NCBI GenBank assembly: GCA_949300515.1
Contig: CASGEP010000024.1
Location: forward strand, 1 to 59,242
Length of the DNA: 59,242 nucleotides
Source of the DNA: an uncultured bacterium
GTDB taxonomy: Bacteria; Cyanobacteriota; Vampirovibrionia; Gastranaerophilales; Gastranaerophilaceae
Reading direction: 5' to 3'
Made by a program: the position numbers and the translations under genes. The first letter of the stretch is position 1; the number at the start of each line of letters is the position of its first letter. The notes below the pieces were generated by a model. It was not told the DNA's origin, did no database searches, and saw only the letters and a program-made list of their open reading frames with translations. Shown in pieces: positions 1 through 59,242 of this stretch.

Positions 1-1159
1 GGCGGATTAGACACCACTGTCTTAATACCTTGGTTAAAAGAAACTTACGACTATGACATTATTGCAGTGTGCATTGACGTAGGACAAGGAAAAGAAACCG
101 ACGGGCTTGAGCAAAAAGCTCTTAAAACAGGTGCGAGCAAGTTTTATTTGCTCGATGTTACGGAAGAATTTTTGCAACAGTATGCTTGGCCGACACTAAA
201 GGCAGGTGCTGTGTATGAAAGCAAATATCTCTTGGGTACATCTATTGCAAGACCCATAATAGGCAAATGCCTTGTAGATATAGCAAAAAAAGAAGGTGCT
301 GTTGCAATTTGCCATGGTGCAACAGGCAAAGGTAACGATCAGGTAAGATTTGAGCTTGCAATAAAAGCGCTTGCACCTGAACTTAAAATCATTGCCCCTT
401 GGAGAATATGGGAGATAAAATCAAGAGAAGATGAGATTGAATATCTTGAAAAAAGAGGCATTGAAGTACCTATGAAAAAAGATGACTCTTATTCAAGAGA
501 TAAAAACCTGTGGGCTCGAAGATCCCGCGCTTGAACCTAATTTTGATAAACTTCTTCAAATGTCGGTAACTCCGCAGAAAGCACCGGATAAGGATACTTA
601 TGTTGAAATTGAATTTGAAAAAGGTATCCCAATTGCAATTAACGGCAAAAAATCAAGTGCAAAAGAACTCCTTGAAACCGCAAACAAATTAGCGGGTGAA
701 AACGGCATAGGCATAGCAGACATTGTTGAAAACAGACTTGTCGGAATGAAATCAAGAGGAGTTTACGAAACCCCCGGAGGAACACTGCTATACCAAGCGC
801 ACGAGTATCTTGAGCATTTATGTCTGGACAGAGATACTTATCAATATAAATTAAACATTGCAAACGAATTTGCAAAACTTGTATACAACGGATTATGGTT
901 TAGTCCGCTCAGGGCTGCCCTTAGCGCTTTTGTAGATGAAACACAAAAAACGGTAACAGGTAAAGTTAAATTAAAATTATACAAAGGTAACATCATATAC
1001 GCTGGCGCAACTTCGCCCTATTCACTTTACAGCGAAAGCCTTGCAAGCTTTACAACAGGTGATTTATACAATCATAAAGACGCAGAGGGCTTTATAAATC
1101 TTTTCGGCTTACCGCTGAAAGTTAGAGCAATGCTTTTGGGAGATAAAACAGATGGCTAA
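1..1159 (+). pseudogene. argG: Argininosuccinate synthase, 5'-truncated by the window edge and frameshifted
   Basis: Ligates citrulline and aspartate (ATP-dependent) to argininosuccinate in arginine synthesis. Frame 1 opens at base 1 inside the N-terminal ATP-binding motif (GGLDTTV) and stays ArgG-like to YSRDKNLW ending at base 513, then runs into a stop at 532-534. The rest of the protein (LEDPALEP onward, tetramerisation and C-terminal domain) continues in frame 2 from base 515 to the stop at 1157-1159. Relatives carry about eight residues of the HISHEG type between NLW and LEDP; here a single base lies between them, so about 23 nt appear to be missing. Either a real disabling deletion or an assembly error. 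argH and argF downstream are intact and overlapping, which favours a functional operon. The downstream segment could start at ATG 482, but that N-terminus has no family similarity before LEDP. Confidence 0.85.
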
Positions 1160-2540
1160 CGATAAACTCTGGGGCGGAAGATTTTGCGCTCAAACAGACG
1201 AGAAAACAGACGACTTTAATTCTTCCGTAAGGTTTGATAAAAGACTTTACAGAGAAGACATTGAAGGCTCTATTGCCCATACAAAAATGCTTGAAAAACA
1301 GGGGATAATTTCCACTGTTGACTCAAAAAACATTCAGGAGGGTTTATCTAAAATCCTAAAAGATATTGAAAACGGCAAGGTTGAATTTGACGTCGCCTGT
1401 GAAGATATTCACATGAATATAGAAAAGCTTTTGACCGATTTAATAGGTAAATCAGGCAAAAAACTTCACAGTGCAAGAAGCAGAAATGATCAAGTGGCAC
1501 TTGATACTAAAATGTACGTTAAAAAAGAACTTCTCAATATTAAAAATCTGCTTTTAGAGCTTGAAAAGGTAATTTTAAACAAGGCAAAAGAAAACACAAA
1601 AACAATAATGCCCGGTTTTACACACCTGCAAAAAGCTCAGCCGATTACCTTTGCTCATCATATTTTAGCCTACTTTGAAATGTTTAAAAGAGATATTTCA
1701 AGACTTGAGGATACTTACAAAAGAGCAAACACTTGCCCCTTAGGCGCTTGTGCTCTTGCAGGCACAACATATAACATAGACAGAAACTACACTTGTGAGC
1801 TTTTAGGATTTGAAACGCCCGCACTAAATACAATTGACGCTGTTTCAGACAGAGATTTTGTAATTGAAACAATAAGTTGTATAAGTTTTATTATGATGCA
1901 TTTGAGCAGATTTTGCGAGGAGATAATACTTTGGTGCTCGCAAGAATACAACTTTGTAAAACTTGACGACAGATACTCAACCGGCTCAAGTATTATGCCC
2001 CAGAAAAAAAATCCCGACATAGCAGAGCTGGTAAGGGGAAAATGCGGCAGGGTTTACGGTAATTTAACAGGCATTTTAACCGTTATGAAAGCTCTACCTC
2101 TTGCTTACAATAAAGATATGCAGGAAGATAAAGAGTTCTTATTTGACTCTGTTGACACAGTGAAGATGTGCCTTGAAATTTTTACAAAAATGTTTGACAC
2201 CCTTGTCATAAATAAAAATGCAATGCTCAGGTCTGCAAAAAACGGGTTTTTAAATGCAACAGATGTTGCGGATTATTTGACTAAAAAAGGTATGCCTTTT
2301 AGAGATACACACAAAATAGCAGGCGAGCTTGTGTTTTATTGTATACAAAATTCAAAAAATTTAGAAGAATTAACACTCGATGAATTCAAAAGACATTGCG
2401 AACTTTTTGATGCGGACATTTACAGTGCGATTTCCCTTGAAAATTGTGTAGAAAACAGAAAAACTCTTGGTGCGCCATCAAGCGAGGCGACAGAACATGT
2501 CATTGAAATTTGTGAAAAGTATATAAAGGAGAAAATATGA
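1152..2540 (+). CDS. argH: Argininosuccinate lyase
   Basis: Splits argininosuccinate into arginine and fumarate, the last arginine step. The 462-residue length is normal for the fumarase/aspartase superfamily. Visible motifs are LWGGRF at the N-terminus, [24 protein letters not shown] and the superfamily signature [12 protein letters not shown] near residue 280. It overlaps the end of argG by 8 nt and its stop overlaps the argF start (ATGA), so the three genes are translationally coupled. Confidence 0.97.
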
Positions 2541-3466
2541 ATTTAAAAGGCAAAGACTTTTTGACTTTAGTTGATTTTACAAAAGATGAAATTTTATATC
2601 TTTTGGACTTTGCACAAGAAATTAAAAAAGACACAAAAAGCGGGCATTTTTTGCCGATTTTGCAAAATAAAAATTTAGCTTTAATATTTTCAAAACCCTC
2701 CCTCAGAACAAGAGTAAGTTTTGAAATAGGCATGAGGCAGCTTGGAGGAAATTCCCTGACACTAAAACAGGATGAAATAAATCTTGGTGTAAGAGAAACA
2801 ATAGCAGATACCGCAAGAGTTTTATCACGTTATGCAAATTGCGTTATGATTAGAACTTTTGCACACAGAGATGTTGAAGAATTTGCAAAATACTCAACCG
2901 TACCAACAATAAACGGTTTAACCGATGATTGTCACCCATGCCAGATTATGGCAGATTTACTTACCATAAAAGAACATTTTTCAAAGCTTGAAGGACTGAA
3001 ACTTACCTATGTGGGCGATGGAAACAATGTTGCAAACAGCCTTTTAGCCGGTTGCGCTTTAGTCGGTATGGATATTACAATTGCATGTCCCAAGGGTTAT
3101 GAACCTATGGAGAAATTTTTAAATTTTGCAAAAGACACAGCAAAAAAATCAGGCTCTAAGGTTGAAATACTCAACGACCCGATAAGTGCTGTTAGCGGCG
3201 CAAATATAATTTATACGGACGTTTGGGCAAGCATGGGTCAAGAAAGCGAAGCCCAAGCCAGAAAGGAAATATTTAAACCTTATCAAATTAATGATAAATT
3301 GTGCGACAATGCCGCTGATGATTGCATTGTTCTGCACTGTCTGCCCGCGCACAGAGAAGAAGAAATAACCCATGAAGTACTTGAAGAACACGCAAAGAGC
3401 ATATTTGAGCAGGCAGAAAACAGAATGCATGTGCAAAAAGCAATTTTAGCAAGTACTATAGGCTAG
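2537..3466 (+). CDS. argF: Ornithine carbamoyltransferase
   Basis: Makes citrulline from ornithine and carbamoyl phosphate. 309 residues, typical. The carbamoyl-phosphate loop is present as KPSLRTRVSFE (a known variant of STRT), followed by the HPCQ motif in DDCHPCQIMADL and the HCLP motif in LHCLPAHREEEI, which separates ornithine from aspartate transcarbamoylases. Start overlaps the argH stop. The 3' end overlaps convergent ridA by 4 nt. Confidence 0.97.
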   Translation: MNLKGKDFLTLVDFTKDEILYLLDFAQEIKKDTKSGHFLPILQNKNLALIFSKPSLRTRVSFEIGMRQLGGNSLTLKQDEINLGVRETIADTARVLSRYANCVMIRTFAHRDVEEFAKYSTVPTINGLTDDCHPCQIMADLLTIKEHFSKLEGLKLTYVGDGNNVANSLLAGCALVGMDITIACPKGYEPMEKFLNFAKDTAKKSGSKVEILNDPISAVSGANIIYTDVWASMGQESEAQARKEIFKPYQINDKLCDNAADDCIVLHCLPAHREEEITHEVLEEHAKSIFEQAENRMHVQKAILASTIG

Positions 3467-3840
3467 TTTTTAACTGCAACAAGTTCTATTTCAACAAGGG
3501 CTCCTTTCGGGAGCTCTTTTGCCGCAACACAGGAGCGGGCGGGTTTAGAGGTAAAGTATTCGCCGTAAATTTCGTTAAATGCGCCAAAATCTTCCATATT
3601 CTTTAAAAAACAGGTCGTTTTAACAACATCTTCAAAGTCAAAACCCGCCTCTTTTAAAACCGCGGCAAGGTTTTCAATAACTCTTTTTGTTTGATGTTCG
3701 ATATTTCCGCCAATAAACTCATTATTCTCGGGATTAATTGCAATTTGACCCGATGTGTACAAAATATTGCCGCACAAATAAGCTTGAGAATAGGGACCTA
3801 TTGCCTCAGGTGCATTTTTTGTATAAATAACTTTGTTCAT
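3463..3840 (-). CDS. ridA: RidA/YjgF enamine/imine deaminase
   Basis: Hydrolyses reactive enamine/imine intermediates released by PLP enzymes, chiefly 2-aminoacrylate and 2-aminocrotonate from threonine dehydratase. The 125-residue chain starts MNKVIYTKNAPEAIGPYSQA and ends with the family block ARSCVAAKELPKGALVEIE, which holds the conserved substrate-binding arginine. An AGGAGA site lies 5-6 nt before the ATG. It follows ilvA by 8 nt, so the producer of the imine and its scavenger are co-transcribed. Confidence 0.95.
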   Translation of the reverse strand: MNKVIYTKNAPEAIGPYSQAYLCGNILYTSGQIAINPENNEFIGGNIEHQTKRVIENLAAVLKEAGFDFEDVVKTTCFLKNMEDFGAFNEIYGEYFTSKPARSCVAAKELPKGALVEIELVAVKN

Positions 3841-3848
3841 TTTTTCTC

Positions 3849-5051
3849 CTAAAAAGTTGATGAAATTCTGTAACCTTTTTCAATAAAAGCCTGTTTTATT
3901 TCCTCTAAATGTTGAGCATTTTTTGTTTCAAGGGTAACAGACAAATAGCACTCGTTAATCTCAGTTCCTTTTCCGCCTTGATTGTGCCTTACCCTTATAA
4001 CATTTGCACCATGTTGAGCAATTATTGTCGACACATCTCTTAATTGTCCGGGCTTGTCCAAAAGCTCAATTGTTAAATCGCTCAATCTTCCTTCTTTCAT
4101 AAGACCGCGATTAATTACTCTGGATAATATGTTAACATCGATATTTCCGCCTGAAACAAGACACACAGTCTTTTTACCTTCAAGAGGCAATTTATTAAAC
4201 ATTGCAGCTGCAACACTCAGCGCGCCCGCACCTTCTGCAATAAGTTTTTGTTTCTCAATTAAAGATAAAATCGCGCCGGCTATTTCATCTTCACTTACGG
4301 TTACAACCTCATCCACATACTGTTCGCATATTTTAAAAGTATTTTCCCCGGGCAATTTTACCGCCGTTCCGTCCGCAAAAGTCGAAACGGAAGGAAGTTC
4401 TATTCTTTTGTGTTCGTGGAGAGAATTTGCCATGCTCGGCGCGCCCTGTGCCTGAACGCCGTAGACCCTGCAGTTGGGGTTGAGCATTTTAATTGTATAG
4501 GCAATACCCGCTATCAAACCACCGCCGCCTATGGGAACAATTACAGCCTCCATATCACTTAGCTGCTCCATAAGCTCAAGCGCAATTGTACCTTGACCTG
4601 CAATAATATCTATGTCATCAAAGGGGTGAATGAATTCACCTTGAGTTTCCTGCTGATACTTTATTGCCGCCTTATAAGCATCATCGTATACACCATCAAC
4701 AAGCATAATTTGAGCGCCGTATTTTCTTGTCGCTTCTATTTTTGAAATTGGTGCAGTGCTTGGAATAAAAATTGCCGATTTTATATTATTTTTCTGTGCG
4801 CTGAGTGCAACACCCTGAGCGTGGTTTCCTGCAGAACATGCTATTATTCCGCGGCTTTTTTGTTCATCGCTCAGGCGCGAGATTTTATAATATGCGCCGC
4901 GAACTTTAAAAGAGCCCGTTATCTGTAAATTTTCCGCTTTTAAATAGATATCCGCCTTATCGGACAGCGAGGGAGCGTGAATTAGGTCTGTTTTCCTTAT
5001 AACGTTTTTTAAAACCCTTTGTGCATCATATACTTTATCAAGTGTAAGCAT
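3849..5051 (-). CDS. ilvA: Threonine ammonia-lyase (threonine dehydratase) with C-terminal ACT domain
   Basis: PLP enzyme that deaminates threonine to 2-oxobutanoate for isoleucine synthesis or catabolism. About 400 residues: catalytic domain with the PLP lysine in SFKVRGAYY (K49 from the ATG used here), the CSAGNHAQGVA loop and the phosphate-binding PIGGGGLIAG; a single ACT-type regulatory domain occupies about residues 325-400. This is the short one-ACT type rather than the 500-residue biosynthetic type. I chose ATG 5051 because AAGAGG lies 6 nt before it; ATG 5057 is also in frame but directly abuts the SD. A 15-bp inverted repeat brackets the start region (see findings). Confidence 0.93.
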   Translation of the reverse strand: MLTLDKVYDAQRVLKNVIRKTDLIHAPSLSDKADIYLKAENLQITGSFKVRGAYYKISRLSDEQKSRGIIACSAGNHAQGVALSAQKNNIKSAIFIPSTAPISKIEATRKYGAQIMLVDGVYDDAYKAAIKYQQETQGEFIHPFDDIDIIAGQGTIALELMEQLSDMEAVIVPIGGGGLIAGIAYTIKMLNPNCRVYGVQAQGAPSMANSLHEHKRIELPSVSTFADGTAVKLPGENTFKICEQYVDEVVTVSEDEIAGAILSLIEKQKLIAEGAGALSVAAAMFNKLPLEGKKTVCLVSGGNIDVNILSRVINRGLMKEGRLSDLTIELLDKPGQLRDVSTIIAQHGANVIRVRHNQGGKGTEINECYLSVTLETKNAQHLEEIKQAFIEKGYRISSTF

Positions 5052-5079
5052 TTTCATCCTCTTTCTTGATAAAGTATAT
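5028..5079 (-). promoter_or_regulatory. Inverted repeat around the ilvA start, with overlapping promoter
   Basis: Bases 5028-5042 and 5065-5079 are perfect 15-bp inverted complements (arm on the minus strand: ATATACTTTATCAAG), separated by exactly 22 nt containing the ilvA SD and both candidate ATGs. A promoter overlaps the upstream arm: TTGCAC at 5101-5096, 17-nt spacer, TATACT at 5078-5073, giving a start near 5066. A transcript from that promoter would lack most of the upstream arm, so the repeat may act as a DNA operator; a longer transcript could fold it into a hairpin with the ribosome site in the loop. Confidence 0.55.
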
Positions 5080-5105
5080 CAAAAAGCGCACAAAGGTGCA
5101 AAGTG

Positions 5106-5447
5106 TTAAGCCTTAGGCTCAATATTGCTTATTAAAGTTCCGAGGAAAGTTACTATAACGGAACCCAAAAGTGCACTTAAGAAACCGTTTACTTCAAATC
5201 CTGGGGAAATTTTGCCAAGGAGCAGAAAAAGCACGGCGTTAATAACAAGCATAAACAATCCGAGAGTTATAACGTTAATAGGCAGGGTAATAAAGACAAT
5301 TAAAGGCTTAATAAATGTATTTATCAGCGCCATAATAACGACAACCAGAAGCGCACTTAAAAAACTGTCCACTTCAATGCCGGGGATTAACCAGGCGGTA
5401 AGCATTATTGCAAGTGCAAACAGCACCCATTTCAACAATATCAGCAT
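5106..5447 (-). CDS. Four-helix membrane protein, phage holin family 4 / PF04020-like
   Basis: 113-residue integral membrane protein with four hydrophobic segments in two similar halves; the phrases VDSFLSALL and VNGFLSALL repeat about 50 residues apart. This is the PF04020 superfamily, annotated as phage holin superfamily IV but common in bacterial chromosomes without phage. Function unknown. ATG 5447 is preceded by TAAGGAGAATAAT; an in-frame start further upstream at 5525 adds 26 polar residues without an SD and is less likely. No phage genes are nearby. Confidence 0.85.
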   Translation of the reverse strand: MLILLKWVLFALAIMLTAWLIPGIEVDSFLSALLVVVIMALINTFIKPLIVFITLPINVITLGLFMLVINAVLFLLLGKISPGFEVNGFLSALLGSVIVTFLGTLISNIEPKA

Positions 5448-5532
5448 ATTATTCTCCTTATAATACAAATAACAGCTAAAAAGCCAAATACAATATAAGG
5501 TATCAGGCTTGTTAAAACATTGCAAAAACTGC

Positions 5533-6522
5533 TTATTTTTTGTAGTGGATACTTGTACCGCTATCCTCTGATATACTATCGCCTATTGAGGCTATCTCCT
5601 CTTTAAGTTTATTCAGCGAAACGGTGTCCAGCGCATCAACCCCCTGTTTGTTCGGGTAAATGGAATAATTACCTTTTGCAGCCGCGGGTGTAACGTTTGG
5701 CATAACAACGTTTGCACCGCTTTTTAAGGCAATTTTTCTTCCGTCTTTTAGAAGTGTCTCCATAGCCGTTGTTGCAGGTATGTTAATATCGGGCATAAGC
5801 AGTCTTGTTACGGCAAGCGCCCTTAAGGCAAGCTCAAAACTTCCGTCGGGGAAATTCCTCAGCTTGGTATCTTTGTGGGATATAAAAGGTCCAAGCCCGA
5901 CCATATCGACGTCAATATCTTTAAAAAACAAAATATCACGGGCGATTGAGTCTGTCGTTTGCCCGGGCAGACCCGTCATTATTCCGCTTCCAAGTTCATA
6001 CCCGAGCTCTTTCAGGTTATACAGGCATTTTAGCCTGTTTTTAAAATCACTGTTCGGGTGCAGTTTTTGATAGAGTATTTCATCCGTTGTTTCAATCCTT
6101 AAAAGATATCTGTCCGCTCCCGCGTTTTTATATTCCCGATACTCATCTTTTGTTTTCTCGCCGATACTCAGGGTCAGCGCAACGCCGAATTCTTTTATTT
6201 TTTCAATGATTAAGCACATTTTTTTAACGTCAAAAAAATCATCCTCGCCGCTCTGCAGAACAATTGTTCTAAAACCTGTTTCAGAGGCGTATTTTGCGGT
6301 TTTAATAATTTCTTGGGCACTCAGTCTGTACCTTTTTACTTTTGTGTTTTTTGCATTTATTCCGCAATACAGACACTGTTTTTTGCAAAAGTTGCTGAAT
6401 TCAACAAGGGCGCGCAGGTGTACGACGTTTCCCAGACGGCTTCGCCTCAGTATATCCGCTTTTTTAAAGAAATCGCCCGCATCGGTGCAGCTTAAAATTT
6501 CAACAATTTCACTCTTGTTCAT
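5533..6522 (-). CDS. hydE: [FeFe]-hydrogenase maturation radical SAM enzyme HydE
   Basis: Radical SAM enzyme that helps build the dithiolate-bridged diiron site of [FeFe]-hydrogenase. 329 residues; the 4Fe-4S/SAM motif CxxxCxxC is C46-K-K-Q-C50-L-Y-C53, followed by the HydE-like stretches VLQSGEDDFF, TLSIGEKT and GIMTGLPGQTTDSIA, and the C-terminal VMPNVTP. Biotin synthase and PylB are the nearest alternatives, but the motifs fit HydE better. No hydF, hydG or hydrogenase gene is in the window, so it is encoded apart from its partners. It is divergent from the E1-like gene. Confidence 0.88.
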   Translation of the reverse strand: MNKSEIVEILSCTDAGDFFKKADILRRSRLGNVVHLRALVEFSNFCKKQCLYCGINAKNTKVKRYRLSAQEIIKTAKYASETGFRTIVLQSGEDDFFDVKKMCLIIEKIKEFGVALTLSIGEKTKDEYREYKNAGADRYLLRIETTDEILYQKLHPNSDFKNRLKCLYNLKELGYELGSGIMTGLPGQTTDSIARDILFFKDIDVDMVGLGPFISHKDTKLRNFPDGSFELALRALAVTRLLMPDINIPATTAMETLLKDGRKIALKSGANVVMPNVTPAAAKGNYSIYPNKQGVDALDTVSLNKLKEEIASIGDSISEDSGTSIHYKK

Positions 6523-6555
6523 AAAATAATTATAGATTTTTTTTGCAACTTAGTC

Positions 6556-6567
6556 GATAATAAATTT
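6556..6567 (+). promoter_or_regulatory. Candidate leaderless -10 element before the E1-like gene
   Basis: GATAAT at 6556-6561 sits 6 nt before the ATG at 6568, and no Shine-Dalgarno sequence is present. If used as a -10, transcription would begin at the A of the start codon. No good -35 is seen at 17 nt. Confidence 0.3.
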
Positions 6568-7296
6568 ATGAGCAGATATGAGAGAAATATTTTAGTAAAA
6601 GAAATCGGCGAAATAGGGCAAAACAGGCTTAAAAACGCAAGAGTCCTCATATGCGGTGCAGGGGGCTTGGGTTCCGGTGTAATAGCAAACCTCTCGTCGC
6701 TCGGGGTGGGCAATATAGGGATAGTTGACGATGATAAAGTTGAACTGTCAAACCTAAATCGCCAGTATATACACAAAATGTCAACCCTCGGACAGGATAA
6801 AGTCACAAGCGCCAAAAAATTTATAGAGGATTTTAACCCGAAAATAAATGTTATGCCCTACAAAATAAGGCTCGATAAAGACAATGCAAGAGAGCTTTTT
6901 GCAAACTATGACATTATAATAGACTGTTTTGACAATTATTATTCAAAGTTTGTACTCTCGGATACCGTCGTTAAAACAAACAAAATACTGATACACGGCG
7001 GTGTCGGAGAGTTTTACGGTCAAGTCTGCGTTATTAAAAAAAGCAGTGCCTGCCTTGCATGTTTTATACCCGAGTTGTACGAATGCTCAAAAGACATAAA
7101 AGTTAAAAGAGGGATAATAAGTCCCGTTGTGTCAACAATAGCTTCGCTTCAGACAATGGAAGCGCTTAAAATTATTCTTAACAAGGGTGATATCCTCTAT
7201 AACACCATGCTTTTCTACGACGGACTGGGTGAGCATTTCAGGAAAATTAAAATAGAAAAAAAACAAAACTGTCCGTCCTGTTCCCGCGCTATTTAA
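6568..7296 (+). CDS. ThiF/MoeB/HesA-family adenylyltransferase (E1-like)
   Basis: Adenylates the C-terminal glycine of a small ubiquitin-like sulfur carrier (ThiS or MoaD type). 242 residues: nucleotide-binding GAGGLGS at 30-36, then DDDKVELSNLNRQ, which contains the arginine/asparagine adenylation residues, IDCFDNYYSK, and two CxxC zinc half-sites (CLAC in the middle, CPSC near the C-terminus). No rhodanese domain. ThiF, MoeB and HesA cannot be separated by sequence alone and no carrier protein gene is adjacent. The 3' end overlaps convergent pgeF by 8 nt. Confidence 0.88.
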   Translation: MSRYERNILVKEIGEIGQNRLKNARVLICGAGGLGSGVIANLSSLGVGNIGIVDDDKVELSNLNRQYIHKMSTLGQDKVTSAKKFIEDFNPKINVMPYKIRLDKDNARELFANYDIIIDCFDNYYSKFVLSDTVVKTNKILIHGGVGEFYGQVCVIKKSSACLACFIPELYECSKDIKVKRGIISPVVSTIASLQTMEALKIILNKGDILYNTMLFYDGLGEHFRKIKIEKKQNCPSCSRAI

Positions 7297-7993
7297 GTTT
7301 TAAAACGGCGCTTATTCTGTTTGTTGTTTTGTTTTCCTTTCTGTATGAGAAAAATAAATCGTTATTACAACAGGTGCAGTAGGGGCACACGTCCGTTTTT
7401 TCTATGCCGCACTCTCTTAACTGTCTTTCGTTTATTCGGGCTAAATCGGCGTATCTGTCGGAAAAAAGCCCGCCCGAATCTTTCAGCGTTTCTTTTAGTT
7501 TTGAAATTACCTCGGGGCTTGTTTCAAAACATTTAAAGCAAATGCAGGGTCCGATGAGTGCTACGACATCTTTTGGATTTGAATTCATTTTGTAAAAAGT
7601 TTTTTTCGCTATTGATTCGGCGCAGCCTCTCCAGCCGGCATGGGCTATTGCGCCGATGTTTTGCTTTCTGTCATACAGTATAATAGGGGTGCAGTCTGCA
7701 AAATTCAAATATATCGCACGGTTCTTTACATTTAAAATAAGTGCATCCGTGTCGGGAAAATCTTTTTTGTCGTCCAAAAATGCAATGTTGTCACTGTGAG
7801 TTTGTTTCGGGCATATAATATCCCCGATGCCGAGAAAATTAAGTATATCTTTTTTGTTCTCCTCCGTTTTATTTGCCAAATTAGGGTCTTTTGTTTTTAT
7901 AAAACTTTCTTTTGTCGTAAAAAAGTGCTCAGCCTCATTTAATAAATCAGACTTGAGCACTTTTTTGTTGTTTATTATATCAAAATAAAACAT
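7289..7993 (-). CDS. pgeF: PgeF/YfiH laccase-domain purine nucleosidase-phosphorylase family
   Basis: Member of the multicopper-polyphenol-oxidase/LACC1 fold family, now known to include purine nucleoside phosphorylase/adenosine deaminase activity and a role in peptidoglycan editing in E. coli. 234 residues; the three metal-binding blocks are visible: CPKQTHSDN (histidine), AHAGWRGC (histidine) and GPCICFKCFE (cysteine). No clear SD before ATG 7993. Substrate not determinable here. Confidence 0.9.
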   Translation of the reverse strand: MFYFDIINNKKVLKSDLLNEAEHFFTTKESFIKTKDPNLANKTEENKKDILNFLGIGDIICPKQTHSDNIAFLDDKKDFPDTDALILNVKNRAIYLNFADCTPIILYDRKQNIGAIAHAGWRGCAESIAKKTFYKMNSNPKDVVALIGPCICFKCFETSPEVISKLKETLKDSGGLFSDRYADLARINERQLRECGIEKTDVCPYCTCCNNDLFFSYRKENKTTNRISAVLKLK

Positions 7994-8022
7994 AGCTAAG
8001 AAAATTTTAGCACTTATTTGTA

Positions 8023-8811
8023 TTATTTTATATACTGTTCATAAACTTTTTTTGCTAACGCTTGCAATTCTTTATTATCCAAATCTTGCATAAGGTATGC
8101 TTCTTCTTCCGTTATAAGACCGTCCATTTTAGATGAATCAAACCTTACGGTTACACCGTCAACCTCGCTCAGACCGTCGGCTACCATCAAATATGCTGCA
8201 TATTCTTCCGCAGTCAGCGACTGGTCGCTTCCTACAATGTTCATATCTTTCATAACATTTTTTACGACGCCGTTGAAATTTACATAAGAGCCTATTTCGC
8301 TTACTTCCAGTTTACCGTTGGTATTTCCGCCGTTTGCAAGTTTATTTGCCTTCTCGATTGCAGCAATATCCGCCTTGGCGAAATTTATCGCAGAATCTGC
8401 CATATCGTCAACATTTTTTGCATACCTTATGCCACCGCTGCTGTTGTATTCGCTTTTAAACAAATCATTTTGGAAAACGTTTCCGCGCTCGCTTACAATT
8501 TCTTGACCCTCGGAAGTTTTGAATATGTTATCTCCGCCCATACCAAAGAGTCCCGTTTTTGTGTCATCCGAGTCAAGGTTTGAACTGCTGTATCCGTTTA
8601 GTCCGCTCATAGCATCCGTAAAATCTTCAAGCGCAACCGTAATTGCCGACTTGTCATCGGTACCTTGTGCTTTTTTATCCGCCAGATCCGCAATTTCCGT
8701 ATCTTTTTTATCGGCCGTGTAGCTGTTGTTAACCGCCTTATTTATACCTCTAAACATTTGGTAAGCGCCTGATTTTCTCGGCTGATAAACACTGCTTAAA
8801 TCATAAATCAT
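8023..8811 (-). CDS. Orphan protein with degenerate EF-hand-like loops
   Basis: 262-residue protein of unknown function, no signal peptide or membrane segment. The first half is polar and low in hydrophobics (rich in D, S, N, G). The C-terminal 110 residues carry calcium-loop-like stretches: GGNTNGKLEVSE, GSDQSLTAEEYAAY and SSKMDGLITEEE, each with glycine, a hydrophobic and a terminal glutamate in EF-hand positions but with missing acidic ligands. A strong leader (AGGGAGAGAATTTT before ATG) resembles those of other orphan genes in the window. I infer a lineage-specific calcium-binding or structural protein; function unknown. Confidence 0.8.
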   Translation of the reverse strand: MIYDLSSVYQPRKSGAYQMFRGINKAVNNSYTADKKDTEIADLADKKAQGTDDKSAITVALEDFTDAMSGLNGYSSSNLDSDDTKTGLFGMGGDNIFKTSEGQEIVSERGNVFQNDLFKSEYNSSGGIRYAKNVDDMADSAINFAKADIAAIEKANKLANGGNTNGKLEVSEIGSYVNFNGVVKNVMKDMNIVGSDQSLTAEEYAAYLMVADGLSEVDGVTVRFDSSKMDGLITEEEAYLMQDLDNKELQALAKKVYEQYIK

Positions 8812-8894
8812 AAAATTCTCTCCCTAAAAAATATTTCTCCCTTGCATTTATAAAAACTTTTGCACTTGAGAAATTGCCCGGGAAGTTTTTTGAT

Positions 8895-9590
8895 TTATAC
8901 TGCTTTTTGTTGATACTGCTCGTTTTTGACTAAACTTAATACAATGTTACAAAGTTCCTCAGGAGTATTTGCACTGTAGTGTGCAAAGTGTAAATTGTCC
9001 CCGCAGCCGTAATTTGCGGCTATGCTTATCATTTTATTTTTATGCGCCGCTTCAATATCGGTTATTGCATCCCCCGCCATAAAGCACTCGTTTGGATTTA
9101 TTGAATGCTTTTGTACGAGAAATTCGACAATGTCCGACTTTGTACAGTTGTTTTCGTAGTTATTTGTCCAGCTCGGGAGTTCTGTCGGAGTGATTAAATC
9201 TTCATAAAGACCGCAAAAATATTTTTCAAGAATTTTTGATGAAAAAATTTTGGGTTTATATGTGGCAATATACGTTTTTACTCCCAGCTCTTTTAAATCT
9301 TGCAGCATATCGACCGTTTTCGGAAAAGGTTTTGATACTGGAAGATCAAAGCGATGATATGCTTCTCTGAATGCATCCGCTATTTTTTCAATCATTTTTG
9401 TATCAATATTTGGAAATATGCTCAAAATGGTATCATACAAAGGAGGTCCGACGGGTATAACGGCATTTGGCGGGACTTCTAAGCCGCAGCGCAGAAAGGC
9501 ATCCTTTAAACCGTTTACAATTCCGCTTCGAGAATCGATAAGTGTGCCGTCTAAATCAAATATTGCCGTTGTAATAGTGTTAATGCTCAA
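8895..9590 (-). CDS. HAD-superfamily phosphatase, phosphoglycolate phosphatase-like
   Basis: Haloacid dehalogenase hydrolase of the Gph/PpaX type. Motif I is FDLDGTLIDSRSG (nucleophile and acid aspartates), motif II the threonine in YIATYKP, motif IV GDAITDIEAA, with a small alpha-helical cap between motifs I and II. Substrate unknown; phosphoglycolate or a sugar/nucleotide phosphate are typical. Start uncertain: TTG 9590 has AAAGG 8 nt upstream and is preferred; TTG 9614 extends the frame by 8 residues without an SD. Divergent from the GT2 gene across a perfect palindrome. Confidence 0.85.
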   Translation of the reverse strand: MSINTITTAIFDLDGTLIDSRSGIVNGLKDAFLRCGLEVPPNAVIPVGPPLYDTILSIFPNIDTKMIEKIADAFREAYHRFDLPVSKPFPKTVDMLQDLKELGVKTYIATYKPKIFSSKILEKYFCGLYEDLITPTELPSWTNNYENNCTKSDIVEFLVQKHSINPNECFMAGDAITDIEAAHKNKMISIAANYGCGDNLHFAHYSANTPEELCNIVLSLVKNEQYQQKAV

Positions 9591-9616
9591 AATATCATCC
9601 TTTACCGTTAACAAAA

Positions 9617-9646
9617 TTATATTATCATAAATTTATGATAATATAA
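9617..9646. promoter_or_regulatory. 30-bp perfect palindrome in a divergent intergenic region
   Basis: The half-site TTATATTATCATAAA (9617-9631) is followed at once by its exact reverse complement (9632-9646), with no spacer. It fills the gap between the HAD gene (-) and the GT2 gene (+, ATG 9652) and contains -10-like hexamers on both strands. It may be a dimeric repressor operator or a bidirectional promoter core; it has too little GC to be a good terminator. Confidence 0.5.
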
Positions 9647-9651
9647 AACTT

Positions 9652-10419
9652 ATGAAACTAACAATAATTACAGTGTGCCTGAATGCGGCGGATACAATAG
9701 ATAAAACTCTCAAAAGCATTATAAGCCAGAGCTTTAAAAACATTGAGCTTATAATCTTTGACGGCAAATCAGAGGATAACACCGTCGATATTATAAAAAA
9801 ATACAAAGATAATATCGCATTTTTCCAAAGTGCAAAAGACGACGGCGTGTACGATGCCATGAACCGCGCGCTTGAAAAAGCAAGCGGGGATTACGTTTTA
9901 TTTTTTAATGCGGGCGATACTTTTTGCAGCGAGGATGTTTTAGAAAACGCAATGAAGGTTATCTCTGAAAATGCGGATTATGACTTTGTTTTCGGTTGGT
10001 CTAAATGTATTGATAAAAACGCGGTGTGCACAAGGACTGATAAATACGATAATTATAAAAACAAAACATTTTTTGCGGATAACAACATCTGTCATCAGGC
10101 AATTTTTTATAAAAGAAGCCTGTTTTCAAACGATAAATACGACACACAAAACTTTAAAATATACGCCGATTGGGATTTTAACGTACGCTGTGTAAAGCTC
10201 AAAAAGGCAAAAATGCTTCCGCTTAATTTTGAAATCTGCAATTTTCTAACCGGGGGTATTTCAACAAATATGCAAAATTCAAAAATTTTTGAAGCGGAAA
10301 GACGTCTGATACTTAAAAAATACTTTAAGATACGCTATTTTCTCTATCAAATCGACAGATTTATGCTAAAGACGTTTAAAAGCATTTACCTGCCTTTAAG
10401 GAATATTTTTATAAAATAG
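9652..10419 (+). CDS. Family 2 glycosyltransferase
   Basis: Cytoplasmic GT-A fold transferase, expected to add a sugar from a nucleotide donor during surface polysaccharide assembly. 255 residues: N-terminal ITVCLNAADTIDKTLKSI, donor-binding FDGKSEDNT, then the metal-binding region FFNAGDTF in place of the classical DxD, and a basic C-terminus. It resembles WcaA/PGL-type GT2 enzymes. It begins a plus-strand group with UXS and Ugd. No SD is evident before ATG 9652. Confidence 0.9.
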   Translation: MKLTIITVCLNAADTIDKTLKSIISQSFKNIELIIFDGKSEDNTVDIIKKYKDNIAFFQSAKDDGVYDAMNRALEKASGDYVLFFNAGDTFCSEDVLENAMKVISENADYDFVFGWSKCIDKNAVCTRTDKYDNYKNKTFFADNNICHQAIFYKRSLFSNDKYDTQNFKIYADWDFNVRCVKLKKAKMLPLNFEICNFLTGGISTNMQNSKIFEAERRLILKKYFKIRYFLYQIDRFMLKTFKSIYLPLRNIFIK

Positions 10420-10451
10420 CGGGTTTGTTGTATAATTTTAAAAGAGGAAAG

Positions 10452-11384
10452 ATGAAAAAAATATTAATCACCGGTGCGGCAGGTTTTATAGGTTCCAATT
10501 TGACAAAAAGACTCCTTGAAGAAGGAAATTTTGTGATAGGTTTGGATAATTTTTACACCGGACAAAGGGAAAATATTAAAGATTTTCTGAATAATAAAAA
10601 CTATAAATTCATTGAACACAACGTAATTGAGCCATATGACATAGAAAGCGATGAAATATATAACCTTGCCTGCCCCGCAAGTCCGGTTCATTACCAGAAA
10701 GACCCTTTATTTACCTTTAAAACGTCTGTTTTTGGCATAATAAACGCACTTAAGCTTTCAAAAAAAACGGGTGCAAAACTCCTGCAGGCTTCTACAAGTG
10801 AAGTATACGGAGATGCACAGGTTTACCCGCAGAATGAAAAATACTTCGGAAATGTCAATCCCAACGGCATAAGAGCCTGTTACGACGAGGGTAAAAGGGC
10901 TGCAGAAACTCTCATATGCGACTATAACAGACTCTACGGGCTAAAAACAAAAATCGCACGGATTTTTAATACATACGGCGAAAATATGGATGTAAAGGAT
11001 GGCAGAGTTGTGTCAAACTTTATTATTCAGGCGCTTAAAGGAAAGGATATAACAATATACGGCGATGGCAGCCAGAGCAGGTCTTTTTGCTACGTAAGCG
11101 ATTTAATCGAAGGGCTTATTCTGCTTATGAAAAGCGACGTAAGCACCCCCGTAAACCTTGGTAATCCTGATGAATTTACAATAAAAGACTTTGCACAATA
11201 TATTTTGAATTTAACGAAATCCTCCTCAAAATGCATTTATTTGCCGCTTCCTGCGGATGACCCGTACAAAAGAAAGCCCGATATTTCTTTTGCAAAGGCA
11301 AAGCTGGGCTTTGAGCCGAAAGTAAAAATTGAGGACGGCGTTAAAAAGACAATAGAGTATTTTAAAGCAAGGATAGAAAAATGA
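10452..11384 (+). CDS. UDP-glucuronate decarboxylase (UDP-xylose synthase), SDR family
   Basis: Extended short-chain dehydrogenase that decarboxylates UDP-glucuronate to UDP-xylose. About 310 residues; NAD-binding GAAGFIGSN at the N-terminus, LQASTSEVYGD, the catalytic YxxxK as CYDEGK, and RIFNTYGENMDVKDGRVVSN, which is characteristic of the UXS branch. Start set at ATG 10452, preceded by AGAGGAAAG; the in-frame start 27 nt upstream has no SD. The stop overlaps the ugd start (ATGA), pairing the UDP-glucuronate maker with its consumer. Confidence 0.92.
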   Translation: MKKILITGAAGFIGSNLTKRLLEEGNFVIGLDNFYTGQRENIKDFLNNKNYKFIEHNVIEPYDIESDEIYNLACPASPVHYQKDPLFTFKTSVFGIINALKLSKKTGAKLLQASTSEVYGDAQVYPQNEKYFGNVNPNGIRACYDEGKRAAETLICDYNRLYGLKTKIARIFNTYGENMDVKDGRVVSNFIIQALKGKDITIYGDGSQSRSFCYVSDLIEGLILLMKSDVSTPVNLGNPDEFTIKDFAQYILNLTKSSSKCIYLPLPADDPYKRKPDISFAKAKLGFEPKVKIEDGVKKTIEYFKARIEK

Positions 11385-12676
11385 ACATATGTGTAATAGG
11401 AACGGGTTATGTGGGGCTTGTAGCGGGGGCATGTCTTGCCGAAACGGGAAACCGTGTAATTTGTGTCGACAATGACGAAAAAAAAATTAACGACTTAAAC
11501 AACGGCATTATACCCATATACGAGCCGCAGCTTGATGAATTAATAAAAACAAACACAAAAGACGGGCGCTTGAAATTTTCAGATGACATAGACAGTGCGA
11601 TAAAAAATTCTCTTGTTTGTTTCATTGCGGTCGGAACCCCGGAAGATGAATCAGGCAACGCGGATTTAAGCTGTGTTTTTGAGGTTGCAAACCAAATAGC
11701 GGACTCGCTGAACGATTATAAAGTAATAGTTAACAAATCAACAGTTCCTATAGGCACGGGAGAGAAGATATACAACCTTATAAAATCAAAAACCGACATC
11801 GATTTCGACGTTGTTTCAAATCCCGAGTTTTTAAAACAGGGTGCCGCGGTGGAGGATTTTTTAAAGCCCGACAGAGTAGTAATCGGCTCTAATTCCCAAA
11901 GAGCAACAAAAATAATGAAAGAACTTTATGCGCCCCACATACTAAACGGCAATCCCGTTATGGTTATGGACATAAAAAGCGCCGAGATGACAAAATATGC
12001 CGCAAACTGCTTTTTGGCGCTTAAGATTTCATACATAAACGAGATAGCAAATATTTGCGAAAAAACAGGCGCAGACATAAATGAAGTGAGAAACGCGGTA
12101 TGTCGGGACAGAAGAATAGGGCACCATTTTATGTTTGCGGGAATAGGTTTTGGCGGAAGCTGTTTCCCGAAAGACCTGAAAGCCCTTATTAATACGGCAA
12201 AACAAAACAATACGGACTCGCAAATTTTAAAAGCTGCGTATGAAACAAATTTAAGACAGAGAGAACTTTTTGTGGAAAAAATTAAAAATAGATTTTCAAA
12301 TGTGCAAAATCTTACGTTCGGCGTGTGGGGGCTTTCTTTTAAACCAAAAACAAATGATATGCGCGAGGCACCGTCTGTCACCATAATAAAAAGTCTCCTT
12401 GCCCAAGGGGCAAAAATAAAGGCTTTTGACCCGAAGGCACAGGATGAAGCAAGAAGGATTTTCGGTAAAGATATTGAATATTGCAAAAACTCCTATGATG
12501 CCGTTGAAAATGCGGATGCCATGCTGCTCTTAACGGAGTGGCATGAGTTTAGAACGCCTGATTTTTGTAAAATGGCACAAATTATGAAACAAAAAATAAT
12601 TTTTGACGGCAGAAACCAGTACAATCCGAAAATCATGCAGCAAGAAGGCTTTGAGTATTACAGTATCGGGAGATAA
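11381..12676 (+). CDS. ugd: UDP-glucose 6-dehydrogenase
   Basis: Oxidises UDP-glucose to UDP-glucuronate with two NAD+. 431 residues: N-terminal Rossmann motif GTGYVGLVAGACLAE, AVGTPEDESGNADLS, the central helix with NCFLALKISYINEIAN, the catalytic cysteine C261 in FGGSCFPKDL, and the C-terminal UDP-binding domain (GLSFKPKTNDMREAPS). Translationally coupled to the upstream decarboxylase; the pair gives UDP-glucuronate and UDP-xylose for LPS or capsule sugars. Confidence 0.96.
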   Translation: MNICVIGTGYVGLVAGACLAETGNRVICVDNDEKKINDLNNGIIPIYEPQLDELIKTNTKDGRLKFSDDIDSAIKNSLVCFIAVGTPEDESGNADLSCVFEVANQIADSLNDYKVIVNKSTVPIGTGEKIYNLIKSKTDIDFDVVSNPEFLKQGAAVEDFLKPDRVVIGSNSQRATKIMKELYAPHILNGNPVMVMDIKSAEMTKYAANCFLALKISYINEIANICEKTGADINEVRNAVCRDRRIGHHFMFAGIGFGGSCFPKDLKALINTAKQNNTDSQILKAAYETNLRQRELFVEKIKNRFSNVQNLTFGVWGLSFKPKTNDMREAPSVTIIKSLLAQGAKIKAFDPKAQDEARRIFGKDIEYCKNSYDAVENADAMLLLTEWHEFRTPDFCKMAQIMKQKIIFDGRNQYNPKIMQQEGFEYYSIGR

Positions 12677-12764
12677 AAAGTTAAGTAAAGTAAATTATTT
12701 TAAAATTTTGAAATAACAGGATAAATTTTGTTTTTAAAGATATACGGCGTTTTTGTCTTTTAAA

Positions 12765-12791
12765 AAGAAAGGGGCGACAAGCCCCTTTCTT
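12765..12791. terminator. Strong 11-bp hairpin between ugd and the four-wHTH gene
   Basis: AAGAAAGGGGC (12765-12775), loop GACAA, GCCCCTTTCTT (12781-12791): a perfect stem. On the plus strand the downstream sequence is only moderately T-rich; on the minus strand a T run follows. It probably ends the sugar-nucleotide operon, and could instead be an operator for the regulator that follows. Confidence 0.55.
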
Positions 12792-12831
12792 AGCTATTTA
12801 TTTGCGCGGGGGTATTTTTAAAAAAAATAAT

Positions 12832-13971
12832 ATGAAAAAAATTCAAATTTCGCAGATAAATTTTCCACCACCGGATATTAAAAATTCAGCCGACACAAAA
12901 GAAAAAACCGTTTTAAAATGGCTTATAGAATGGATTAGCACCTCAATAAGCACATCGGTTTTTGAATACGGCGATTTTTTGCCCGAAAAATCAAAACTGG
13001 CAAAGTACCTGGGTGTCAGTATAGGAACTCTGCAAAATGCAATAAGGCAAGCGGAGGACTCAGGATATTTTGAATCCCGCCAGTCGGTAGGTACGGCAAT
13101 TAAAAACCCCAGTGAGCGGAACAAAATTTTCGAGAAAACTTTTTCAAAAAAAGATGAAGCAATTTTACTTATCAAAAAATACATTGTAGACCAAAAACTC
13201 AAGACCGGCGGGCTTTTACCCTCAACAAAGGAATTATCGCAGCTTTTAAATATCGGTGAAAATACGGTAAGACTTGCTCTAAATACACTCTCAAGAGAAA
13301 ACATCATAGACACAAAAATACAAAAGGGCGGAAGGGTCGAGAGAATATATAAAAACAATTTTGACAGGCAAAGTTGTGAAAAAGTTCAACAGAAATCAAA
13401 CCTTATAGAAGCTACCGTAGAGAAAATGAAAAACTACATCATAGAAAACTACGCGGCGGGAGATAAAATTATATCAAACGAATTGTTTGCAAAGATGTTT
13501 GGTGTGAGTATCAGAACGGTTAACGAAGCCGCAAAAATTTTAAACGAACAAAATATCATCCTCTCAAGAAGGGGGCGCTACGGAACTATTTACCTTAACG
13601 ACCCGCAAAAGGTAAAAAAGCAAAAAGAAAGGGAAGAAAAATCCCTTTTTATGAGCAGGCAGGAAAACAAACCCCTGCAGGAGTCGTACCTGTACAGCTG
13701 GGAAAAGACTCTTGATGCACTTAAAAAATATATTATTCAAAACCACGGCGCAGGAGATAAAATCCCGTCCATGAAAGAACTTGCACTGATACTGAATGTC
13801 AGCACAAATACTCTCAGGCATGCTATACAAATACTTTGCGACGAAGGCTATTTAATTACACAAAGGGGCAAATACGGCGGAGTGTATATCCTTGAAATGC
13901 CGCAAAAAGAGTCAAAAGCCTTCAGATGGCTTGCGCTTAACCCGACAGCCATAAACGTGGATATTAAATAA
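12832..13971 (+). CDS. Transcriptional regulator with four tandem GntR-type winged-helix domains
   Basis: 379 residues containing four copies of a GntR-like winged helix-turn-helix and no effector domain. Approximate positions: 24-90, 107-172, 192-255 and 289-355. Each copy has the GntR pattern of a first helix, an (L/I)P/IS S-x-(K/E)-(E/L)-(L/A) step, a recognition helix (VSIGTLQNAIR, IGENTVRLALN, VSIRTVNEAAK, VSTNTLRHAIQ) and a glycine-containing wing (RRGRYGTIYL, QRGKYGGVYI). A charged linker with many K, E and R lies at about 258-285. Ordinary GntR regulators have one such domain plus a ligand domain. ATG 12832 has no good SD; TTG 12802 is a longer alternative. Position between sugar genes suggests control of surface glycan genes; ligand and targets unknown. 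Confidence 0.85.
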   Translation: MKKIQISQINFPPPDIKNSADTKEKTVLKWLIEWISTSISTSVFEYGDFLPEKSKLAKYLGVSIGTLQNAIRQAEDSGYFESRQSVGTAIKNPSERNKIFEKTFSKKDEAILLIKKYIVDQKLKTGGLLPSTKELSQLLNIGENTVRLALNTLSRENIIDTKIQKGGRVERIYKNNFDRQSCEKVQQKSNLIEATVEKMKNYIIENYAAGDKIISNELFAKMFGVSIRTVNEAAKILNEQNIILSRRGRYGTIYLNDPQKVKKQKEREEKSLFMSRQENKPLQESYLYSWEKTLDALKKYIIQNHGAGDKIPSMKELALILNVSTNTLRHAIQILCDEGYLITQRGKYGGVYILEMPQKESKAFRWLALNPTAINVDIK

Positions 13972-14008
13972 TATTAAAAATCGCGCTTATTTGTGTTAAG
14001 TTTTAGAT

Positions 14009-14842
14009 ATGGATAAAATTATTACAAATTTAATCGGCGGCGCGGGTAATCAAATGTTCCAGTATGCGGCGGGTTATGCCGCCGCAAAAAATGCAGGGTT
14101 ACCTTTGTTTGCAGATATATCATCCTTTGACGTATATAAGATAAGGAGCTTTGAACTTGAAAAGTTCGGTTTTAAAATTAATATCGCAAATGAGGATGAC
14201 ATTGCAAGATTAAACAAAAAACACCTTTTCAAAAAAACCCTCTATAAAGACAAGAAAAAAACATTTTATCCCGAAATTTTAAAAATTAAGCACGGCGCCT
14301 ACTTAAGGGGCTACTGGCAGAGCGAAAAATATTTTGCACATTTAAGAGAGGACATTTTAGAGCTTTTTGAATTCAGAAATTATGACTTTATTAAAAATAA
14401 AGACATTTTAGACAGTATAAAAAATTCAAACTCAATAAGTGTAAATCTCAGGCTGGGAGATTATATTGACGATGAAGAAAACAGAAAAATATACTTTCTG
14501 TGCACAAAAGATTACTACAAAAAAGCTTTTGATTATATCAGTAAAAACACTCAAAATCCGAGGTTTTTTGTGTTTTCGGATGAAATAGAAAAAGCCCGCG
14601 AATTTTTGCCAGAGGATTATGATTACATACTTGCGGACACTGCCAACTGGCAGGAGGATATGTATTTTATGAAAAATTGCAAACATAACATCGTTGCAAA
14701 CTCCTCTTTTTCCTGGTGGGCGGCGTGGCTCAACCAAAATCCCGAAAAAATGGTAATTTCGCCTTCCCGCTGGCTGAATAAGTACAGCGGAATATGCGAC
14801 AGGGATATGATACCTGATTTGTGGATTAAAATAGAGGTTTAA
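14009..14842 (+). CDS. Alpha-1,2-fucosyltransferase-like glycosyltransferase, family GT11
   Basis: Transfers fucose (or a related sugar) from GDP to surface glycans. 277 residues: N-terminal GGAGNQMFQYAAGYA is the GT11 signature, the peptide motif usually HxRRGDY is here VNLRLGDYID, and motif III is NSSFSWWAAWLN. Replacement of the histidine and second arginine is seen in some family members but leaves donor specificity open. The 3' end overlaps convergent GerMN gene by 4 nt. Confidence 0.9.
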   Translation: MDKIITNLIGGAGNQMFQYAAGYAAAKNAGLPLFADISSFDVYKIRSFELEKFGFKINIANEDDIARLNKKHLFKKTLYKDKKKTFYPEILKIKHGAYLRGYWQSEKYFAHLREDILELFEFRNYDFIKNKDILDSIKNSNSISVNLRLGDYIDDEENRKIYFLCTKDYYKKAFDYISKNTQNPRFFVFSDEIEKAREFLPEDYDYILADTANWQEDMYFMKNCKHNIVANSSFSWWAAWLNQNPEKMVISPSRWLNKYSGICDRDMIPDLWIKIEV

Positions 14843-15414
14843 TTAAGCGGCTGCTCTATATATATGCCTTCTCCGCCCATATATTCGACCTGTTTGCCGT
14901 CAAGATAAAGATAAACGGGCTTTTTCTGATTAAAGGAGTCAACCGTCAGTTTTATCTGTTTTATTCTGTTTTGAATACTGCTTGTGCCGCCGCCGTATTC
15001 AAAATTCCTTGTAAGGTTTACAATAATCTTTCCGTCCTCATCTTTTACCCACATCAGCTTAACATCAGCCGGTATTTCAGAGTACACACCATGTGCAAGT
15101 TCATATTTAGTAGGACCTTTTAACAGTTCATTAATTGCATCTTCAAGAGTCGGGCTTTGCGCCTCTCTTTCCACATAGTGAACGGCGCCGTCATTTGACA
15201 TAAAACAAATTTTCATCTTTTGCATTTGCGGCTTGAGCTGTTCGTCGTCATTTTCTTTCGGCTCGGGCGCTCTATTATAGTTGCTGCTGTTTTGGCTTAC
15301 GGTTGTTTTGTTTGTGTCAAGAGGCTCGTAGCTTTCTTTTCCCAGAAACACGTAAAAATAATACCCTGCGCAGATTATTAAGCAGACAATTAAAGTTCTG
15401 ATAAAAACGCCCAT
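14839..15414 (-). CDS. Membrane-anchored GerMN-domain protein
   Basis: 191 residues: one N-terminal membrane helix (about 5-25), a polar linker rich in N, P and E, and a C-terminal GerMN domain (about 65-185) with the typical LEDAINELLKGPT and IVNLTRNFEYG segments. GerMN domains occur in spore germination proteins but also widely in non-sporulating bacteria; role here unknown, probably envelope. Its ATG follows the truB stop directly (TAAATG), so it is the last gene of the translation group. Confidence 0.85.
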   Translation of the reverse strand: MGVFIRTLIVCLIICAGYYFYVFLGKESYEPLDTNKTTVSQNSSNYNRAPEPKENDDEQLKPQMQKMKICFMSNDGAVHYVEREAQSPTLEDAINELLKGPTKYELAHGVYSEIPADVKLMWVKDEDGKIIVNLTRNFEYGGGTSSIQNRIKQIKLTVDSFNQKKPVYLYLDGKQVEYMGGEGIYIEQPLN

Positions 15415-16275
15415 TTACGACTCCGATTTAAAAACTTTTTCCATCTTTAATATATTATCCGACAAATTTGCAATTGACACAAGAGAATTATTAAATATAA
15501 GCATAAATTTTTTATCATTTACCCCGGGCGCGCAATATTCTATCGGATTTCCGTTTATTACCCTGTCATACTGTGCTTTTGTTAAATCGATTCTGTTAAG
15601 GTTTAAAACATCAACGGGATTTATGGCATAATTTGCAATATCATCGGATACAACCCTTGAATCGTCCGCCTTGAAATTCCCCGCCCTCACCCTGACTAAA
15701 TCGCTCATATACGCGCCGCAGCCGAGTTTGTCACCTATATCCCTTACAAGAGAGCGGATATAGGTGCCTTTTGAACAGCTCACCCTGATTTTTGCACAAT
15801 CGCAAGCGTTAAACTCGATAAGCGAAATTTTATATATTTCGACATTTCGGGGTTTAATTTCGGGCATTTGCATATTTTTTCTTGCAATGTCGCAAAGCTT
15901 TTTCCCGCCGACTTTTATTGCACTGTAAGCAGGCGGAATTTGAGAAATTTTACCTTCAAACAGCCCTAGAGTGTCTAAAAGCTCGGATTTATCAAACTCC
16001 GGCTTTTTTATAAAAGTTTTCTCTCCTTCTTCATCCAGAGTTGTTGAAATGCAGCCGAATTTAATATCGGCAATGTATTCCTTATCGTCGTCCAAATATT
16101 CAAGAAGCCTTGAAGAATTGCCTACCGCAACCTGTAAAACGCCCTGTGCAAGCGGGTCAAGAGTGCCGGAGTGTCCGATTTTTTTAATGTTTAATATTTT
16201 TCTTAATTTACGGATAACGTCAAAAGAGGTCATGCCCTTTTGTTTGTAAATATTTAAAAAATAAGAAGGTGTCAT
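15415..16275 (-). CDS. truB: tRNA pseudouridine-55 synthase
   Basis: Converts U55 of the tRNA T-loop to pseudouridine. 286 residues; KQKGMTSFDVIRKLR at the N-terminus and the catalytic aspartate D40 in GHSGTLDPLAQG, then IPPAYSAIKV and SCSKGTYIRSLVRDIG. Overlaps rbfA by 4 nt (ATGA). Confidence 0.96.
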   Translation of the reverse strand: MTPSYFLNIYKQKGMTSFDVIRKLRKILNIKKIGHSGTLDPLAQGVLQVAVGNSSRLLEYLDDDKEYIADIKFGCISTTLDEEGEKTFIKKPEFDKSELLDTLGLFEGKISQIPPAYSAIKVGGKKLCDIARKNMQMPEIKPRNVEIYKISLIEFNACDCAKIRVSCSKGTYIRSLVRDIGDKLGCGAYMSDLVRVRAGNFKADDSRVVSDDIANYAINPVDVLNLNRIDLTKAQYDRVINGNPIEYCAPGVNDKKFMLIFNNSLVSIANLSDNILKMEKVFKSES

Positions 16276-16625
16276 TTTATCTCGCCGCGGGAAATTTTAT
16301 CTATAAGTTCGGTAACTTTTGCGCCGCGCTCAAGTGATTCATCAAGTATGAAAAGTAATGATGGAGTGTGGCGCAGTCTTATTCTTTGTCCTATGGCATG
16401 ACGTATTCGGGCAGTGTCTTTTTCAAGTGCAATGCGTGTCTGTTCTTTTGTTTTTTCATCACCGAAAACACTGTAAAATACACGCGCAGCGGAATTATCA
16501 GAGGAAACGTCCACATCCGTTATAGAAACAATTCCCGCGATATTGGGGTCTTTTATCTCGGTGCGCAAAACATCCGAAATTTCGCGCATAAGTGCTTTTC
16601 TTACTCTTTCGTTTCTTAAAGACAT
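16272..16625 (-). CDS. rbfA: Ribosome-binding factor A
   Basis: KH-fold factor that matures the 16S rRNA 5' end and the 30S subunit. 117 residues, normal size; RVRKALMREISDVLRTEIKDPN and VYYSVFG-type core (here RVFYSVFGDEK), HTPSLLFILDESLERG at the C-terminus. Lies 10 nt after infB and overlaps truB. Confidence 0.95.
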   Translation of the reverse strand: MSLRNERVRKALMREISDVLRTEIKDPNIAGIVSITDVDVSSDNSAARVFYSVFGDEKTKEQTRIALEKDTARIRHAIGQRIRLRHTPSLLFILDESLERGAKVTELIDKISRGEIK

Positions 16626-16635
16626 TTTCTCTACC

Positions 16636-19128
16636 TTATACCAGTGTCACTCTTTCGACTTCTTTAGTCGTTGAAACTTCAATTATGTCGCCTTCTTGAA
16701 TATCGTTAAACTTGGCAAAAGAAATACCGCATTCAAAACCCGTCGCAACTTCTTTTACGTCGTCTTTAAAGCGTTTAAGCTGGTCGATTTCGCCCCTGAA
16801 AATCTGTTCGCCGTTTCTGTATAAAACTGCTGTTTTAGAGCGGACAATCTTGCCTTCAAGCACGTAGCAGCCTGCAATTTTGTTTGTTTTTCCGACAGTG
16901 AATACCTGTCTGACCTCAGCTTTACCGAGCTCTATTTCTTCAATTTCAGGCTCAAGCAGAGAAAGCATTGTCTTTTCAACATCTTCAAGAACCTGATAAA
17001 TAATATCATACTTTTTAATTTGCACCTTCTCTTTTTGAGCGGTTACAAGAGCATTTGCATCCTCTTTTACGCTGAAGCCTAAAATAATCGCGCCCGAAGC
17101 CGAAGCAAGCATAACATCCGCCTCCGAGATATCACCGACACCGACATGAATTATTTTCGGAATAACTTTTGATGATTTAACATTTTGAATAGCCTGCGAA
17201 ACAGCCTCTGCCGAGCCGTGGGTGTTTGCTTTAATAATGAGGTTAAGGTTTTTAATTTCATTATTGTTAAGCGTTTCTTTTTTGATATGTGCGGCTGTCA
17301 TTGCCTCAAGCCTTGTGGAACGTTCTTTTTGCTTGCGCTCCTCAACTATCTGGCGCATAACTTTTTCATTTGCAACCGCTTCAAAACTGTCACCCGCCTG
17401 CGGCACTTCATTAAGTCCCAAAATTTCAACAGGGGTGGAAGGCCCGGCTGTTTTAACCCGTCTGCCGGAGTCATCAAGTAATGCGCGGACTTTGCCGCCG
17501 ACGGTACCTACAACGATTGAATCGCCAATCTTTAAAGTACCGTTTTGCACAAGCATGGTCGCAACGGGACCTTTCCCCTTATCGAGGTTTGCCTCAATGA
17601 TTACACCTGTTGCGGGACATTTTTCAACCGCTTTCAATTCCTGCATATCGGCAACAAGCAAAATGTACTCTAAAAGCTCATCTATACCTGTTTTTTGAAG
17701 AGCCGAAACGGGAACACAAATCGTATCGCCGCCCCACTTTTCGGGTACAAGCCCGTGTTCCGTCAACTGCTGTAAAACCCTGTCAGGATCGGCATCAGGT
17801 TTATCCATTTTATTTACCGCAACAATAATCGGAACATTGGCCGATTTCGCGTGGTTAATAGCTTCAATCGTCTGAGGCATAACGCCGTCATCTGCTGCAA
17901 CTACAAGTATGGCTATGTCCGTTGATTGTGCTCCGCGCGCCCTCATCTGTGTAAAGGCTTCATGACCGGGGGTGTCTATAAAGACAATTTTTCTGTCGTT
18001 GAGCCAGACGGTGTAAGCACCGATGCTTTGAGTGATACCACCCACTTCCGTGGATACGATTTTATGCTTTGAAGCACGGATTGAATCAAGCAGAGTTGTT
18101 TTACCATGGTCAACGTGTCCCATAATGGTAACTACGGGAGCGCGTTTTACAAGCATGTTTTTATCTGCATTTAAGAGGTATTTATTCTTTTCTTCTTTAA
18201 TCGTTTCTTCCTCGATAAACGCATCAATGTCTTCGTCTAAAACCTCGATTTCAAAGTTTTGTGCGGCTCTTGTTGCCGTATCAACATCAATGGGCGAATT
18301 TACGGTGACCATAATACCCTGCATCATTAAAAATTTAATAATTTCTGCCGGAGTTTTCTTGATTTTCTCCGATAATTCGCCGACAGTCATCGGACGGTTG
18401 ATTACTACCGACTTAACTTCTTCAACTGCCTGTGTTTCCTGAACATGCTTTTTATGCTTTGACTGAACGGCTTTTTCAAGGCTGATTCTTTCCTGTTCTT
18501 CCTCTTTGTTATTGTAGCCGCGTTCTTTCTTCTTCTTTTTATTTCTTGAATCCTGATTTGCGTATATGTCCTGAGGAATAATATGACGCTTGATAGGTGT
18601 TCTTTTGGGCTGTTCCTCTTTTTGAACCTTTTTAACTTCCTCTGTCTTGCTTTTTTGTTTTTCGGGCTGTTTTTGCTCCTGAGGCTGTTTTGCAAAGTTC
18701 TTTTTTGTAAGAGAGGGTATGTCGGCAATTTTATTAACAGGGGGCTTCTTTGCGGCGCTTTGCTGCTCGGATGGGGCTTTTTTGGGCGCCGGACGTACAA
18801 TCTCAAGACGGGATTTTAACTTTGGTTCGCGTACAGCCGGTTTTTCTTCAATTTTTTGGTCAGCTTCGGAAGCCGCGGCTATAGTTTCCGTCTTTTGCTC
18901 GCTTTGAGGTTTTTCTTCCTCTTTAGGCTTTTGTTTTTTTACGACAAATGCCTTTGGTTTTGCTTTTTTCTCGGTCTTTTTGTTGTACAAAGCTCTTATT
19001 TTTGTTATATTTGCTTCGCTTACCGTCGCACTGTGGGACTTAAGGACAATCTCAAGTTCGTTATTTGCCCTTTCGATAAGCTCTTTTGCGGTGGTATTAA
19101 GTTCTTTTGCGAGTTCGTGTACTCTCAT
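16636..19128 (-). CDS. infB: Translation initiation factor IF-2
   Basis: GTPase that brings initiator tRNA to the ribosome. 830 residues: N-terminal IF2 helix domain (1-50), a long K/E/Q/P-rich linker (50-240), a second small domain (about 245-300), G domain with G1 [10 protein letters not shown] near residue 336, G3 DTPGHEAF and G4 NKMD, then domains II, III and the C-terminal fMet-tRNA-binding domain. ATG has AAGGAG 5-6 nt upstream. Usually follows nusA and ylxR; here a TPR membrane protein precedes it instead. Confidence 0.97.
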
Positions 19129-19197
19129 TTCGCTCCTTGTTTATAACTTATACTATTATTAATAACACAAGCAAAAGATTTAGTACAGTTTTTTACA

Positions 19198-20457
19198 CTA
19201 TTTTATAAAGCTTACCGTTAAGTAATCCACCATAACCCAGGGCGAGCGTATGTTTTTCCTTGCAAAGATTTGAATTTGAGCGTATTTAGAGAACATGTCA
19301 TGATTTTCGCACTCAAGAGAAATTTCAATATCCTGTGTCGTTTTACCTGCGTTTAAGGGATTATTTCTCGTTATTACTTTTTGTTCCACTTCAAAGGGCT
19401 TGCCGCCGCGCGGCTGTATTGAAAACTTAATAAACATATTATCTATTGAATAAGAACTTTTGTTTTGAATATCAAAACACAGATAATAGCGCCTTTTTCC
19501 AAAAAATTTTTTTCTTTTTGTAATTATTTTAAGGTCTTTAATTTCTAAATCGCCGTCAAAAATATTCGTATTCACGAATTTTCTTTTAAAATTATCCAGT
19601 TTTAGCGAATAAAAACGCGCCTTTGAGTACTCGCCCTCATCTTTTAACTGTTTTATAAGGTTTTCAAGCAGTTTATTATAAATTTCCGGATTTACTATCC
19701 TCGGTTTTGTATCATACGCCTTTTCCATATAATACTGGGCTTTTTCATTATCCACATTTTGATAAATTAAGCCCAATTTGTACATGGCATAGGCATCGGG
19801 ATAAACATCAAGTGCGTTTTTAAGCATTTGTATGGCATGCCCGGGGTCATTTTCGTTTATATATTTTTCCGCGTATTTGTTGTAAGCTGCGGCAAAGTCT
19901 TCTCTCGTTTTGTTTTCAACGTCACTGTTTGTGTTTTTGGCATATTTAAGTGCTATTTTGTGAACTTTTACAGAGTTGGCAAAGTCCTCATCCTCCAAAA
20001 AGGAGTTTGCAAGTTTTGTGTAAAAACGCGCCTTTAGCTCAAATATGTTTTTATCGGGGTAATCCGGTAAAAGTTCGGCAAGATTTATTGCGACACTGTA
20101 TTCTTTTATCCCCGCATAAAACATTGCCGCTTTATACAGCGCAAAGGGGCTGTTGTCCGACTTCTCAAGAGCTTTTTTGTAGTTGATTTGCGCGTTTTGA
20201 TTATCTTTTAAAACCTCATATAAAAAAGCAATTTTAAGGTTTATCATATAATCTTTCGGGTGCTGCTTTTCAAGGTACTTAAGCTCGTCAAGGCTCATTG
20301 AAATATTTGTCATTTCTTTTGAAAAAATATCCTGACTGCTTTTTTCACCGACATTAAGGCGAATGTCCACAACAACAATCGCAACCACTATTACAGCCAC
20401 AAAAAGTGTCCAGAAAATTGTCTTTATATATTCTTTTATATCAGAGCGGTTATCCAT
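19198..20457 (-). CDS. Single-pass membrane TPR protein
   Basis: About 419 residues: N-terminal cytoplasmic tail, one membrane helix (about 13-35 with IFWTLFVAVIVVAIVVVDI), TPR-like helical repeats (about 55-300, for example AQINYKKALEKSDNSPFALYKAA and AIQMLKNALDVYPDAYAMYKLG), and a C-terminal beta-rich segment (about 300-419). Start set at ATG 20457, preceded by AGGAAA and overlapping the mgtC stop (ATGGATAA); TTG 20475 is less likely. Probably a scaffold at the envelope; function unknown. Confidence 0.82.
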   Translation of the reverse strand: MDNRSDIKEYIKTIFWTLFVAVIVVAIVVVDIRLNVGEKSSQDIFSKEMTNISMSLDELKYLEKQHPKDYMINLKIAFLYEVLKDNQNAQINYKKALEKSDNSPFALYKAAMFYAGIKEYSVAINLAELLPDYPDKNIFELKARFYTKLANSFLEDEDFANSVKVHKIALKYAKNTNSDVENKTREDFAAAYNKYAEKYINENDPGHAIQMLKNALDVYPDAYAMYKLGLIYQNVDNEKAQYYMEKAYDTKPRIVNPEIYNKLLENLIKQLKDEGEYSKARFYSLKLDNFKRKFVNTNIFDGDLEIKDLKIITKRKKFFGKRRYYLCFDIQNKSSYSIDNMFIKFSIQPRGGKPFEVEQKVITRNNPLNAGKTTQDIEISLECENHDMFSKYAQIQIFARKNIRSPWVMVDYLTVSFIK

Positions 20458-21154
20458 AAATTTCCTGAACTTCAAGAGAGTTTATACATTCAAGGCGTGC
20501 AAAAATCTCGTTTATACTGTATAAACTGCAGTTTGTAATGACATTTAGATTGATTTTTAAATCCGTTCCGTTTAAAACTTTTTTGTCAAACTTTGTTATT
20601 TTTGAAAAGTGTTTTTCTATTATTGCATTCAATTGATCCATATTTTTAAGGCTTGTACTCATTTTTATTTCAATGTTTCTGTAGTGAGAAATTCTGTGCT
20701 GTATAACTTCTTTTTCAAAAATCCTGATTAAAATTAAAATTGCCATAGTGGAAACGGTTGCTATTGCCGCAAGTACAAACTCGCCCGTGCCGCAGGACAT
20801 GCCGACTGCAGCGCACATCCAAAGCGTGGCCGCCGTTGTAATACCCAGAATATTTGTGCCGCTTCTCATTACCGTGCCTGCGCCTATAAAACCGATACCG
20901 GTGATTATCTGTGCGGCAATACGCGCAGGGTCGTTTGTCCCGACAAAACCTGCTTCCTCCTGCATTTTAAAACCGTAAATCGATAGTATTGTAAACACAC
21001 ATGCGCCCGTGCACACAAGAATATGAGTACGAAGCCCCGCGAACTTTCCTGTAATTTCGCGCTCAAAGCCAAGCATAAAACCAAAAAGTATAGAGAGCGC
21101 AATGCGCGTTAAGATTATCATATTGTAATCGTTTAGTATTTCAAACTCTTTCAT
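20450..21154 (-). CDS. MgtC/SapB-family membrane protein
   Basis: 234 residues: four to five membrane helices in the N-terminal MgtC domain with the hallmark GFMLGFEREITGKFAGLRTH and GIGFIGAGTVM segments, then a C-terminal ACT-like cytoplasmic domain (about 150-234). MgtC proteins modulate F-ATPase and magnesium/phosphate homeostasis in some pathogens, but most family members are uncharacterised. Overlaps the TPR gene by 8 nt. Confidence 0.88.
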   Translation of the reverse strand: MKEFEILNDYNMIILTRIALSILFGFMLGFEREITGKFAGLRTHILVCTGACVFTILSIYGFKMQEEAGFVGTNDPARIAAQIITGIGFIGAGTVMRSGTNILGITTAATLWMCAAVGMSCGTGEFVLAAIATVSTMAILILIRIFEKEVIQHRISHYRNIEIKMSTSLKNMDQLNAIIEKHFSKITKFDKKVLNGTDLKINLNVITNCSLYSINEIFARLECINSLEVQEIYG

Positions 21155-21176
21155 AATTCCTTATCTGATTTGCACC

Positions 21177-22241
21177 TTATCTGATTTGAGATTTTGGATC
21201 CAGTATATCTCTTATTGTATCCCCCATTAAGTTAAAAGACAAAACCGCAACAAAAATTAAAAAACCGGGGGTCAAAAGCCATGGGCGATACATTATATTT
21301 GCAAATTCCTGTGCTTCTTTAAGCATATTACCCCAGCTGGCGTCGGGCTGCTGTATTCCAAGACCCAAAAAACTCAGACCCGACTCGGCAAGAATGTAAC
21401 TCGGGACACTCAGGGTTATTGCAATAATTACATAACTTGAAGTCTGTGGAAGGATGTGTTTTAGAATTATTCTCGCGCGTGAAGCGCCGATTGAGCGTGC
21501 GGCTTGCACAAAGTCACGCGTTTTAATTGATAAGACCATGCCCCTTACGACTCTTGAAAATCCCGCCCAGCCGATTAGCGCCAAAATTACCGTTATCAGC
21601 ATAAATCTTTGAGAGCTTGTCATGCCCGAGGGTAAAATTGCCGCAAGTATTATGAGCAAATAAAAACTCGGAATGGACATGACAGCTTCAGCGAACCTCA
21701 TCATGACAGAGTCAACCATACCGCCGAAGTATCCCGCTATTCCGCCGTAAACAAGCCCTATCGGAAATGATATAAAAAGAGCCAGAAAACCTATCGTAAG
21801 GGATACCTGTCCGCCGTACAAAAGCCTTGAAAAGTTATCCCGCCCGTTTATATCGCACCCCAGAAGGAAAAGCTCGCCGCCGTTTTGTACCCCCAGAAGG
21901 TGTTTTTTTGTTTTAAAAAGACCTAAAAATTTGTATTCAAAACCGTCAGAAAACAGTGTAAGATAGTATTTTTGGCTTCTGTCCTGCACAAAATACATTC
22001 TGAGCGAGTCTTTGTCAAATTTTCTTATGTAATTATACGTATAAGGTCTGCTCAGTTTGCCTTCCAGAGTTATAAAATAAACATTTGAGGGCGGAGCATA
22101 CGAAAGGTTCCTGTTTGAAAAATCTTTAGGATAAACAGCTATGAAATTTGCAAAAAATATTGCGATATACAAAGCTAAGAGTATACAAAGAGAGGCGGTT
22201 GCAAATTTATCTTTAAAAAATTGCTTAAAAAAGCTTGCCAT
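21177..22241 (-). CDS. Opp/Dpp-type ABC transporter permease (C subunit)
   Basis: Inner-membrane permease of a peptide/nickel/sugar-family importer. 354 residues, longer than usual because about 80 residues lie between the first helix and the permease core; C-terminal half has the EAA loop GASRARIILKHILPQT and the ending GDTIRDILDPK typical of DppC/OppC. Starts on the last base of the partner permease stop (TAATG). The ATPase and binding protein genes are not in the window. Confidence 0.9.
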   Translation of the reverse strand: MASFFKQFFKDKFATASLCILLALYIAIFFANFIAVYPKDFSNRNLSYAPPSNVYFITLEGKLSRPYTYNYIRKFDKDSLRMYFVQDRSQKYYLTLFSDGFEYKFLGLFKTKKHLLGVQNGGELFLLGCDINGRDNFSRLLYGGQVSLTIGFLALFISFPIGLVYGGIAGYFGGMVDSVMMRFAEAVMSIPSFYLLIILAAILPSGMTSSQRFMLITVILALIGWAGFSRVVRGMVLSIKTRDFVQAARSIGASRARIILKHILPQTSSYVIIAITLSVPSYILAESGLSFLGLGIQQPDASWGNMLKEAQEFANIMYRPWLLTPGFLIFVAVLSFNLMGDTIRDILDPKSQIR

Positions 22242-23206
22242 TACAACCTCACTCTCGGGTCTGTGAGTTTTAAAAGAATATCAGCCAGAATGTTTCCTAA
22301 AATGAGCATAAAGGAGCCTATTACAAGGCTTGCCATAACAAGGTTTATGTCAGACTTCATAACCGCTTCAAGTATGAGTCTGCCAAGTCCCGGGTATTGA
22401 AACACATACTCCGTAAGCGCCGCCCCGCTTAAAAGTGCGGCAAATTCAAAGCCTAAAAGGGTTACAAGGGGGTTTATCGCGTTTCTTAAGGCATGTTTTA
22501 CAACAACCTTAAAGGGTGAAAGCCCTTTTGCTTTTGCAAATTTTACATAGTCGCTATCCAGCACATCAAGCAGATTTGAGCGCATCTGTCTTGATAAACC
22601 CGCAAGCGAGATTGTTGTAAGCACAAGGGTGGGCAAAAACAGGTGATGTGCGATATCAAGAAATTTATGTGCGGTATCAAAGCTTGAAAAATTGGGGCTT
22701 GTAAGCCCGCCAATCGGGAACCAGCCTGTTTTTTGGGCAAATATCAAAAGCAAAATCGCAAAGAAAAAAGACGGTATCGCCATTCCTATGCTTGATAATA
22801 CGGTTAAAATTCTGTCAAAAGCGCTTCTGTAGTTCAGTGCGGCGATAATTCCCAGCGGGATTCCTATTATCCATGTCCAAAAAATAACATTTAACGACAG
22901 GAGAATAGTATTTAGCGCACGCTCTTTTATTTTTGCGCTGACCCTCTCGCCGCTTACCGTTGTACCCATATTTCCGCGCACAAAATTTTTACCCCAGATA
23001 AAATACTGAACAAGTACGGGTTTATCCAGTCCGAGCCGTATTTTCTCCTCTTCAAGGGTTTGTTTTGTGATTGAAGGGTTCATGCGAAGCTCCGCAAGGG
23101 GGTCAACAGGGGAGAGCCTTATTAAAAAAAAGCTTATAAAAGACATTATAAGGACAATTAAACTGCCCTGCAAAATTCTTTTTAATATGTAGTTCCATAT
23201 AGGCAT
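22241..23206 (-). CDS. Opp/Dpp-type ABC transporter permease (B subunit)
   Basis: Partner permease, 321 residues, six predicted helices. N-terminal RLSPVDPLAELRMNPS and LGLDKPVLVQYFIW are standard DppB/OppB segments, and the EAA loop is AKAKGLSPFKVVVKHALRNA. Ligand cannot be told from the permeases. Confidence 0.92.
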   Translation of the reverse strand: MPIWNYILKRILQGSLIVLIMSFISFFLIRLSPVDPLAELRMNPSITKQTLEEEKIRLGLDKPVLVQYFIWGKNFVRGNMGTTVSGERVSAKIKERALNTILLSLNVIFWTWIIGIPLGIIAALNYRSAFDRILTVLSSIGMAIPSFFFAILLLIFAQKTGWFPIGGLTSPNFSSFDTAHKFLDIAHHLFLPTLVLTTISLAGLSRQMRSNLLDVLDSDYVKFAKAKGLSPFKVVVKHALRNAINPLVTLLGFEFAALLSGAALTEYVFQYPGLGRLILEAVMKSDINLVMASLVIGSFMLILGNILADILLKLTDPRVRL

Positions 23207-23241
23207 AAATTAACTCTACACTAAAATTAATTTTTTTATCA

Positions 23242-24834
23242 TTAGTCAAAAAGATTATTTAAGCGTTCCTGAATTTCCTGAGGGTCAATTTCATCCGTTA
23301 TCGAATTAACGTCATATGCGAGCTGGTAGTACTTTGCAGCCTCGATTTTTTCGCCCTTCAGTGCGTAGGCTCTGCCGAGATTGTAGTAGGCAAGGGCATA
23401 GTTAGGATTTGCCTCGGCCGCGTGCTTAAAGCACTCTATGGCATTTGTTATATGTGCAAGGTCATCAAGGTATATTACGCCGAGATTATTGTGGGCAATG
23501 TCGTAGTTGGGGTCATTTTTGATTGAGAGTTTGTACTCTTTAATGGCTTCCGTTAAATCGCCCATGCCCCAGTGCAAATAGCCGAGGTTGCAGTGGATTT
23601 TTGCATTGTTAGGTTCAAGCTCAAGTGCACGTCTGTATACAATAAGGGCGTTGTTGTAATCCTCTGCATCATAAAACGCGCTGCCGAGGCTTATGTAAAT
23701 ATCAATTTCTTTCGGGGCAAGCAGGTGTGCTATATGAAAAGATGAAATGGCGGCCTGAGTGTTTTTGATTACGTTTTGTTGAATGTACCCTAAAGTCTGC
23801 GCCACAAGGCTTGTCCAGTCGTGTTTAGGGTTTAGTGTTATTGCACTTTGATAGTGAGAAACGGCTTCTTCAATTTCGCCTTTCATAAAGTAAAGGTTTG
23901 CTACGTTGCTGTGTAAAACCGCATTATTCGGATGAATTGAGATAAATTTCTTATATGTGATTATAGCGTTGTCGTAGTCGCCCATTTCCTCATAAGCCTG
24001 TACCAGCCCCGAGTAGGCGCTAAAGCAGAGAGAGTCAATCCAGCGCGCCATTTTATACTCGACAATTGCCTCCTCGTGTTTGCCCACCACTCTGTACACA
24101 TCGCCAAGAAGCGAGTACAGCGGGGCAAAACCCGGCATTTTATCTATTGCTTCGCTGTATATTACAATTGCACTTTCATAATCTCTTAATATGTAATATT
24201 TGCAGGCACACAGGAGCGAGGGAAATATTGTAATAATTTTAATTTTGTTTATTACATTCTTAATTGCCTCTTTATCAAAAGGCAGGGTAAGTATGGCAAG
24301 CAGTAAATCAATCCTGCTGTCCAGCCTTGTTTTAAAAGATTTAAAAAATAAAGCCTTCAAGAGCCTGTATTTAAGATAATGAATTCTTGAAGATTTTAAA
24401 AAGGTATGCTTCAGCGCCTCATTTGCCTCATCAAGGGCATCATGGTAGCGGTCTTTTTTCTTTAGTGCCTGAGCTATCATGTAATGGCACTGCGCCTTGT
24501 TGGCACCTTTTGTAAGGGCAAGATTAAAGTAGTTTATCGCCCTGTCCAACTCTCCCTTGTGATAAAAAGCGAAACCTATTTTGTAGTATATTTCGGGGTC
24601 ATCAATAAGGCTCTCGGCTGCTCTTTGATACTGGGTGATAGCCTCATCAATATACTGTTTTGCCTGATAAACATCAAGATGCCAATCCATGTATAAATCG
24701 CCAAGACGTACGCACAGCGCTGTATTTGACGGTTCATTCATCAAAATAGACTGGCAATATTCGATAGCCTTTTGAATTTGTCCGCTGCGGGTCAGTTTAT
24801 TTATTTTTCTGTTTATTTCGCTGTCAGTTTTCAA
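23242..24834 (-). CDS. Tetratricopeptide repeat protein
   Basis: 530 residues with no signal peptide, built of about twelve TPR units; the clearest are at about 80-115, 215-280, 285-350 and 375-510 (for example NALIVYRRALELEPNNAKIH, AIKEYKLSIKNDPNYDIAHN, AIECFKHAAEANPNYALAYY). A less repetitive, more hydrophobic segment lies at about 150-210. Likely a protein-interaction scaffold; partners unknown. Sits between the permeases and the PilZ gene. Confidence 0.88.
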   Translation of the reverse strand: MKTDSEINRKINKLTRSGQIQKAIEYCQSILMNEPSNTALCVRLGDLYMDWHLDVYQAKQYIDEAITQYQRAAESLIDDPEIYYKIGFAFYHKGELDRAINYFNLALTKGANKAQCHYMIAQALKKKDRYHDALDEANEALKHTFLKSSRIHYLKYRLLKALFFKSFKTRLDSRIDLLLAILTLPFDKEAIKNVINKIKIITIFPSLLCACKYYILRDYESAIVIYSEAIDKMPGFAPLYSLLGDVYRVVGKHEEAIVEYKMARWIDSLCFSAYSGLVQAYEEMGDYDNAIITYKKFISIHPNNAVLHSNVANLYFMKGEIEEAVSHYQSAITLNPKHDWTSLVAQTLGYIQQNVIKNTQAAISSFHIAHLLAPKEIDIYISLGSAFYDAEDYNNALIVYRRALELEPNNAKIHCNLGYLHWGMGDLTEAIKEYKLSIKNDPNYDIAHNNLGVIYLDDLAHITNAIECFKHAAEANPNYALAYYNLGRAYALKGEKIEAAKYYQLAYDVNSITDEIDPQEIQERLNNLFD

Positions 24835-24855
24835 TTCTTACTCCAATACCGGCAT

Positions 24856-25443
24856 TTAATCTCTTTCATCTAAAACTTTTATACAAAATTTTGCAATTTT
24901 ATCTCTGTCAAACTCGTTTACATCACTGTAGCATGCAACTGCAAAGCTGTTTTTCACATTTAAAACTAAAGCTTTTAAATTGATATCTTTTTCAAATTCC
25001 TCACTTAAAAATTTTATCTCTATTTCATCTCCCTGTGCAAGAATATTTTCCTCGGGAGCAAATTTTATCCCGCCTGCCGAAATATCAATACAATTTGCCC
25101 TTATAAGGCTGTCGTCCTTTTTAACAAAGAAGCTGAACTCAACCGCGGCGCGCACGTATTCTCTGTTTTTCGGAAGTTCAAACGCAGCCGCATTTTCTAT
25201 TACAAGCTCGCCGTCAGCGGAGGGTGAACTGATTACCATAGAGTTCATGTGCCTGACACCAAAGGAAGTGTGCACCGTAACAAGGAGTTCATCGCCCTCG
25301 CTCAGCGCCCATGCCGAACTCTCGTACTCTCTCGGGTAGTATATTTTTATCCTGTCGTCCTCAAGAGCCTCTATTACGCCCTCCATTTCGGAAAACTTCG
25401 GGTTTTTTATTATTACGATTTGTCCGCGTCTTGCTTCAATCAT
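24856..25443 (-). CDS. PilZ-domain protein, YcgR-like
   Basis: 195 residues: N-terminal beta-barrel domain of YcgR type (about 1-85) and a C-terminal PilZ domain (about 90-190). The c-di-GMP signature is present as REYVR near residue 93 (RxxxR) and IDISAGGIKF near 121 (D/NxSxxG). Expected to link cyclic-di-GMP to motility or envelope functions; no flagellar or pilus genes adjoin it. Confidence 0.88.
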   Translation of the reverse strand: MIEARRGQIVIIKNPKFSEMEGVIEALEDDRIKIYYPREYESSAWALSEGDELLVTVHTSFGVRHMNSMVISSPSADGELVIENAAAFELPKNREYVRAAVEFSFFVKKDDSLIRANCIDISAGGIKFAPEENILAQGDEIEIKFLSEEFEKDINLKALVLNVKNSFAVACYSDVNEFDRDKIAKFCIKVLDERD

Positions 25444-25492
25444 ATCTATATTCTAATTTATGAGGCGTTTTTATGCAAATTTTTAACCAAAA

Positions 25493-26728
25493 TTAAAAAT
25501 TAAGATACTCATCGGGTGCAAGCGCGCATATCAGAGAATTTTTGCTTAACAGGTAATTTGCTGCCCCGGACACATCGTTCGCGCTTACATTGTTTATCAT
25601 TTCAATAAATTTAGCGCTGTAGTTAAGTCCCAGCCCCGCAAGGTAGTTGTATCCCTCCATCGAAGCAAGCTGCGAGTTTGTCTGGGAAAAGTATTCCAAC
25701 CTGCCCGTTAAGTTTTCCTTTGCGCCCTGTAACTCCTGCTGCGAGGGAGGATTTTTTGCAAGTTTTGTAAGCTCAAAAATAAATCCGTCGAGCGATTTTT
25801 TGATATTTTTTGGCTCCGTCGCGATATAAAAGCTGAACAAGGCAGACTTAAGAAGAGCTTCATAAGAACTTCTTACGGTATATGCAAGTCCCTGTTTATC
25901 CCTCAGTTCCACAAAAAGGCGAGAACTCAGCCCCGAGGCGCCCAAAATGTTGTTCATAACAGAGATTTTGGGATATAAATCACTCTTTATGCTCGGAACA
26001 ATCCAGCCCTGAAACAACTGTGCCTGATTAAGATTGGCTTTTGAAACTTTTATAATTTCCGCATTGCCGTCTTTTGATACAAAGTCTGTTATCACGGGAA
26101 TTTTAGACTCGGTGTCGTTTGTTTTCATAAAATCAAAATTATCCGAAAAATATTGCGTAAGTTCATTAACATCTTCAATATCGCCCGCTATTGAGATTAC
26201 TTTTTTTGAATTCAGAATTTTGTTATACACATCTAAAATATCGTCTTTTTTCACATTGTCAATTTCTTCAAGAGTTTTTGAGCAGGTGTTTGAATAGCAG
26301 TGTCCGCGGAAAATTCCTCTGACAAAGCTGTCTGAGGCAAGCACCCTCGGGCTGTCAAGGTCTGCTTTGATTTCGGCTTTTGTCTTAAATTTTTCTTTTT
26401 CAAGCTCGTCAAATGTAGAATTCAGCAAAATGTCTTTTGCGTATTGCATTGCAAGTTTAAAATCTTCATTTAAAAACAGAAAGCTTGCCTTCAGGTAGTC
26501 TTGTTTTGCTTTTATACTCACGTCAATGCAGTTTTTTTCAAGCTCTAAAGCCAGAGTTTTTGCATCTTTTGTTTTTGTACCCTGCAAAAGCAGTTTTGCA
26601 AAAAGAGCGTATATGCCTGAATATTTCTCCGGTTCATCTACCGCAAAATAAAAACATACCGATGTTCTCGGGGTATTTTTTCTGTCGTTTAAAATTATAT
26701 CAAGACCGTCTTTTGTAATATGTTCCAT
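25493..26728 (-). CDS. M16-family peptidase-like protein lacking the zinc motif
   Basis: 411 residues of the insulinase/processing-peptidase fold. The zinc motif HxxEH is absent: the equivalent helix reads GIYALFAKLLLQGT. The C-terminal domain keeps SSRLFVELRDKQGLAYTVRS, which holds the arginine/tyrosine pair of M16B subunits. Directly adjacent to an active M16 gene, so it probably forms the non-catalytic half of a heterodimer, as in the PqqF/FusC-like and mitochondrial pairs. Confidence 0.9.
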   Translation of the reverse strand: MEHITKDGLDIILNDRKNTPRTSVCFYFAVDEPEKYSGIYALFAKLLLQGTKTKDAKTLALELEKNCIDVSIKAKQDYLKASFLFLNEDFKLAMQYAKDILLNSTFDELEKEKFKTKAEIKADLDSPRVLASDSFVRGIFRGHCYSNTCSKTLEEIDNVKKDDILDVYNKILNSKKVISIAGDIEDVNELTQYFSDNFDFMKTNDTESKIPVITDFVSKDGNAEIIKVSKANLNQAQLFQGWIVPSIKSDLYPKISVMNNILGASGLSSRLFVELRDKQGLAYTVRSSYEALLKSALFSFYIATEPKNIKKSLDGFIFELTKLAKNPPSQQELQGAKENLTGRLEYFSQTNSQLASMEGYNYLAGLGLNYSAKFIEMINNVSANDVSGAANYLLSKNSLICALAPDEYLNF

Positions 26729-28066
26729 TTATTTATCTCCTTCGGGCAGCAAAACACTTATAGAGCAAACGCTCGGGTTAAGGTATTTTTGAGCAAATTC
26801 GCAAAGATACTTTTCATCTATTTCATCAAGGGTTAAAAGATATCTTTGGGCAGGGTCTAAGTCATCACACACACTCATATAGTACCCTATGGAATCGGCA
26901 ATATCCGAAACCGTTTCCGCTTCCTGTGCAAAATTAACCTTTGCCCGTTTTTTTGCCTTTTTAAGTTCATCACCACTTATATTTGCCAGTTTGCAAAGTT
27001 CATCTTTCAGTTCATCTATAAACAGCTCTTTTTTATCCGAATCAAAATTAGCCTCAATAAAGAAGTTGTCGCCGTCTTTAAACTGATAGTGGCAAGTCTC
27101 GATTTGCGATACGTACGGCTCTTTTTGCCCTTCAATAAATCTTGTGTTCAGTCTTGAGCTTTTACCTTCGCCGAGAATTATGGAAATGACATCAAGAGCG
27201 ATTGTTTGTTTAAGATTTTTAGCACTCTCGCACAAAAAGCCCAGCATAAGATAGCCTGTATTTACATTTGTTTTTTGCTCTATGTATGCGGGTTTTTTTA
27301 TAATAACCTCGGGTATGCGCTCGTCGCTTTTGCATTTTTCAATGTTTGAAAAGTCTTTAAATTTAAACTCGCGCTCTATTTTTTCAAGGATTTCATCATC
27401 CTCAAAGTCGCCCACTACAACTGTTGTGAGGTTATCCGGCGAATAAAATGTTTCATAGTAGCGCATAACTTCATCTCTCGGTATGGAGGCGATAATTTCG
27501 CCCGTGCCGATTACTTCACGCTTATAGGGGTGTTTTTCATACATTGCGTCGTTGAGGGCTGAGTATACTTTTCGCCAGTTATTGTCCTTGCCCATGCGTA
27601 TTTCTTCTATAACGACATATCTTTCTCTTTTTTGCTCGGGTATTTCTTTACCAAAAACAAACGAAGGGCCGACTTCATCCTCGGGAATAAGGGGGTCAAC
27701 CATCATATCGGCGTGCATATGAAGTGCAATATCAAAAGAAATCTTTGGAATAGTAACATAATAGTATGTATAGTCTTTCCAAGTTGCAGCATTGATTATT
27801 CCACCCTTAGACTCAAGAGTCCTGTCAAAAACGCCTGCTTTATATTTTGTTGTACCTTTAAACATAAGGTGTTCCAAAAAGTGCGAGACTCCGTTGTTTT
27901 GTTCATTTTCATTGATAGAGCCGGTTTTTACCCATGTACTTATATTTGCCATGTGGCTGTCCTTTTTTGCAATAACTACTCTATATCCGTTAGGATAGGT
28001 ATAAACCGACACAGGCTTTGACAAATATGGGTAATTAATTTCCTGTTTTTCTTTATAATTTGGCAT
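26729..28066 (-). CDS. M16-family zinc metallopeptidase, active subunit
   Basis: 445 residues, inverted zinc motif HFLEH at 62-66 and the downstream glutamate in VVIEEIRMG as third ligand. Typical single-chamber M16B half. No signal peptide, so likely cytoplasmic peptide degradation. Immediately followed by its zinc-less partner. Confidence 0.92.
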   Translation of the reverse strand: MPNYKEKQEINYPYLSKPVSVYTYPNGYRVVIAKKDSHMANISTWVKTGSINENEQNNGVSHFLEHLMFKGTTKYKAGVFDRTLESKGGIINAATWKDYTYYYVTIPKISFDIALHMHADMMVDPLIPEDEVGPSFVFGKEIPEQKRERYVVIEEIRMGKDNNWRKVYSALNDAMYEKHPYKREVIGTGEIIASIPRDEVMRYYETFYSPDNLTTVVVGDFEDDEILEKIEREFKFKDFSNIEKCKSDERIPEVIIKKPAYIEQKTNVNTGYLMLGFLCESAKNLKQTIALDVISIILGEGKSSRLNTRFIEGQKEPYVSQIETCHYQFKDGDNFFIEANFDSDKKELFIDELKDELCKLANISGDELKKAKKRAKVNFAQEAETVSDIADSIGYYMSVCDDLDPAQRYLLTLDEIDEKYLCEFAQKYLNPSVCSISVLLPEGDK

Positions 28067-28071
28067 TTTAT

Positions 28072-28437
28072 TTACTCCGTTATATCAGGGCGCAATTTTG
28101 CCGCACCTTTTAAATACACATGTTTTATATCTTTTTGATTTTTTAAAGTATTAACACACAAAAGAATCCTCAGACACTTTTTTATTGCGTCTTTTACATC
28201 CATTTCGCAATAACACATCATCGGTATATTTTCAAAACCGCAATACTCCCTTGCATATTTTGCGGGAAAGTCCGCGTCAATATCAGATGTAACGGTAAAA
28301 ATTGCAAAAGCAATATTTTCAAGCTCCAGATTGTTTCTGTCAATCATAATCCTTAAAAGCTCAACGGTTGAACTTTTGATACTTTTTTTGTCGTTATTAT
28401 CAAGTGTAATAGCGCCCCTGATTCCGCGTGTTAACAT
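28072..28437 (-). CDS. aroH: Chorismate mutase, AroH type
   Basis: Converts chorismate to prephenate for Tyr/Phe synthesis. 121 residues, the size of the monofunctional trimeric Bacillus AroH. Active-site residues are visible: arginine in TRGIRGA, the DFPAKYARE block, arginine in CLRILLCVNT (R90 equivalent) and VYLKGAAKLRPD. Overlaps fmt by 7 nt. Confidence 0.93.
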   Translation of the reverse strand: MLTRGIRGAITLDNNDKKSIKSSTVELLRIMIDRNNLELENIAFAIFTVTSDIDADFPAKYAREYCGFENIPMMCYCEMDVKDAIKKCLRILLCVNTLKNQKDIKHVYLKGAAKLRPDITE

Positions 28438-29372
28438 TGTCCCAAAATATCTCCCGCTTTTATTTTAGCACCTAAACTCCAATTATATGCACTCATCTCG
28501 CCCTTACCCTCAGGCTTAACACTCAAGAGTAAAATCGCCTTGTTGGCGCAGCAAACACACACACCTTCCTTGTTTACACATATAACTTCTCCGCAGCGAG
28601 CGTTTTTATCCGAGTCAACAACTTTTGTTTTAAGGATTTTTATAATTTTACCCCCAAAGTTTGTATGACAGGTGTTAATTGTGTTCATAGCGCGAATTTT
28701 ATCGTGTATTTTCTTTGCGTCATTATTCCAATCAATATTTTTTTCATCTTTTGTAATTTTTTTGGTAAAAGTAGCCTTAGTACAATCCTGCGGTTTTGTC
28801 TTTAGAGTGCCCTCATAAAGCCCCTTTAAAGTTTTATCAAGTAAAGCAGGCGATAGAGAGCTTATTTTTTTCATCAGCTCGGGCGTTGTAATATCATCAT
28901 CAAGATTAATTTCTTCTTGCAGGCAAATATCTCCGGCATCAAGCTCGAGTGTTGTTTTCATGGTTGTAATGCCGGTTATTTTGTCCCCGTTTAAAATTGC
29001 CTCACAAATGGGGTTTGCACCTCTATAACAAGGTAAAAGAGAGGCATGTAGGTTTATTGTCGCAAACTTTGGTATATCTATTACCTCCTGAGATAAAATT
29101 TGTCCGAAGGCAAAAGTTACAAAAAAATCACACTCAAAAGACTTTAATTTTTCAATAATATCAGGCTCTTTTGAAATTTTATGCGGCTCAAAAACCTCAA
29201 TACCATTTTCAAGCGCCATAGTTTTAATTTTACTTTGAATAATTTTCTTGCCGCGACATGAGGGTTTTGGAGGCTGAGTCACAAGGGCGCAAACTTCATA
29301 ATCATTTGAATCTATAAAATATTTAAACGACTCAAGCGCTATATCAGGCGTTGCAAAAAAGGCTATTTTCAA
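28431..29372 (-). CDS. fmt: Methionyl-tRNA formyltransferase
   Basis: Formylates Met-tRNAi. 313 residues; the formyl-transfer motif HASLLPCYRGANPI and TTMKTTLELDAGDI are clear, followed by the C-terminal OB-like tRNA domain. Lies 3 nt after def, the standard def-fmt pair. Confidence 0.96.
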   Translation of the reverse strand: MKIAFFATPDIALESFKYFIDSNDYEVCALVTQPPKPSCRGKKIIQSKIKTMALENGIEVFEPHKISKEPDIIEKLKSFECDFFVTFAFGQILSQEVIDIPKFATINLHASLLPCYRGANPICEAILNGDKITGITTMKTTLELDAGDICLQEEINLDDDITTPELMKKISSLSPALLDKTLKGLYEGTLKTKPQDCTKATFTKKITKDEKNIDWNNDAKKIHDKIRAMNTINTCHTNFGGKIIKILKTKVVDSDKNARCGEVICVNKEGVCVCCANKAILLLSVKPEGKGEMSAYNWSLGAKIKAGDILGQC

Positions 29373-29375
29373 GTT

Positions 29376-29957
29376 TTATTCCTTACTTTCACTCTCTTGT
29401 TTTAAAATTTCCTCCTCAAGTTCTTTTTCTTCAAGCATTTTATCCTGCTCAATTGAGGGGAGGTTATTTTGTCTTAAAACTTCAATTGCATCAAATATAT
29501 TTCTTGAATGATCTATAAATAAAATTCCATCCAAATGGTCATTTTCATGTTGAATAGCTTTTGCCAAAAGCTCACCGTCTTTTGCTTCAATTACAAATGG
29601 ACGACCGTTTATATCAAGGGCTTTTACCATGACATTTTTATAGCGCCTTACATCAACATATGCCTTTGGAAAACTCAAGCAACCTTCATTGCTTTTTATT
29701 GCCCCGCTTTTCTTAATAATTTTGGGATTTATAAAAACAAGCGGGTTAAGGGGTTCATCATCCATTGAAACATCTATAACAAATATTCTGAGATTTTCAC
29801 CGACCTGAGGAGCAGCAAGCCCTACGCCATTATTTACATACATGGTATCAAGCATATCCTGTGCCAAAGTTTTTACTTTTTTGGATACCTTCGACACCTC
29901 TTTACATTTTTGGCGAAGTCTTTCATCTCCGTACTTTAAAATTTTTAATATAGCCAT
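29376..29957 (-). CDS. def: Peptide deformylase
   Basis: Removes the formyl group from nascent proteins. 193 residues; motif 1 GVGLAAPQVG, motif 2 EGCLSFP (metal cysteine), motif 3 QHENDHLDG (HExxH). The C-terminal 25 residues are a charged extension (E/K-rich). First gene of the long minus-strand run; the 110-nt AT-rich gap upstream separates it from a divergent secreted-protein gene. Confidence 0.96.
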   Translation of the reverse strand: MAILKILKYGDERLRQKCKEVSKVSKKVKTLAQDMLDTMYVNNGVGLAAPQVGENLRIFVIDVSMDDEPLNPLVFINPKIIKKSGAIKSNEGCLSFPKAYVDVRRYKNVMVKALDINGRPFVIEAKDGELLAKAIQHENDHLDGILFIDHSRNIFDAIEVLRQNNLPSIEQDKMLEEKELEEEILKQESESKE

Positions 29958-30067
29958 AGTTTTATCTTACCACAATCTTTATATTTTTAAAAAATATTAT
30001 ATAATAATATATATTAGCAATTTTTTTTATTTACAACCATTGTAAAAATAAAATAGGAGATTGATTT

Positions 30068-30433
30068 ATGAAAAAGATCTTAGTTTTAGCATTAGCGGCA
30101 GTTTTTGTCTTGAGTGCTCCAACGCTTGCAAGAACAAAATATGACAAATACGGGCACAAAATAGAAAAAACAAAAAAAGTTAAAGTTCAAGCTGCAGCAA
30201 AAGTTGACGAACAAAAGGAAGAAAAAGTAAAAGAAAAAACAATAGAAGATGCCAGAGGCAGAAGCATGGGCAAAGCAGTGCGCGACGGTGACACTAACAA
30301 CTTTACAATGTATGACCAAAGAGGCAGAAAAACGGGTACATATGTTGAAGATGAAAACGGTAACGGCAAATACTACGACGTAAGAGGCAGAGAAATATCT
30401 CGCACCAATCGTCAAACAGAAGACATAAAATAA
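30068..30433 (+). CDS. Small secreted or periplasmic protein with RGR repeats
   Basis: 121 residues with a clear signal peptide (MKKILVLALAAVFVLSAPTLA, cleavage near residue 21). The mature part is highly charged; a lysine-rich middle (30-60) is followed by three copies of a short motif: DARGRSMGKAVRDG, YDQRGRKTGTYVED and YDVRGREISRTNRQ. TAGGAGA lies 7-8 nt before the ATG. No known family recognised. The 3' end overlaps the convergent GNAT gene by 22 nt. Confidence 0.82.
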   Translation: MKKILVLALAAVFVLSAPTLARTKYDKYGHKIEKTKKVKVQAAAKVDEQKEEKVKEKTIEDARGRSMGKAVRDGDTNNFTMYDQRGRKTGTYVEDENGNGKYYDVRGREISRTNRQTEDIK

Positions 30434-30912
30434 GTATAGACGTAATCGTCCATAACGAAACCGGCTCCTATGTCCGTGACAATCGAGTCGGTTTTTTTAA
30501 AGCCGAGTTTTTCATACACGGCAACAGAGCCTGTATTTTCTTTGTTTACCGTAAGTACAACCCTGTCGTAGCCCGTTTCTTTTGCTTTCTGTATTGCAAA
30601 ATCAATAGCCTTTCTGCCAAGCCCTTTGCCCCTGCTTTCTTTTTTAATGTAGAGTTTTGATAAAAACAAATACCCCGGACACTTTTGTAATCCTATATAC
30701 CCTGCGTTTTTAGAGTTATCGTTTATAAAATAATACTCATAACCGTCGCCCGTTTGTTTTCTAAAGGCGCTCTTTGACTGGAAGCTCTCCAGCATATAGG
30801 CAATCTGCTCGAATGACAAAATGTCCGAGTAGTGCTCATGCCATATTTCTTTTGCCAGATTTGCAAGTTTATCAAAATCTCTGTCTGTCAATATTAAAGA
30901 AAAGCTGTTCAC
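30412..30912 (-). CDS. GNAT-family N-acetyltransferase
   Basis: 166 residues; acetyl-CoA motif A is KESRGKGLGRKAIDFAIQKAKE and motif B NKENTGSVAVYEKLGFKKTD, ending with YVYTYFM. The layout resembles spermidine/RimI-like small-molecule or protein acetyltransferases; acceptor unknown. Confidence 0.9.
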   Translation of the reverse strand: MNSFSLILTDRDFDKLANLAKEIWHEHYSDILSFEQIAYMLESFQSKSAFRKQTGDGYEYYFINDNSKNAGYIGLQKCPGYLFLSKLYIKKESRGKGLGRKAIDFAIQKAKETGYDRVVLTVNKENTGSVAVYEKLGFKKTDSIVTDIGAGFVMDDYVYTYFMSSV

Positions 30913-31138
30913 AGGTTAAATATAGCACAAGAATTTTTAAAACTCCCGTACTTTTTACCTATCTTTGCTATCAATATAAATACGGTATAAAACTGAATGT
31001 ATTTAGTATGTTAAGAAATATTACAAGTGAAAATGCTTACAGCAGAAGGGTTTTAAAAAAAATATATAAAAGTTATGTCAATTTTTTATACAAAAATATC
31101 TTTATATATATAAGAGGACAACCACCTTAGGAGAGAAT

Positions 31139-32560
31139 ATGTCAGGTAACTACAGCTTTGCATTTGGATCTTATATAAACAGTTCGCTATACGAAGTCGG
31201 ACAAAACGCGCAAGAAGCTGCTTCGCAAACCGAAGAAAGCAGCAGCGGGCAATCAACGCAAGTAACGACTACTCCTTCATATTCCGACTATAATTATAAT
31301 ATGTACTCAAACTTCACAAATTTATCAAACGCAGACTTTGCTAATGCAGGCTCAAGCGTTTTCAATGCATATCAAAACACGTTATCAAATTTTAACATAG
31401 ACTACAGCCAGCCATACAGGGATATTCTTGATGATTTGTATGAAACCTGGGACAATATGGCGAATGAAGATGCCGTATCCGGTGCAACAGACGGAAAACA
31501 GGCAGCAACGGAAGCGGCGCAAGCTGCCATGACGCATGCCGAATCAGCTCAGGCAGCACTTGAGAACGTACAGGCAGCTTCAAACGAAGTTCAACAGGCA
31601 CTTGATGCAAATGATGAAGAAGCTGCCAAGGGAGCCGCAACACGTGCATTAGAGGAGGCTCAAAAAGCGCAGGAAGAAGCGCAAGCGGCTCAAGAAAAAG
31701 CAGACGCGGCACAAGAAGCAGCGGATGCGGCGGCTCAAGCAGCACGGGCAGCTGTCGGCACAGATGCGGAAGAAGAATGTGCGCGACTTGCACAGGAAGC
31801 CCAAAGCATAGCCGATACGTCACTTGCAGCCGTACAAAAGGCGCAAGAAATTGCTGACAGGGCAATGGAAATAGCAACGGAAGCAGCTCAAAAAGCTGAT
31901 GTTGACCCGTCTGTCGTTACAGAAGAAGACGATGGTAATACGGATGATGGCGAAGATGACGGAAATGTTGAAACTGAAACCGGAATGGAAAATTTAACCG
32001 ATGAAGAAAAAATATTAGTAAATGACGCTGTTGAGAGTATACTTGATGCAACCGTAAGGTATATGACAGGTCCGTTTAAACTCGGAACAGACGAAGATAT
32101 GCTTTTTAATATAATCGGTGATGAAAATTTAACTCCGGAACTTATGCAAGTTGTACAAACAGAGCTTGAGGCAAAAGGGTATAATCTTTTTGACTTAATA
32201 AAAAGCGAAACATCATTTGAAACGGAAGACATACTTGTTGGAGGTATGCTTGCAAAATTAGGCGGAAAAACAACAGACGGCAAAGTGGAACTTGAATCTT
32301 ACGGAAAATATGAAAATCTGGAAAAAACGGACCCCGAATATCAAAAATACATAAGACAATGCGTAAGCTTATTCAAACAAGCAACGGGCGGTTGGGGTTT
32401 CAATAAAGAGCTGTTCTGCTACATAATGAGTCTGCCCGAGGATATGAGAGCGGATGTTGAAAGTATGTACAACGAAAAATACGGCTCGGATAAAACCTTT
32501 GAAGAATTAGGCAGGGAAAAATCGACATCTGTTATAAAGGCATACTATTATAATGAATAA
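31139..32560 (+). CDS. Orphan protein: coiled coil plus two annexin-like repeats
   Basis: 473 residues, no signal peptide. Residues 1-100 are low complexity (S, N, Y, Q). Residues 118-253 form a strongly alanine/glutamate-rich helix, very likely coiled coil. An acidic linker (262-280) leads to two helical repeats: 295-375, containing GPFKLGTDEDMLFNII and LFDLIKSETS, and 402-470, containing GGWGFNKELFCYIM and MYNEKYGSDKTFEELG. The G-x-GTDED followed by a helix and the DL-x-x-x-I-K-S-E-x-S step match the annexin repeat pattern, where GT loop and glutamate bind calcium. Assignment is by eye; function unknown. SD TTAGGAGAGAAT precedes the ATG. Confidence 0.8.
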   Translation: MSGNYSFAFGSYINSSLYEVGQNAQEAASQTEESSSGQSTQVTTTPSYSDYNYNMYSNFTNLSNADFANAGSSVFNAYQNTLSNFNIDYSQPYRDILDDLYETWDNMANEDAVSGATDGKQAATEAAQAAMTHAESAQAALENVQAASNEVQQALDANDEEAAKGAATRALEEAQKAQEEAQAAQEKADAAQEAADAAAQAARAAVGTDAEEECARLAQEAQSIADTSLAAVQKAQEIADRAMEIATEAAQKADVDPSVVTEEDDGNTDDGEDDGNVETETGMENLTDEEKILVNDAVESILDATVRYMTGPFKLGTDEDMLFNIIGDENLTPELMQVVQTELEAKGYNLFDLIKSETSFETEDILVGGMLAKLGGKTTDGKVELESYGKYENLEKTDPEYQKYIRQCVSLFKQATGGWGFNKELFCYIMSLPEDMRADVESMYNEKYGSDKTFEELGREKSTSVIKAYYYNE

Positions 32561-32590
32561 CTAAAAAGTGATAAAAAAATATTTTGATTG

Positions 32591-32622
32591 TATAATACTC
32601 CTTATAAAAGGAGTATTTTTTT
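32591..32622 (+). terminator. Hairpin with T-run overlapping the promoter and SD of the BFN gene
   Basis: AATACTCCTT (32594-32603), loop ATAA, AAGGAGTATT (32608-32617), then a run of T to 32622: an intrinsic-terminator shape for the upstream gene. The right arm is also the SD (AAGGAG) of the next gene, and TATAAT at 32591-32596 with GTGATA 17 nt upstream could start a transcript near 32603 that lacks the left arm and so frees the SD. Confidence 0.55.
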
Positions 32623-33132
32623 ATGATTGAAATGAGAGTTATGGGCATTGCCCTTGATACAAGGAGCGGCTCACCCATTGTTGTTTTAAATGATTTGGAA
32701 AACAGGCGCGCGCTTCCTATCTGGATAGGCTCCGCAGAGGCAAGTTCCATTATAAGAAAAATCGAAAACATACCCTCTAGCCGCCCGATGACACATGATT
32801 TGTTTTTAAACTTTTGCAAAAGTGCAGGCTATGAAATAACAAAAGTTGAAATCAATGACGTAAACGAACAGACGTATTTTTCATCGGTTTATATGTTCAA
32901 CAGCGAACTGCAGAAAGATATTGAAGTTGATGCAAGACCGTCCGATGCCATTGCAATAGCAATAAGGGCAAACGTACCAATATATGTTACCGAAAACGTA
33001 ATTGCAACAGGAGTTGTTTCAACCGATACAAAAAAAGACGAAGAAGAAGCACAGGAGTTTAAAAACTTTATAAAAGACATTAAACCTTCCGATTTTGAAA
33101 AAATGATGAAAAATTTTGAATCTGATCAGTAG
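32623..33132 (+). CDS. Bifunctional nuclease (BFN/DUF151) domain protein
   Basis: 169 residues. The DUF151 domain fills residues 1-130: RVMGIALDTRSGSPIVVLND, LPIWIGSAEASSI and ARPSDAIAIAIRANVPIYV are the family landmarks. Members in plants and bacteria have been reported to act as nucleases; the biochemical role in bacteria is poorly known. The C-terminal 35 residues are charged. The expression signal lies in a hairpin (see preceding entry). Confidence 0.92.
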   Translation: MIEMRVMGIALDTRSGSPIVVLNDLENRRALPIWIGSAEASSIIRKIENIPSSRPMTHDLFLNFCKSAGYEITKVEINDVNEQTYFSSVYMFNSELQKDIEVDARPSDAIAIAIRANVPIYVTENVIATGVVSTDTKKDEEEAQEFKNFIKDIKPSDFEKMMKNFESDQ

Positions 33133-33299
33133 TCATTTTGAATAAAATTTTTTAATTTTTCAAAATCTCTTAAAATGCCGTTTAATATTTGATAGATAGT
33201 AGTTTTGTGCTCTCTAAAGGAAAAAGAGCTTCTTCTAAATTCTTTTTGCAAAGATTCTAAACCTATAAAATTATTTGTTGCAAATTGTTGAGATTTCAT
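33126..33299 (-). CDS. Possible 57-residue small protein
   Basis: Open frame from ATG 33299 to TGA 33128-33126, overlapping the BFN stop by 7 nt. Product begins MKSQQFATNNFIGLESLQKE and continues as amphipathic, charged sequence. It fills an otherwise empty 205-nt gap, but no SD precedes the ATG and no family is recognised, so it may be chance. Confidence 0.3.
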   Translation of the reverse strand: MKSQQFATNNFIGLESLQKEFRRSSFSFREHKTTIYQILNGILRDFEKLKNFIQNDY

Positions 33300-33337
33300 A
33301 GTAAGATGTTAATGATAGGATATAAAAAGGCAAAATA

Positions 33338-33544
33338 ATGGGAAAAGTAACGAAAGATATGGGAATTATCGAGATTGTTCAGAATCACCCTGAAAGTCTT
33401 GAAGTATTTGCAAAGTATGGTCTTGGTTGCATAGGTTGTGCGGCAGCAAGATTTGAAAATCTTGAAGCAGGTGCAAAAGTGCACGGAGTAGACCCCGAGC
33501 AAATGGTCGCTGAAATCAACGAGCTTATAGAAAAAAACAGCTAG
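33338..33544 (+). CDS. DUF1858-domain small redox-disulfide protein
   Basis: 68 residues, entirely a DUF1858 domain of the hybrid-cluster-protein-associated type: starts KVTKDMGIIEIVQNHPES, has the CxxC pair in GLGCIGCAAA, ends with INELIEKN. Such proteins occur near hybrid cluster protein and nitrogen/redox genes and may be redox sensors or carriers. A weak AAAAGG site lies 7 nt before the ATG. Confidence 0.9.
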   Translation: MGKVTKDMGIIEIVQNHPESLEVFAKYGLGCIGCAAARFENLEAGAKVHGVDPEQMVAEINELIEKNS

Positions 33545-33570
33545 ACAACTTTACATTTTTATATTAGAAT
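33542..33570 (+). promoter_or_regulatory. Promoter of tRNA-Leu
   Basis: TAGACA (33542-33547), 17-nt spacer, TAGAAT (33565-33570): one mismatch each from the sigma-70 consensus. Predicted start about 20 nt before the mature tRNA. The -35 overlaps the stop codon of the preceding gene. Confidence 0.55.
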
Positions 33571-33596
33571 AGTTACGCTTGAAGTGCAGCTATTGC

Positions 33597-33683
33597 GCCC
33601 TGGTGGTGGAATCGGTAGACACGTTGGACTTAAAATCCAATGGGGCTAATAACCTCGTGCCAGTTCAAGTCTGGCCCAGGGCA
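33597..33683 (+). tRNA. tRNA-Leu (anticodon TAA)
   Basis: 87-nt class II tRNA. Acceptor stem GCCCTGG pairs with CCAGGGC, discriminator A; anticodon arm TTGGACTTAAAATCCAA gives TAA; a long variable arm (TGGGGCTAATAACCTCG region) is typical of leucine; T-arm AGTTCAAGT. CCA is not encoded. Confidence 0.95.
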
Positions 33684-33689
33684 ATTTTA

Positions 33690-33711
33690 CTCCCGCAATT
33701 GCGGGAGTTTT
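33690..33711 (+). terminator. Intrinsic terminator after tRNA-Leu
   Basis: CTCCCGC-AATT-GCGGGAG perfect stem followed by TTTT, 6 nt after the tRNA end. Confidence 0.85.
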
Positions 33712-33742
33712 AATTTATCCGAACAAAAAGGCAGCAAGACTT

Positions 33743-34753
33743 ATGAAAAATAACAAAAATAATATAAAAATTCTTGACTGTACACTAAGGGACGGCGGAT
33801 ATATAAACAACTGGAACTTTGGCAGAGAGTGTATTTTAGAAATTTACGAAAATTTAGACAAGGCAAATACAGATTTTATAGAATGCGGCTTTTTAAAAGA
33901 CGGCTTTTATTCTGATGATACAGCCCTTTTTGGCGATTTTAAAAAATTAAACAGAATTTTTAAAAATAAAAACAAAGAAAAACTTGTTATTATGTTAAAA
34001 GTGGGGCAGTTTGACCCTCAAAAATTCCCAAAAAACAAAGATGAACGCATTTTTAACACAATAAGGGTAAATTATTGCAAAAGCCACACAAAGGAAGCTC
34101 TTGAAATAATAAAAAAGTTAAAAAATTACGGCTGCAGAGTTTTTGTAAACCCTGCAAATATAGATATATACTCTGATTATGAGGTATCAGAACTCACTAA
34201 AAAGCTCAATGACATTGAACCTTTTGCTTTTTCAATTGTTGACACAAAAGGCTCACTTGTGAAAAAAGATATTCTAAGACTGTATGATATTATTAACAAC
34301 AACATGAAAAAAAACACAAGACTTTGTTTTCACTCTCACAATAACCTCGGACTGTCTTTTGCAAATACTTTAGAGTTAATAAAAATTTGCAAGGAATATG
34401 AACTTATAATTGACTCAAGCGTTTTTGGCATGGGCAGAGGCAGCGGAAACCTACACAGCGAGCTTATTATGCACTATCTTAATCAAAATGATGAAAAATA
34501 TAATTTAGCTTTTATTTTTGAAATTATTGAAAAGTATATTAATAAAATTTATCTTAAAACCCCTTGGAAAAATACAACCGAATACTACCTGAGTGCAATT
34601 TACCATTGTCATCAGGACTATGCAAAATATCTTCTAAATAATTTCAAGCTGGATAATAAGGAAATTGTAAAAATTTATAAAAAAATCCCACAAGAGAAAA
34701 AATCAAAATATACACAAGATGTAATTGAAAAACTATGCATGAGCAAAATTTAA
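33743..34753 (+). CDS. HMGL-like (DRE-TIM) aldolase-family protein
   Basis: 336 residues with the DRE-TIM metallolyase fold: metal motif DCTLRDGGYINNW at the N-terminus and the second ligand set in FHSHNNLGLS, then FGMGRGSGN. The GGYxxNW variant places it with 4-hydroxy-2-oxovalerate aldolase-like proteins found in polysaccharide and accessory clusters rather than with HMG-CoA lyase or isopropylmalate synthase. The C-terminal 90 residues are lysine-rich. Substrate unknown. Only a weak SD is seen; more AT-rich than its neighbours. Confidence 0.82.
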   Translation: MKNNKNNIKILDCTLRDGGYINNWNFGRECILEIYENLDKANTDFIECGFLKDGFYSDDTALFGDFKKLNRIFKNKNKEKLVIMLKVGQFDPQKFPKNKDERIFNTIRVNYCKSHTKEALEIIKKLKNYGCRVFVNPANIDIYSDYEVSELTKKLNDIEPFAFSIVDTKGSLVKKDILRLYDIINNNMKKNTRLCFHSHNNLGLSFANTLELIKICKEYELIIDSSVFGMGRGSGNLHSELIMHYLNQNDEKYNLAFIFEIIEKYINKIYLKTPWKNTTEYYLSAIYHCHQDYAKYLLNNFKLDNKEIVKIYKKIPQEKKSKYTQDVIEKLCMSKI

Positions 34754-34790
34754 AGCAGTGCAAATGTACACTGCTTTAATATCTATAAAT

Positions 34791-36908
34791 TTACACTCCT
34801 GCACTTAAAACCTGATCTCGTATAGCAATTACAGTTTTAATTAACTCATCGAGATAGGAAGCATCTATAGTTGTAATAGTTCTTGTATCAGGGTGTATGG
34901 CCATTGCCAACTGTCTGTATGCACTATTGTTTTTAGGATCAAGCATGAAGTTTTGAATTAAAGTTTGCAATTCTCTTATGTTTTTTGCTCCTTCTTGTGT
35001 CAAGCCTGCTGCTACATCATCCAATTGACTTAATGTATTACTTAATGGTTTTACATACTCTGCAAACGCATCTTGTTGCCACTGTGTAAAACCACCAACA
35101 CTACTTGCAGTTCTCAAGGTGTCATCAGTAGTACCCGCACCCAATAAAAGAGTGTTATCAACGCTGCCTGCCGCACTTCCTGCTGCACTGCCCGCAGCGC
35201 CTGTTGCACTACCTGCTGTACCACCAGCTGCACCACCTGCTGCGCCTGTTGCACTACCTGCCGTTGCAGCACTTCTCATTGCACCAAATGCCCTTGCTGT
35301 TTGGGCACCGCTTAACGCACCAAGAGCTACATTTTCACCAAACTCAAGCGCATTTGCGCCAACATCTCCCATTGCTTGTTGTGCTTGGGCATCTGTTTGA
35401 GCATTATTGTAAGATTTCATACCTTCTATTGCTCCGCCAACTGCCCTTGCAGCACCATATAATGCTCCGCCAAGCCCTGCTATACCAACTACAGCTGCAA
35501 CTACAGGCGCACCAACAATTGCCCCTGCCGCTAAACATACTGCGCCGACACCGCCGACAGCTGCTGCAGTAGCCACAGGATGTTCCTTAACTGTTGAAAC
35601 CACACCGCTGACTTGCTCTTTTGCTTTATCAACTACGCCTTGAGCAAAAGCATCTACTTGCTCTTCAAGAGCTAGCTCGCCATCGTCCCAACCGGTATAT
35701 TCAGTACCCGTAACATTTTGATATGCGCCTGATAGTTTATCCAAGTAGTCTTTTTGTGTTTGTCCTGAAAAATCATTTTTAAAATCTTTATAAATTTCAG
35801 AACCCGTAACTCTATTGTAATTATCCATTACAGATGTTAAGACTTCATCGCTTGCGCTATTCATAACAGACTCTACAAACTCTTCAGCTGCACCATGCAT
35901 ATCGCCCGTAGCATTATACAATTCGGAACACAACAGTTCAACTGCAGCAGGATTACCTTGTTGAGCAGATTCCAATATTCTTGATGTCATTTGATTCATT
36001 ATTTGTGTTCTGTCGTTACCGTTAAAATCGCCATCTACATCTTGGACAAAACTACTGTCAAATGTTGACTCGTAGTACGAAAGAACATTTACCCAATCAT
36101 CTGCACTCAATTCTTCATTATTTATAAGTTCACTAAAAGCACTTTCATTGACCCCAAGACCATCATCCATTGAATCTTGGAGTTTTTGGGCATATTCAGC
36201 TACTTGCTCTTCACTCAACGTAGTATTTCCAACATAGCGACCTGCTCCACCACCTACGGCACCACCTTCACCTGTAACAGCACCACCTTCACCTGCGGCA
36301 CCACCACCTGTAACAGCACTTGAAGATGTATCAACAAGATTTATTCTTTGGTCGGGATGAATTACTGTAGCATTATAATCTTCCTGCAAAACGTCGGGAT
36401 TTGCCTCAACCAGTTTTGAATAAATTTCTCTGCCTTCATCACTGTATAGTGACACACCATAAGTGTTATAAATTAATCTTGAAATACAATCTATATTATC
36501 TTCTTTGTTTATATCGAATTCATCAACAGTAACATAGTGCTGTCCATTTTCATCTTTTTGAATTTTATCAGCACTTCTTCCACTGAAACACTCGGGGAGA
36601 GTATCATCTTGGGCTGCACTTGAATCTGTTACAGGCGAGTTTAAATCATCGTATGATAGAGTTTCTTGCACTCCATCCGTTGCACTAATTGTACCAATTG
36701 TGTTTAAAAGTTCTTCATCTTCAGGGTCAATGTCCCAGTTCTCTGCAAGTTCTTGAACAAACGTGTCATTGTTTAAAACTTCAGAACCTTCTTCCAGACA
36801 ATTTTCAAAAACCGAGTTAATTTCTTCTTCGGTTGCCTCAATTCCTTTAAGTTCCAAATATTTAATAATACTTTGGACTCCGTTAATTGCTCCTGTTTGA
36901 TCTGCCAT
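34791..36908 (-). CDS. Large multidomain orphan protein with annexin-like repeats and glycine-rich hydrophobic core
   Basis: 705 residues from ATG 36908 (AAGGTG 6 nt upstream; GTG 36917 is possible). Visible parts: acidic N-terminal domain (1-90); an EF-like/LysM-like stretch (about 125-195, with YVTVDEFDINKEDN and EANPDVLQEDYN); a glycine-rich linker (about 200-225); two annexin-like helical repeats (about 233-307 and 312-394, with DGLGVNESAFSELI and NDFSGQTQKDYL); a long glycine/alanine hydrophobic segment (about 444-492) able to enter a membrane; a simple G-A-T-S repeat tract (546-584); and a C-terminal helical region with SAYRQLAMAIHPDT, which resembles helix II plus the HPD tripeptide of J domains. 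No signal peptide. Function unknown. Confidence 0.82.
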   Translation of the reverse strand: MADQTGAINGVQSIIKYLELKGIEATEEEINSVFENCLEEGSEVLNNDTFVQELAENWDIDPEDEELLNTIGTISATDGVQETLSYDDLNSPVTDSSAAQDDTLPECFSGRSADKIQKDENGQHYVTVDEFDINKEDNIDCISRLIYNTYGVSLYSDEGREIYSKLVEANPDVLQEDYNATVIHPDQRINLVDTSSSAVTGGGAAGEGGAVTGEGGAVGGGAGRYVGNTTLSEEQVAEYAQKLQDSMDDGLGVNESAFSELINNEELSADDWVNVLSYYESTFDSSFVQDVDGDFNGNDRTQIMNQMTSRILESAQQGNPAAVELLCSELYNATGDMHGAAEEFVESVMNSASDEVLTSVMDNYNRVTGSEIYKDFKNDFSGQTQKDYLDKLSGAYQNVTGTEYTGWDDGELALEEQVDAFAQGVVDKAKEQVSGVVSTVKEHPVATAAAVGGVGAVCLAAGAIVGAPVVAAVVGIAGLGGALYGAARAVGGAIEGMKSYNNAQTDAQAQQAMGDVGANALEFGENVALGALSGAQTARAFGAMRSAATAGSATGAAGGAAGGTAGSATGAAGSAAGSAAGSVDNTLLLGAGTTDDTLRTASSVGGFTQWQQDAFAEYVKPLSNTLSQLDDVAAGLTQEGAKNIRELQTLIQNFMLDPKNNSAYRQLAMAIHPDTRTITTIDASYLDELIKTVIAIRDQVLSAGV

Positions 36909-37002
36909 CTTACACACCTTACTGTATTATAAGTTTAATTCACATAAATGCTGACGACACAAACACGCTGTAACTTTAGAAAAATTTAAAAAATTTTTAC
37001 AT

Positions 37003-37060
37003 TTTGTAATAAAAAAGTGGCAGTTGCCAGCTGCTCCAAGGACTCAAATTTTATTACAAA
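37003..37060. repeat. 12-bp inverted repeat with nested hairpin
   Basis: TTTGTAATAAAA (37003-37014) and TTTTATTACAAA (37049-37060) are perfect complements 34 nt apart; the interior holds TGGCA-GT-TGCCA. It lies 112 nt after the arsR stop and upstream of the 705-residue gene; it could terminate arsR or be a remnant of a small inverted-repeat element. The rest of the 36909-37171 gap shows only AT-rich sequence. Confidence 0.5.
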
Positions 37061-37171
37061 GAAACACAATAAACGATTTATTATATTACGCCAAGCTTAT
37101 ATTTTATTCTTTTAAAATTAGACAAAATAAACTATTGTTTAATTAAAATTCCGTTATATTACTCAAACAAA

Positions 37172-37465
37172 CTAAGATTTCGACTCTGATTCAAGAATTT
37201 TGTTTAAACAGTTAAAAAATTCGCCCATACAGCAGATTTTCAGAGAATAATATACATTTAAACCTTCTTTTCTGTCTTTTATCAGACCTGCTTCTTTTAA
37301 TTTAATCAAGCTCTTTGAAATATGCGGCTGTTCATAGTTTAATTTTTCAACAATTTCACAGACGCATTTTTCTCCATCTGCTAAAAAGTCTATTATTTCA
37401 AGCCTCACCGGATTGGATAGAGCCTTGAATATTTGAGCCTTTTTTTCGTATAGATTACTTTTCAT
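37172..37465 (-). CDS. arsR: ArsR-family metalloid-responsive repressor
   Basis: 97-residue winged helix dimer repressor. KALSNPVRLEIIDFLADGEKCVCEIVEKL contains the CVC pair (C34, C36) at the As(III)-binding helix typical of ArsR; recognition helix region QPHISKSLIKLKEAGLI; extra cysteines C78, C79, C85 near the C-terminus could also bind metalloid. Divergent from arsM across two operators. Confidence 0.9.
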   Translation of the reverse strand: MKSNLYEKKAQIFKALSNPVRLEIIDFLADGEKCVCEIVEKLNYEQPHISKSLIKLKEAGLIKDRKEGLNVYYSLKICCMGEFFNCLNKILESESKS

Positions 37466-37486
37466 AAAAATTCTCGCAAGTTACTA

Positions 37487-37515
37487 TTGACAATATTCCA
37501 AAAATGGAATACTAT
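37487..37515 (+). promoter_or_regulatory. arsM promoter with ArsR operator in its spacer
   Basis: TTGACA (37487-37492, perfect -35), 17-nt spacer, TACTAT (37510-37515); a perfect TATAAT at 37513-37518 would give a 20-nt spacer. The dyad TATTCCA-AAAA-TGGAATA (37494-37511) lies between the two elements, where bound repressor would block polymerase. Confidence 0.6.
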
Positions 37516-37524
37516 AATATTATA

Positions 37525-37542
37525 TATTCCAATTATGGCATA
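37525..37542. promoter_or_regulatory. Second ArsR-type operator
   Basis: TATTCCA-ATTA-TGGCATA, one mismatch from the first dyad, 31 bp (three helical turns) downstream of it, overlapping the expected arsM transcription start. Confidence 0.55.
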
Positions 37543-37580
37543 TTTAATATTATTTGTCAATTTTTAAGGAGGCTAAAACA

Positions 37581-38375
37581 ATGGATTTTGATGTTAAAAA
37601 AGAAGTTAAAGATTTTTACGGTAATATTGCTCAAAAAGTTCAAGAAGATACATACAGTACATGTTCTTGCTGTCAAGAGATTTCACGAGCGCAAAGAAAT
37701 TATGCGGGACAAAACCTTGATGATATTCCAAAAGAAGCAATAGAAGCGTCTTTAGGATGTGCAAACCCTCTAGTTTTTGCTCAAATTAAAGAAGGTGAAA
37801 CAATTTTAGATTTAGGTTCAGGTGGTGGCATTGATGTTTTAATGGCTTCTAAATATGTAGGTGAGTCCGGAAAAATCTATGGACTTGATATGACAGATGA
37901 AATGCTTGAACTTGCAAATAAAAACAAAGAAAAAATGGGTGTTAAAAATGTAGAATTTATAAAAGGATACATTGAAGATATCCCGCTTGAAGATGGGGCG
38001 CTGGATGCAATAATTTCAAATTGTGTTATCAATCTATCAGATAATAAGCAGAAAGTTTACATGGAAGCTTATAGGGTACTAAAAGAAGGCGGTAGAGTTG
38101 CAATAGCAGATGTTGTATCACTAAAACCGGTTTCAGAACACATAAAAAAACAAGCTCAGCTTTGGGCAGGGTGTATTTCAGGAGCTATGCCTATAGCTGA
38201 ATACAAAAAGATATTAGAGATTGCCGGGTTTAGGAATATTTCAATTGAGCCTGTGCATATTTATACAAAAGAAATTATAAACGGATTGTCTTTTGACAAA
38301 AATTTAATAACGGAAGATGAACTAAACCAAATGACAGGAGCTTTTGCAGGAGCGCATATTAAAGCTTGGAAATGA
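37581..38375 (+). CDS. arsM: Arsenite S-adenosylmethionine methyltransferase
   Basis: Methylates As(III) to mono-, di- and trimethyl arsenicals. 264 residues: SAM motif ILDLGSGGGIDV (76-87), and the three As-binding cysteines C60 (SLGCANP), C148 (SNCVIN) and C198 (LWAGCISGA), the last two 50 residues apart as in characterised ArsM; an N-terminal TCSCC cluster (27-31) supplies the further cysteine. Start ATG 37581 has AAGGAGG 8 nt upstream. Controlled by the adjacent ArsR. Methylation of arsenic is common in gut anaerobes. Confidence 0.92.
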   Translation: MDFDVKKEVKDFYGNIAQKVQEDTYSTCSCCQEISRAQRNYAGQNLDDIPKEAIEASLGCANPLVFAQIKEGETILDLGSGGGIDVLMASKYVGESGKIYGLDMTDEMLELANKNKEKMGVKNVEFIKGYIEDIPLEDGALDAIISNCVINLSDNKQKVYMEAYRVLKEGGRVAIADVVSLKPVSEHIKKQAQLWAGCISGAMPIAEYKKILEIAGFRNISIEPVHIYTKEIINGLSFDKNLITEDELNQMTGAFAGAHIKAWK

Positions 38376-38396
38376 TTCATAACTTGTATAAATCGA

Positions 38397-38567
38397 CTGC
38401 ACAGGACTCAAGGACTGTGCAAGTCCCTTGTGGACAAATATTGTCCGTATTATAACAAAAAATTTGCCGCGTCTTTAGGAATCGACTGCCTGCACAGGAC
38501 TCAAGGACTGTGCAAGTCCCTTGTGGACAAATATTGTCCGTATTATAACAAAAAATTTGCCGCGTCT
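38397..38567. repeat. 78-bp direct repeat pair next to tRNA-Phe
   Basis: Bases 38397-38474 and 38490-38567 are identical over 78 bp, separated by 15 bp. The last nine bases of each copy are the 3' acceptor end of tRNA-Phe, and the first copy is followed by a short GGAATCGA fragment of its T-arm, so copy 1 is a truncated tRNA 3' end plus its downstream flank. Each unit contains the inverted pairs TGCACAG/CTGTGCA and GGACAA/TTGTCC. No gene is credible in 38376-38557; the open frame across it is an accident of the repeat. Confidence 0.85.
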
Positions 38568-38630
38568 CGGAATCGAACCAAGGACACAGGGATTTTCAGT
38601 CCCTTGCTCTACCAACTGAGCTAACGCGGC
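38558..38630 (-). tRNA. tRNA-Phe (anticodon GAA)
   Basis: 73 nt on the minus strand. Acceptor GCCGCGT pairs with ACGCGGC, discriminator A; D-arm GCTCAGTTGGTAGAGC; anticodon arm AGGGACTGAAAATCCCT; T-loop TTCGATT. CCA not encoded. Confidence 0.95.
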
Positions 38631-38744
38631 AAATCAATTTATTTAATTTTCAAATCCTCATTAGCTCAGTTGGTGAATTTTTAATATATTCTTGTTTCGT
38701 TTCACTCAACAAGGGCTAACGCGGCAAATCAATTTATTTAATTT
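38620..38744. repeat. 30-bp direct repeats containing the tRNA-Phe 5' end
   Basis: 38620-38649 and 38715-38744 are identical. They comprise the first 11 nt of tRNA-Phe and its upstream AT-rich flank. They enclose 65 bp holding the inverted tRNA fragment. Between 38745 and 38890 I see only a GC-richer stretch with a small hairpin near 38771-38790 and no gene. Confidence 0.8.
38654..38677 (+). pseudogene. tRNA 5'-fragment remnant
   Basis: The sequence around TTAGCTCAGTTGGTGA on the plus strand is a tRNA acceptor/D-arm start with no remaining body. Its 14-nt core (38661-38674) is the exact inverse of 38611-38624 in tRNA-Phe, but the preceding TCCTCAT differs, so it may derive from another tRNA. 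Confidence 0.5.
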
Positions 38745-38912
38745 GTCTGGACTTTGGTTTCAGCTTTGCCTGCACCACCCGAGGGTTGTGCCTTCCGACA
38801 TGCCAAGCACGAAAGCCGATAACACTATAATACCAATTCAAGCTCACAAGTCAATATAAATATTTATTTTTAATCTCCCTTATGCTATAATGCCACAAAC
38901 AAAGGAGGTTTA

Positions 38913-39287
38913 ATGCATATTAACAGCGTTCAAGACACAAATTTCACATCAAAAGTCAAGCTGGCAGACGATTTTTACCAAAAACCCGAGCAGAAACTTG
39001 CACGCGATGAGGTTGAAACCTTATACAAAGCAATCAATAAGCTTGAGAAAAACAAAATTGATGACAAAGTGGATATTTTCATACTAGACGGTGCGGAAGC
39101 GCCTTTAATAGGGCTAAGAGTACGCAAAAAAATCAAAAAACAAACTTATGAAGGTAAAAGCATAATATCACTTTTCTTCCGCCGGTTAACGCAAAATGAC
39201 ATATTTTTTGCCTATTCTGACGCCGCAGAGCGTGCAAAAACTGCACAAACTCCCGTAGTAAAAGGCAAACTGGACGAATTTATATAA
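38913..39287 (+). CDS. Orphan small protein
   Basis: 124 residues, soluble, K/D/E-rich. Begins MHINSVQDTNFTSKVKL; the middle (about 50-85) contains alternating hydrophobics (VDIFILDGAEAPLIGLRV) that suggest a beta strand pair. CAAAGGAGGTTTA precedes the ATG. The QDTNFTSKV-type opening is one I associate with short proteins of this lineage; no function known. Confidence 0.75.
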   Translation: MHINSVQDTNFTSKVKLADDFYQKPEQKLARDEVETLYKAINKLEKNKIDDKVDIFILDGAEAPLIGLRVRKKIKKQTYEGKSIISLFFRRLTQNDIFFAYSDAAERAKTAQTPVVKGKLDEFI

Positions 39288-40325
39288 TTAATTTTCCAGT
39301 AAAACCTTTATTGCCTCGCCGTTTTGGTGCATTTCAAGCGCACGTTTTGCATATTTCATCGGCAGAGTTTTTGTTATTAATTTTTCAACATCAACCTGCC
39401 CGCTTGAAATAAGCTCCAGCGCCTGTCTAAAGTATTTTGGCGTATGATGAAACACGCTTATAATGTTGACTTCATCATAGTGCAGTCTGCGCGTGTCAAT
39501 GTTTACGCTTGTTCCGGATGAGCAGCCGCCAAAAAGATGTACTACGCCGCCTCGGCGCACGAGTGCAAACATTCTCTCCCAAATCTCGGGCAAACCTACG
39601 CACTCAATAGCCACATCAAGCCCTCTGCCTTCTTCCGTCATTGTCATAACAAGGTCTTTTGGGTCGGGATATTTTTTCAAATCAATAACTTCATCAGCCT
39701 GCGCAAACTCATGCGCCATTTTCAATTTCAGCGGATTTCTGCCCATGGCTATTACCTTTGCACCCTTTAACTTTGCAAGGCGCGCAAACATAAGTCCTAT
39801 CGGTCCGATGCCCACTATTCCGACCGTGTCACCCTTTTGAATAGGTGTCCTTGCAATGCCGTGCACCACATTTGCAAGAGGCTCGCAAAAAACAGCCCTT
39901 CTAAACGATACATCATCAGGTATTATCAAAAGATTTTTTTCAACAATTCTCTTTGGAATAGTTATATACTGCGCATAAGCCCCGTTTAGCAGGTTCAAAT
40001 TCTCGCATAAATTTTCTTCTCCGCGCCTGCAAAAAAAGCACTCCCCGCATGGGGCGGAGTTTGCGGCAACAACCCTGTCGCCGACTTTAAAATTTTCAAC
40101 CTCTTCGCCTAACTGCACAATAGTTCCCGCAAATTCATGCCCGAAGCCCGAGGGTGTTTTTTTAATTAATACGGGGTGTCCGCGCCTCAAGGTTTTAACA
40201 TCCGTCCCGCAGGTCAAGGCAGCCTCAACTTTCACCAGAACTTCGCCTTCATCGGGCATTTTAACACTGACTTCTTCATAGCGTATGTCTTTTGGACCGT
40301 AATATCTTATAGCTTTCATTTTCAT
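39288..40325 (-). CDS. Zinc-dependent medium-chain alcohol/polyol dehydrogenase
   Basis: 345 residues. Catalytic zinc site: C in ALTCGTDVKTLRRGH, then GHEFAG; structural zinc site CGECFFCRRGEENLC with four cysteines; nucleotide-binding GIGPIGLMFARLAK. Closest in layout to threonine/sorbitol dehydrogenases. Substrate unknown. Overlaps the next dehydrogenase gene (ATGA), so the two are made together. Confidence 0.9.
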   Translation of the reverse strand: MKMKAIRYYGPKDIRYEEVSVKMPDEGEVLVKVEAALTCGTDVKTLRRGHPVLIKKTPSGFGHEFAGTIVQLGEEVENFKVGDRVVAANSAPCGECFFCRRGEENLCENLNLLNGAYAQYITIPKRIVEKNLLIIPDDVSFRRAVFCEPLANVVHGIARTPIQKGDTVGIVGIGPIGLMFARLAKLKGAKVIAMGRNPLKLKMAHEFAQADEVIDLKKYPDPKDLVMTMTEEGRGLDVAIECVGLPEIWERMFALVRRGGVVHLFGGCSSGTSVNIDTRRLHYDEVNIISVFHHTPKYFRQALELISSGQVDVEKLITKTLPMKYAKRALEMHQNGEAIKVLLEN

Positions 40326-41296
40326 ATTTTTATATACGCCTTAAAAATCTTTCCGCAAATACTATCTTCAATCGCGCGCGGCAAATTGTCAAGCGAATAA
40401 ATCGTTGTAGTATCGCTGACATTGACCTTTTTATTGCACAAAAAATCGTAAGATATCTTATAATCCTCAACAGAGGGCGAATAGCTTGCTATTACGCTTA
40501 ATTCGCGATAATAGATATCATTATTCCTGTATCCCGAATCATTTTCAACGGAAGAAAAAACTATTATCTTTCCTCCGTTCCTTACGTACTCAAGTGCCGT
40601 GTCAATTGCTTTTGATGAGCCGGATGTCATAAAAATGCAGTCATAGCTGTCTTTTTTAAATTCAACACCGTATTTTTTTGCAAAGTCTGTTCTGTCTTTG
40701 CTTATGTCATAGCCAAAAGCTTTTACACCAAAGGCTTTTAGAGCCTCAACGGTAATTAAGCCGATTGAGCCCAGCCCTATTACAAGAGAATTTGATTTTG
40801 AATTATCAGAGTCAAGCATATAGCCCGCGCGCCTTATTGCCCGAATAACGCATGCCAGAGGCTCAAGGTATGCAATTTCCTGATATTCAAGATTTTTTGG
40901 AACGCTGTATACCGTATATTTAAGGTGATTTTCATCTGCTTTTATAAATTCCGAAAATCCGCACGGCTCAATGTTTGATTTTTTAAACGTTTCACACATG
41001 GAATATGCGCCAATCCTGCAATAATCACAGTTAAAACAGGGATAATGATGCCCGAGCGCCACTATGTCGCCTTCTTTAAAGTCCGTATCCGAGTTAATCT
41101 CAACAATTTGCCCCACGACCTCATGCCCGAGCTTTATACTGCTTTCGTCTTTTGGTGTTGCGTGCTTTATTTTTACGATATCCGAGCCGCAAAGCCCGCA
41201 GCCAAAGACTTTTATTATCGCCCCTTTAGAATTAAGCTTCGGTTTTTCGACATCTGTAATTACAACTTTTGAATTTATTAATTTTGCGCTTTTCAT
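40322..41296 (-). CDS. Zinc-dependent medium-chain dehydrogenase
   Basis: 324 residues: catalytic site GCGLCGSDIVKIKH and GHEVVG, structural zinc CFNCDYCRIGAYSMC, coenzyme motif GLGSIGLITVEALK. Related to L-iditol/galactitol-phosphate dehydrogenases. Lower similarity to its neighbour than expected for a recent duplicate. First of the pair to be transcribed. Confidence 0.9.
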   Translation of the reverse strand: MKSAKLINSKVVITDVEKPKLNSKGAIIKVFGCGLCGSDIVKIKHATPKDESSIKLGHEVVGQIVEINSDTDFKEGDIVALGHHYPCFNCDYCRIGAYSMCETFKKSNIEPCGFSEFIKADENHLKYTVYSVPKNLEYQEIAYLEPLACVIRAIRRAGYMLDSDNSKSNSLVIGLGSIGLITVEALKAFGVKAFGYDISKDRTDFAKKYGVEFKKDSYDCIFMTSGSSKAIDTALEYVRNGGKIIVFSSVENDSGYRNNDIYYRELSVIASYSPSVEDYKISYDFLCNKKVNVSDTTTIYSLDNLPRAIEDSICGKIFKAYIKI

Positions 41297-41303
41297 TATT
41301 CAC

Positions 41304-41474
41304 CTACGGAGTCATCGGCGGCACAACAACTGTGCTTGAGCCCTGCTCGCTCACCCCGAAAGTCGCCTGCTGCTCAATACCTCTCATTTTAAAATTACTT
41401 AAAAATACACTGATACATATTAGTACAAAGGCAACTATTAAAGTAAATTCAATAATAGATTGAGCTTGTTTCAT
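41304..41474 (-). CDS. 56-residue TadE/Flp-like membrane micro-protein
   Basis: ATG 41474 to TAG 41304. N-terminus MKQAQSIIEFTLIVAFVLIC: the SxIEFTLIV block resembles the prepilin/TadE N-terminal helix with a glutamate at position 5 relative to a small residue. A single membrane helix (about 6-24) is followed by a short polar tail ending VVVPPMTP. Resembles pilin-like pseudopilins of the Tad/type IV kind; no secretion genes are adjacent. Coding sense is supported by the helix, the stop and a -10 TATAAT 6 nt before the ATG. Confidence 0.7.
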   Translation of the reverse strand: MKQAQSIIEFTLIVAFVLICISVFLSNFKMRGIEQQATFGVSEQGSSTVVVPPMTP

Positions 41475-41488
41475 AGTTGAATTATACT
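41460..41488 (+). promoter_or_regulatory. Promoter giving a leaderless transcript of the GlcF-like gene
   Basis: TTGAGC (41460-41465), 17-nt spacer, TATACT (41483-41488), then 6 nt to ATG 41495; the predicted start is the A of the ATG, and no SD exists. Confidence 0.5.
41481..41486 (-). promoter_or_regulatory. -10 element of the TadE-like micro-gene
   Basis: On the minus strand TATAAT lies 6 nt before ATG 41474, overlapping the opposite promoter; also SD-less. The -35 is weak. Confidence 0.45.
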
Positions 41489-41494
41489 ACAATT

Positions 41495-42607
41495 ATGCAC
41501 GACAATGAAGTAAAACAAAATATTTTTAAATGCTCCCGCTGCGGGCTTTGCCAGGGAGTTTGCCCCGTTTTTGAAGAAATTAAAAACGAAAACTCAACGG
41601 CGCGCGGCAAGCTTATGCAAATCTGGGGGCTGAAAAACGGCGATTTAAAATTAAACCGAAAAATTTTACAAAGTCTTGATTTATGCTTAAACTGTGAAAA
41701 ATGTAAGCTTAACTGCCCCTCGGGAGTAGATACGACAGGCGTTTTTTGCAGTGAAAAAAAACTGGGCACTTTTGGAAAAATTATAACAAGCGACTTTGTT
41801 TTTAAGCTTAAAATGTCTGCTCTTAAAGCCTTTTCGCTCCTAAAGAAAAAACCAAAGTACGCCAAAAACTCAAAAATTCTCTATTTTGAAGGCTGCATTG
41901 CAAAAGAATTAAAAAACAAATTTGAAATAAAAGGGGTAAAAATTCAAAACGGCAATTTCTTGTGCTGCGCGCTTCCCTATCTTACCAAGGGAAGATTGGA
42001 TATTTATGAAAAATACGCACACTACAATGAAGAAATAACAGAAAGTGCAGACTTTGTTGTTTTTGACTGTGCCACCTGTTTAAGCGCGGTTAAAAACTAT
42101 CCCTTTAAAAACCCGAAAAACAGGGAAAAGCTCGTTTTCTACACTGATTTTTATAAAAATTTCAATCTGCAGAGCAAAGAAAATCTAAAAGTAACTTTTC
42201 ATATGCCATGCCACCTTGAAAGCGCGGGCAAGAGCCTTGGCGAAACAGAGGAAATACTTTCATCAATAAAAAATGTAAACTATGTAAAACTTAACAATCC
42301 TCAGACATGCTGCGGATTTGGCGGAGATTTTTTCATTCGCCACCCAAAAATTGCCTTCTCGCTTTCCTTAAAAAAAGGTCTGGATATAATTAAAAGCGGC
42401 GCTGATATTGCCCTGACCTCTTGTCCTACCTGTCTTTGGAGCCTTAATTTTTCACTTTTTATGTGCAAATTGCTCTACGGATACAAAAAAGTACCAAAAG
42501 TGCTCGATATGGCTGAATTTTTAAACAAATGCGAAATAATTGCCAAAAATCAGCAGCCGCAAGAAATACAGGCGCCAAAAGAAGAAAAAGAACTAGTCAA
42601 GGTGTAG
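41495..42607 (+). CDS. GlcF-like iron-sulfur/CCG-domain oxidoreductase subunit
   Basis: 370 residues. Two 4Fe-4S motifs at the N-terminus: CSRCGLCQGVCP and CLNCEKCKLNCP, then two CCG (heterodisulfide reductase-like) cysteine clusters, the second as FHMPCHLES...NPQTCCGFGGDF. This is the glycolate oxidase GlcF / lactate utilisation LutA type electron-transfer subunit. No flavin partner (GlcD) is adjacent. Start at ATG 41495; TTG 41477 is in frame but adds residues overlapping the divergent promoter. Confidence 0.88.
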   Translation: MHDNEVKQNIFKCSRCGLCQGVCPVFEEIKNENSTARGKLMQIWGLKNGDLKLNRKILQSLDLCLNCEKCKLNCPSGVDTTGVFCSEKKLGTFGKIITSDFVFKLKMSALKAFSLLKKKPKYAKNSKILYFEGCIAKELKNKFEIKGVKIQNGNFLCCALPYLTKGRLDIYEKYAHYNEEITESADFVVFDCATCLSAVKNYPFKNPKNREKLVFYTDFYKNFNLQSKENLKVTFHMPCHLESAGKSLGETEEILSSIKNVNYVKLNNPQTCCGFGGDFFIRHPKIAFSLSLKKGLDIIKSGADIALTSCPTCLWSLNFSLFMCKLLYGYKKVPKVLDMAEFLNKCEIIAKNQQPQEIQAPKEEKELVKV

Positions 42608-43594
42608 ATAGGTGTGCATAATCCAGACAATTTTGTCAAAATGATTTATGATACACACAACCACAACCGAAACCGCAAGCCCGATTAGCGCTTTTGTAAA
42701 GTCTTTTGCGACATGTTTATAAACTTTTTTCTGTGTTTCAAACCTTAACCTGTTATACATTGCAATTTCCCTGCCTGCCAGAAGTCCCAAAAACACCCAG
42801 GTCGTGGACATCGGGATATTATTTACATTTTGAAAATACAAAAGAATTGTCGCATAGGTCAGGTCTATGATAGTTGCAGAGCGCACATCCTGCGTATTCG
42901 TTTTTAATTTCACAATATTTTGTATCTCGCCCCCTCTTTTGTACACAACCCAGCCGAGAAAAGCCGCAAAAACACAGAGGGTGAAAATCATTTGAGGAAG
43001 GTCAAGGCGCCTTGGAAGATAAACATACAAATTTGCCGCGTCCTGCATAAGCCACATAGACCACAGATAAGCAGTAGCGCTCCACTTTGCCGCATACCAC
43101 CATTTGGATATCTTTTTGCCTTTTGTGTATAAAAATTTCTTTTCAAGGGGACGGGCGATAATAAAATATAAAACGACAGACACCACAAATGCCATTATAT
43201 AGCCGATAAACGACTTTGCCAGCATTAAACTTATAACCGTACCCGAGGAAAAAATGCTTAATATTAAAAAAGCCGTTGCAACGGGAATGCCCTTTTTTGT
43301 TAAATATATAAGAATAATCGGCGGAAGGACATGCCACCAGTAAAACTGCTCCGCAAAGGGAATTCTGTCCAGCCTGCCAAAAGCCATATCCCCGTCATTA
43401 AAATACCAGCCGCAAAAGAAAGTTATAACAAGCACGGAAGCCGCAAAAAGCCATATTATCCATGCCGGCTTTTCTCTTGTGGTGCTTAAAAAAGTGCCCA
43501 GTGTTTGTATGACGTCATTTGAAACGCATGCATACAGCGACAGGCAAAAGCCCAGCATCATATAAATTTCGCTAAGTGAGATTACATTTGTCAT
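42593..43594 (-). CDS. PiT-like membrane permease
   Basis: 333 residues, about eight membrane helices. Each half contains a degenerate PiT signature: CVSNDVIQTLGTFLST near residue 24 (consensus GANDVANAxGT) and, in the second half, NNIPMSTTWVFLGLLAG (consensus IPVSTTHxxxGxIxG). Inferred to be a distant member of the inorganic phosphate transporter superfamily; substrate unproven. Tail overlaps the GlcF-like gene by 15 bp. Confidence 0.7.
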   Translation of the reverse strand: MTNVISLSEIYMMLGFCLSLYACVSNDVIQTLGTFLSTTREKPAWIIWLFAASVLVITFFCGWYFNDGDMAFGRLDRIPFAEQFYWWHVLPPIILIYLTKKGIPVATAFLILSIFSSGTVISLMLAKSFIGYIMAFVVSVVLYFIIARPLEKKFLYTKGKKISKWWYAAKWSATAYLWSMWLMQDAANLYVYLPRRLDLPQMIFTLCVFAAFLGWVVYKRGGEIQNIVKLKTNTQDVRSATIIDLTYATILLYFQNVNNIPMSTTWVFLGLLAGREIAMYNRLRFETQKKVYKHVAKDFTKALIGLAVSVVVVCIINHFDKIVWIMHTYLHLD

Positions 43595-43722
43595 ACTTCA
43601 CCAAGATTATTTTATCAAAAAAGTTATCAAAACCAATATTAAGTTTATATAAATTTTTCCTAATGTGTAAAAAATACACTTGCATTTTAGATTTTTTTGT
43701 TTTAGAATTTTATTGTGAAATA

Positions 43723-43740
43723 AATCACGAATATAAATTT
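43723..43740 (+). promoter_or_regulatory. Rex operator upstream of adhE
   Basis: TTGTGA-AATAAA-TCACGA: matches the Rex box TTGTGA-N6-TCACAA with one mismatch, about 80 nt before adhE. Rex is encoded just after adhE, supporting NADH-dependent control. Confidence 0.75.
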
Positions 43741-43819
43741 CACCAAACAAAGGCAAAAGATGTTTTTCAAATTTAAAAAAAGACAAACCAAAAAAGAGCT
43801 ATGTAATAAGGAGAACAAA

Positions 43820-46456
43820 ATGACACAAGAAAACATGGAACTTGAAAAGGTTCAAAACGAAGAACCTCGTCGACCGGTTACAAGCGCTGAAGATTTAGAC
43901 CAGGTTATCGAAAGAGCAAAGGCTGCACAGAGAATTTTTGCAACCTACACTCAGGAACAGGTCGATAAAATCTTTAGAGCCGCAGCACTTGCAGCAAACA
44001 AAGCAAGAATTCCTCTTGCTAAAATGGCGCATGAAGAATCAGGCATGGGTATTGTTGAAGATAAAGTTATTAAAAACCACTTTGCTTCGGAATACATTTA
44101 CCACAAATACAAAGATTTCAAAACTTGCGGTATTATTGAAGAAGACAAAGTTAACGGCATTAAAAAAGTTGCAGAACCTATCGGTGTTTTAGCAGGCATC
44201 GTACCTACCACAAACCCCACTTCTACAGCTATTTTTAAATCATTAATCGCTCTTAAAACAAGAAACGCTATTGTTTTCTCACCCCACCCGAGAGCAAAAA
44301 AAGCTACAATAAAAGCTGCACAAATCGTTCTTGATGCGGCAGTTACGGCAGGTGCCCCCAGAGATATTATCGGCTGGGTGGATGAACCTTCGGTTGAATT
44401 ATCCAACCAATTAATGCACCACCCAAAAATTGATATGATTTTAGCAACAGGCGGCCCCGGCATGGTTAAAGCCGCTTATTCATCAGGCAAACCCGCACTT
44501 GGCGTAGGCCCCGGCAATACTCCCGCTATCATTGATGAAACAGCCAATATTAAAATGGCGGTTTCTTCCATTCTTTTGTCAAAAACATTTGATAACGGCG
44601 TTGTTTGCGCATCCGAACAGGCAGTTATTGCAATAGACAGTGTTTATGAAGAAATTAAAAACGAATTTATGTACAGAGGTGCATATTTCTGTAATGAAGA
44701 ACAAAAACAGGCATTAAGAAACACAATGTTCCCTGAAGGCAGATTAAATGCTGGCATAGTTGGTCAAAGTGCTCATAAAATTGCTCAAATGGCAGGTTTT
44801 GAAGTTCCTGAAGACGCTAAAGTTTTAATCGGTGAAGTCAGCGACTACTCAATGGATGAACCTTTTGCGCATGAAAAATTATCGCCCGTGCTTGCAATGT
44901 ACAGAGCCTGCGATTTTGATGATGCCGTAAACATCGCATTCACACTTGTTGATGCAGGCGGTGCAGGTCACACATCCGTTTTATACACCGATGAAAGAAA
45001 AAGAGAAAGAATTGACAAATTCGCAAAAACTCTGCACACAGGCAGAATTCTAATCAACTCGCCCGCTTCTCAAGGTGCAATCGGCGACATTTATAACTTC
45101 AGACTAGACCCGACACTTACAATCGGCTGCGGTTCATGGGGCGGCAACGCAGTAAGCGAAAACGTTGGTATTAAACACTTATTAAACTACAAAACAGTAG
45201 CCGAAAGGAGAGAAAACATGCTATGGTTTAAAGTTCCGCCGAAAGTATACTTCAAACGTGGCGCTACAGATTTGGCACTTCGTGAATTAAAAGGCAGACA
45301 AAGAGCATTTATCGTTACGGACAGATACTTATTCGACTCAGGCACTGTTTACAACGTTACAAAAGTGTTGGAAGAAATCGGCGTAGATTTCCAAATCTTC
45401 TTTGATGTTAAACCCGACCCGACACTATCTACAATCAACGAAGCTATGCAGATGGTTAACGTATACAAACCCGATGTAATAATAGCACTTGGCGGCGGCT
45501 CGCCGATTGATGCGGCTAAAGTTATCTGGTTAATGTATGAACAACCCGAAACAGTATTTGATGATGTTGCAATGAGATTTATGGATATCAGAAAGAGAAT
45601 TTGCGACCTTCCTGCTCTTGGCAAAAAAGCTACAATGGTTGCAATTCCGACAACATCAGGTACGGGTTCCGAAGTTACACCGTTTGCGGTTATTACGGAT
45701 GACAAAACCCACATCAAATATCCTCTTGCAGATTACGCACTAACACCCGATATGGCAATTATCGACCCGAATTTCGTAGATTCTATGCCTAAAGGTCTTT
45801 GCGCCGCATCAGGTATCGATGCACTGAGCCACGCACTGGAAGCTTACGCAAGCTCAATGGCAACAAACTTCACAAACTCACCCGCTCTTGAAGCTGCTAA
45901 GTTAATATTCAGATACTTACCGCGTTCATACAAAAACGGCAAAGATGACCCGATTGCAAGAGAAAAAATCCACTATGCATCAGCTCTTGCAGGTATGGCA
46001 TTTGCTAACGCATTCCTCGGTGTATGCCACTCAATGGCTCACAAACTGGGTGCAGCATTTAACATTCCTCACGGTATTGCAAACGCAATGCTCTTAAATC
46101 AGGTAATTCGTTTCAACTCTAACGACTGCCCGAGAAAACAAGCAGCATTCCCGCAATACAAATTCCCCAATGCCAAAGCTAAATATGCACAGGTTGCAGA
46201 TAACCTGGGACTTGGCGGAAACAGCGACGATGAAAAAGTTGAACTGCTGTTAAATGCGGTAACAAACCTCAAGAAAGAGCTTGATATACCGCTTTCAATA
46301 AGAGAATTAGGTGTCAGCGAAGATGAGTTCTATGCTAAATTAGACGAACTTGTTGAACTTGCATTTGACGATCAATGCACAGGCGCAAACCCTGCATATC
46401 CTCTTATGAAAGAAATCAGAGAAATGTACATCAAAGCCTACAACGGCGAAGTGTAG
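43820..46456 (+). CDS. adhE: Bifunctional aldehyde/alcohol dehydrogenase
   Basis: Reduces acetyl-CoA to acetaldehyde then ethanol, recycling two NADH. 878 residues. N-terminal CoA-acylating aldehyde dehydrogenase with catalytic cysteine C263 in NGVVCASEQ; linker near 455; C-terminal iron alcohol dehydrogenase with LGGGSPIDAAK, GTGSEVTPFAV and the iron ligands in CHSMAHKLGAAFNIPHG. Family members assemble as spirosomes. ATG 43820 is preceded by AAGGAG; the frame stays open to an ATG at 43760 that has no SD. A codon choice smoother and more GC-rich than its neighbours suggests high expression. Confidence 0.97.
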   Translation: MTQENMELEKVQNEEPRRPVTSAEDLDQVIERAKAAQRIFATYTQEQVDKIFRAAALAANKARIPLAKMAHEESGMGIVEDKVIKNHFASEYIYHKYKDFKTCGIIEEDKVNGIKKVAEPIGVLAGIVPTTNPTSTAIFKSLIALKTRNAIVFSPHPRAKKATIKAAQIVLDAAVTAGAPRDIIGWVDEPSVELSNQLMHHPKIDMILATGGPGMVKAAYSSGKPALGVGPGNTPAIIDETANIKMAVSSILLSKTFDNGVVCASEQAVIAIDSVYEEIKNEFMYRGAYFCNEEQKQALRNTMFPEGRLNAGIVGQSAHKIAQMAGFEVPEDAKVLIGEVSDYSMDEPFAHEKLSPVLAMYRACDFDDAVNIAFTLVDAGGAGHTSVLYTDERKRERIDKFAKTLHTGRILINSPASQGAIGDIYNFRLDPTLTIGCGSWGGNAVSENVGIKHLLNYKTVAERRENMLWFKVPPKVYFKRGATDLALRELKGRQRAFIVTDRYLFDSGTVYNVTKVLEEIGVDFQIFFDVKPDPTLSTINEAMQMVNVYKPDVIIALGGGSPIDAAKVIWLMYEQPETVFDDVAMRFMDIRKRICDLPALGKKATMVAIPTTSGTGSEVTPFAVITDDKTHIKYPLADYALTPDMAIIDPNFVDSMPKGLCAASGIDALSHALEAYASSMATNFTNSPALEAAKLIFRYLPRSYKNGKDDPIAREKIHYASALAGMAFANAFLGVCHSMAHKLGAAFNIPHGIANAMLLNQVIRFNSNDCPRKQAAFPQYKFPNAKAKYAQVADNLGLGGNSDDEKVELLLNAVTNLKKELDIPLSIRELGVSEDEFYAKLDELVELAFDDQCTGANPAYPLMKEIREMYIKAYNGEV

Positions 46457-46466
46457 TAAAGTTCAT

Positions 46467-46498
46467 ACCGGATGGCAATATGCCATCCGGTATTTTTT
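46467..46498 (+). terminator. Intrinsic terminator of adhE
   Basis: ACCGGATGGCA-ATA-TGCCATCCGGT (46467-46491) followed by ATTTTTT. It ends 7 nt before the rex start. Confidence 0.85.
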
Positions 46499-46504
46499 AA
46501 AATT

Positions 46505-47125
46505 ATGGATAAAAAAATTTCAGACAATACAATTAATCGCCTTACCCTTTATCACTGCATTTTAAGTGATTTTTTGTCGTCGGGAGAAAGCACTATAACA
46601 TCCGTTCAGATTGCAAACCTTCTAAAAATTGACGATTCACAGGTAAGGAAAGATATTTCACTGCTTAAAAACAGCGGCAAGTCGCGCGTCGGCTATATTA
46701 TTGCCGACTTAAAGAAAGCAATAGAGGGCACTCTTGGTTTTTCGCACCCAAAAAACGCTTTTATCGTGGGTGCGGGAAATTTGGGGCTTGCCCTTGCAAA
46801 ATATGACAACTTTTTAAACTACGGCTTAAATGTTCTTGCGCTTTTTGACAACGACACTCTAAAGGTCGGTGCAACCATTAACAAAAAAGAAGTTTATCAC
46901 ATCTCAAAACTGCCCGAACTCGCGCAGGAAATGGGAGTTCAAATGGTGCTTTTAACCGTCCCCAGAAGTGCTGCCCAAAAAACCGCAGACTTTCTTGTAA
47001 ATTCAAACATAAAATATATTTGGAATTTTTCCCCGTCAGTTCTTAATGTCCCTGAAGGTGTTGAAATTTGGAACGAAAACCTCATGGGGAATTTTTTACA
47101 TTTTTCTTATAAAATTTCAAACTAA
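46505..47125 (+). CDS. rex: Redox-sensing transcriptional repressor Rex
   Basis: 206 residues: N-terminal winged helix with ITSVQIANLLKIDDSQVRKDIS (the DxSQVRKD recognition helix) and a Rossmann NADH domain with FIVGAGNLGLALAKY, then the swapped C-terminal helix. Binds operators when NADH is low relative to NAD+. I start at ATG 46505, which fits family length; ATG 46472 lies inside the adhE terminator stem. No SD. Expected target: the Rex box upstream of adhE. Confidence 0.93.
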   Translation: MDKKISDNTINRLTLYHCILSDFLSSGESTITSVQIANLLKIDDSQVRKDISLLKNSGKSRVGYIIADLKKAIEGTLGFSHPKNAFIVGAGNLGLALAKYDNFLNYGLNVLALFDNDTLKVGATINKKEVYHISKLPELAQEMGVQMVLLTVPRSAAQKTADFLVNSNIKYIWNFSPSVLNVPEGVEIWNENLMGNFLHFSYKISN

Positions 47126-47790
47126 AAATCAATATTAAAATAGCTGTCAAAATAGCTTGATGTATCTGATGTATCTATATTTTGTCCTAAATTAAAATAG
47201 GCATCAAAATACGACGATGAACCCGATGAAGTGTTTAGGTTTTGCCCCAGATTAAAATAGCTTGAAAAATATGAACCCGTGCCCGAGCTTGAAGATGAAC
47301 CCGAGCTTGAACCCAGATTTTTTGTATCTACACCGAGGTTCTCAAGTATGGAATTTGCAATCAAATTGCCGACGCAATCAACTACTTCATCATAAAGCGA
47401 CTCAAGCCGCTTCATATCGGAAGTACTGCCTTTTGAAAGATTTTTAATATCGCTTAACATAGAATCATAAATCGAGTCTGAAGATGAGCTTTGACCTAAG
47501 TTAAAGTAACCGTCAAAGTAGCTTGATGTGCCGGATGTATCAATGTTTTGACCTAAGTTAAAATAACTGTCAAAGTAGCTTGATGTATTTGAGGTATCAA
47601 TATCCTGACCGTAGTTAAAATAATTAGAAAAAATGCTTTCGGACTGCGGGAGATTTTCACTGTAGGAGTCGCTGTCCCAGTATTTGTTTAAAAAGGCATT
47701 GTGTCTTGTCGGGTCCGCCTCATCCATAGATACCGGATCCGGCTGGAACCAAAACCCTCTAAAAGTATATGAACCGTAATCAGTAGACAT
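47122..47790 (-). CDS. Orphan protein with six SSYFDxYFNLGQ repeats
   Basis: 222 residues. Six copies of a 19-residue unit (consensus SSYFDSYFNLGQNIDTS) occur: three in the first half (about 50-105), three at the C-terminus (about 170-222), separated by a helical segment (about 108-160, with LYDEVVDCVGNLIANSILENLG) and a serine/glycine linker. Alternating aromatic and polar residues suggest beta strands or a filament. No signal peptide. SD ATAAGGAGAGAGATT precedes the ATG; tail overlaps rex by 4 bp. No known family recognised. Confidence 0.78.
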   Translation of the reverse strand: MSTDYGSYTFRGFWFQPDPVSMDEADPTRHNAFLNKYWDSDSYSENLPQSESIFSNYFNYGQDIDTSNTSSYFDSYFNLGQNIDTSGTSSYFDGYFNLGQSSSSDSIYDSMLSDIKNLSKGSTSDMKRLESLYDEVVDCVGNLIANSILENLGVDTKNLGSSSGSSSSSGTGSYFSSYFNLGQNLNTSSGSSSYFDAYFNLGQNIDTSDTSSYFDSYFNIDF

Positions 47791-47843
47791 AATCTCTCTC
47801 CTTATAACTTAATAAAAACATTTTGTGAAAAAAAATTGCCTGC

Positions 47844-47886
47844 AAAAAAACGGTCATCCTGACAAAATGCCAAAATGACCGTTTTT
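47844..47886 (-). terminator. Intrinsic terminator of rpmB
   Basis: Arms at 47847-47857 and 47875-47885 (minus strand AAAACGGTCAT and ATGACCGTTTT, 11 bp) followed on the minus strand by a T run. Confidence 0.7.
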
Positions 47887-47909
47887 ATAGTATTTTAATT
47901 TTTTAGGAC

Positions 47910-48101
47910 TTATATAGCCTTTTTAACTTTTCCCGCTCTGATACATGAAGAACAAACGCGAATTCTTTTTACAACACCGTTGATATTTGCCTTAACAGTG
48001 TGTAAATTCGGCAGTTGTCTGTGAACATGTTGTTTATGTGAGAAGGAAATCTTAGCCGCTTTAATGGACTTTTTTCCGCAAATTTCGCATACGATTGACA
48101 T
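47910..48101 (-). CDS. rpmB: 50S ribosomal protein L28
   Basis: 63 residues, zinc-type L28: CEICGKKS at the N-terminus and CSSCIRAGKV at the C-terminus form the four-cysteine site; SFSHKQHVHRQLPNLHTVK is the rRNA-binding core. Single gene with its own terminator. Confidence 0.96.
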   Translation of the reverse strand: MSIVCEICGKKSIKAAKISFSHKQHVHRQLPNLHTVKANINGVVKRIRVCSSCIRAGKVKKAI

Positions 48102-48170
48102 AGTTCATCCTTTCAAGTGATAGTGTCTTATTTTAATGATAAAATAAAAACAGATAAAATCAAGCAATTT

Positions 48171-48890
48171 TTACTGTTGATAAATCCACACATCAAAATT
48201 TTCCGCTCTAAACTTTGAAGCAACCTGCTTTGCGACTTCTAAATCCTGAAAAGAACCGACCTGAAGCGCATATATATCGCCTACTTTTCTTATAAAAGGT
48301 GTTGTTCCGCGGTTAACTTCCCTGACGGCATCCTGAGCGGAGCGGGCATCCTCAAAAGTTTCATATTTACCTATCAAAACTTTTGAGTAAACTTCAACAG
48401 TTGCCTCTTTTATAATCTGCGGCAGGGGTGAAACATCGGAACTCTGCGTTGTTTCAACCGTATCATCAAGCGGAACCACATCAGAGGTTGAGCCTTCTTC
48501 TTTTATTTTTGCATACTGCTCAAGGTCCATAACTTCATTGTCGGTTTTTTCGCTTGAAATAATTCTTGCCTCGCTCGGCGCGTTTTCTTCAAGCTGAATT
48601 AATTTCAGCCTGTTATCTATAAGTTTTTTAGCTTCGCCTCCGAAGCCCTGCGGCAAAATGGAATTGTCAGCCTGCTTTGAAGCACTGTCCAAGTTTCTTC
48701 CGTATTCGATGTCAATTCTTGTGGAATATCTTCTGACCACCTGCACGACAAGGGCAAATATAATGGAAAAAGTTATTATAAAAATCCAAAAGGCAATCCT
48801 GAGCCTGGAAGAACGCTGTTGCCGCTGTTCAAGCCTCGGATTAATTTTGCTTTTTTTATATGTAAGATAGTCAGGAGAATTCATACTCAT
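48171..48890 (-). CDS. SPOR-domain single-pass membrane protein
   Basis: 239 residues: short cytoplasmic N-terminus, one membrane helix (about 28-50), a polar periplasmic linker and a C-terminal SPOR domain (about 165-239; YSKVLIGKYETFEDARSAQ and YALQVGSFQDLEVAKQVASKF). SPOR domains bind denuded septal peptidoglycan, so a role in cell division or envelope is likely. Confidence 0.88.
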   Translation of the reverse strand: MSMNSPDYLTYKKSKINPRLEQRQQRSSRLRIAFWIFIITFSIIFALVVQVVRRYSTRIDIEYGRNLDSASKQADNSILPQGFGGEAKKLIDNRLKLIQLEENAPSEARIISSEKTDNEVMDLEQYAKIKEEGSTSDVVPLDDTVETTQSSDVSPLPQIIKEATVEVYSKVLIGKYETFEDARSAQDAVREVNRGTTPFIRKVGDIYALQVGSFQDLEVAKQVASKFRAENFDVWIYQQ

Positions 48891-49448
48891 TTATTCAATA
48901 ACACCTCTTACCTTGCATTTTGCCATATAAATGCTTTTGCACTCACTGCAGAAGGCATCCATAATATCTTGCGCCAAACTTTTAACATTATCAATACCCA
49001 TCTCGCTTAGTGACGATACCTCAAGCGGGGCGCCGTCGGGTATGATATTTAAAGCGGTATGAATAAGCGAAGACGTTACGGACTTTGTTGCAATTGAAAC
49101 GGAGAGTTTTTTATTGTTATAAAAAATATCATCTCCGTCTCTTACAGTCTTAACTCCCCGCTTTTCAAGGACTTCTTTTATGATTGAAACAAAAAGTCTC
49201 TGGCGCCAAACCATCTCGCCAAGGGGCACCTCAAAACACTCTATTATAAAATTAAGCATTTTTTTTGAGTAAATAGGCTCATTGTTAATTACATCTTCTA
49301 TATCGACCATTTCATCAAGTTTAACATCAACTTCGCCGACAAAAGACACAATCGCATCCGTGCCTATATGAAAATTTTTATATATCCAATGAGGCGAAAG
49401 CTCTTTACCCGTATATTTAATTTCTTTATCAATAAATAGACTTTTCAT
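48891..49448 (-). CDS. DUF366-family protein
   Basis: 185 residues over the full family length: ELSPHWIYKNFHIGTDAIVSFVGEVDV at the N-terminus, GEMVWRQRLFVSIIKEVL in the middle, SIATKSVTSSLIHTALNI and the ending with C-x-C-x19 KCKVRG-type residues. Family function unknown; mostly found in archaea and some bacteria. Lies 20 nt downstream of queC on the same strand. Confidence 0.8.
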   Translation of the reverse strand: MKSLFIDKEIKYTGKELSPHWIYKNFHIGTDAIVSFVGEVDVKLDEMVDIEDVINNEPIYSKKMLNFIIECFEVPLGEMVWRQRLFVSIIKEVLEKRGVKTVRDGDDIFYNNKKLSVSIATKSVTSSLIHTALNIIPDGAPLEVSSLSEMGIDNVKSLAQDIMDAFCSECKSIYMAKCKVRGVIE

Positions 49449-49468
49449 ACCAACACTTAAATTGTGGG

Positions 49469-50143
49469 TTAAAAAAAGAGTTTTATCAAGTCTTTGTTAA
49501 CACTTTTTAAAATTGCATCCCGCAAACGCCTGCAAGACTCGCATTTGCCGCAATGTTTTAACCCGCTTATTTTTTTAGAATTGTAACAACTCTTTAAATA
49601 TTCAAGCGGGGCTTTTTTTTCAACCGCAAGGTTTATTATCTCGTATTTTTCCAGTTTTTCAAGCGGGGCAAGGATTTTAGGATGTTTCAGGGTAGAGTAT
49701 TCAAAAAACCCGTCCGCAACTTTTAAAAATTCGGCGCTGTTATCGCTGAATGTGCCCGCTTCTTCTTTGTTTGCACCGATGATTATATAATCAAAGCCGT
49801 ATGCATCCGAAAAACTTGCGGCAATATTTAAAAACAAACCGTTTCTGTTTGGCACCCAAACGGCCCTGGCACTTGCTTCATCCGGCTTTTCAAAGTCTAA
49901 ATTACGTGAAGCGTTTGTAAGGGCATTGTTTGTAATTTCCGCTAAAAACGGCAGTTTTATTACCCTGTGTTCAATGTTGTAAAACTCTGAAATCTGCGCT
50001 GCAGCCTCAATTTCCTCCTCAAACGCTCTTTGAGAGTAGTCAAAAGTAAGTGCAAGCTCAACTTTGCAATACTCACTTGCGGCAGCAACGCTTACAAGAC
50101 TGTCCAAACCGCCCGAGAGTAATACTACCGCTCTTTTACTCAT
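49469..50143 (-). CDS. queC: 7-cyano-7-deazaguanine synthase
   Basis: Converts 7-carboxy-7-deazaguanine to preQ0 with ATP and ammonia, a step to queuosine. 224 residues; PP-loop LLSGGLDS, middle GANKEEAGTFSDNS and the zinc site CYNSKKISGLKHCGKCESC. ATG 50143 is chosen because GAGG lies 9 nt upstream and it overlaps the HEAT gene stop (ATGAGTAA). Other queuosine genes are not in the window. Confidence 0.94.
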   Translation of the reverse strand: MSKRAVVLLSGGLDSLVSVAAASEYCKVELALTFDYSQRAFEEEIEAAAQISEFYNIEHRVIKLPFLAEITNNALTNASRNLDFEKPDEASARAVWVPNRNGLFLNIAASFSDAYGFDYIIIGANKEEAGTFSDNSAEFLKVADGFFEYSTLKHPKILAPLEKLEKYEIINLAVEKKAPLEYLKSCYNSKKISGLKHCGKCESCRRLRDAILKSVNKDLIKLFF

Positions 50144-51098
50144 CTTCATCATCCTCAACTTCAAGTATAATATCCTGCGCTTCTTCTTTGCAGTCCGCGC
50201 TTATTGTTTCATCAGAGAGGAGTTTTATAAGCCCGTCGCGCCCTTCAAGGTTATAAAAAGCAGCCACGGCATTTTTTCTTACCTCCGGGTCCGAATCGTA
50301 AAGCATTTTCCATATCAAATCCGCCGCCTCGTCAATGCTGGAATTCATAATCGATTCCATCGCATTAATCCTCACCTGCGCGGACTCGTCGCAAAGCGCC
50401 TCTTTCAGAGCATCAACAGCTCTTGTGTTTCCCGTAAAATCAATTTTATTTAAAGCTTCGATTATTCTTTCTTTTAAAAAGGTAAATTTATTCAGAAAGC
50501 TTTTTTTTGCTTTCAAAATACTTACGAAAGCATCAAGCGCACGCTTGTCGCCTATCATTCCAAGAGCCAGAGCGGCTGACTCGCGTACATAAACGGATTT
50601 TTCATTTTCATCCGATACCACATCTATCAAAGACTCAACAGCGTTTTTATCTCCGATTTTACCGAGCGCCTCAGCTGCCGCAAGGCGAAACTTATAATTC
50701 CCGTTTTTATCGTTCAGACAGTACAACAACACGGGCACCGCTTTTGTATCTTTATAGCTTGAAATAGCTTTAATGCATAAAACCTTTAAATTGATATACT
50801 CGCCGGTGTCGCTAAAGTCTTTTTTGTCGCAATCCATCACAAAGTCAATCAAATCATCAAGGTTTTTTGTGTGTCTTAATTTATCAATCTCTTTTATGAG
50901 CCTCTGTAAAAAATTAGGGGTCTTAATTTCCCCCAGAAGTTTAGAATATATTTCGCACAGCTCATCCCTGTCATGTTGAGATTTTAAAGCGGCAAAGACA
51001 GACTCAAAATTATCCTGAGATTTTTTAATCTCATCTCCAATCTCAAAGATGATTTCACTCGATAATTTTTTTTCGCTCATCAAATAACCCAACATCAT
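50136..51098 (-). CDS. HEAT-repeat protein
   Basis: 320 residues. PBS-lyase/HEAT repeats fill about 90-310 (for example RLAAAEALGKIGDKNAVESLIDVVSD, RESAALALGMIGDKRALDAFV and RINAMESIMNSSIDEAADLIW). The C-terminus is very acidic (EDDEDE). Likely an interaction scaffold. Start uncertain: ATG 51098, ATG 51095 and ATG 51080 are possible. Confidence 0.85.
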   Translation of the reverse strand: MMLGYLMSEKKLSSEIIFEIGDEIKKSQDNFESVFAALKSQHDRDELCEIYSKLLGEIKTPNFLQRLIKEIDKLRHTKNLDDLIDFVMDCDKKDFSDTGEYINLKVLCIKAISSYKDTKAVPVLLYCLNDKNGNYKFRLAAAEALGKIGDKNAVESLIDVVSDENEKSVYVRESAALALGMIGDKRALDAFVSILKAKKSFLNKFTFLKERIIEALNKIDFTGNTRAVDALKEALCDESAQVRINAMESIMNSSIDEAADLIWKMLYDSDPEVRKNAVAAFYNLEGRDGLIKLLSDETISADCKEEAQDIILEVEDDEDE

Positions 51099-51159
51099 AA
51101 CCTAACTATAGTATAGTTGAGAAATTTTAAAAAACAATATCTGCATATAAATTTTATGT

Positions 51160-51171
51160 TAAAATTTTAAT
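51160..51171 (+). promoter_or_regulatory. Candidate leaderless -10 before dgt
   Basis: TAAAAT at 51160-51165 is 6 nt before ATG 51172 and no SD exists; the -35 is poor. Confidence 0.3.
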
Positions 51172-52122
51172 ATGCCTTCAGTTAACGATTTGAATGAAAT
51201 TAAAAAACTTTTATACGAAAAAGAGGACTCACTTTCAAAATACGCCCAAAAGTCGCTGAATTCACTCGGAAGAAACAAAAAAGAGGAAACGAACGACTCT
51301 TTCAGGACGGAATTTCAAACGGATAAAGAAAGAATTATAAACTCTAAAGCCTTCAGGCGGCTTAAAAGGAAAACTCAGGTTTTCTACACACCCAAAAACG
51401 ACCACCTGAGAACAAGGCTTACCCACACTCTTGAAGTTTCACAAATTTCGCGCACGCTTGCAAGGATACTCAACCTGAATGAAGATTTGACCGAAGCGAT
51501 TGCGCTCGGACATGATTTAGGGCATGCCCCCTTCGGACACAGCGGCGAAGAAGCTCTTATGAAAATAACGGAAAACGGCTTTAAGCATAATGTCCACGGG
51601 GTGCGTGTCGTTGAAGTCATCGAGGGTTTAAACCTTACAAAAGAAACGCTGGATGGGATTTTAAACCACACAGGAATTGGAAAACCCTACACCCTTGAGG
51701 GACAGATTGTAAAAATAGCGGACAGAATTGCATATTTAAACCATGATATTGAAGATGCGATAAGGGAAGATATAATAAGAGAAAGCGACCTGCCAAAGGA
51801 ATTTCAGGAGTATTTCGGCACAACAAAATTTGAGAGAATAAACACCGTAATAAAAGATATGTACTTAAACAGTGTCGGACAGAGCGAAATAAGAATGTCG
51901 GAAATTTGTGTAAACTTTTTAAACAATTTAAGAAGCTGGATGTTTAAAAATGTTTATTTTAGTGATAAAACAAAACAGGAAGAATATAAAATAAAGAAAA
52001 TAGTTTCAGAATTGTTTGAGTATTACAAAAATCTTTACGGCGAGCGGGAAGCGATTGACTACGTTGCAGGCATGAGCGACCAGTTTGCAATTGCGGCGCA
52101 CAAGGAAATATGTCAGAAATAA
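51172..52122 (+). CDS. dgt: dNTP triphosphohydrolase (dGTPase-like HD protein)
   Basis: Hydrolyses dNTPs to nucleosides and triphosphate. 316 residues; HD metal residues in RTRLTHTLEVSQ and GHDLGHAPFGHSGE, and the later aspartate in LNHDIEDAI. Of the shorter, type-2-like group. Overlaps dnaG by 13 nt. Confidence 0.92.
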   Translation: MPSVNDLNEIKKLLYEKEDSLSKYAQKSLNSLGRNKKEETNDSFRTEFQTDKERIINSKAFRRLKRKTQVFYTPKNDHLRTRLTHTLEVSQISRTLARILNLNEDLTEAIALGHDLGHAPFGHSGEEALMKITENGFKHNVHGVRVVEVIEGLNLTKETLDGILNHTGIGKPYTLEGQIVKIADRIAYLNHDIEDAIREDIIRESDLPKEFQEYFGTTKFERINTVIKDMYLNSVGQSEIRMSEICVNFLNNLRSWMFKNVYFSDKTKQEEYKIKKIVSELFEYYKNLYGEREAIDYVAGMSDQFAIAAHKEICQK

Positions 52123-53990
52123 CATACAGTCAGGCAGTAGAACAAATTAAAAACAGTCTTGATATTGTGGATGTGGTTTCAAAATATGTTGTTTTAAAAA
52201 AATCAGGTCACAACTACACCGGCTTGTGCCCTTTTCACAACGAAAAGACACCGTCTTTTGTCGTTACGCCCTCAAGACAAATTTTTAAATGTTTTGGCTG
52301 CGGCGAAGGCGGTGATGTCATTGCCTTTTTGATGAAGATTAACAATCAAAACTTTAAAGAAGTTATTGAGGAGCAGGCGGCGGCACTGGGAATTGAGCTT
52401 CCAAAAAGTTCTAAAGACTCATCATCAAAATTTAAACAGGAAAAAGAACGCCTCTTGGGTGCGATGGATGAGGCTATGAAGTTTTACCACAAAAAACTTC
52501 TTGAAAACGAACGCGCACTTGAATACCTTGAAAAAAGAGGGGTCGGCGAGGTAGCAACAGGCAAATTTTTCCTCGGGCTTGCCCCTAACTCAAATTTTGA
52601 ACTTAAAGAACATTTAAGACAAAAAGGCTACACAAATGACGAGATGTACAAAGCCGGACTTTTGTATGAAAAAAACGGGGATTTCTTAGACAGGTTTAAA
52701 AACCGCATTATTATACCCATAATGGACATTAATTCAAACACCATAGCTTTTGGCGCCCGTGCGGTTGTAGACGGGCAAAATCCGAAATATTTAAACTCTC
52801 CCGACTCGTCAATCTATAACAAAAGCAACGTGTTATTCGGGTTAAATCGTGCAAAAGACTACATCAAACAAGAGGACTCCGTTATCATTATGGAAGGGTA
52901 TTTTGATGTAATATCAGCCCATGTCGCAGGCGTTCAAAATGCCGTTGCCTCCTGCGGAACGGCTCTTACACCCCAGCATATTAAACTCATTGCGCGCTAT
53001 TGCCCCTCAAGGAAAATTTATCTCGCATTTGACTCGGACAATGCAGGTCAAAAAGCGACAAAAGCGGGTGCCGAGGTTATAAAAAATATATTCTCGAGCC
53101 TTGGCGACATTAAACAGTATGACTCAAGCTACAGCGACAATTCCGGCTCGGTGTGCGAAATTCGCGTGGTGTCACAGGTCGGAGGCAAAGACCCCGATGA
53201 GTTCATAAGGGAATTTGGCGCACAGGAATACAAAAATCAAGTTAAAAATGCCCCATTATTCCTTGACTACAGGCTGAATAAAACTCTTGAAGAAATGAAA
53301 AACGACATAACACCGCAGCAAAAGAGCGAAACAGTACAACAAATAGCCGATATTTTGTCAGAAATTCAAAATCCAGTAATTTTGTCCGAATATATTAAAA
53401 ACATGTCCTTCAAAGTTAATCTTGATGAAGAAATATTAAAAACACAGGTACAAAAATCAAAATATAAAAATAACTCTTTTGAAGAATACGAAAACGAAGC
53501 ACCGAAAACAGCTCCAAAACATTCTTTAAACGACTTAAACACAAGATATACACTTATGGAAAATAATCTTATAAAACTTGCCTTTGTTGCAAACACACCC
53601 GAAAAGAAAAATTTTTACACTCATGCAATAAGCTCCTACAAAGCCCGCAGCGAAGCCAACGGAGCAATTATTGCCGCTATTGACAAAGCACTGGGCGAGG
53701 TAAATAATATTGATGAGCTAGCAAAAAAAGTTTTTTGCGAGTTTTACAATAATACCGACATGCAAAAAAAGCTGTCGGATGAAATTTTTTCATCGACCCA
53801 ATATGAAAATCTTGATTACGAAAATTATATACAAGCGCTCAACGAAACTTTTGACAGACTTAACAGGATAAGTGATAAACTCAAAAAAAATGAGCTGAGG
53901 CAAAAAATCAGAGATAACACCCTAAGTGAAGACGAAAAGCTAAAGCTGCTTTTCCGACAGTTTGAAGCAAACAGAATGGAGATACTTTAA
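52110..53990 (+). CDS. dnaG: DNA primase
   Basis: 626 residues. Zinc-binding domain with C40-P-F-H43 and C61-F-G-C64; TOPRIM core with [10 protein letters not shown] and [12 protein letters not shown]-terminal DnaB-interacting helical domain. Ends one base before rpoD begins (TAATG), the conserved dnaG-rpoD pair. Confidence 0.97.
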
Positions 53991-55063
53991 TGAGTAGAAA
54001 AAGAAATTCCGAAGATTCAGTAATAGGCGTTGTAGATAAAAGCACCGATATGATAGGTGATGACGGCTATTTTGACTCTACCGGACTTGAAACCGATAAT
54101 ATAAGCAATATTATAGGAAGTCATGGCATAAACCAGCTGGATGGCGGCATCTCGGGCGGTTTTTTTGAAAAAGACGAAGACGACGACTCGCAAGAAGGTG
54201 ATATTACTCCGCCCCGCGGAATTTCTGTTGACGACCCCGTCAGAATGTATTTAAGAGAAATCGGCAGAATTAAACTCTTAACTGCAGATGAAGAAATTGA
54301 CTTAGCAAGAAAAATAGTAGCAGGAGGCGCCCCCGGCGTTGTTGCAAAAAGAAAACTCGTACAGGCAAACTTGCGTCTTGTTGTTTCAATTGCAAAAAAA
54401 TACGTCGGACGCGGCATGCTCTTTTTGGATTTAATTCAGGAGGGTAACTTAGGGCTTATTCGCGCTGCCGAAAAATTCGACCATGAAAGAGGGTATAAAT
54501 TTTCAACCTATGCAACATGGTGGATAAGACAGGCAATTACGCGCGCTATTGCCGATCAGGCAAGGACAATAAGAATTCCCGTCCATATGGTCGAAACAAT
54601 CAATAAGCTAAAAAAAGTTACAAGAAAACTTGCTCAGGAGCTTGCAAGAAAGCCAACCGAAGAGGAATTATCGGCTGAGATGGGCATTTCGATAAATAAA
54701 TTAAGAGAAATAATAAAAGTTGCCCAGGAGCCTCTGTCGCTTGAAACCCCTATAGGCAAAGAAGAAGACTCCCGCCTCGGCGATTTTATAGAAGACAAAG
54801 ACGCCGATGCTCCCGTTAAAACAGTTGCACATGAACTTTTAAGGGAAGATTTGGCAGAAGTTTTAGGCAGCCTGTCCGCCCGCGAAAGAGATGTTTTAAG
54901 ACTGCGCTTCGGTATGGATGACGGCAGACAAAGAACTCTTGAAGAAGTCGGACAGCTCTTTGGCGTAACCCGCGAGCGTATAAGACAAATAGAAGCTAAA
55001 GCTTTAAGGAAGTTAAGACACCCCAACCGCTCAAAAAGATTAAAAGAATATATAGAAGTTTAA
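53990..55063 (+). CDS. rpoD: Primary RNA polymerase sigma factor (sigma-70)
   Basis: 357 residues. The N-terminal 75 residues are acidic and lack region 1.1. Region 1.2 [22 protein letters not shown], region 2 [38 protein letters not shown] (split here for length: core near residues 140-180), region 3, and region 4 with [29 protein letters not shown]. Region 1.2 is strikingly like cyanobacterial sigma factors. Confidence 0.96.
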
Positions 55064-55070
55064 AAAATAC

Positions 55071-55101
55071 AAACGGACTCAAAAAAATGAGTCCGTTTTT
55101 T
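55071..55101 (+). terminator. Intrinsic terminator of dnaG-rpoD
   Basis: AAACGGACTCA, A-rich loop, TGAGTCCGTTT, then TTT. Confidence 0.85.
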
Positions 55102-55184
55102 ACATTACTTTACAAAAAAGTAAATTTTTTACCCGATTTGTTTTTTATTAATACAGGGATAGTTTTACAAAAATAGGGGGGTTT

Positions 55185-55841
55185 ATGTCAACCAACGGTA
55201 TTCATTCTCAAATGCAGACATGGCTTAATAACCATGGGCAAAACGTTACAAAATTTTCGAATTCTCTGACAGAAATCGAAACCCGCCTTGATGAAATTTC
55301 ACGGGAAATGCAGGGAGAACTGACTCAGGGCGAAAAAAGCGAACTGGAGCAGCGCCTGAGCAATTTGGAGGCTCAATACCTGCAGTCTGAGCTTGACTAT
55401 TTAAAAGGCATTGAAGAAGCAGGCGAAAATTTCGATTTTATGGAAGCCGAATACGACATATCAGACGAACAGACTTTTGTACCTGCCTATGTTGAACAAA
55501 CGGGAAAACTGGCACAGGGCGATATGGATGCCTGGGAAACCGACGGAGAGGACAACATAAGCCTTGAAGAATATAAAGCGGCACAGCTTGGCGACCCTAA
55601 TCTGGCTGAAATCAGCGAACAGGAGTACGAAGCCGCGGTTGAATATATGGAGGAAATCTTTGAAGGCATAGATGTAGACGGCGACGGAGTTCTTGAGAAA
55701 AACGAGCTGCAGGGATTTTATGCCGCGCTTGATAATATAGACGGCTCGGTCGACGGCAAAATAAATTATCAGGCAATCGGAGCAGACTACACAAGCGAAA
55801 AATTCCAAAAAAATATCAGGGAATTTCAAAGTTTTCTGTAA
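55185..55841 (+). CDS. EF-hand calcium-binding orphan protein
   Basis: 218 residues. A helical N-terminal half (about 20-75, coiled-coil-like) and an EF-hand C-terminal half: degenerate loop 118-129 (E-x-D-x-E-D-x-I...E), canonical loop 163-174 (D-V-D-G-D-G-V-L-E-K-N-E) and a third loop from 186 lacking the final glutamate. No signal peptide. Own promoter region and terminator. Function unknown; calcium binding is predicted for the middle loop. Confidence 0.87.
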   Translation: MSTNGIHSQMQTWLNNHGQNVTKFSNSLTEIETRLDEISREMQGELTQGEKSELEQRLSNLEAQYLQSELDYLKGIEEAGENFDFMEAEYDISDEQTFVPAYVEQTGKLAQGDMDAWETDGEDNISLEEYKAAQLGDPNLAEISEQEYEAAVEYMEEIFEGIDVDGDGVLEKNELQGFYAALDNIDGSVDGKINYQAIGADYTSEKFQKNIREFQSFL

Positions 55842-55850
55842 AAAATAATT

Positions 55851-55892
55851 AAACCGTCCGCAAAATACAATACGGACGGTTTTTATTTTTTT
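55851..55892 (+). terminator. Intrinsic terminator of the EF-hand gene
   Basis: AAACCGTCCG (55851-55860), 12-nt loop, CGGACGGTTT (55873-55882), then T-rich sequence. Confidence 0.85.
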
Positions 55893-55927
55893 AAATAAAT
55901 AAGCTTTTTTTCTGTTTAAAACTGTTG

Positions 55928-55940
55928 TATAATAGCCCCT
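55928..55940 (+). promoter_or_regulatory. Candidate leaderless -10 before gmk
   Basis: Perfect TATAAT (55928-55933) lies 7 nt before ATG 55941; no SD is present in AGCCCCT. Confidence 0.4.
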
Positions 55941-56513
55941 ATGAAAGAGCACAAGGCAAAATTATACGTTTTAACAGGTCCCTCGGGTGTCGGTAAAGGA
56001 ACGGTACTGAAAAAGTTTTTTGAAAAAAACAAAGGCAGCATAATTTACTCAATCTCAGCCACGACACGCCCTGCTCGCGAAGGCGAAACGGAAGGCGTAA
56101 ATTACTTTTTTATATCAAAAGAGGAGTTTAAGAAAGAAATAAAAGAAAACAATTTCCTTGAATGGGCACAATATTCCGGCAACTACTACGGAACAAGGAA
56201 AGATTTTGTATTAAATTCCCTAAACAAGGGGGTTGATGTATTGCTTGAAATTGAAGTTCAGGGTGCAAAAAAGGTAATGGAGCAATACCCGTACTGTGTT
56301 TCGATTTTTATTACTCCGCCGAATATGGAGGAGCTTGAAAAACGCCTGAGAGGAAGAAAAACAGAGTGCGAGGAGGCTATTTTAAAACGCCTTGAAGCCG
56401 TTAAAAACGAGCTTGCGGAAGCAAAAAACTATAAATATGTAATCGTTAACGACAAAGTGGACAAAACGTTTAAAGAGCTTGATGCAATATATCAAAAAGA
56501 AAGGATGTTATGA
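55941..56513 (+). CDS. gmk: Guanylate kinase
   Basis: Phosphorylates GMP to GDP. 190 residues; P-loop GPSGVGKGT, GMP-binding SATTRPAREGETEGVNYFF and EWAQYSGNYYGT, LLEIEVQGAKKV. Overlaps coaBC by 4 nt (ATGA). Confidence 0.96.
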   Translation: MKEHKAKLYVLTGPSGVGKGTVLKKFFEKNKGSIIYSISATTRPAREGETEGVNYFFISKEEFKKEIKENNFLEWAQYSGNYYGTRKDFVLNSLNKGVDVLLEIEVQGAKKVMEQYPYCVSIFITPPNMEELEKRLRGRKTECEEAILKRLEAVKNELAEAKNYKYVIVNDKVDKTFKELDAIYQKERML

Positions 56514-57682
56514 AAAACGTTTTAATAGGCATAACATCTTCAATTGCGGCATATAAAATTCCCGAACTCATCAGAATGTTTAAAAGAGCAGACTACGACG
56601 TAAAAGTAGTAATGACTCCCGGGTCAAAAAACTTTGTAACGGCGCTGACTCTTGAAACCCTAAGCTGCAACAGGGTATACGAAGGACAGTTTTGCCCGCG
56701 CGATAATACTCAGCATATCAGCCTGTGCGCCTGGGCAGATGTTTTTGTTGTTGCTCCGCTGAGCGCAAATACACTGTCAAAATTTGCAAACGGAATTTGC
56801 GACAACCTTTTGACATCAATCTTTTGTGCATATTTGGGAGAAAAAAAACCGATAATTCTTGTTCCCGCAATGAATACGGGCATGTGGGAAAATCCTTTTG
56901 TACAAAAAAATCTTGAAAATTTAAGAAATTCGGGCTGTGAAATACTTGAGCCCGAATGCGGATTTTTAGCCTGCGGAGAGCAAAACAAGGGCAGACTTTG
57001 CGAGCTTGAAAAAATCTTCAATGCCGTAAATAATAATAAACCCCTCAAAGGAAAAAAGATAGTGATAACATCGGGCGGAACAAAAGAGCCGATTGACCCC
57101 GTAAGATTTATATCCAATGCATCGTCGGGCAAAATGGGCACAGCCCTTGCAGACTGCGCCTACGAACAGGGGGCGGACGTTGTACTTATATCAACTAATG
57201 AGGTGCAAAAGCCCTACAGAGTTACACTTGCGCAGGATACCTCCTCAATGCTTGGAGCTGTGAGGAGGGAGTTTATTAAAAACAATGCGGATTTTCTCAT
57301 TATGGCGGCTGCCATAAGCGACTATCGGGTAAAAAATTATTCAAACTCAAAAATTTCAAAAGAACAGGCAGGGGCAAGTTTAACAGTTGAACTTGTTGAA
57401 AATCCAGACATTTTAAAAACGGTTTGCAAAGAAAAATCGCACACCCAAAAGGCAATAGGCTTTTGCCTTTCAAGTGAAAACGTGCTTGAGAACGCCAAAA
57501 GAAAAATAAAAGACAAAAACTGCGATGTAATAATTGCAAACGAAGTAAAAACAGCTCTTGGAACGGATGAGAGCGAAGTTTGGATTATTGATAATTCCTT
57601 AAATGTTAAAAAAATCGAAAAAACGAGTAAAATAAATATAGCACGTAAAATTTTGGAGATTTTATATGATAAAAACCGATGA
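56510..57682 (+). CDS. coaBC: Bifunctional phosphopantothenoylcysteine decarboxylase/synthetase
   Basis: Two steps of CoA synthesis. 390 residues: flavin CoaC domain (1-185) with the active-site histidine in NTQHISLCAWAD, VPAMNTGMWENP and the flap motif ACGEQNKGRL; CoaB domain (about 186-390) starting ITSGGTKEPIDPVRFISNASSGKMG. Start coupled to gmk. Confidence 0.95.
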   Translation: MKNVLIGITSSIAAYKIPELIRMFKRADYDVKVVMTPGSKNFVTALTLETLSCNRVYEGQFCPRDNTQHISLCAWADVFVVAPLSANTLSKFANGICDNLLTSIFCAYLGEKKPIILVPAMNTGMWENPFVQKNLENLRNSGCEILEPECGFLACGEQNKGRLCELEKIFNAVNNNKPLKGKKIVITSGGTKEPIDPVRFISNASSGKMGTALADCAYEQGADVVLISTNEVQKPYRVTLAQDTSSMLGAVRREFIKNNADFLIMAAAISDYRVKNYSNSKISKEQAGASLTVELVENPDILKTVCKEKSHTQKAIGFCLSSENVLENAKRKIKDKNCDVIIANEVKTALGTDESEVWIIDNSLNVKKIEKTSKINIARKILEILYDKNR

Positions 57683-58403
57683 AATTATTTCAAAAATAGA
57701 AAGGTATGCCTCGCCTGATTTGGCTGAAAGCTGGGATAACACAGGCTGGCAGATAAATTTGCACCATGACTACACAAACAGGGTGCTTGTGGCGCTATCT
57801 TTTACAAAAGACGTGCTTGAGCAGGCAATTACAAACGACTGCGACTTAATTATTACCCATCACCCGCCGATTTTTCACAAACTGAACAAAATTGACAACA
57901 ATATTTTAATTCAGGCAATTAAGCACAATATCTGTGTTTACAGCGCGCACACAAACCTTGATAAAACGTACGGCTCAACAACGGATGCACTCTGCGGCGT
58001 TTTGGGGTTAAAAAATTTAATCACGGTAAACGATTACATTAAAATCTCGCATTTGAAAGATGAAATCGCGCTTGACGAGTTTATTTCAGGGGTAAAACAG
58101 TCGCTTGACTCACAGAGGATTAAACTCATCAACCCGAGCAACATTCAAACAATCAGAAACGTTGCCATCTGTGCGGGCGCCGGCGGCTCTTACATTGAAA
58201 CACTGCACGATTACGATGTTGACATATATATAACGGGCGACATAAAATTCCACGCGGCGCTTGAGGTAGAGGGCTTTGCGGTAGCCGACATCGGACACTT
58301 CGAGTCGGAGCTTCCCGTTCTTCCGCTAATTCAGGGGCTTATTGCAAAGGCGGGGGTCGAAACCATAATTGCGCGCGAACAGGTACCATGGACATATATT
58401 TAA
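57666..58403 (+). CDS. Nif3-like dinuclear metal-centre protein (DUF34)
   Basis: 245 residues; metal-binding histidines in LIITHHPPIFH and SAHTNLD, and C-terminal DIGHFESE. Family proposed to be GTP cyclohydrolase-like or metal-insertion related, role unsettled. Overlaps coaBC by 17 nt. Confidence 0.92.
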   Translation: MIKTDEIISKIERYASPDLAESWDNTGWQINLHHDYTNRVLVALSFTKDVLEQAITNDCDLIITHHPPIFHKLNKIDNNILIQAIKHNICVYSAHTNLDKTYGSTTDALCGVLGLKNLITVNDYIKISHLKDEIALDEFISGVKQSLDSQRIKLINPSNIQTIRNVAICAGAGGSYIETLHDYDVDIYITGDIKFHAALEVEGFAVADIGHFESELPVLPLIQGLIAKAGVETIIAREQVPWTYI

Positions 58404-58415
58404 GGAGAGTAAAAA

Positions 58416-59242
58416 ATGCCGCTTCGTTTTTTGACATCCGGTGAATCCCACGGTAAGTGCCTTAATGCCATAATAGAGGGTATAGGGGCAAACTTTGAGC
58501 TGGATTTTGATTTTATTAATTCTGAACTGAAAGCGCGTCAGGGCGGCTTGGGGCGCGGCGGAAGGATGAAAATTGAAACAGACAAGGTCATATTCAACTC
58601 CGGAGTGAGATTTTCAAAAACAACGGGTGCACCTGTTTGCATAGAAATTCAAAACATCGACCATAAAAACTGGCTGCTGCCGATGAGTGTCGAGAAAGTA
58701 TATGTTGATTTGCTGAGCGAAGATGAAAAACAATTTCTGAAATCAAAAGAAATTGAGCGCGTTCGCCCGGGGCATGCGGATTTTGCAGGCGCAATAAAAT
58801 ACAATCAAAAAGACATAAGGAATATTTTAGAGCGCTCAAGCGCCAGAGAAACAGTCACCCGCACCGCAGTAGGCGCGATTTGTCAGAGTATTCTTAAAAA
58901 TTTCGGTATTGATTTTACAAGCGAGGTTATATCGCTTGGCGGCGAAACAAACCCCGAACACTTTGAAGCAAAGGTAAAAGAGGCACAGGAGGCGGGAGAA
59001 AGCCTTGGCGGCAAAGTCAGGACGGTTATAAAAAATCTTCCCGTCGGGCTTGGCAGTTGTATGCACTGGGACAGAAGGCTTGATGGCAGACTCGCGGGGG
59101 CTGTTATGAGTGTTCCCGCAATAAAAAGTGTTGAAATCGGTCTTGGCGCAAAGTGCGCCGACGAATTCGGCTCAACGGTTCACGATGAAATATTTTTGGG
59201 CGAAAACGACAAAATATTAAGGAAAACAAACAACGCGGGCGG
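58416..59242 (+). CDS. aroC: Chorismate synthase, 3' end outside the window
   Basis: Last step of the shikimate pathway, FMN-dependent elimination from EPSP. ATG 58416 follows TAAGGAG by 8 nt, 12 nt after the Nif3 gene. Visible: MPLRFLTSGESHGKCL (family signature), RQGGLGRGGRMKIE, RPGHADFAG and RSSARETVTRTAVGAI. 275 codons are present before the window edge of an expected 360-390; the frame is open to the end. Confidence 0.95.
   Translation, partial: MPLRFLTSGESHGKCLNAIIEGIGANFELDFDFINSELKARQGGLGRGGRMKIETDKVIFNSGVRFSKTTGAPVCIEIQNIDHKNWLLPMSVEKVYVDLLSEDEKQFLKSKEIERVRPGHADFAGAIKYNQKDIRNILERSSARETVTRTAVGAICQSILKNFGIDFTSEVISLGGETNPEHFEAKVKEAQEAGESLGGKVRTVIKNLPVGLGSCMHWDRRLDGRLAGAVMSVPAIKSVEIGLGAKCADEFGSTVHDEIFLGENDKILRKTNNAG

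What the first reader, a model, noticed from the sequence alone, without database searches (positions are those of the whole stretch)
31139..32560. Annexin-like repeats in a bacterial coiled-coil orphan protein
Residues 306-360 follow the annexin repeat order: G-x-x-GTDED, amphipathic helix, then DLIKSETS with the acidic residue expected to cap a type II calcium site. A weaker second copy follows at 402-470. Annexins are mainly eukaryotic; bacterial cases are rare. The long Ala/Glu coiled coil in front suggests a tethered membrane- or calcium-binding module.
Basis: partly seen in the sequence, partly recalled or inferred. Interest (0 to 1): 0.7.

Follow-up and report, generated by a model that had tools for sequence, protein, structure and literature searches.

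The report
Two-repeat annexin in gut cyanobacterium relative
A gut bacterium related to cyanobacteria carries a protein that ends in two repeats of the annexin family, a family best known for calcium-controlled membrane binding in animals and plants, and many of its relatives carry such proteins too.

Summary
ORF 31139-32560 (473 aa) ends in two. Pfam PF00191 gives 24.4 bits, E 3.1e-5, just under its cut-off of 25; an ortholog gets 41.1 bits. A profile built without the window's genus finds it at 39.5 bits; the best of 1092 shuffled or reversed controls gets 10.5. Models show five helices per repeat; the match to annexin structures is strong only for the neighbouring protein.

Repeat 1 keeps a type II calcium loop and acidic cap; repeat 2 has lost its loop here (GWGFN) but not in five orthologs. 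The annexin part shows 7 synonymous and no non-synonymous changes against a near relative.

It is no orphan: orthologs in 7 of 7 genus genomes, a second annexin protein at 34791-36917(-), matches in 134 of 241 order genomes; three fetched relatives have four repeats. Bacterial annexins were catalogued in 2014, not from this order. The coiled coil is not conserved. Calcium and lipid binding, location and export are untested. Parts of a second type-III-like export set are in the genome; nothing ties them to the annexins.

The parts
31139..32560 (+). 473-aa two-repeat annexin protein (P0001)
31129..31135 (+). AGGAGAG, Shine-Dalgarno-like, just upstream of the ATG
   Evidence: read from the sequence
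31139..31453 (+). N-terminal region, residues 1-105: no signal-peptide-like or TM stretch; in some orthologs a DYSxxY motif is weakly shared with genes upstream
   Evidence: best 19-residue mean hydropathy in the first 40 residues 0.06; E 2e-5 for one ortholog; the window protein itself is not hit
31481..31906 (+). Ala/Glu/Gln-rich helical spacer, residues 115-256; length and composition differ in five orthologs
   Evidence: period 3.4, 0 of 1000 shuffles
32000..32257 (+). Annexin repeat 1, residues about 288-373 (profile-matched core 314-366)
32078..32098 (+). Predicted type II calcium loop of repeat 1, KLGTDED (314-320)
   Evidence: GTDE invariant in 6 of 6 aligned genus sequences
32207..32209 (+). 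E357, predicted acidic cap of that site (SETS invariant in 6 of 6)
32333..32548 (+). Annexin repeat 2, residues about 399-470 (profile-matched core 407-455)
32390..32404 (+). Degenerate calcium loop of repeat 2, GWGFN; GxGT[DN] in 5 other orthologs
34791..36917 (-). Second annexin protein of the window, 708 aa: N-terminal region, two annexin repeats, hydrophobic stretch, C-terminal region
36012..36200 (-). Annexin repeat 1 of the second protein (residues 240-302; loop GLGVNE)
35751..35939 (-). Annexin repeat 2 of the second protein (residues 327-389; loop HGAAE here, WGTAD in L004)
35418..35579 (-). Hydrophobic, Gly/Ala-rich stretch, residues about 447-500, that may form a membrane hairpin
   Evidence: 19-residue mean hydropathy 2.43 at 459; limits by eye, hairpin is inference

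Best explanation
The ORF encodes a bacterial member of the annexin-repeat family (PF00191) with half the repeats of a eukaryotic core: two repeats at the C-terminus of a protein without a signal peptide or TM stretch, on a spacer of variable make-up behind an N-terminal region. Shown: homology, two repeats, predicted helix order, a constrained annexin part, one calcium-loop motif kept. Inferred: with calcium, the loop K314-D320 and E357 of repeat 1 bind an anionic phospholipid headgroup, docking the C-terminus reversibly on a membrane, while repeat 2 stabilises the pair and, in this species, no longer binds calcium. The N-terminal region would bring a partner or another copy to that membrane. 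Which membrane (own inner membrane, or outside the cell) is not known.
For: PF00191 E 3.1e-5 at 24.4 bits; ortholog L055 41.1 bits, over the cut-off, E 1.8e-10. Held-out profile E 3.1e-11 (database size set to 1000), each repeat on its own 4.8e-5 and 6.9e-5, controls at 10.5 bits or less. Profile of P0001 and five orthologs against PDB sequences: annexin V E 5.9e-16. Model helices fall in two sets of five. Neighbour's pair: pLDDT 82, pTM 0.81, 78 PDB chains at E<=0.001, the 50 shown being annexin entries or annexin A2 fusions (fusion names). GTDE and SETS of repeat 1 invariant in 6 of 6 genus sequences. Annexin part against L004: 7 synonymous, 0 non-synonymous changes over 113 and 460 sites. 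In 35 repeats of other genera, 31 have G, T and acidic cap together.
Against: No binding was tested. P0001 alone stays under Pfam's cut-off. Its model is weak: pLDDT 64, pTM 0.49, single sequence, best Foldseek E 0.01, TM about 0.3, so the packing of the two repeats is not modelled. Only one of the two calcium loops is kept, and its first glycine is lysine; both loops of the neighbour are altered, so calcium-independent binding is possible. The 35-repeat count leans towards the motif, as the repeats were found with annexin profiles. The low dS to L004 (0.065) rests on 7 changes.
Confidence: 0.72

Rival explanations
1. It is an annexin fold kept as a protein-protein scaffold: the repeats have largely lost calcium binding and act as an adaptor between partners in the cytoplasm.
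For: Repeat 2 loop is GWGFN; both repeats of the neighbour protein have altered loops (GLGVNE, HGAAE). No signal-peptide-like stretch.
Against: Repeat 1 loop and cap are invariant in 6 of 6 genus sequences, and 5 orthologs keep a GxGT[DN] loop in repeat 2 as well.
Confidence: 0.2
2. It is exported by a second type-III-like apparatus and acts on membranes of host or neighbouring cells, the annexin pair being the membrane-docking part (not exclusive with the best explanation).
For: No signal-peptide-like stretch. Some orthologs share a weak N-terminal motif with upstream genes of different C-termini. FHIPEP, in two full-length classes or a short one, in 241 of 241 order genomes. In the own genome a FliE, FliF, FliH, FHIPEP set and a FliM/N, FliO, FliP, FliQ, FliR set apart from the flagellar contig. 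Annexin domains sit in toxins of other bacteria (PMC3482391, passages read).
Against: The FHIPEP and FliP genes lie on contigs C6, C15 and C27, the annexin genes on C24. FHIPEP is in all 241 genomes, annexin matches in 134, so presence gives no association test. Four of the 241 show only the short FHIPEP class. The window protein's own N-terminus is not hit by the motif profile and ortholog L055 only at E 0.024. Secretin, needle, ATPase and translocator genes were not looked for.
Confidence: 0.12
3. Not an annexin: a low-complexity helical protein that matches by composition.
For: Ala/Glu-rich spacer; 24.4 bits is under Pfam's cut-off; no Foldseek match at E<=0.001 for P0001.
Against: The match lies outside the spacer; shuffles and reversed proteins reach 10.5 bits at most; orthologs pass Pfam's cut-off or fit annexins.
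Confidence: 0.02

Closest known systems
Bacterial annexins of Kodavali et al. 2014 (PMC3894181; abstract and all of Results and Discussion read)
   Same: PF00191 repeats, GxGT[D] loop, one to several repeats per protein, added domains, pairs of short annexin genes next to each other in some genomes.
   Different: Their 34 proteins in 17 species come from Bacteroidetes, Gemmatimonadetes, Proteobacteria and Actinobacteria; 'cyanobacter' occurs 0 times in the text. They found only weak similarity to full tetrads; here relatives have four clear tandem repeats, and P0001 has two on a variable spacer.
Animal annexins A4 and A5 (PDB 2zoc, 1bcz)
   Same: Repeat sequence and helix order; repeat 1 fits best the third domain match of annexin V, repeat 2 the second.
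   Different: Four repeats in the animal core, two here; 13-21% identity in the 50 fold alignments shown.
Annexin domains in polymorphic toxins (Zhang et al. 2012, PMC3482391; three passages read)
   Same: Annexin repeat within a larger bacterial multidomain protein.
   Different: There a single annexin domain is followed by an enzymatic toxin domain; P0001 ends with the annexin pair and has no other Pfam match better than E 7.8.

Membership tests
Annexin-repeat family PF00191 (bacterial annexins) | Significant match to the annexin repeat profile | tested here: met
   P0001 E 3.1e-5, 24.4 bits, under the curated 25; ortholog 41.1 bits, over it; held-out profile E 3.1e-11; ortholog profile to annexin V 5.9e-16
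Annexin-repeat family PF00191 (bacterial annexins) | Five-helix (A-E) repeat fold, P0001 | tested here: inconclusive
   Two sets of five helices but pLDDT 64; the matches are annexins at best E 0.01
Annexin-repeat family PF00191 (bacterial annexins) | Five-helix (A-E) repeat fold, neighbour protein 34791-36917(-) | tested here: met
   Ten helices, pLDDT 82; 78 PDB chains at E<=0.001
Annexin-repeat family PF00191 (bacterial annexins) | Type II calcium site: GxGT loop plus acidic residue about 40 positions on | tested here: inconclusive
   Repeat 1 has KLGT plus E357 at +41, first G replaced; repeat 2 lost its loop
Eukaryotic-type annexin | Core of four (or eight) repeats | tested here: not met
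   Two repeats only; relatives L044, L045 and L051 have four
Eukaryotic-type annexin | Calcium-dependent binding to anionic phospholipid | not testable with these tools
   needs protein
Type III secretion substrate | Secreted through a type III apparatus | not testable with these tools
   some apparatus genes present; no link to the annexin genes shown

The most novel reading that the evidence does not exclude
Gut Gastranaerophilales use a second, non-flagellar type-III-like apparatus to export a family of modular signal-less proteins, some with annexin cores up to a full tetrad, that dock on host or neighbouring membranes in the calcium-rich gut.
Probability: 0.1. Interest if true: 0.87.

Novelty: new member of a known kind. 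Interest (0 to 1): 0.52.

Why it matters
[quoted passage not shown] Here one bacterial order of animal guts has them in many genomes, from single repeats to four clear tandem repeats. That gives bacterial proteins for a direct test of calcium-dependent membrane binding, and many sequences for the question of where annexins came from. The listings of my searches of the held library showed no report of annexins in this order; I opened five papers in all, and most subscription papers are not in that library.

Tried and rejected
LysM-like segments beside the annexin repeats (seen by eye in the second window protein, L054, the gene before L045's annexin gene, and L051): four pieces gave no LysM match in Pfam at a limit of E 10, so dropped. 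GNAT-like and deamidase-like C-termini that I suspected by eye in L052, L056 and L058: no Pfam match to such families at E<=0.1 (weak DUF3232 at 0.087 in L052, DUF2207_C at 0.013 in L056), so not claimed. A eukaryotic origin by recent transfer: the genus profile scores annexin V at 62 bits and the best paralog among the fetched loci at 49.4, but both may lie near the family consensus and a 65-residue repeat gives a weak tree, so no claim and no tree. Association of annexins with the export apparatus by presence and absence: not possible, all 241 genomes have FHIPEP. Annexins in phages: tblastn of a two-repeat stretch of L045 found none in 50,697 records; one IMG/VR contig has one. My first iterated profile had one false seed (L051 263-333); it was removed, and the significance figures come. 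Genome counts with PF00191 are lower bounds: one search's first look missed P0001 itself, and one search lists no match for the own genome at E<=0.001. Rows dropped: A6 holds 40 of the 47 repeats that one search printed (the 7 left out were mostly near-duplicates and included two window repeats); A1 and A7 leave out L004, identical to the window there, and A1 one overlapping L045 pair.

Full report
What is there. ORF 31139-32560(+) encodes 473 residues behind AGGAGAG at 31129-31135. The one locus that a scan of named genome contigs returned is a contig of Candidatus Galligastranaerophilus intestinavium (L004, 96% identity, residues 1-473 matched), order Candidatus Gastranaerophilales, Melainabacteria.

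Annexin repeats are real. Pfam scores PF00191 at E 3.1e-5, 24.4 bits, cut-off 25, two stretches. Single-sequence phmmer against PDB sequences gives 32 distinct annexin sequences at E<=0.002 with annexin A4 first at 7.3e-7; the next, unrelated, hit is at 0.063. To exclude circularity I built a profile from 35 repeats of other genera only. At a set database size of 1000 it finds P0001 at E 3.1e-11 (39.5 bits; 314-364 and 408-451) and the second window protein at 8.9e-30 (98.9 bits; 240-302 and 327-389). The next window ORF (of those of 60 aa or more that my script lists) scores 10.3 bits, and 1092 controls (400 shuffles, 692 reversed ORFs) reach 10.5 bits at most. A profile of P0001 and five orthologs hits annexin V at 5.9e-16. 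Ortholog L055 passes Pfam's cut-off on its own (41.1 bits, 1.8e-10). Against this, single six-frame matches in the own genome score only E 0.003 (P0001) and 0.004 (second protein), none over the cut-off, in a search where 7 of 14 control genomes ring at E<=10.

Fold. P0001 283-473 was folded alone: pLDDT 64.0, pTM 0.49, ten helices in the order of two annexin repeats with two short strands between them. Foldseek gave 260 matches at E<=10, none at E<=0.001. Of the 50 rows shown, 48 are annexins, giardins (annexin relatives, recalled) or annexin A2 fusions by their titles or by the chain names; the other two (7pc3, 7pc5) are PDZ entries of the same series, whose fusion I recall. Best E 0.01, TM about 0.3. 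The pair of the second protein, folded with its L004 copy, gave pLDDT 82.0, pTM 0.81 and 78 matches at E<=0.001; the 50 shown are annexin entries or such fusions.

Calcium site. Residues 314-320 are KLGTDED and E357 is the acidic cap at +41; offsets in relatives are 40-42. GTDE and SETS of repeat 1 are invariant in 6 of 6 genus sequences. The loop of repeat 2 is GWGFN in the window and L004, but GxGT[DN] in the 5 other orthologs L055, L059, L060, L061 and L038. In the 35 repeats of other genera, 31 have G, T and an acidic cap together, 26 of them also the first G; these repeats were found by annexin profiles, so the count leans upward.

Selection. Against L004, residues 283-473 show 7 synonymous and 0 non-synonymous changes over 113 and 460 sites; residues 1-105 show 1 and 0; the spacer (106-281) 27.5 and 21.5. 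The annexin part is therefore constrained, on few changes.

The spacer and N-terminus. Residues 115-256 are Ala/Glu/Gln-rich with a 3.4-residue period that 0 of 1000 shuffles reach. The five orthologs outside L004 have other acidic or repetitive spacers there, so the coiled coil looks like a local filler. There is no signal-peptide-like or TM stretch. Upstream of the orthologs in L055, L059, L060 and L061 lie one or two genes with a similar start and a DYSxxY motif but different C-termini. A profile of four of those starts hits ortholog L059 at E 2e-5, L061 at 2e-4, L060 at 1.6e-3, L055 only at 0.024, and not the window protein. A shared N-terminal adaptor is thus suggestive, no more.

Distribution. 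P0001: 8 of 241 order genomes at E<=0.001, comprising all 7 genomes of the genus in that set (one search lists the set) and one weak hit outside, E 8e-5, mostly over the spacer. PF00191: 94 of 241 at E<=0.05, 19 over the cut-off (many of the weak ones may be chance, and B. subtilis rang among 14 controls; P0001 itself was missed by the first look there). Order profile A6: 134 of 241 at E<=0.001 (A6 was built from some of these genomes, and that search reports no control genomes). In a phylum sample PF00191 hits 16 of 292 at E<=0.001: 14 in the same family, 1 in the class, 1 elsewhere; 0 of 14 controls; the own genome is not among the 16. Four tandem repeats occur in L044, L045 and L051, three of the 20 stretches fetched; Pfam gives L044 E 5.1e-64 and L045 5.7e-56, four stretches each, and L051 two stretches.

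Second annexin protein of the window. 34791-36917(-), 708 aa: PF00191 E 1.7e-4 at 22.1 bits, annexin 6b3i E 8e-7, then a hydrophobic stretch and a C-terminal region without a convincing Pfam match. Its loops are GLGVNE and HGAAE.

Export. The own genome has three FHIPEP genes, five flagellin matches over the cut-off, and, apart from the FliP-FHIPEP cluster on C6, further export genes on C15 and C27. None lies near the annexin genes, and no test here links them.

Known work. Kodavali et al. 2014 (PMC3894181; abstract and Results and Discussion read) list 34 bacterial annexins in 17 species, none from this lineage by their table. Zhang et al. 2012 (PMC3482391; three passages) place annexin domains before toxin domains. 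The 2024 review (PMC10882027; passages) calls prokaryotic annexins a possible discovery. The listings showed no annexin report in this order.

Verdict. A new member of a known kind: a two-repeat bacterial annexin, part of a set spread through an order. Calcium-dependent membrane docking through repeat 1 is the most likely mechanism; location and partner are unknown.

Noticed in passing
own genome G000:C15 (L066 11446-17414) and C27 (L098 5861-9927); also G001 (L088, L099): A second type-III-like export set apart from the FliP-to-FHIPEP cluster on C6: FliE, YscJ/FliF, FliH and FHIPEP on C15; FliM/N, FliO, FliP, FliQ, FliR on C27, by Pfam. FHIPEP is in 241 of 241 order genomes; the lower-scoring full-length class is also the best match in genomes such as G001, and four genomes show only a short class. 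Of 8 genomes tested, 4 have one FliP only, of the lower-scoring class; G001 keeps the gene order (names there by eye). Soo et al. 2014 (PMC4040986, passages) already noted flagellar gene subsets in six of nine Gastranaerophilales genomes, held not to make a flagellum; three searches of the held library showed no report of a type III system here (listings). ATPase, secretin and needle genes were not looked for.
   Followed up: partly
L044 5437-8509, L045 4470-6530, L051 4975-8157: Four tandem, well-conserved annexin repeats in one bacterial protein; L044 has a second annexin gene with two repeats next to it, and L045's protein has a weak EF-hand-like match (Pfam E 0.016, under its cut-off).
   Followed up: partly
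L076 (IMG/VR contig IMGVR_UViG_3300006922_000046), 4653-5648: An annexin-like repeat (GWGTDEE) in a 331-aa protein of a putative viral contig; the 2014 survey reported none in viruses. A search of 50,697 phage records with another annexin query found none.
   Followed up: partly
window 30412-31139 against L004 386-3280: L004 has two genes (412 and 267 aa) between an acetyltransferase-like gene (by eye) and P0001 that the window lacks.
   Followed up: no
window 32623-33132: The bifunctional-nuclease-like gene (name by eye) next to P0001 has dS 1.08 against L004, while three neighbours have 0.04-0.18: local recombination is likely.
   Followed up: no
window 47122-47790 (-): A 222-aa protein with repeated units like SYFDSYFNLGQNIDTS, no useful NCBIfam match.
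   Followed up: no
window 55185-55841 (+): EF-hand-like protein (by eye); weak NCBIfam match to a type III calcium-binding effector family, far below its cut-off (22.4 bits against 120).
   Followed up: no
own genome G000:C7:32589-32702 (L003): Weak annexin-like match (E 0.2) in a 258-aa open frame with a hydrophobic C-terminus; matches of similar span in frames of similar length recur and were not examined.
   Followed up: partly
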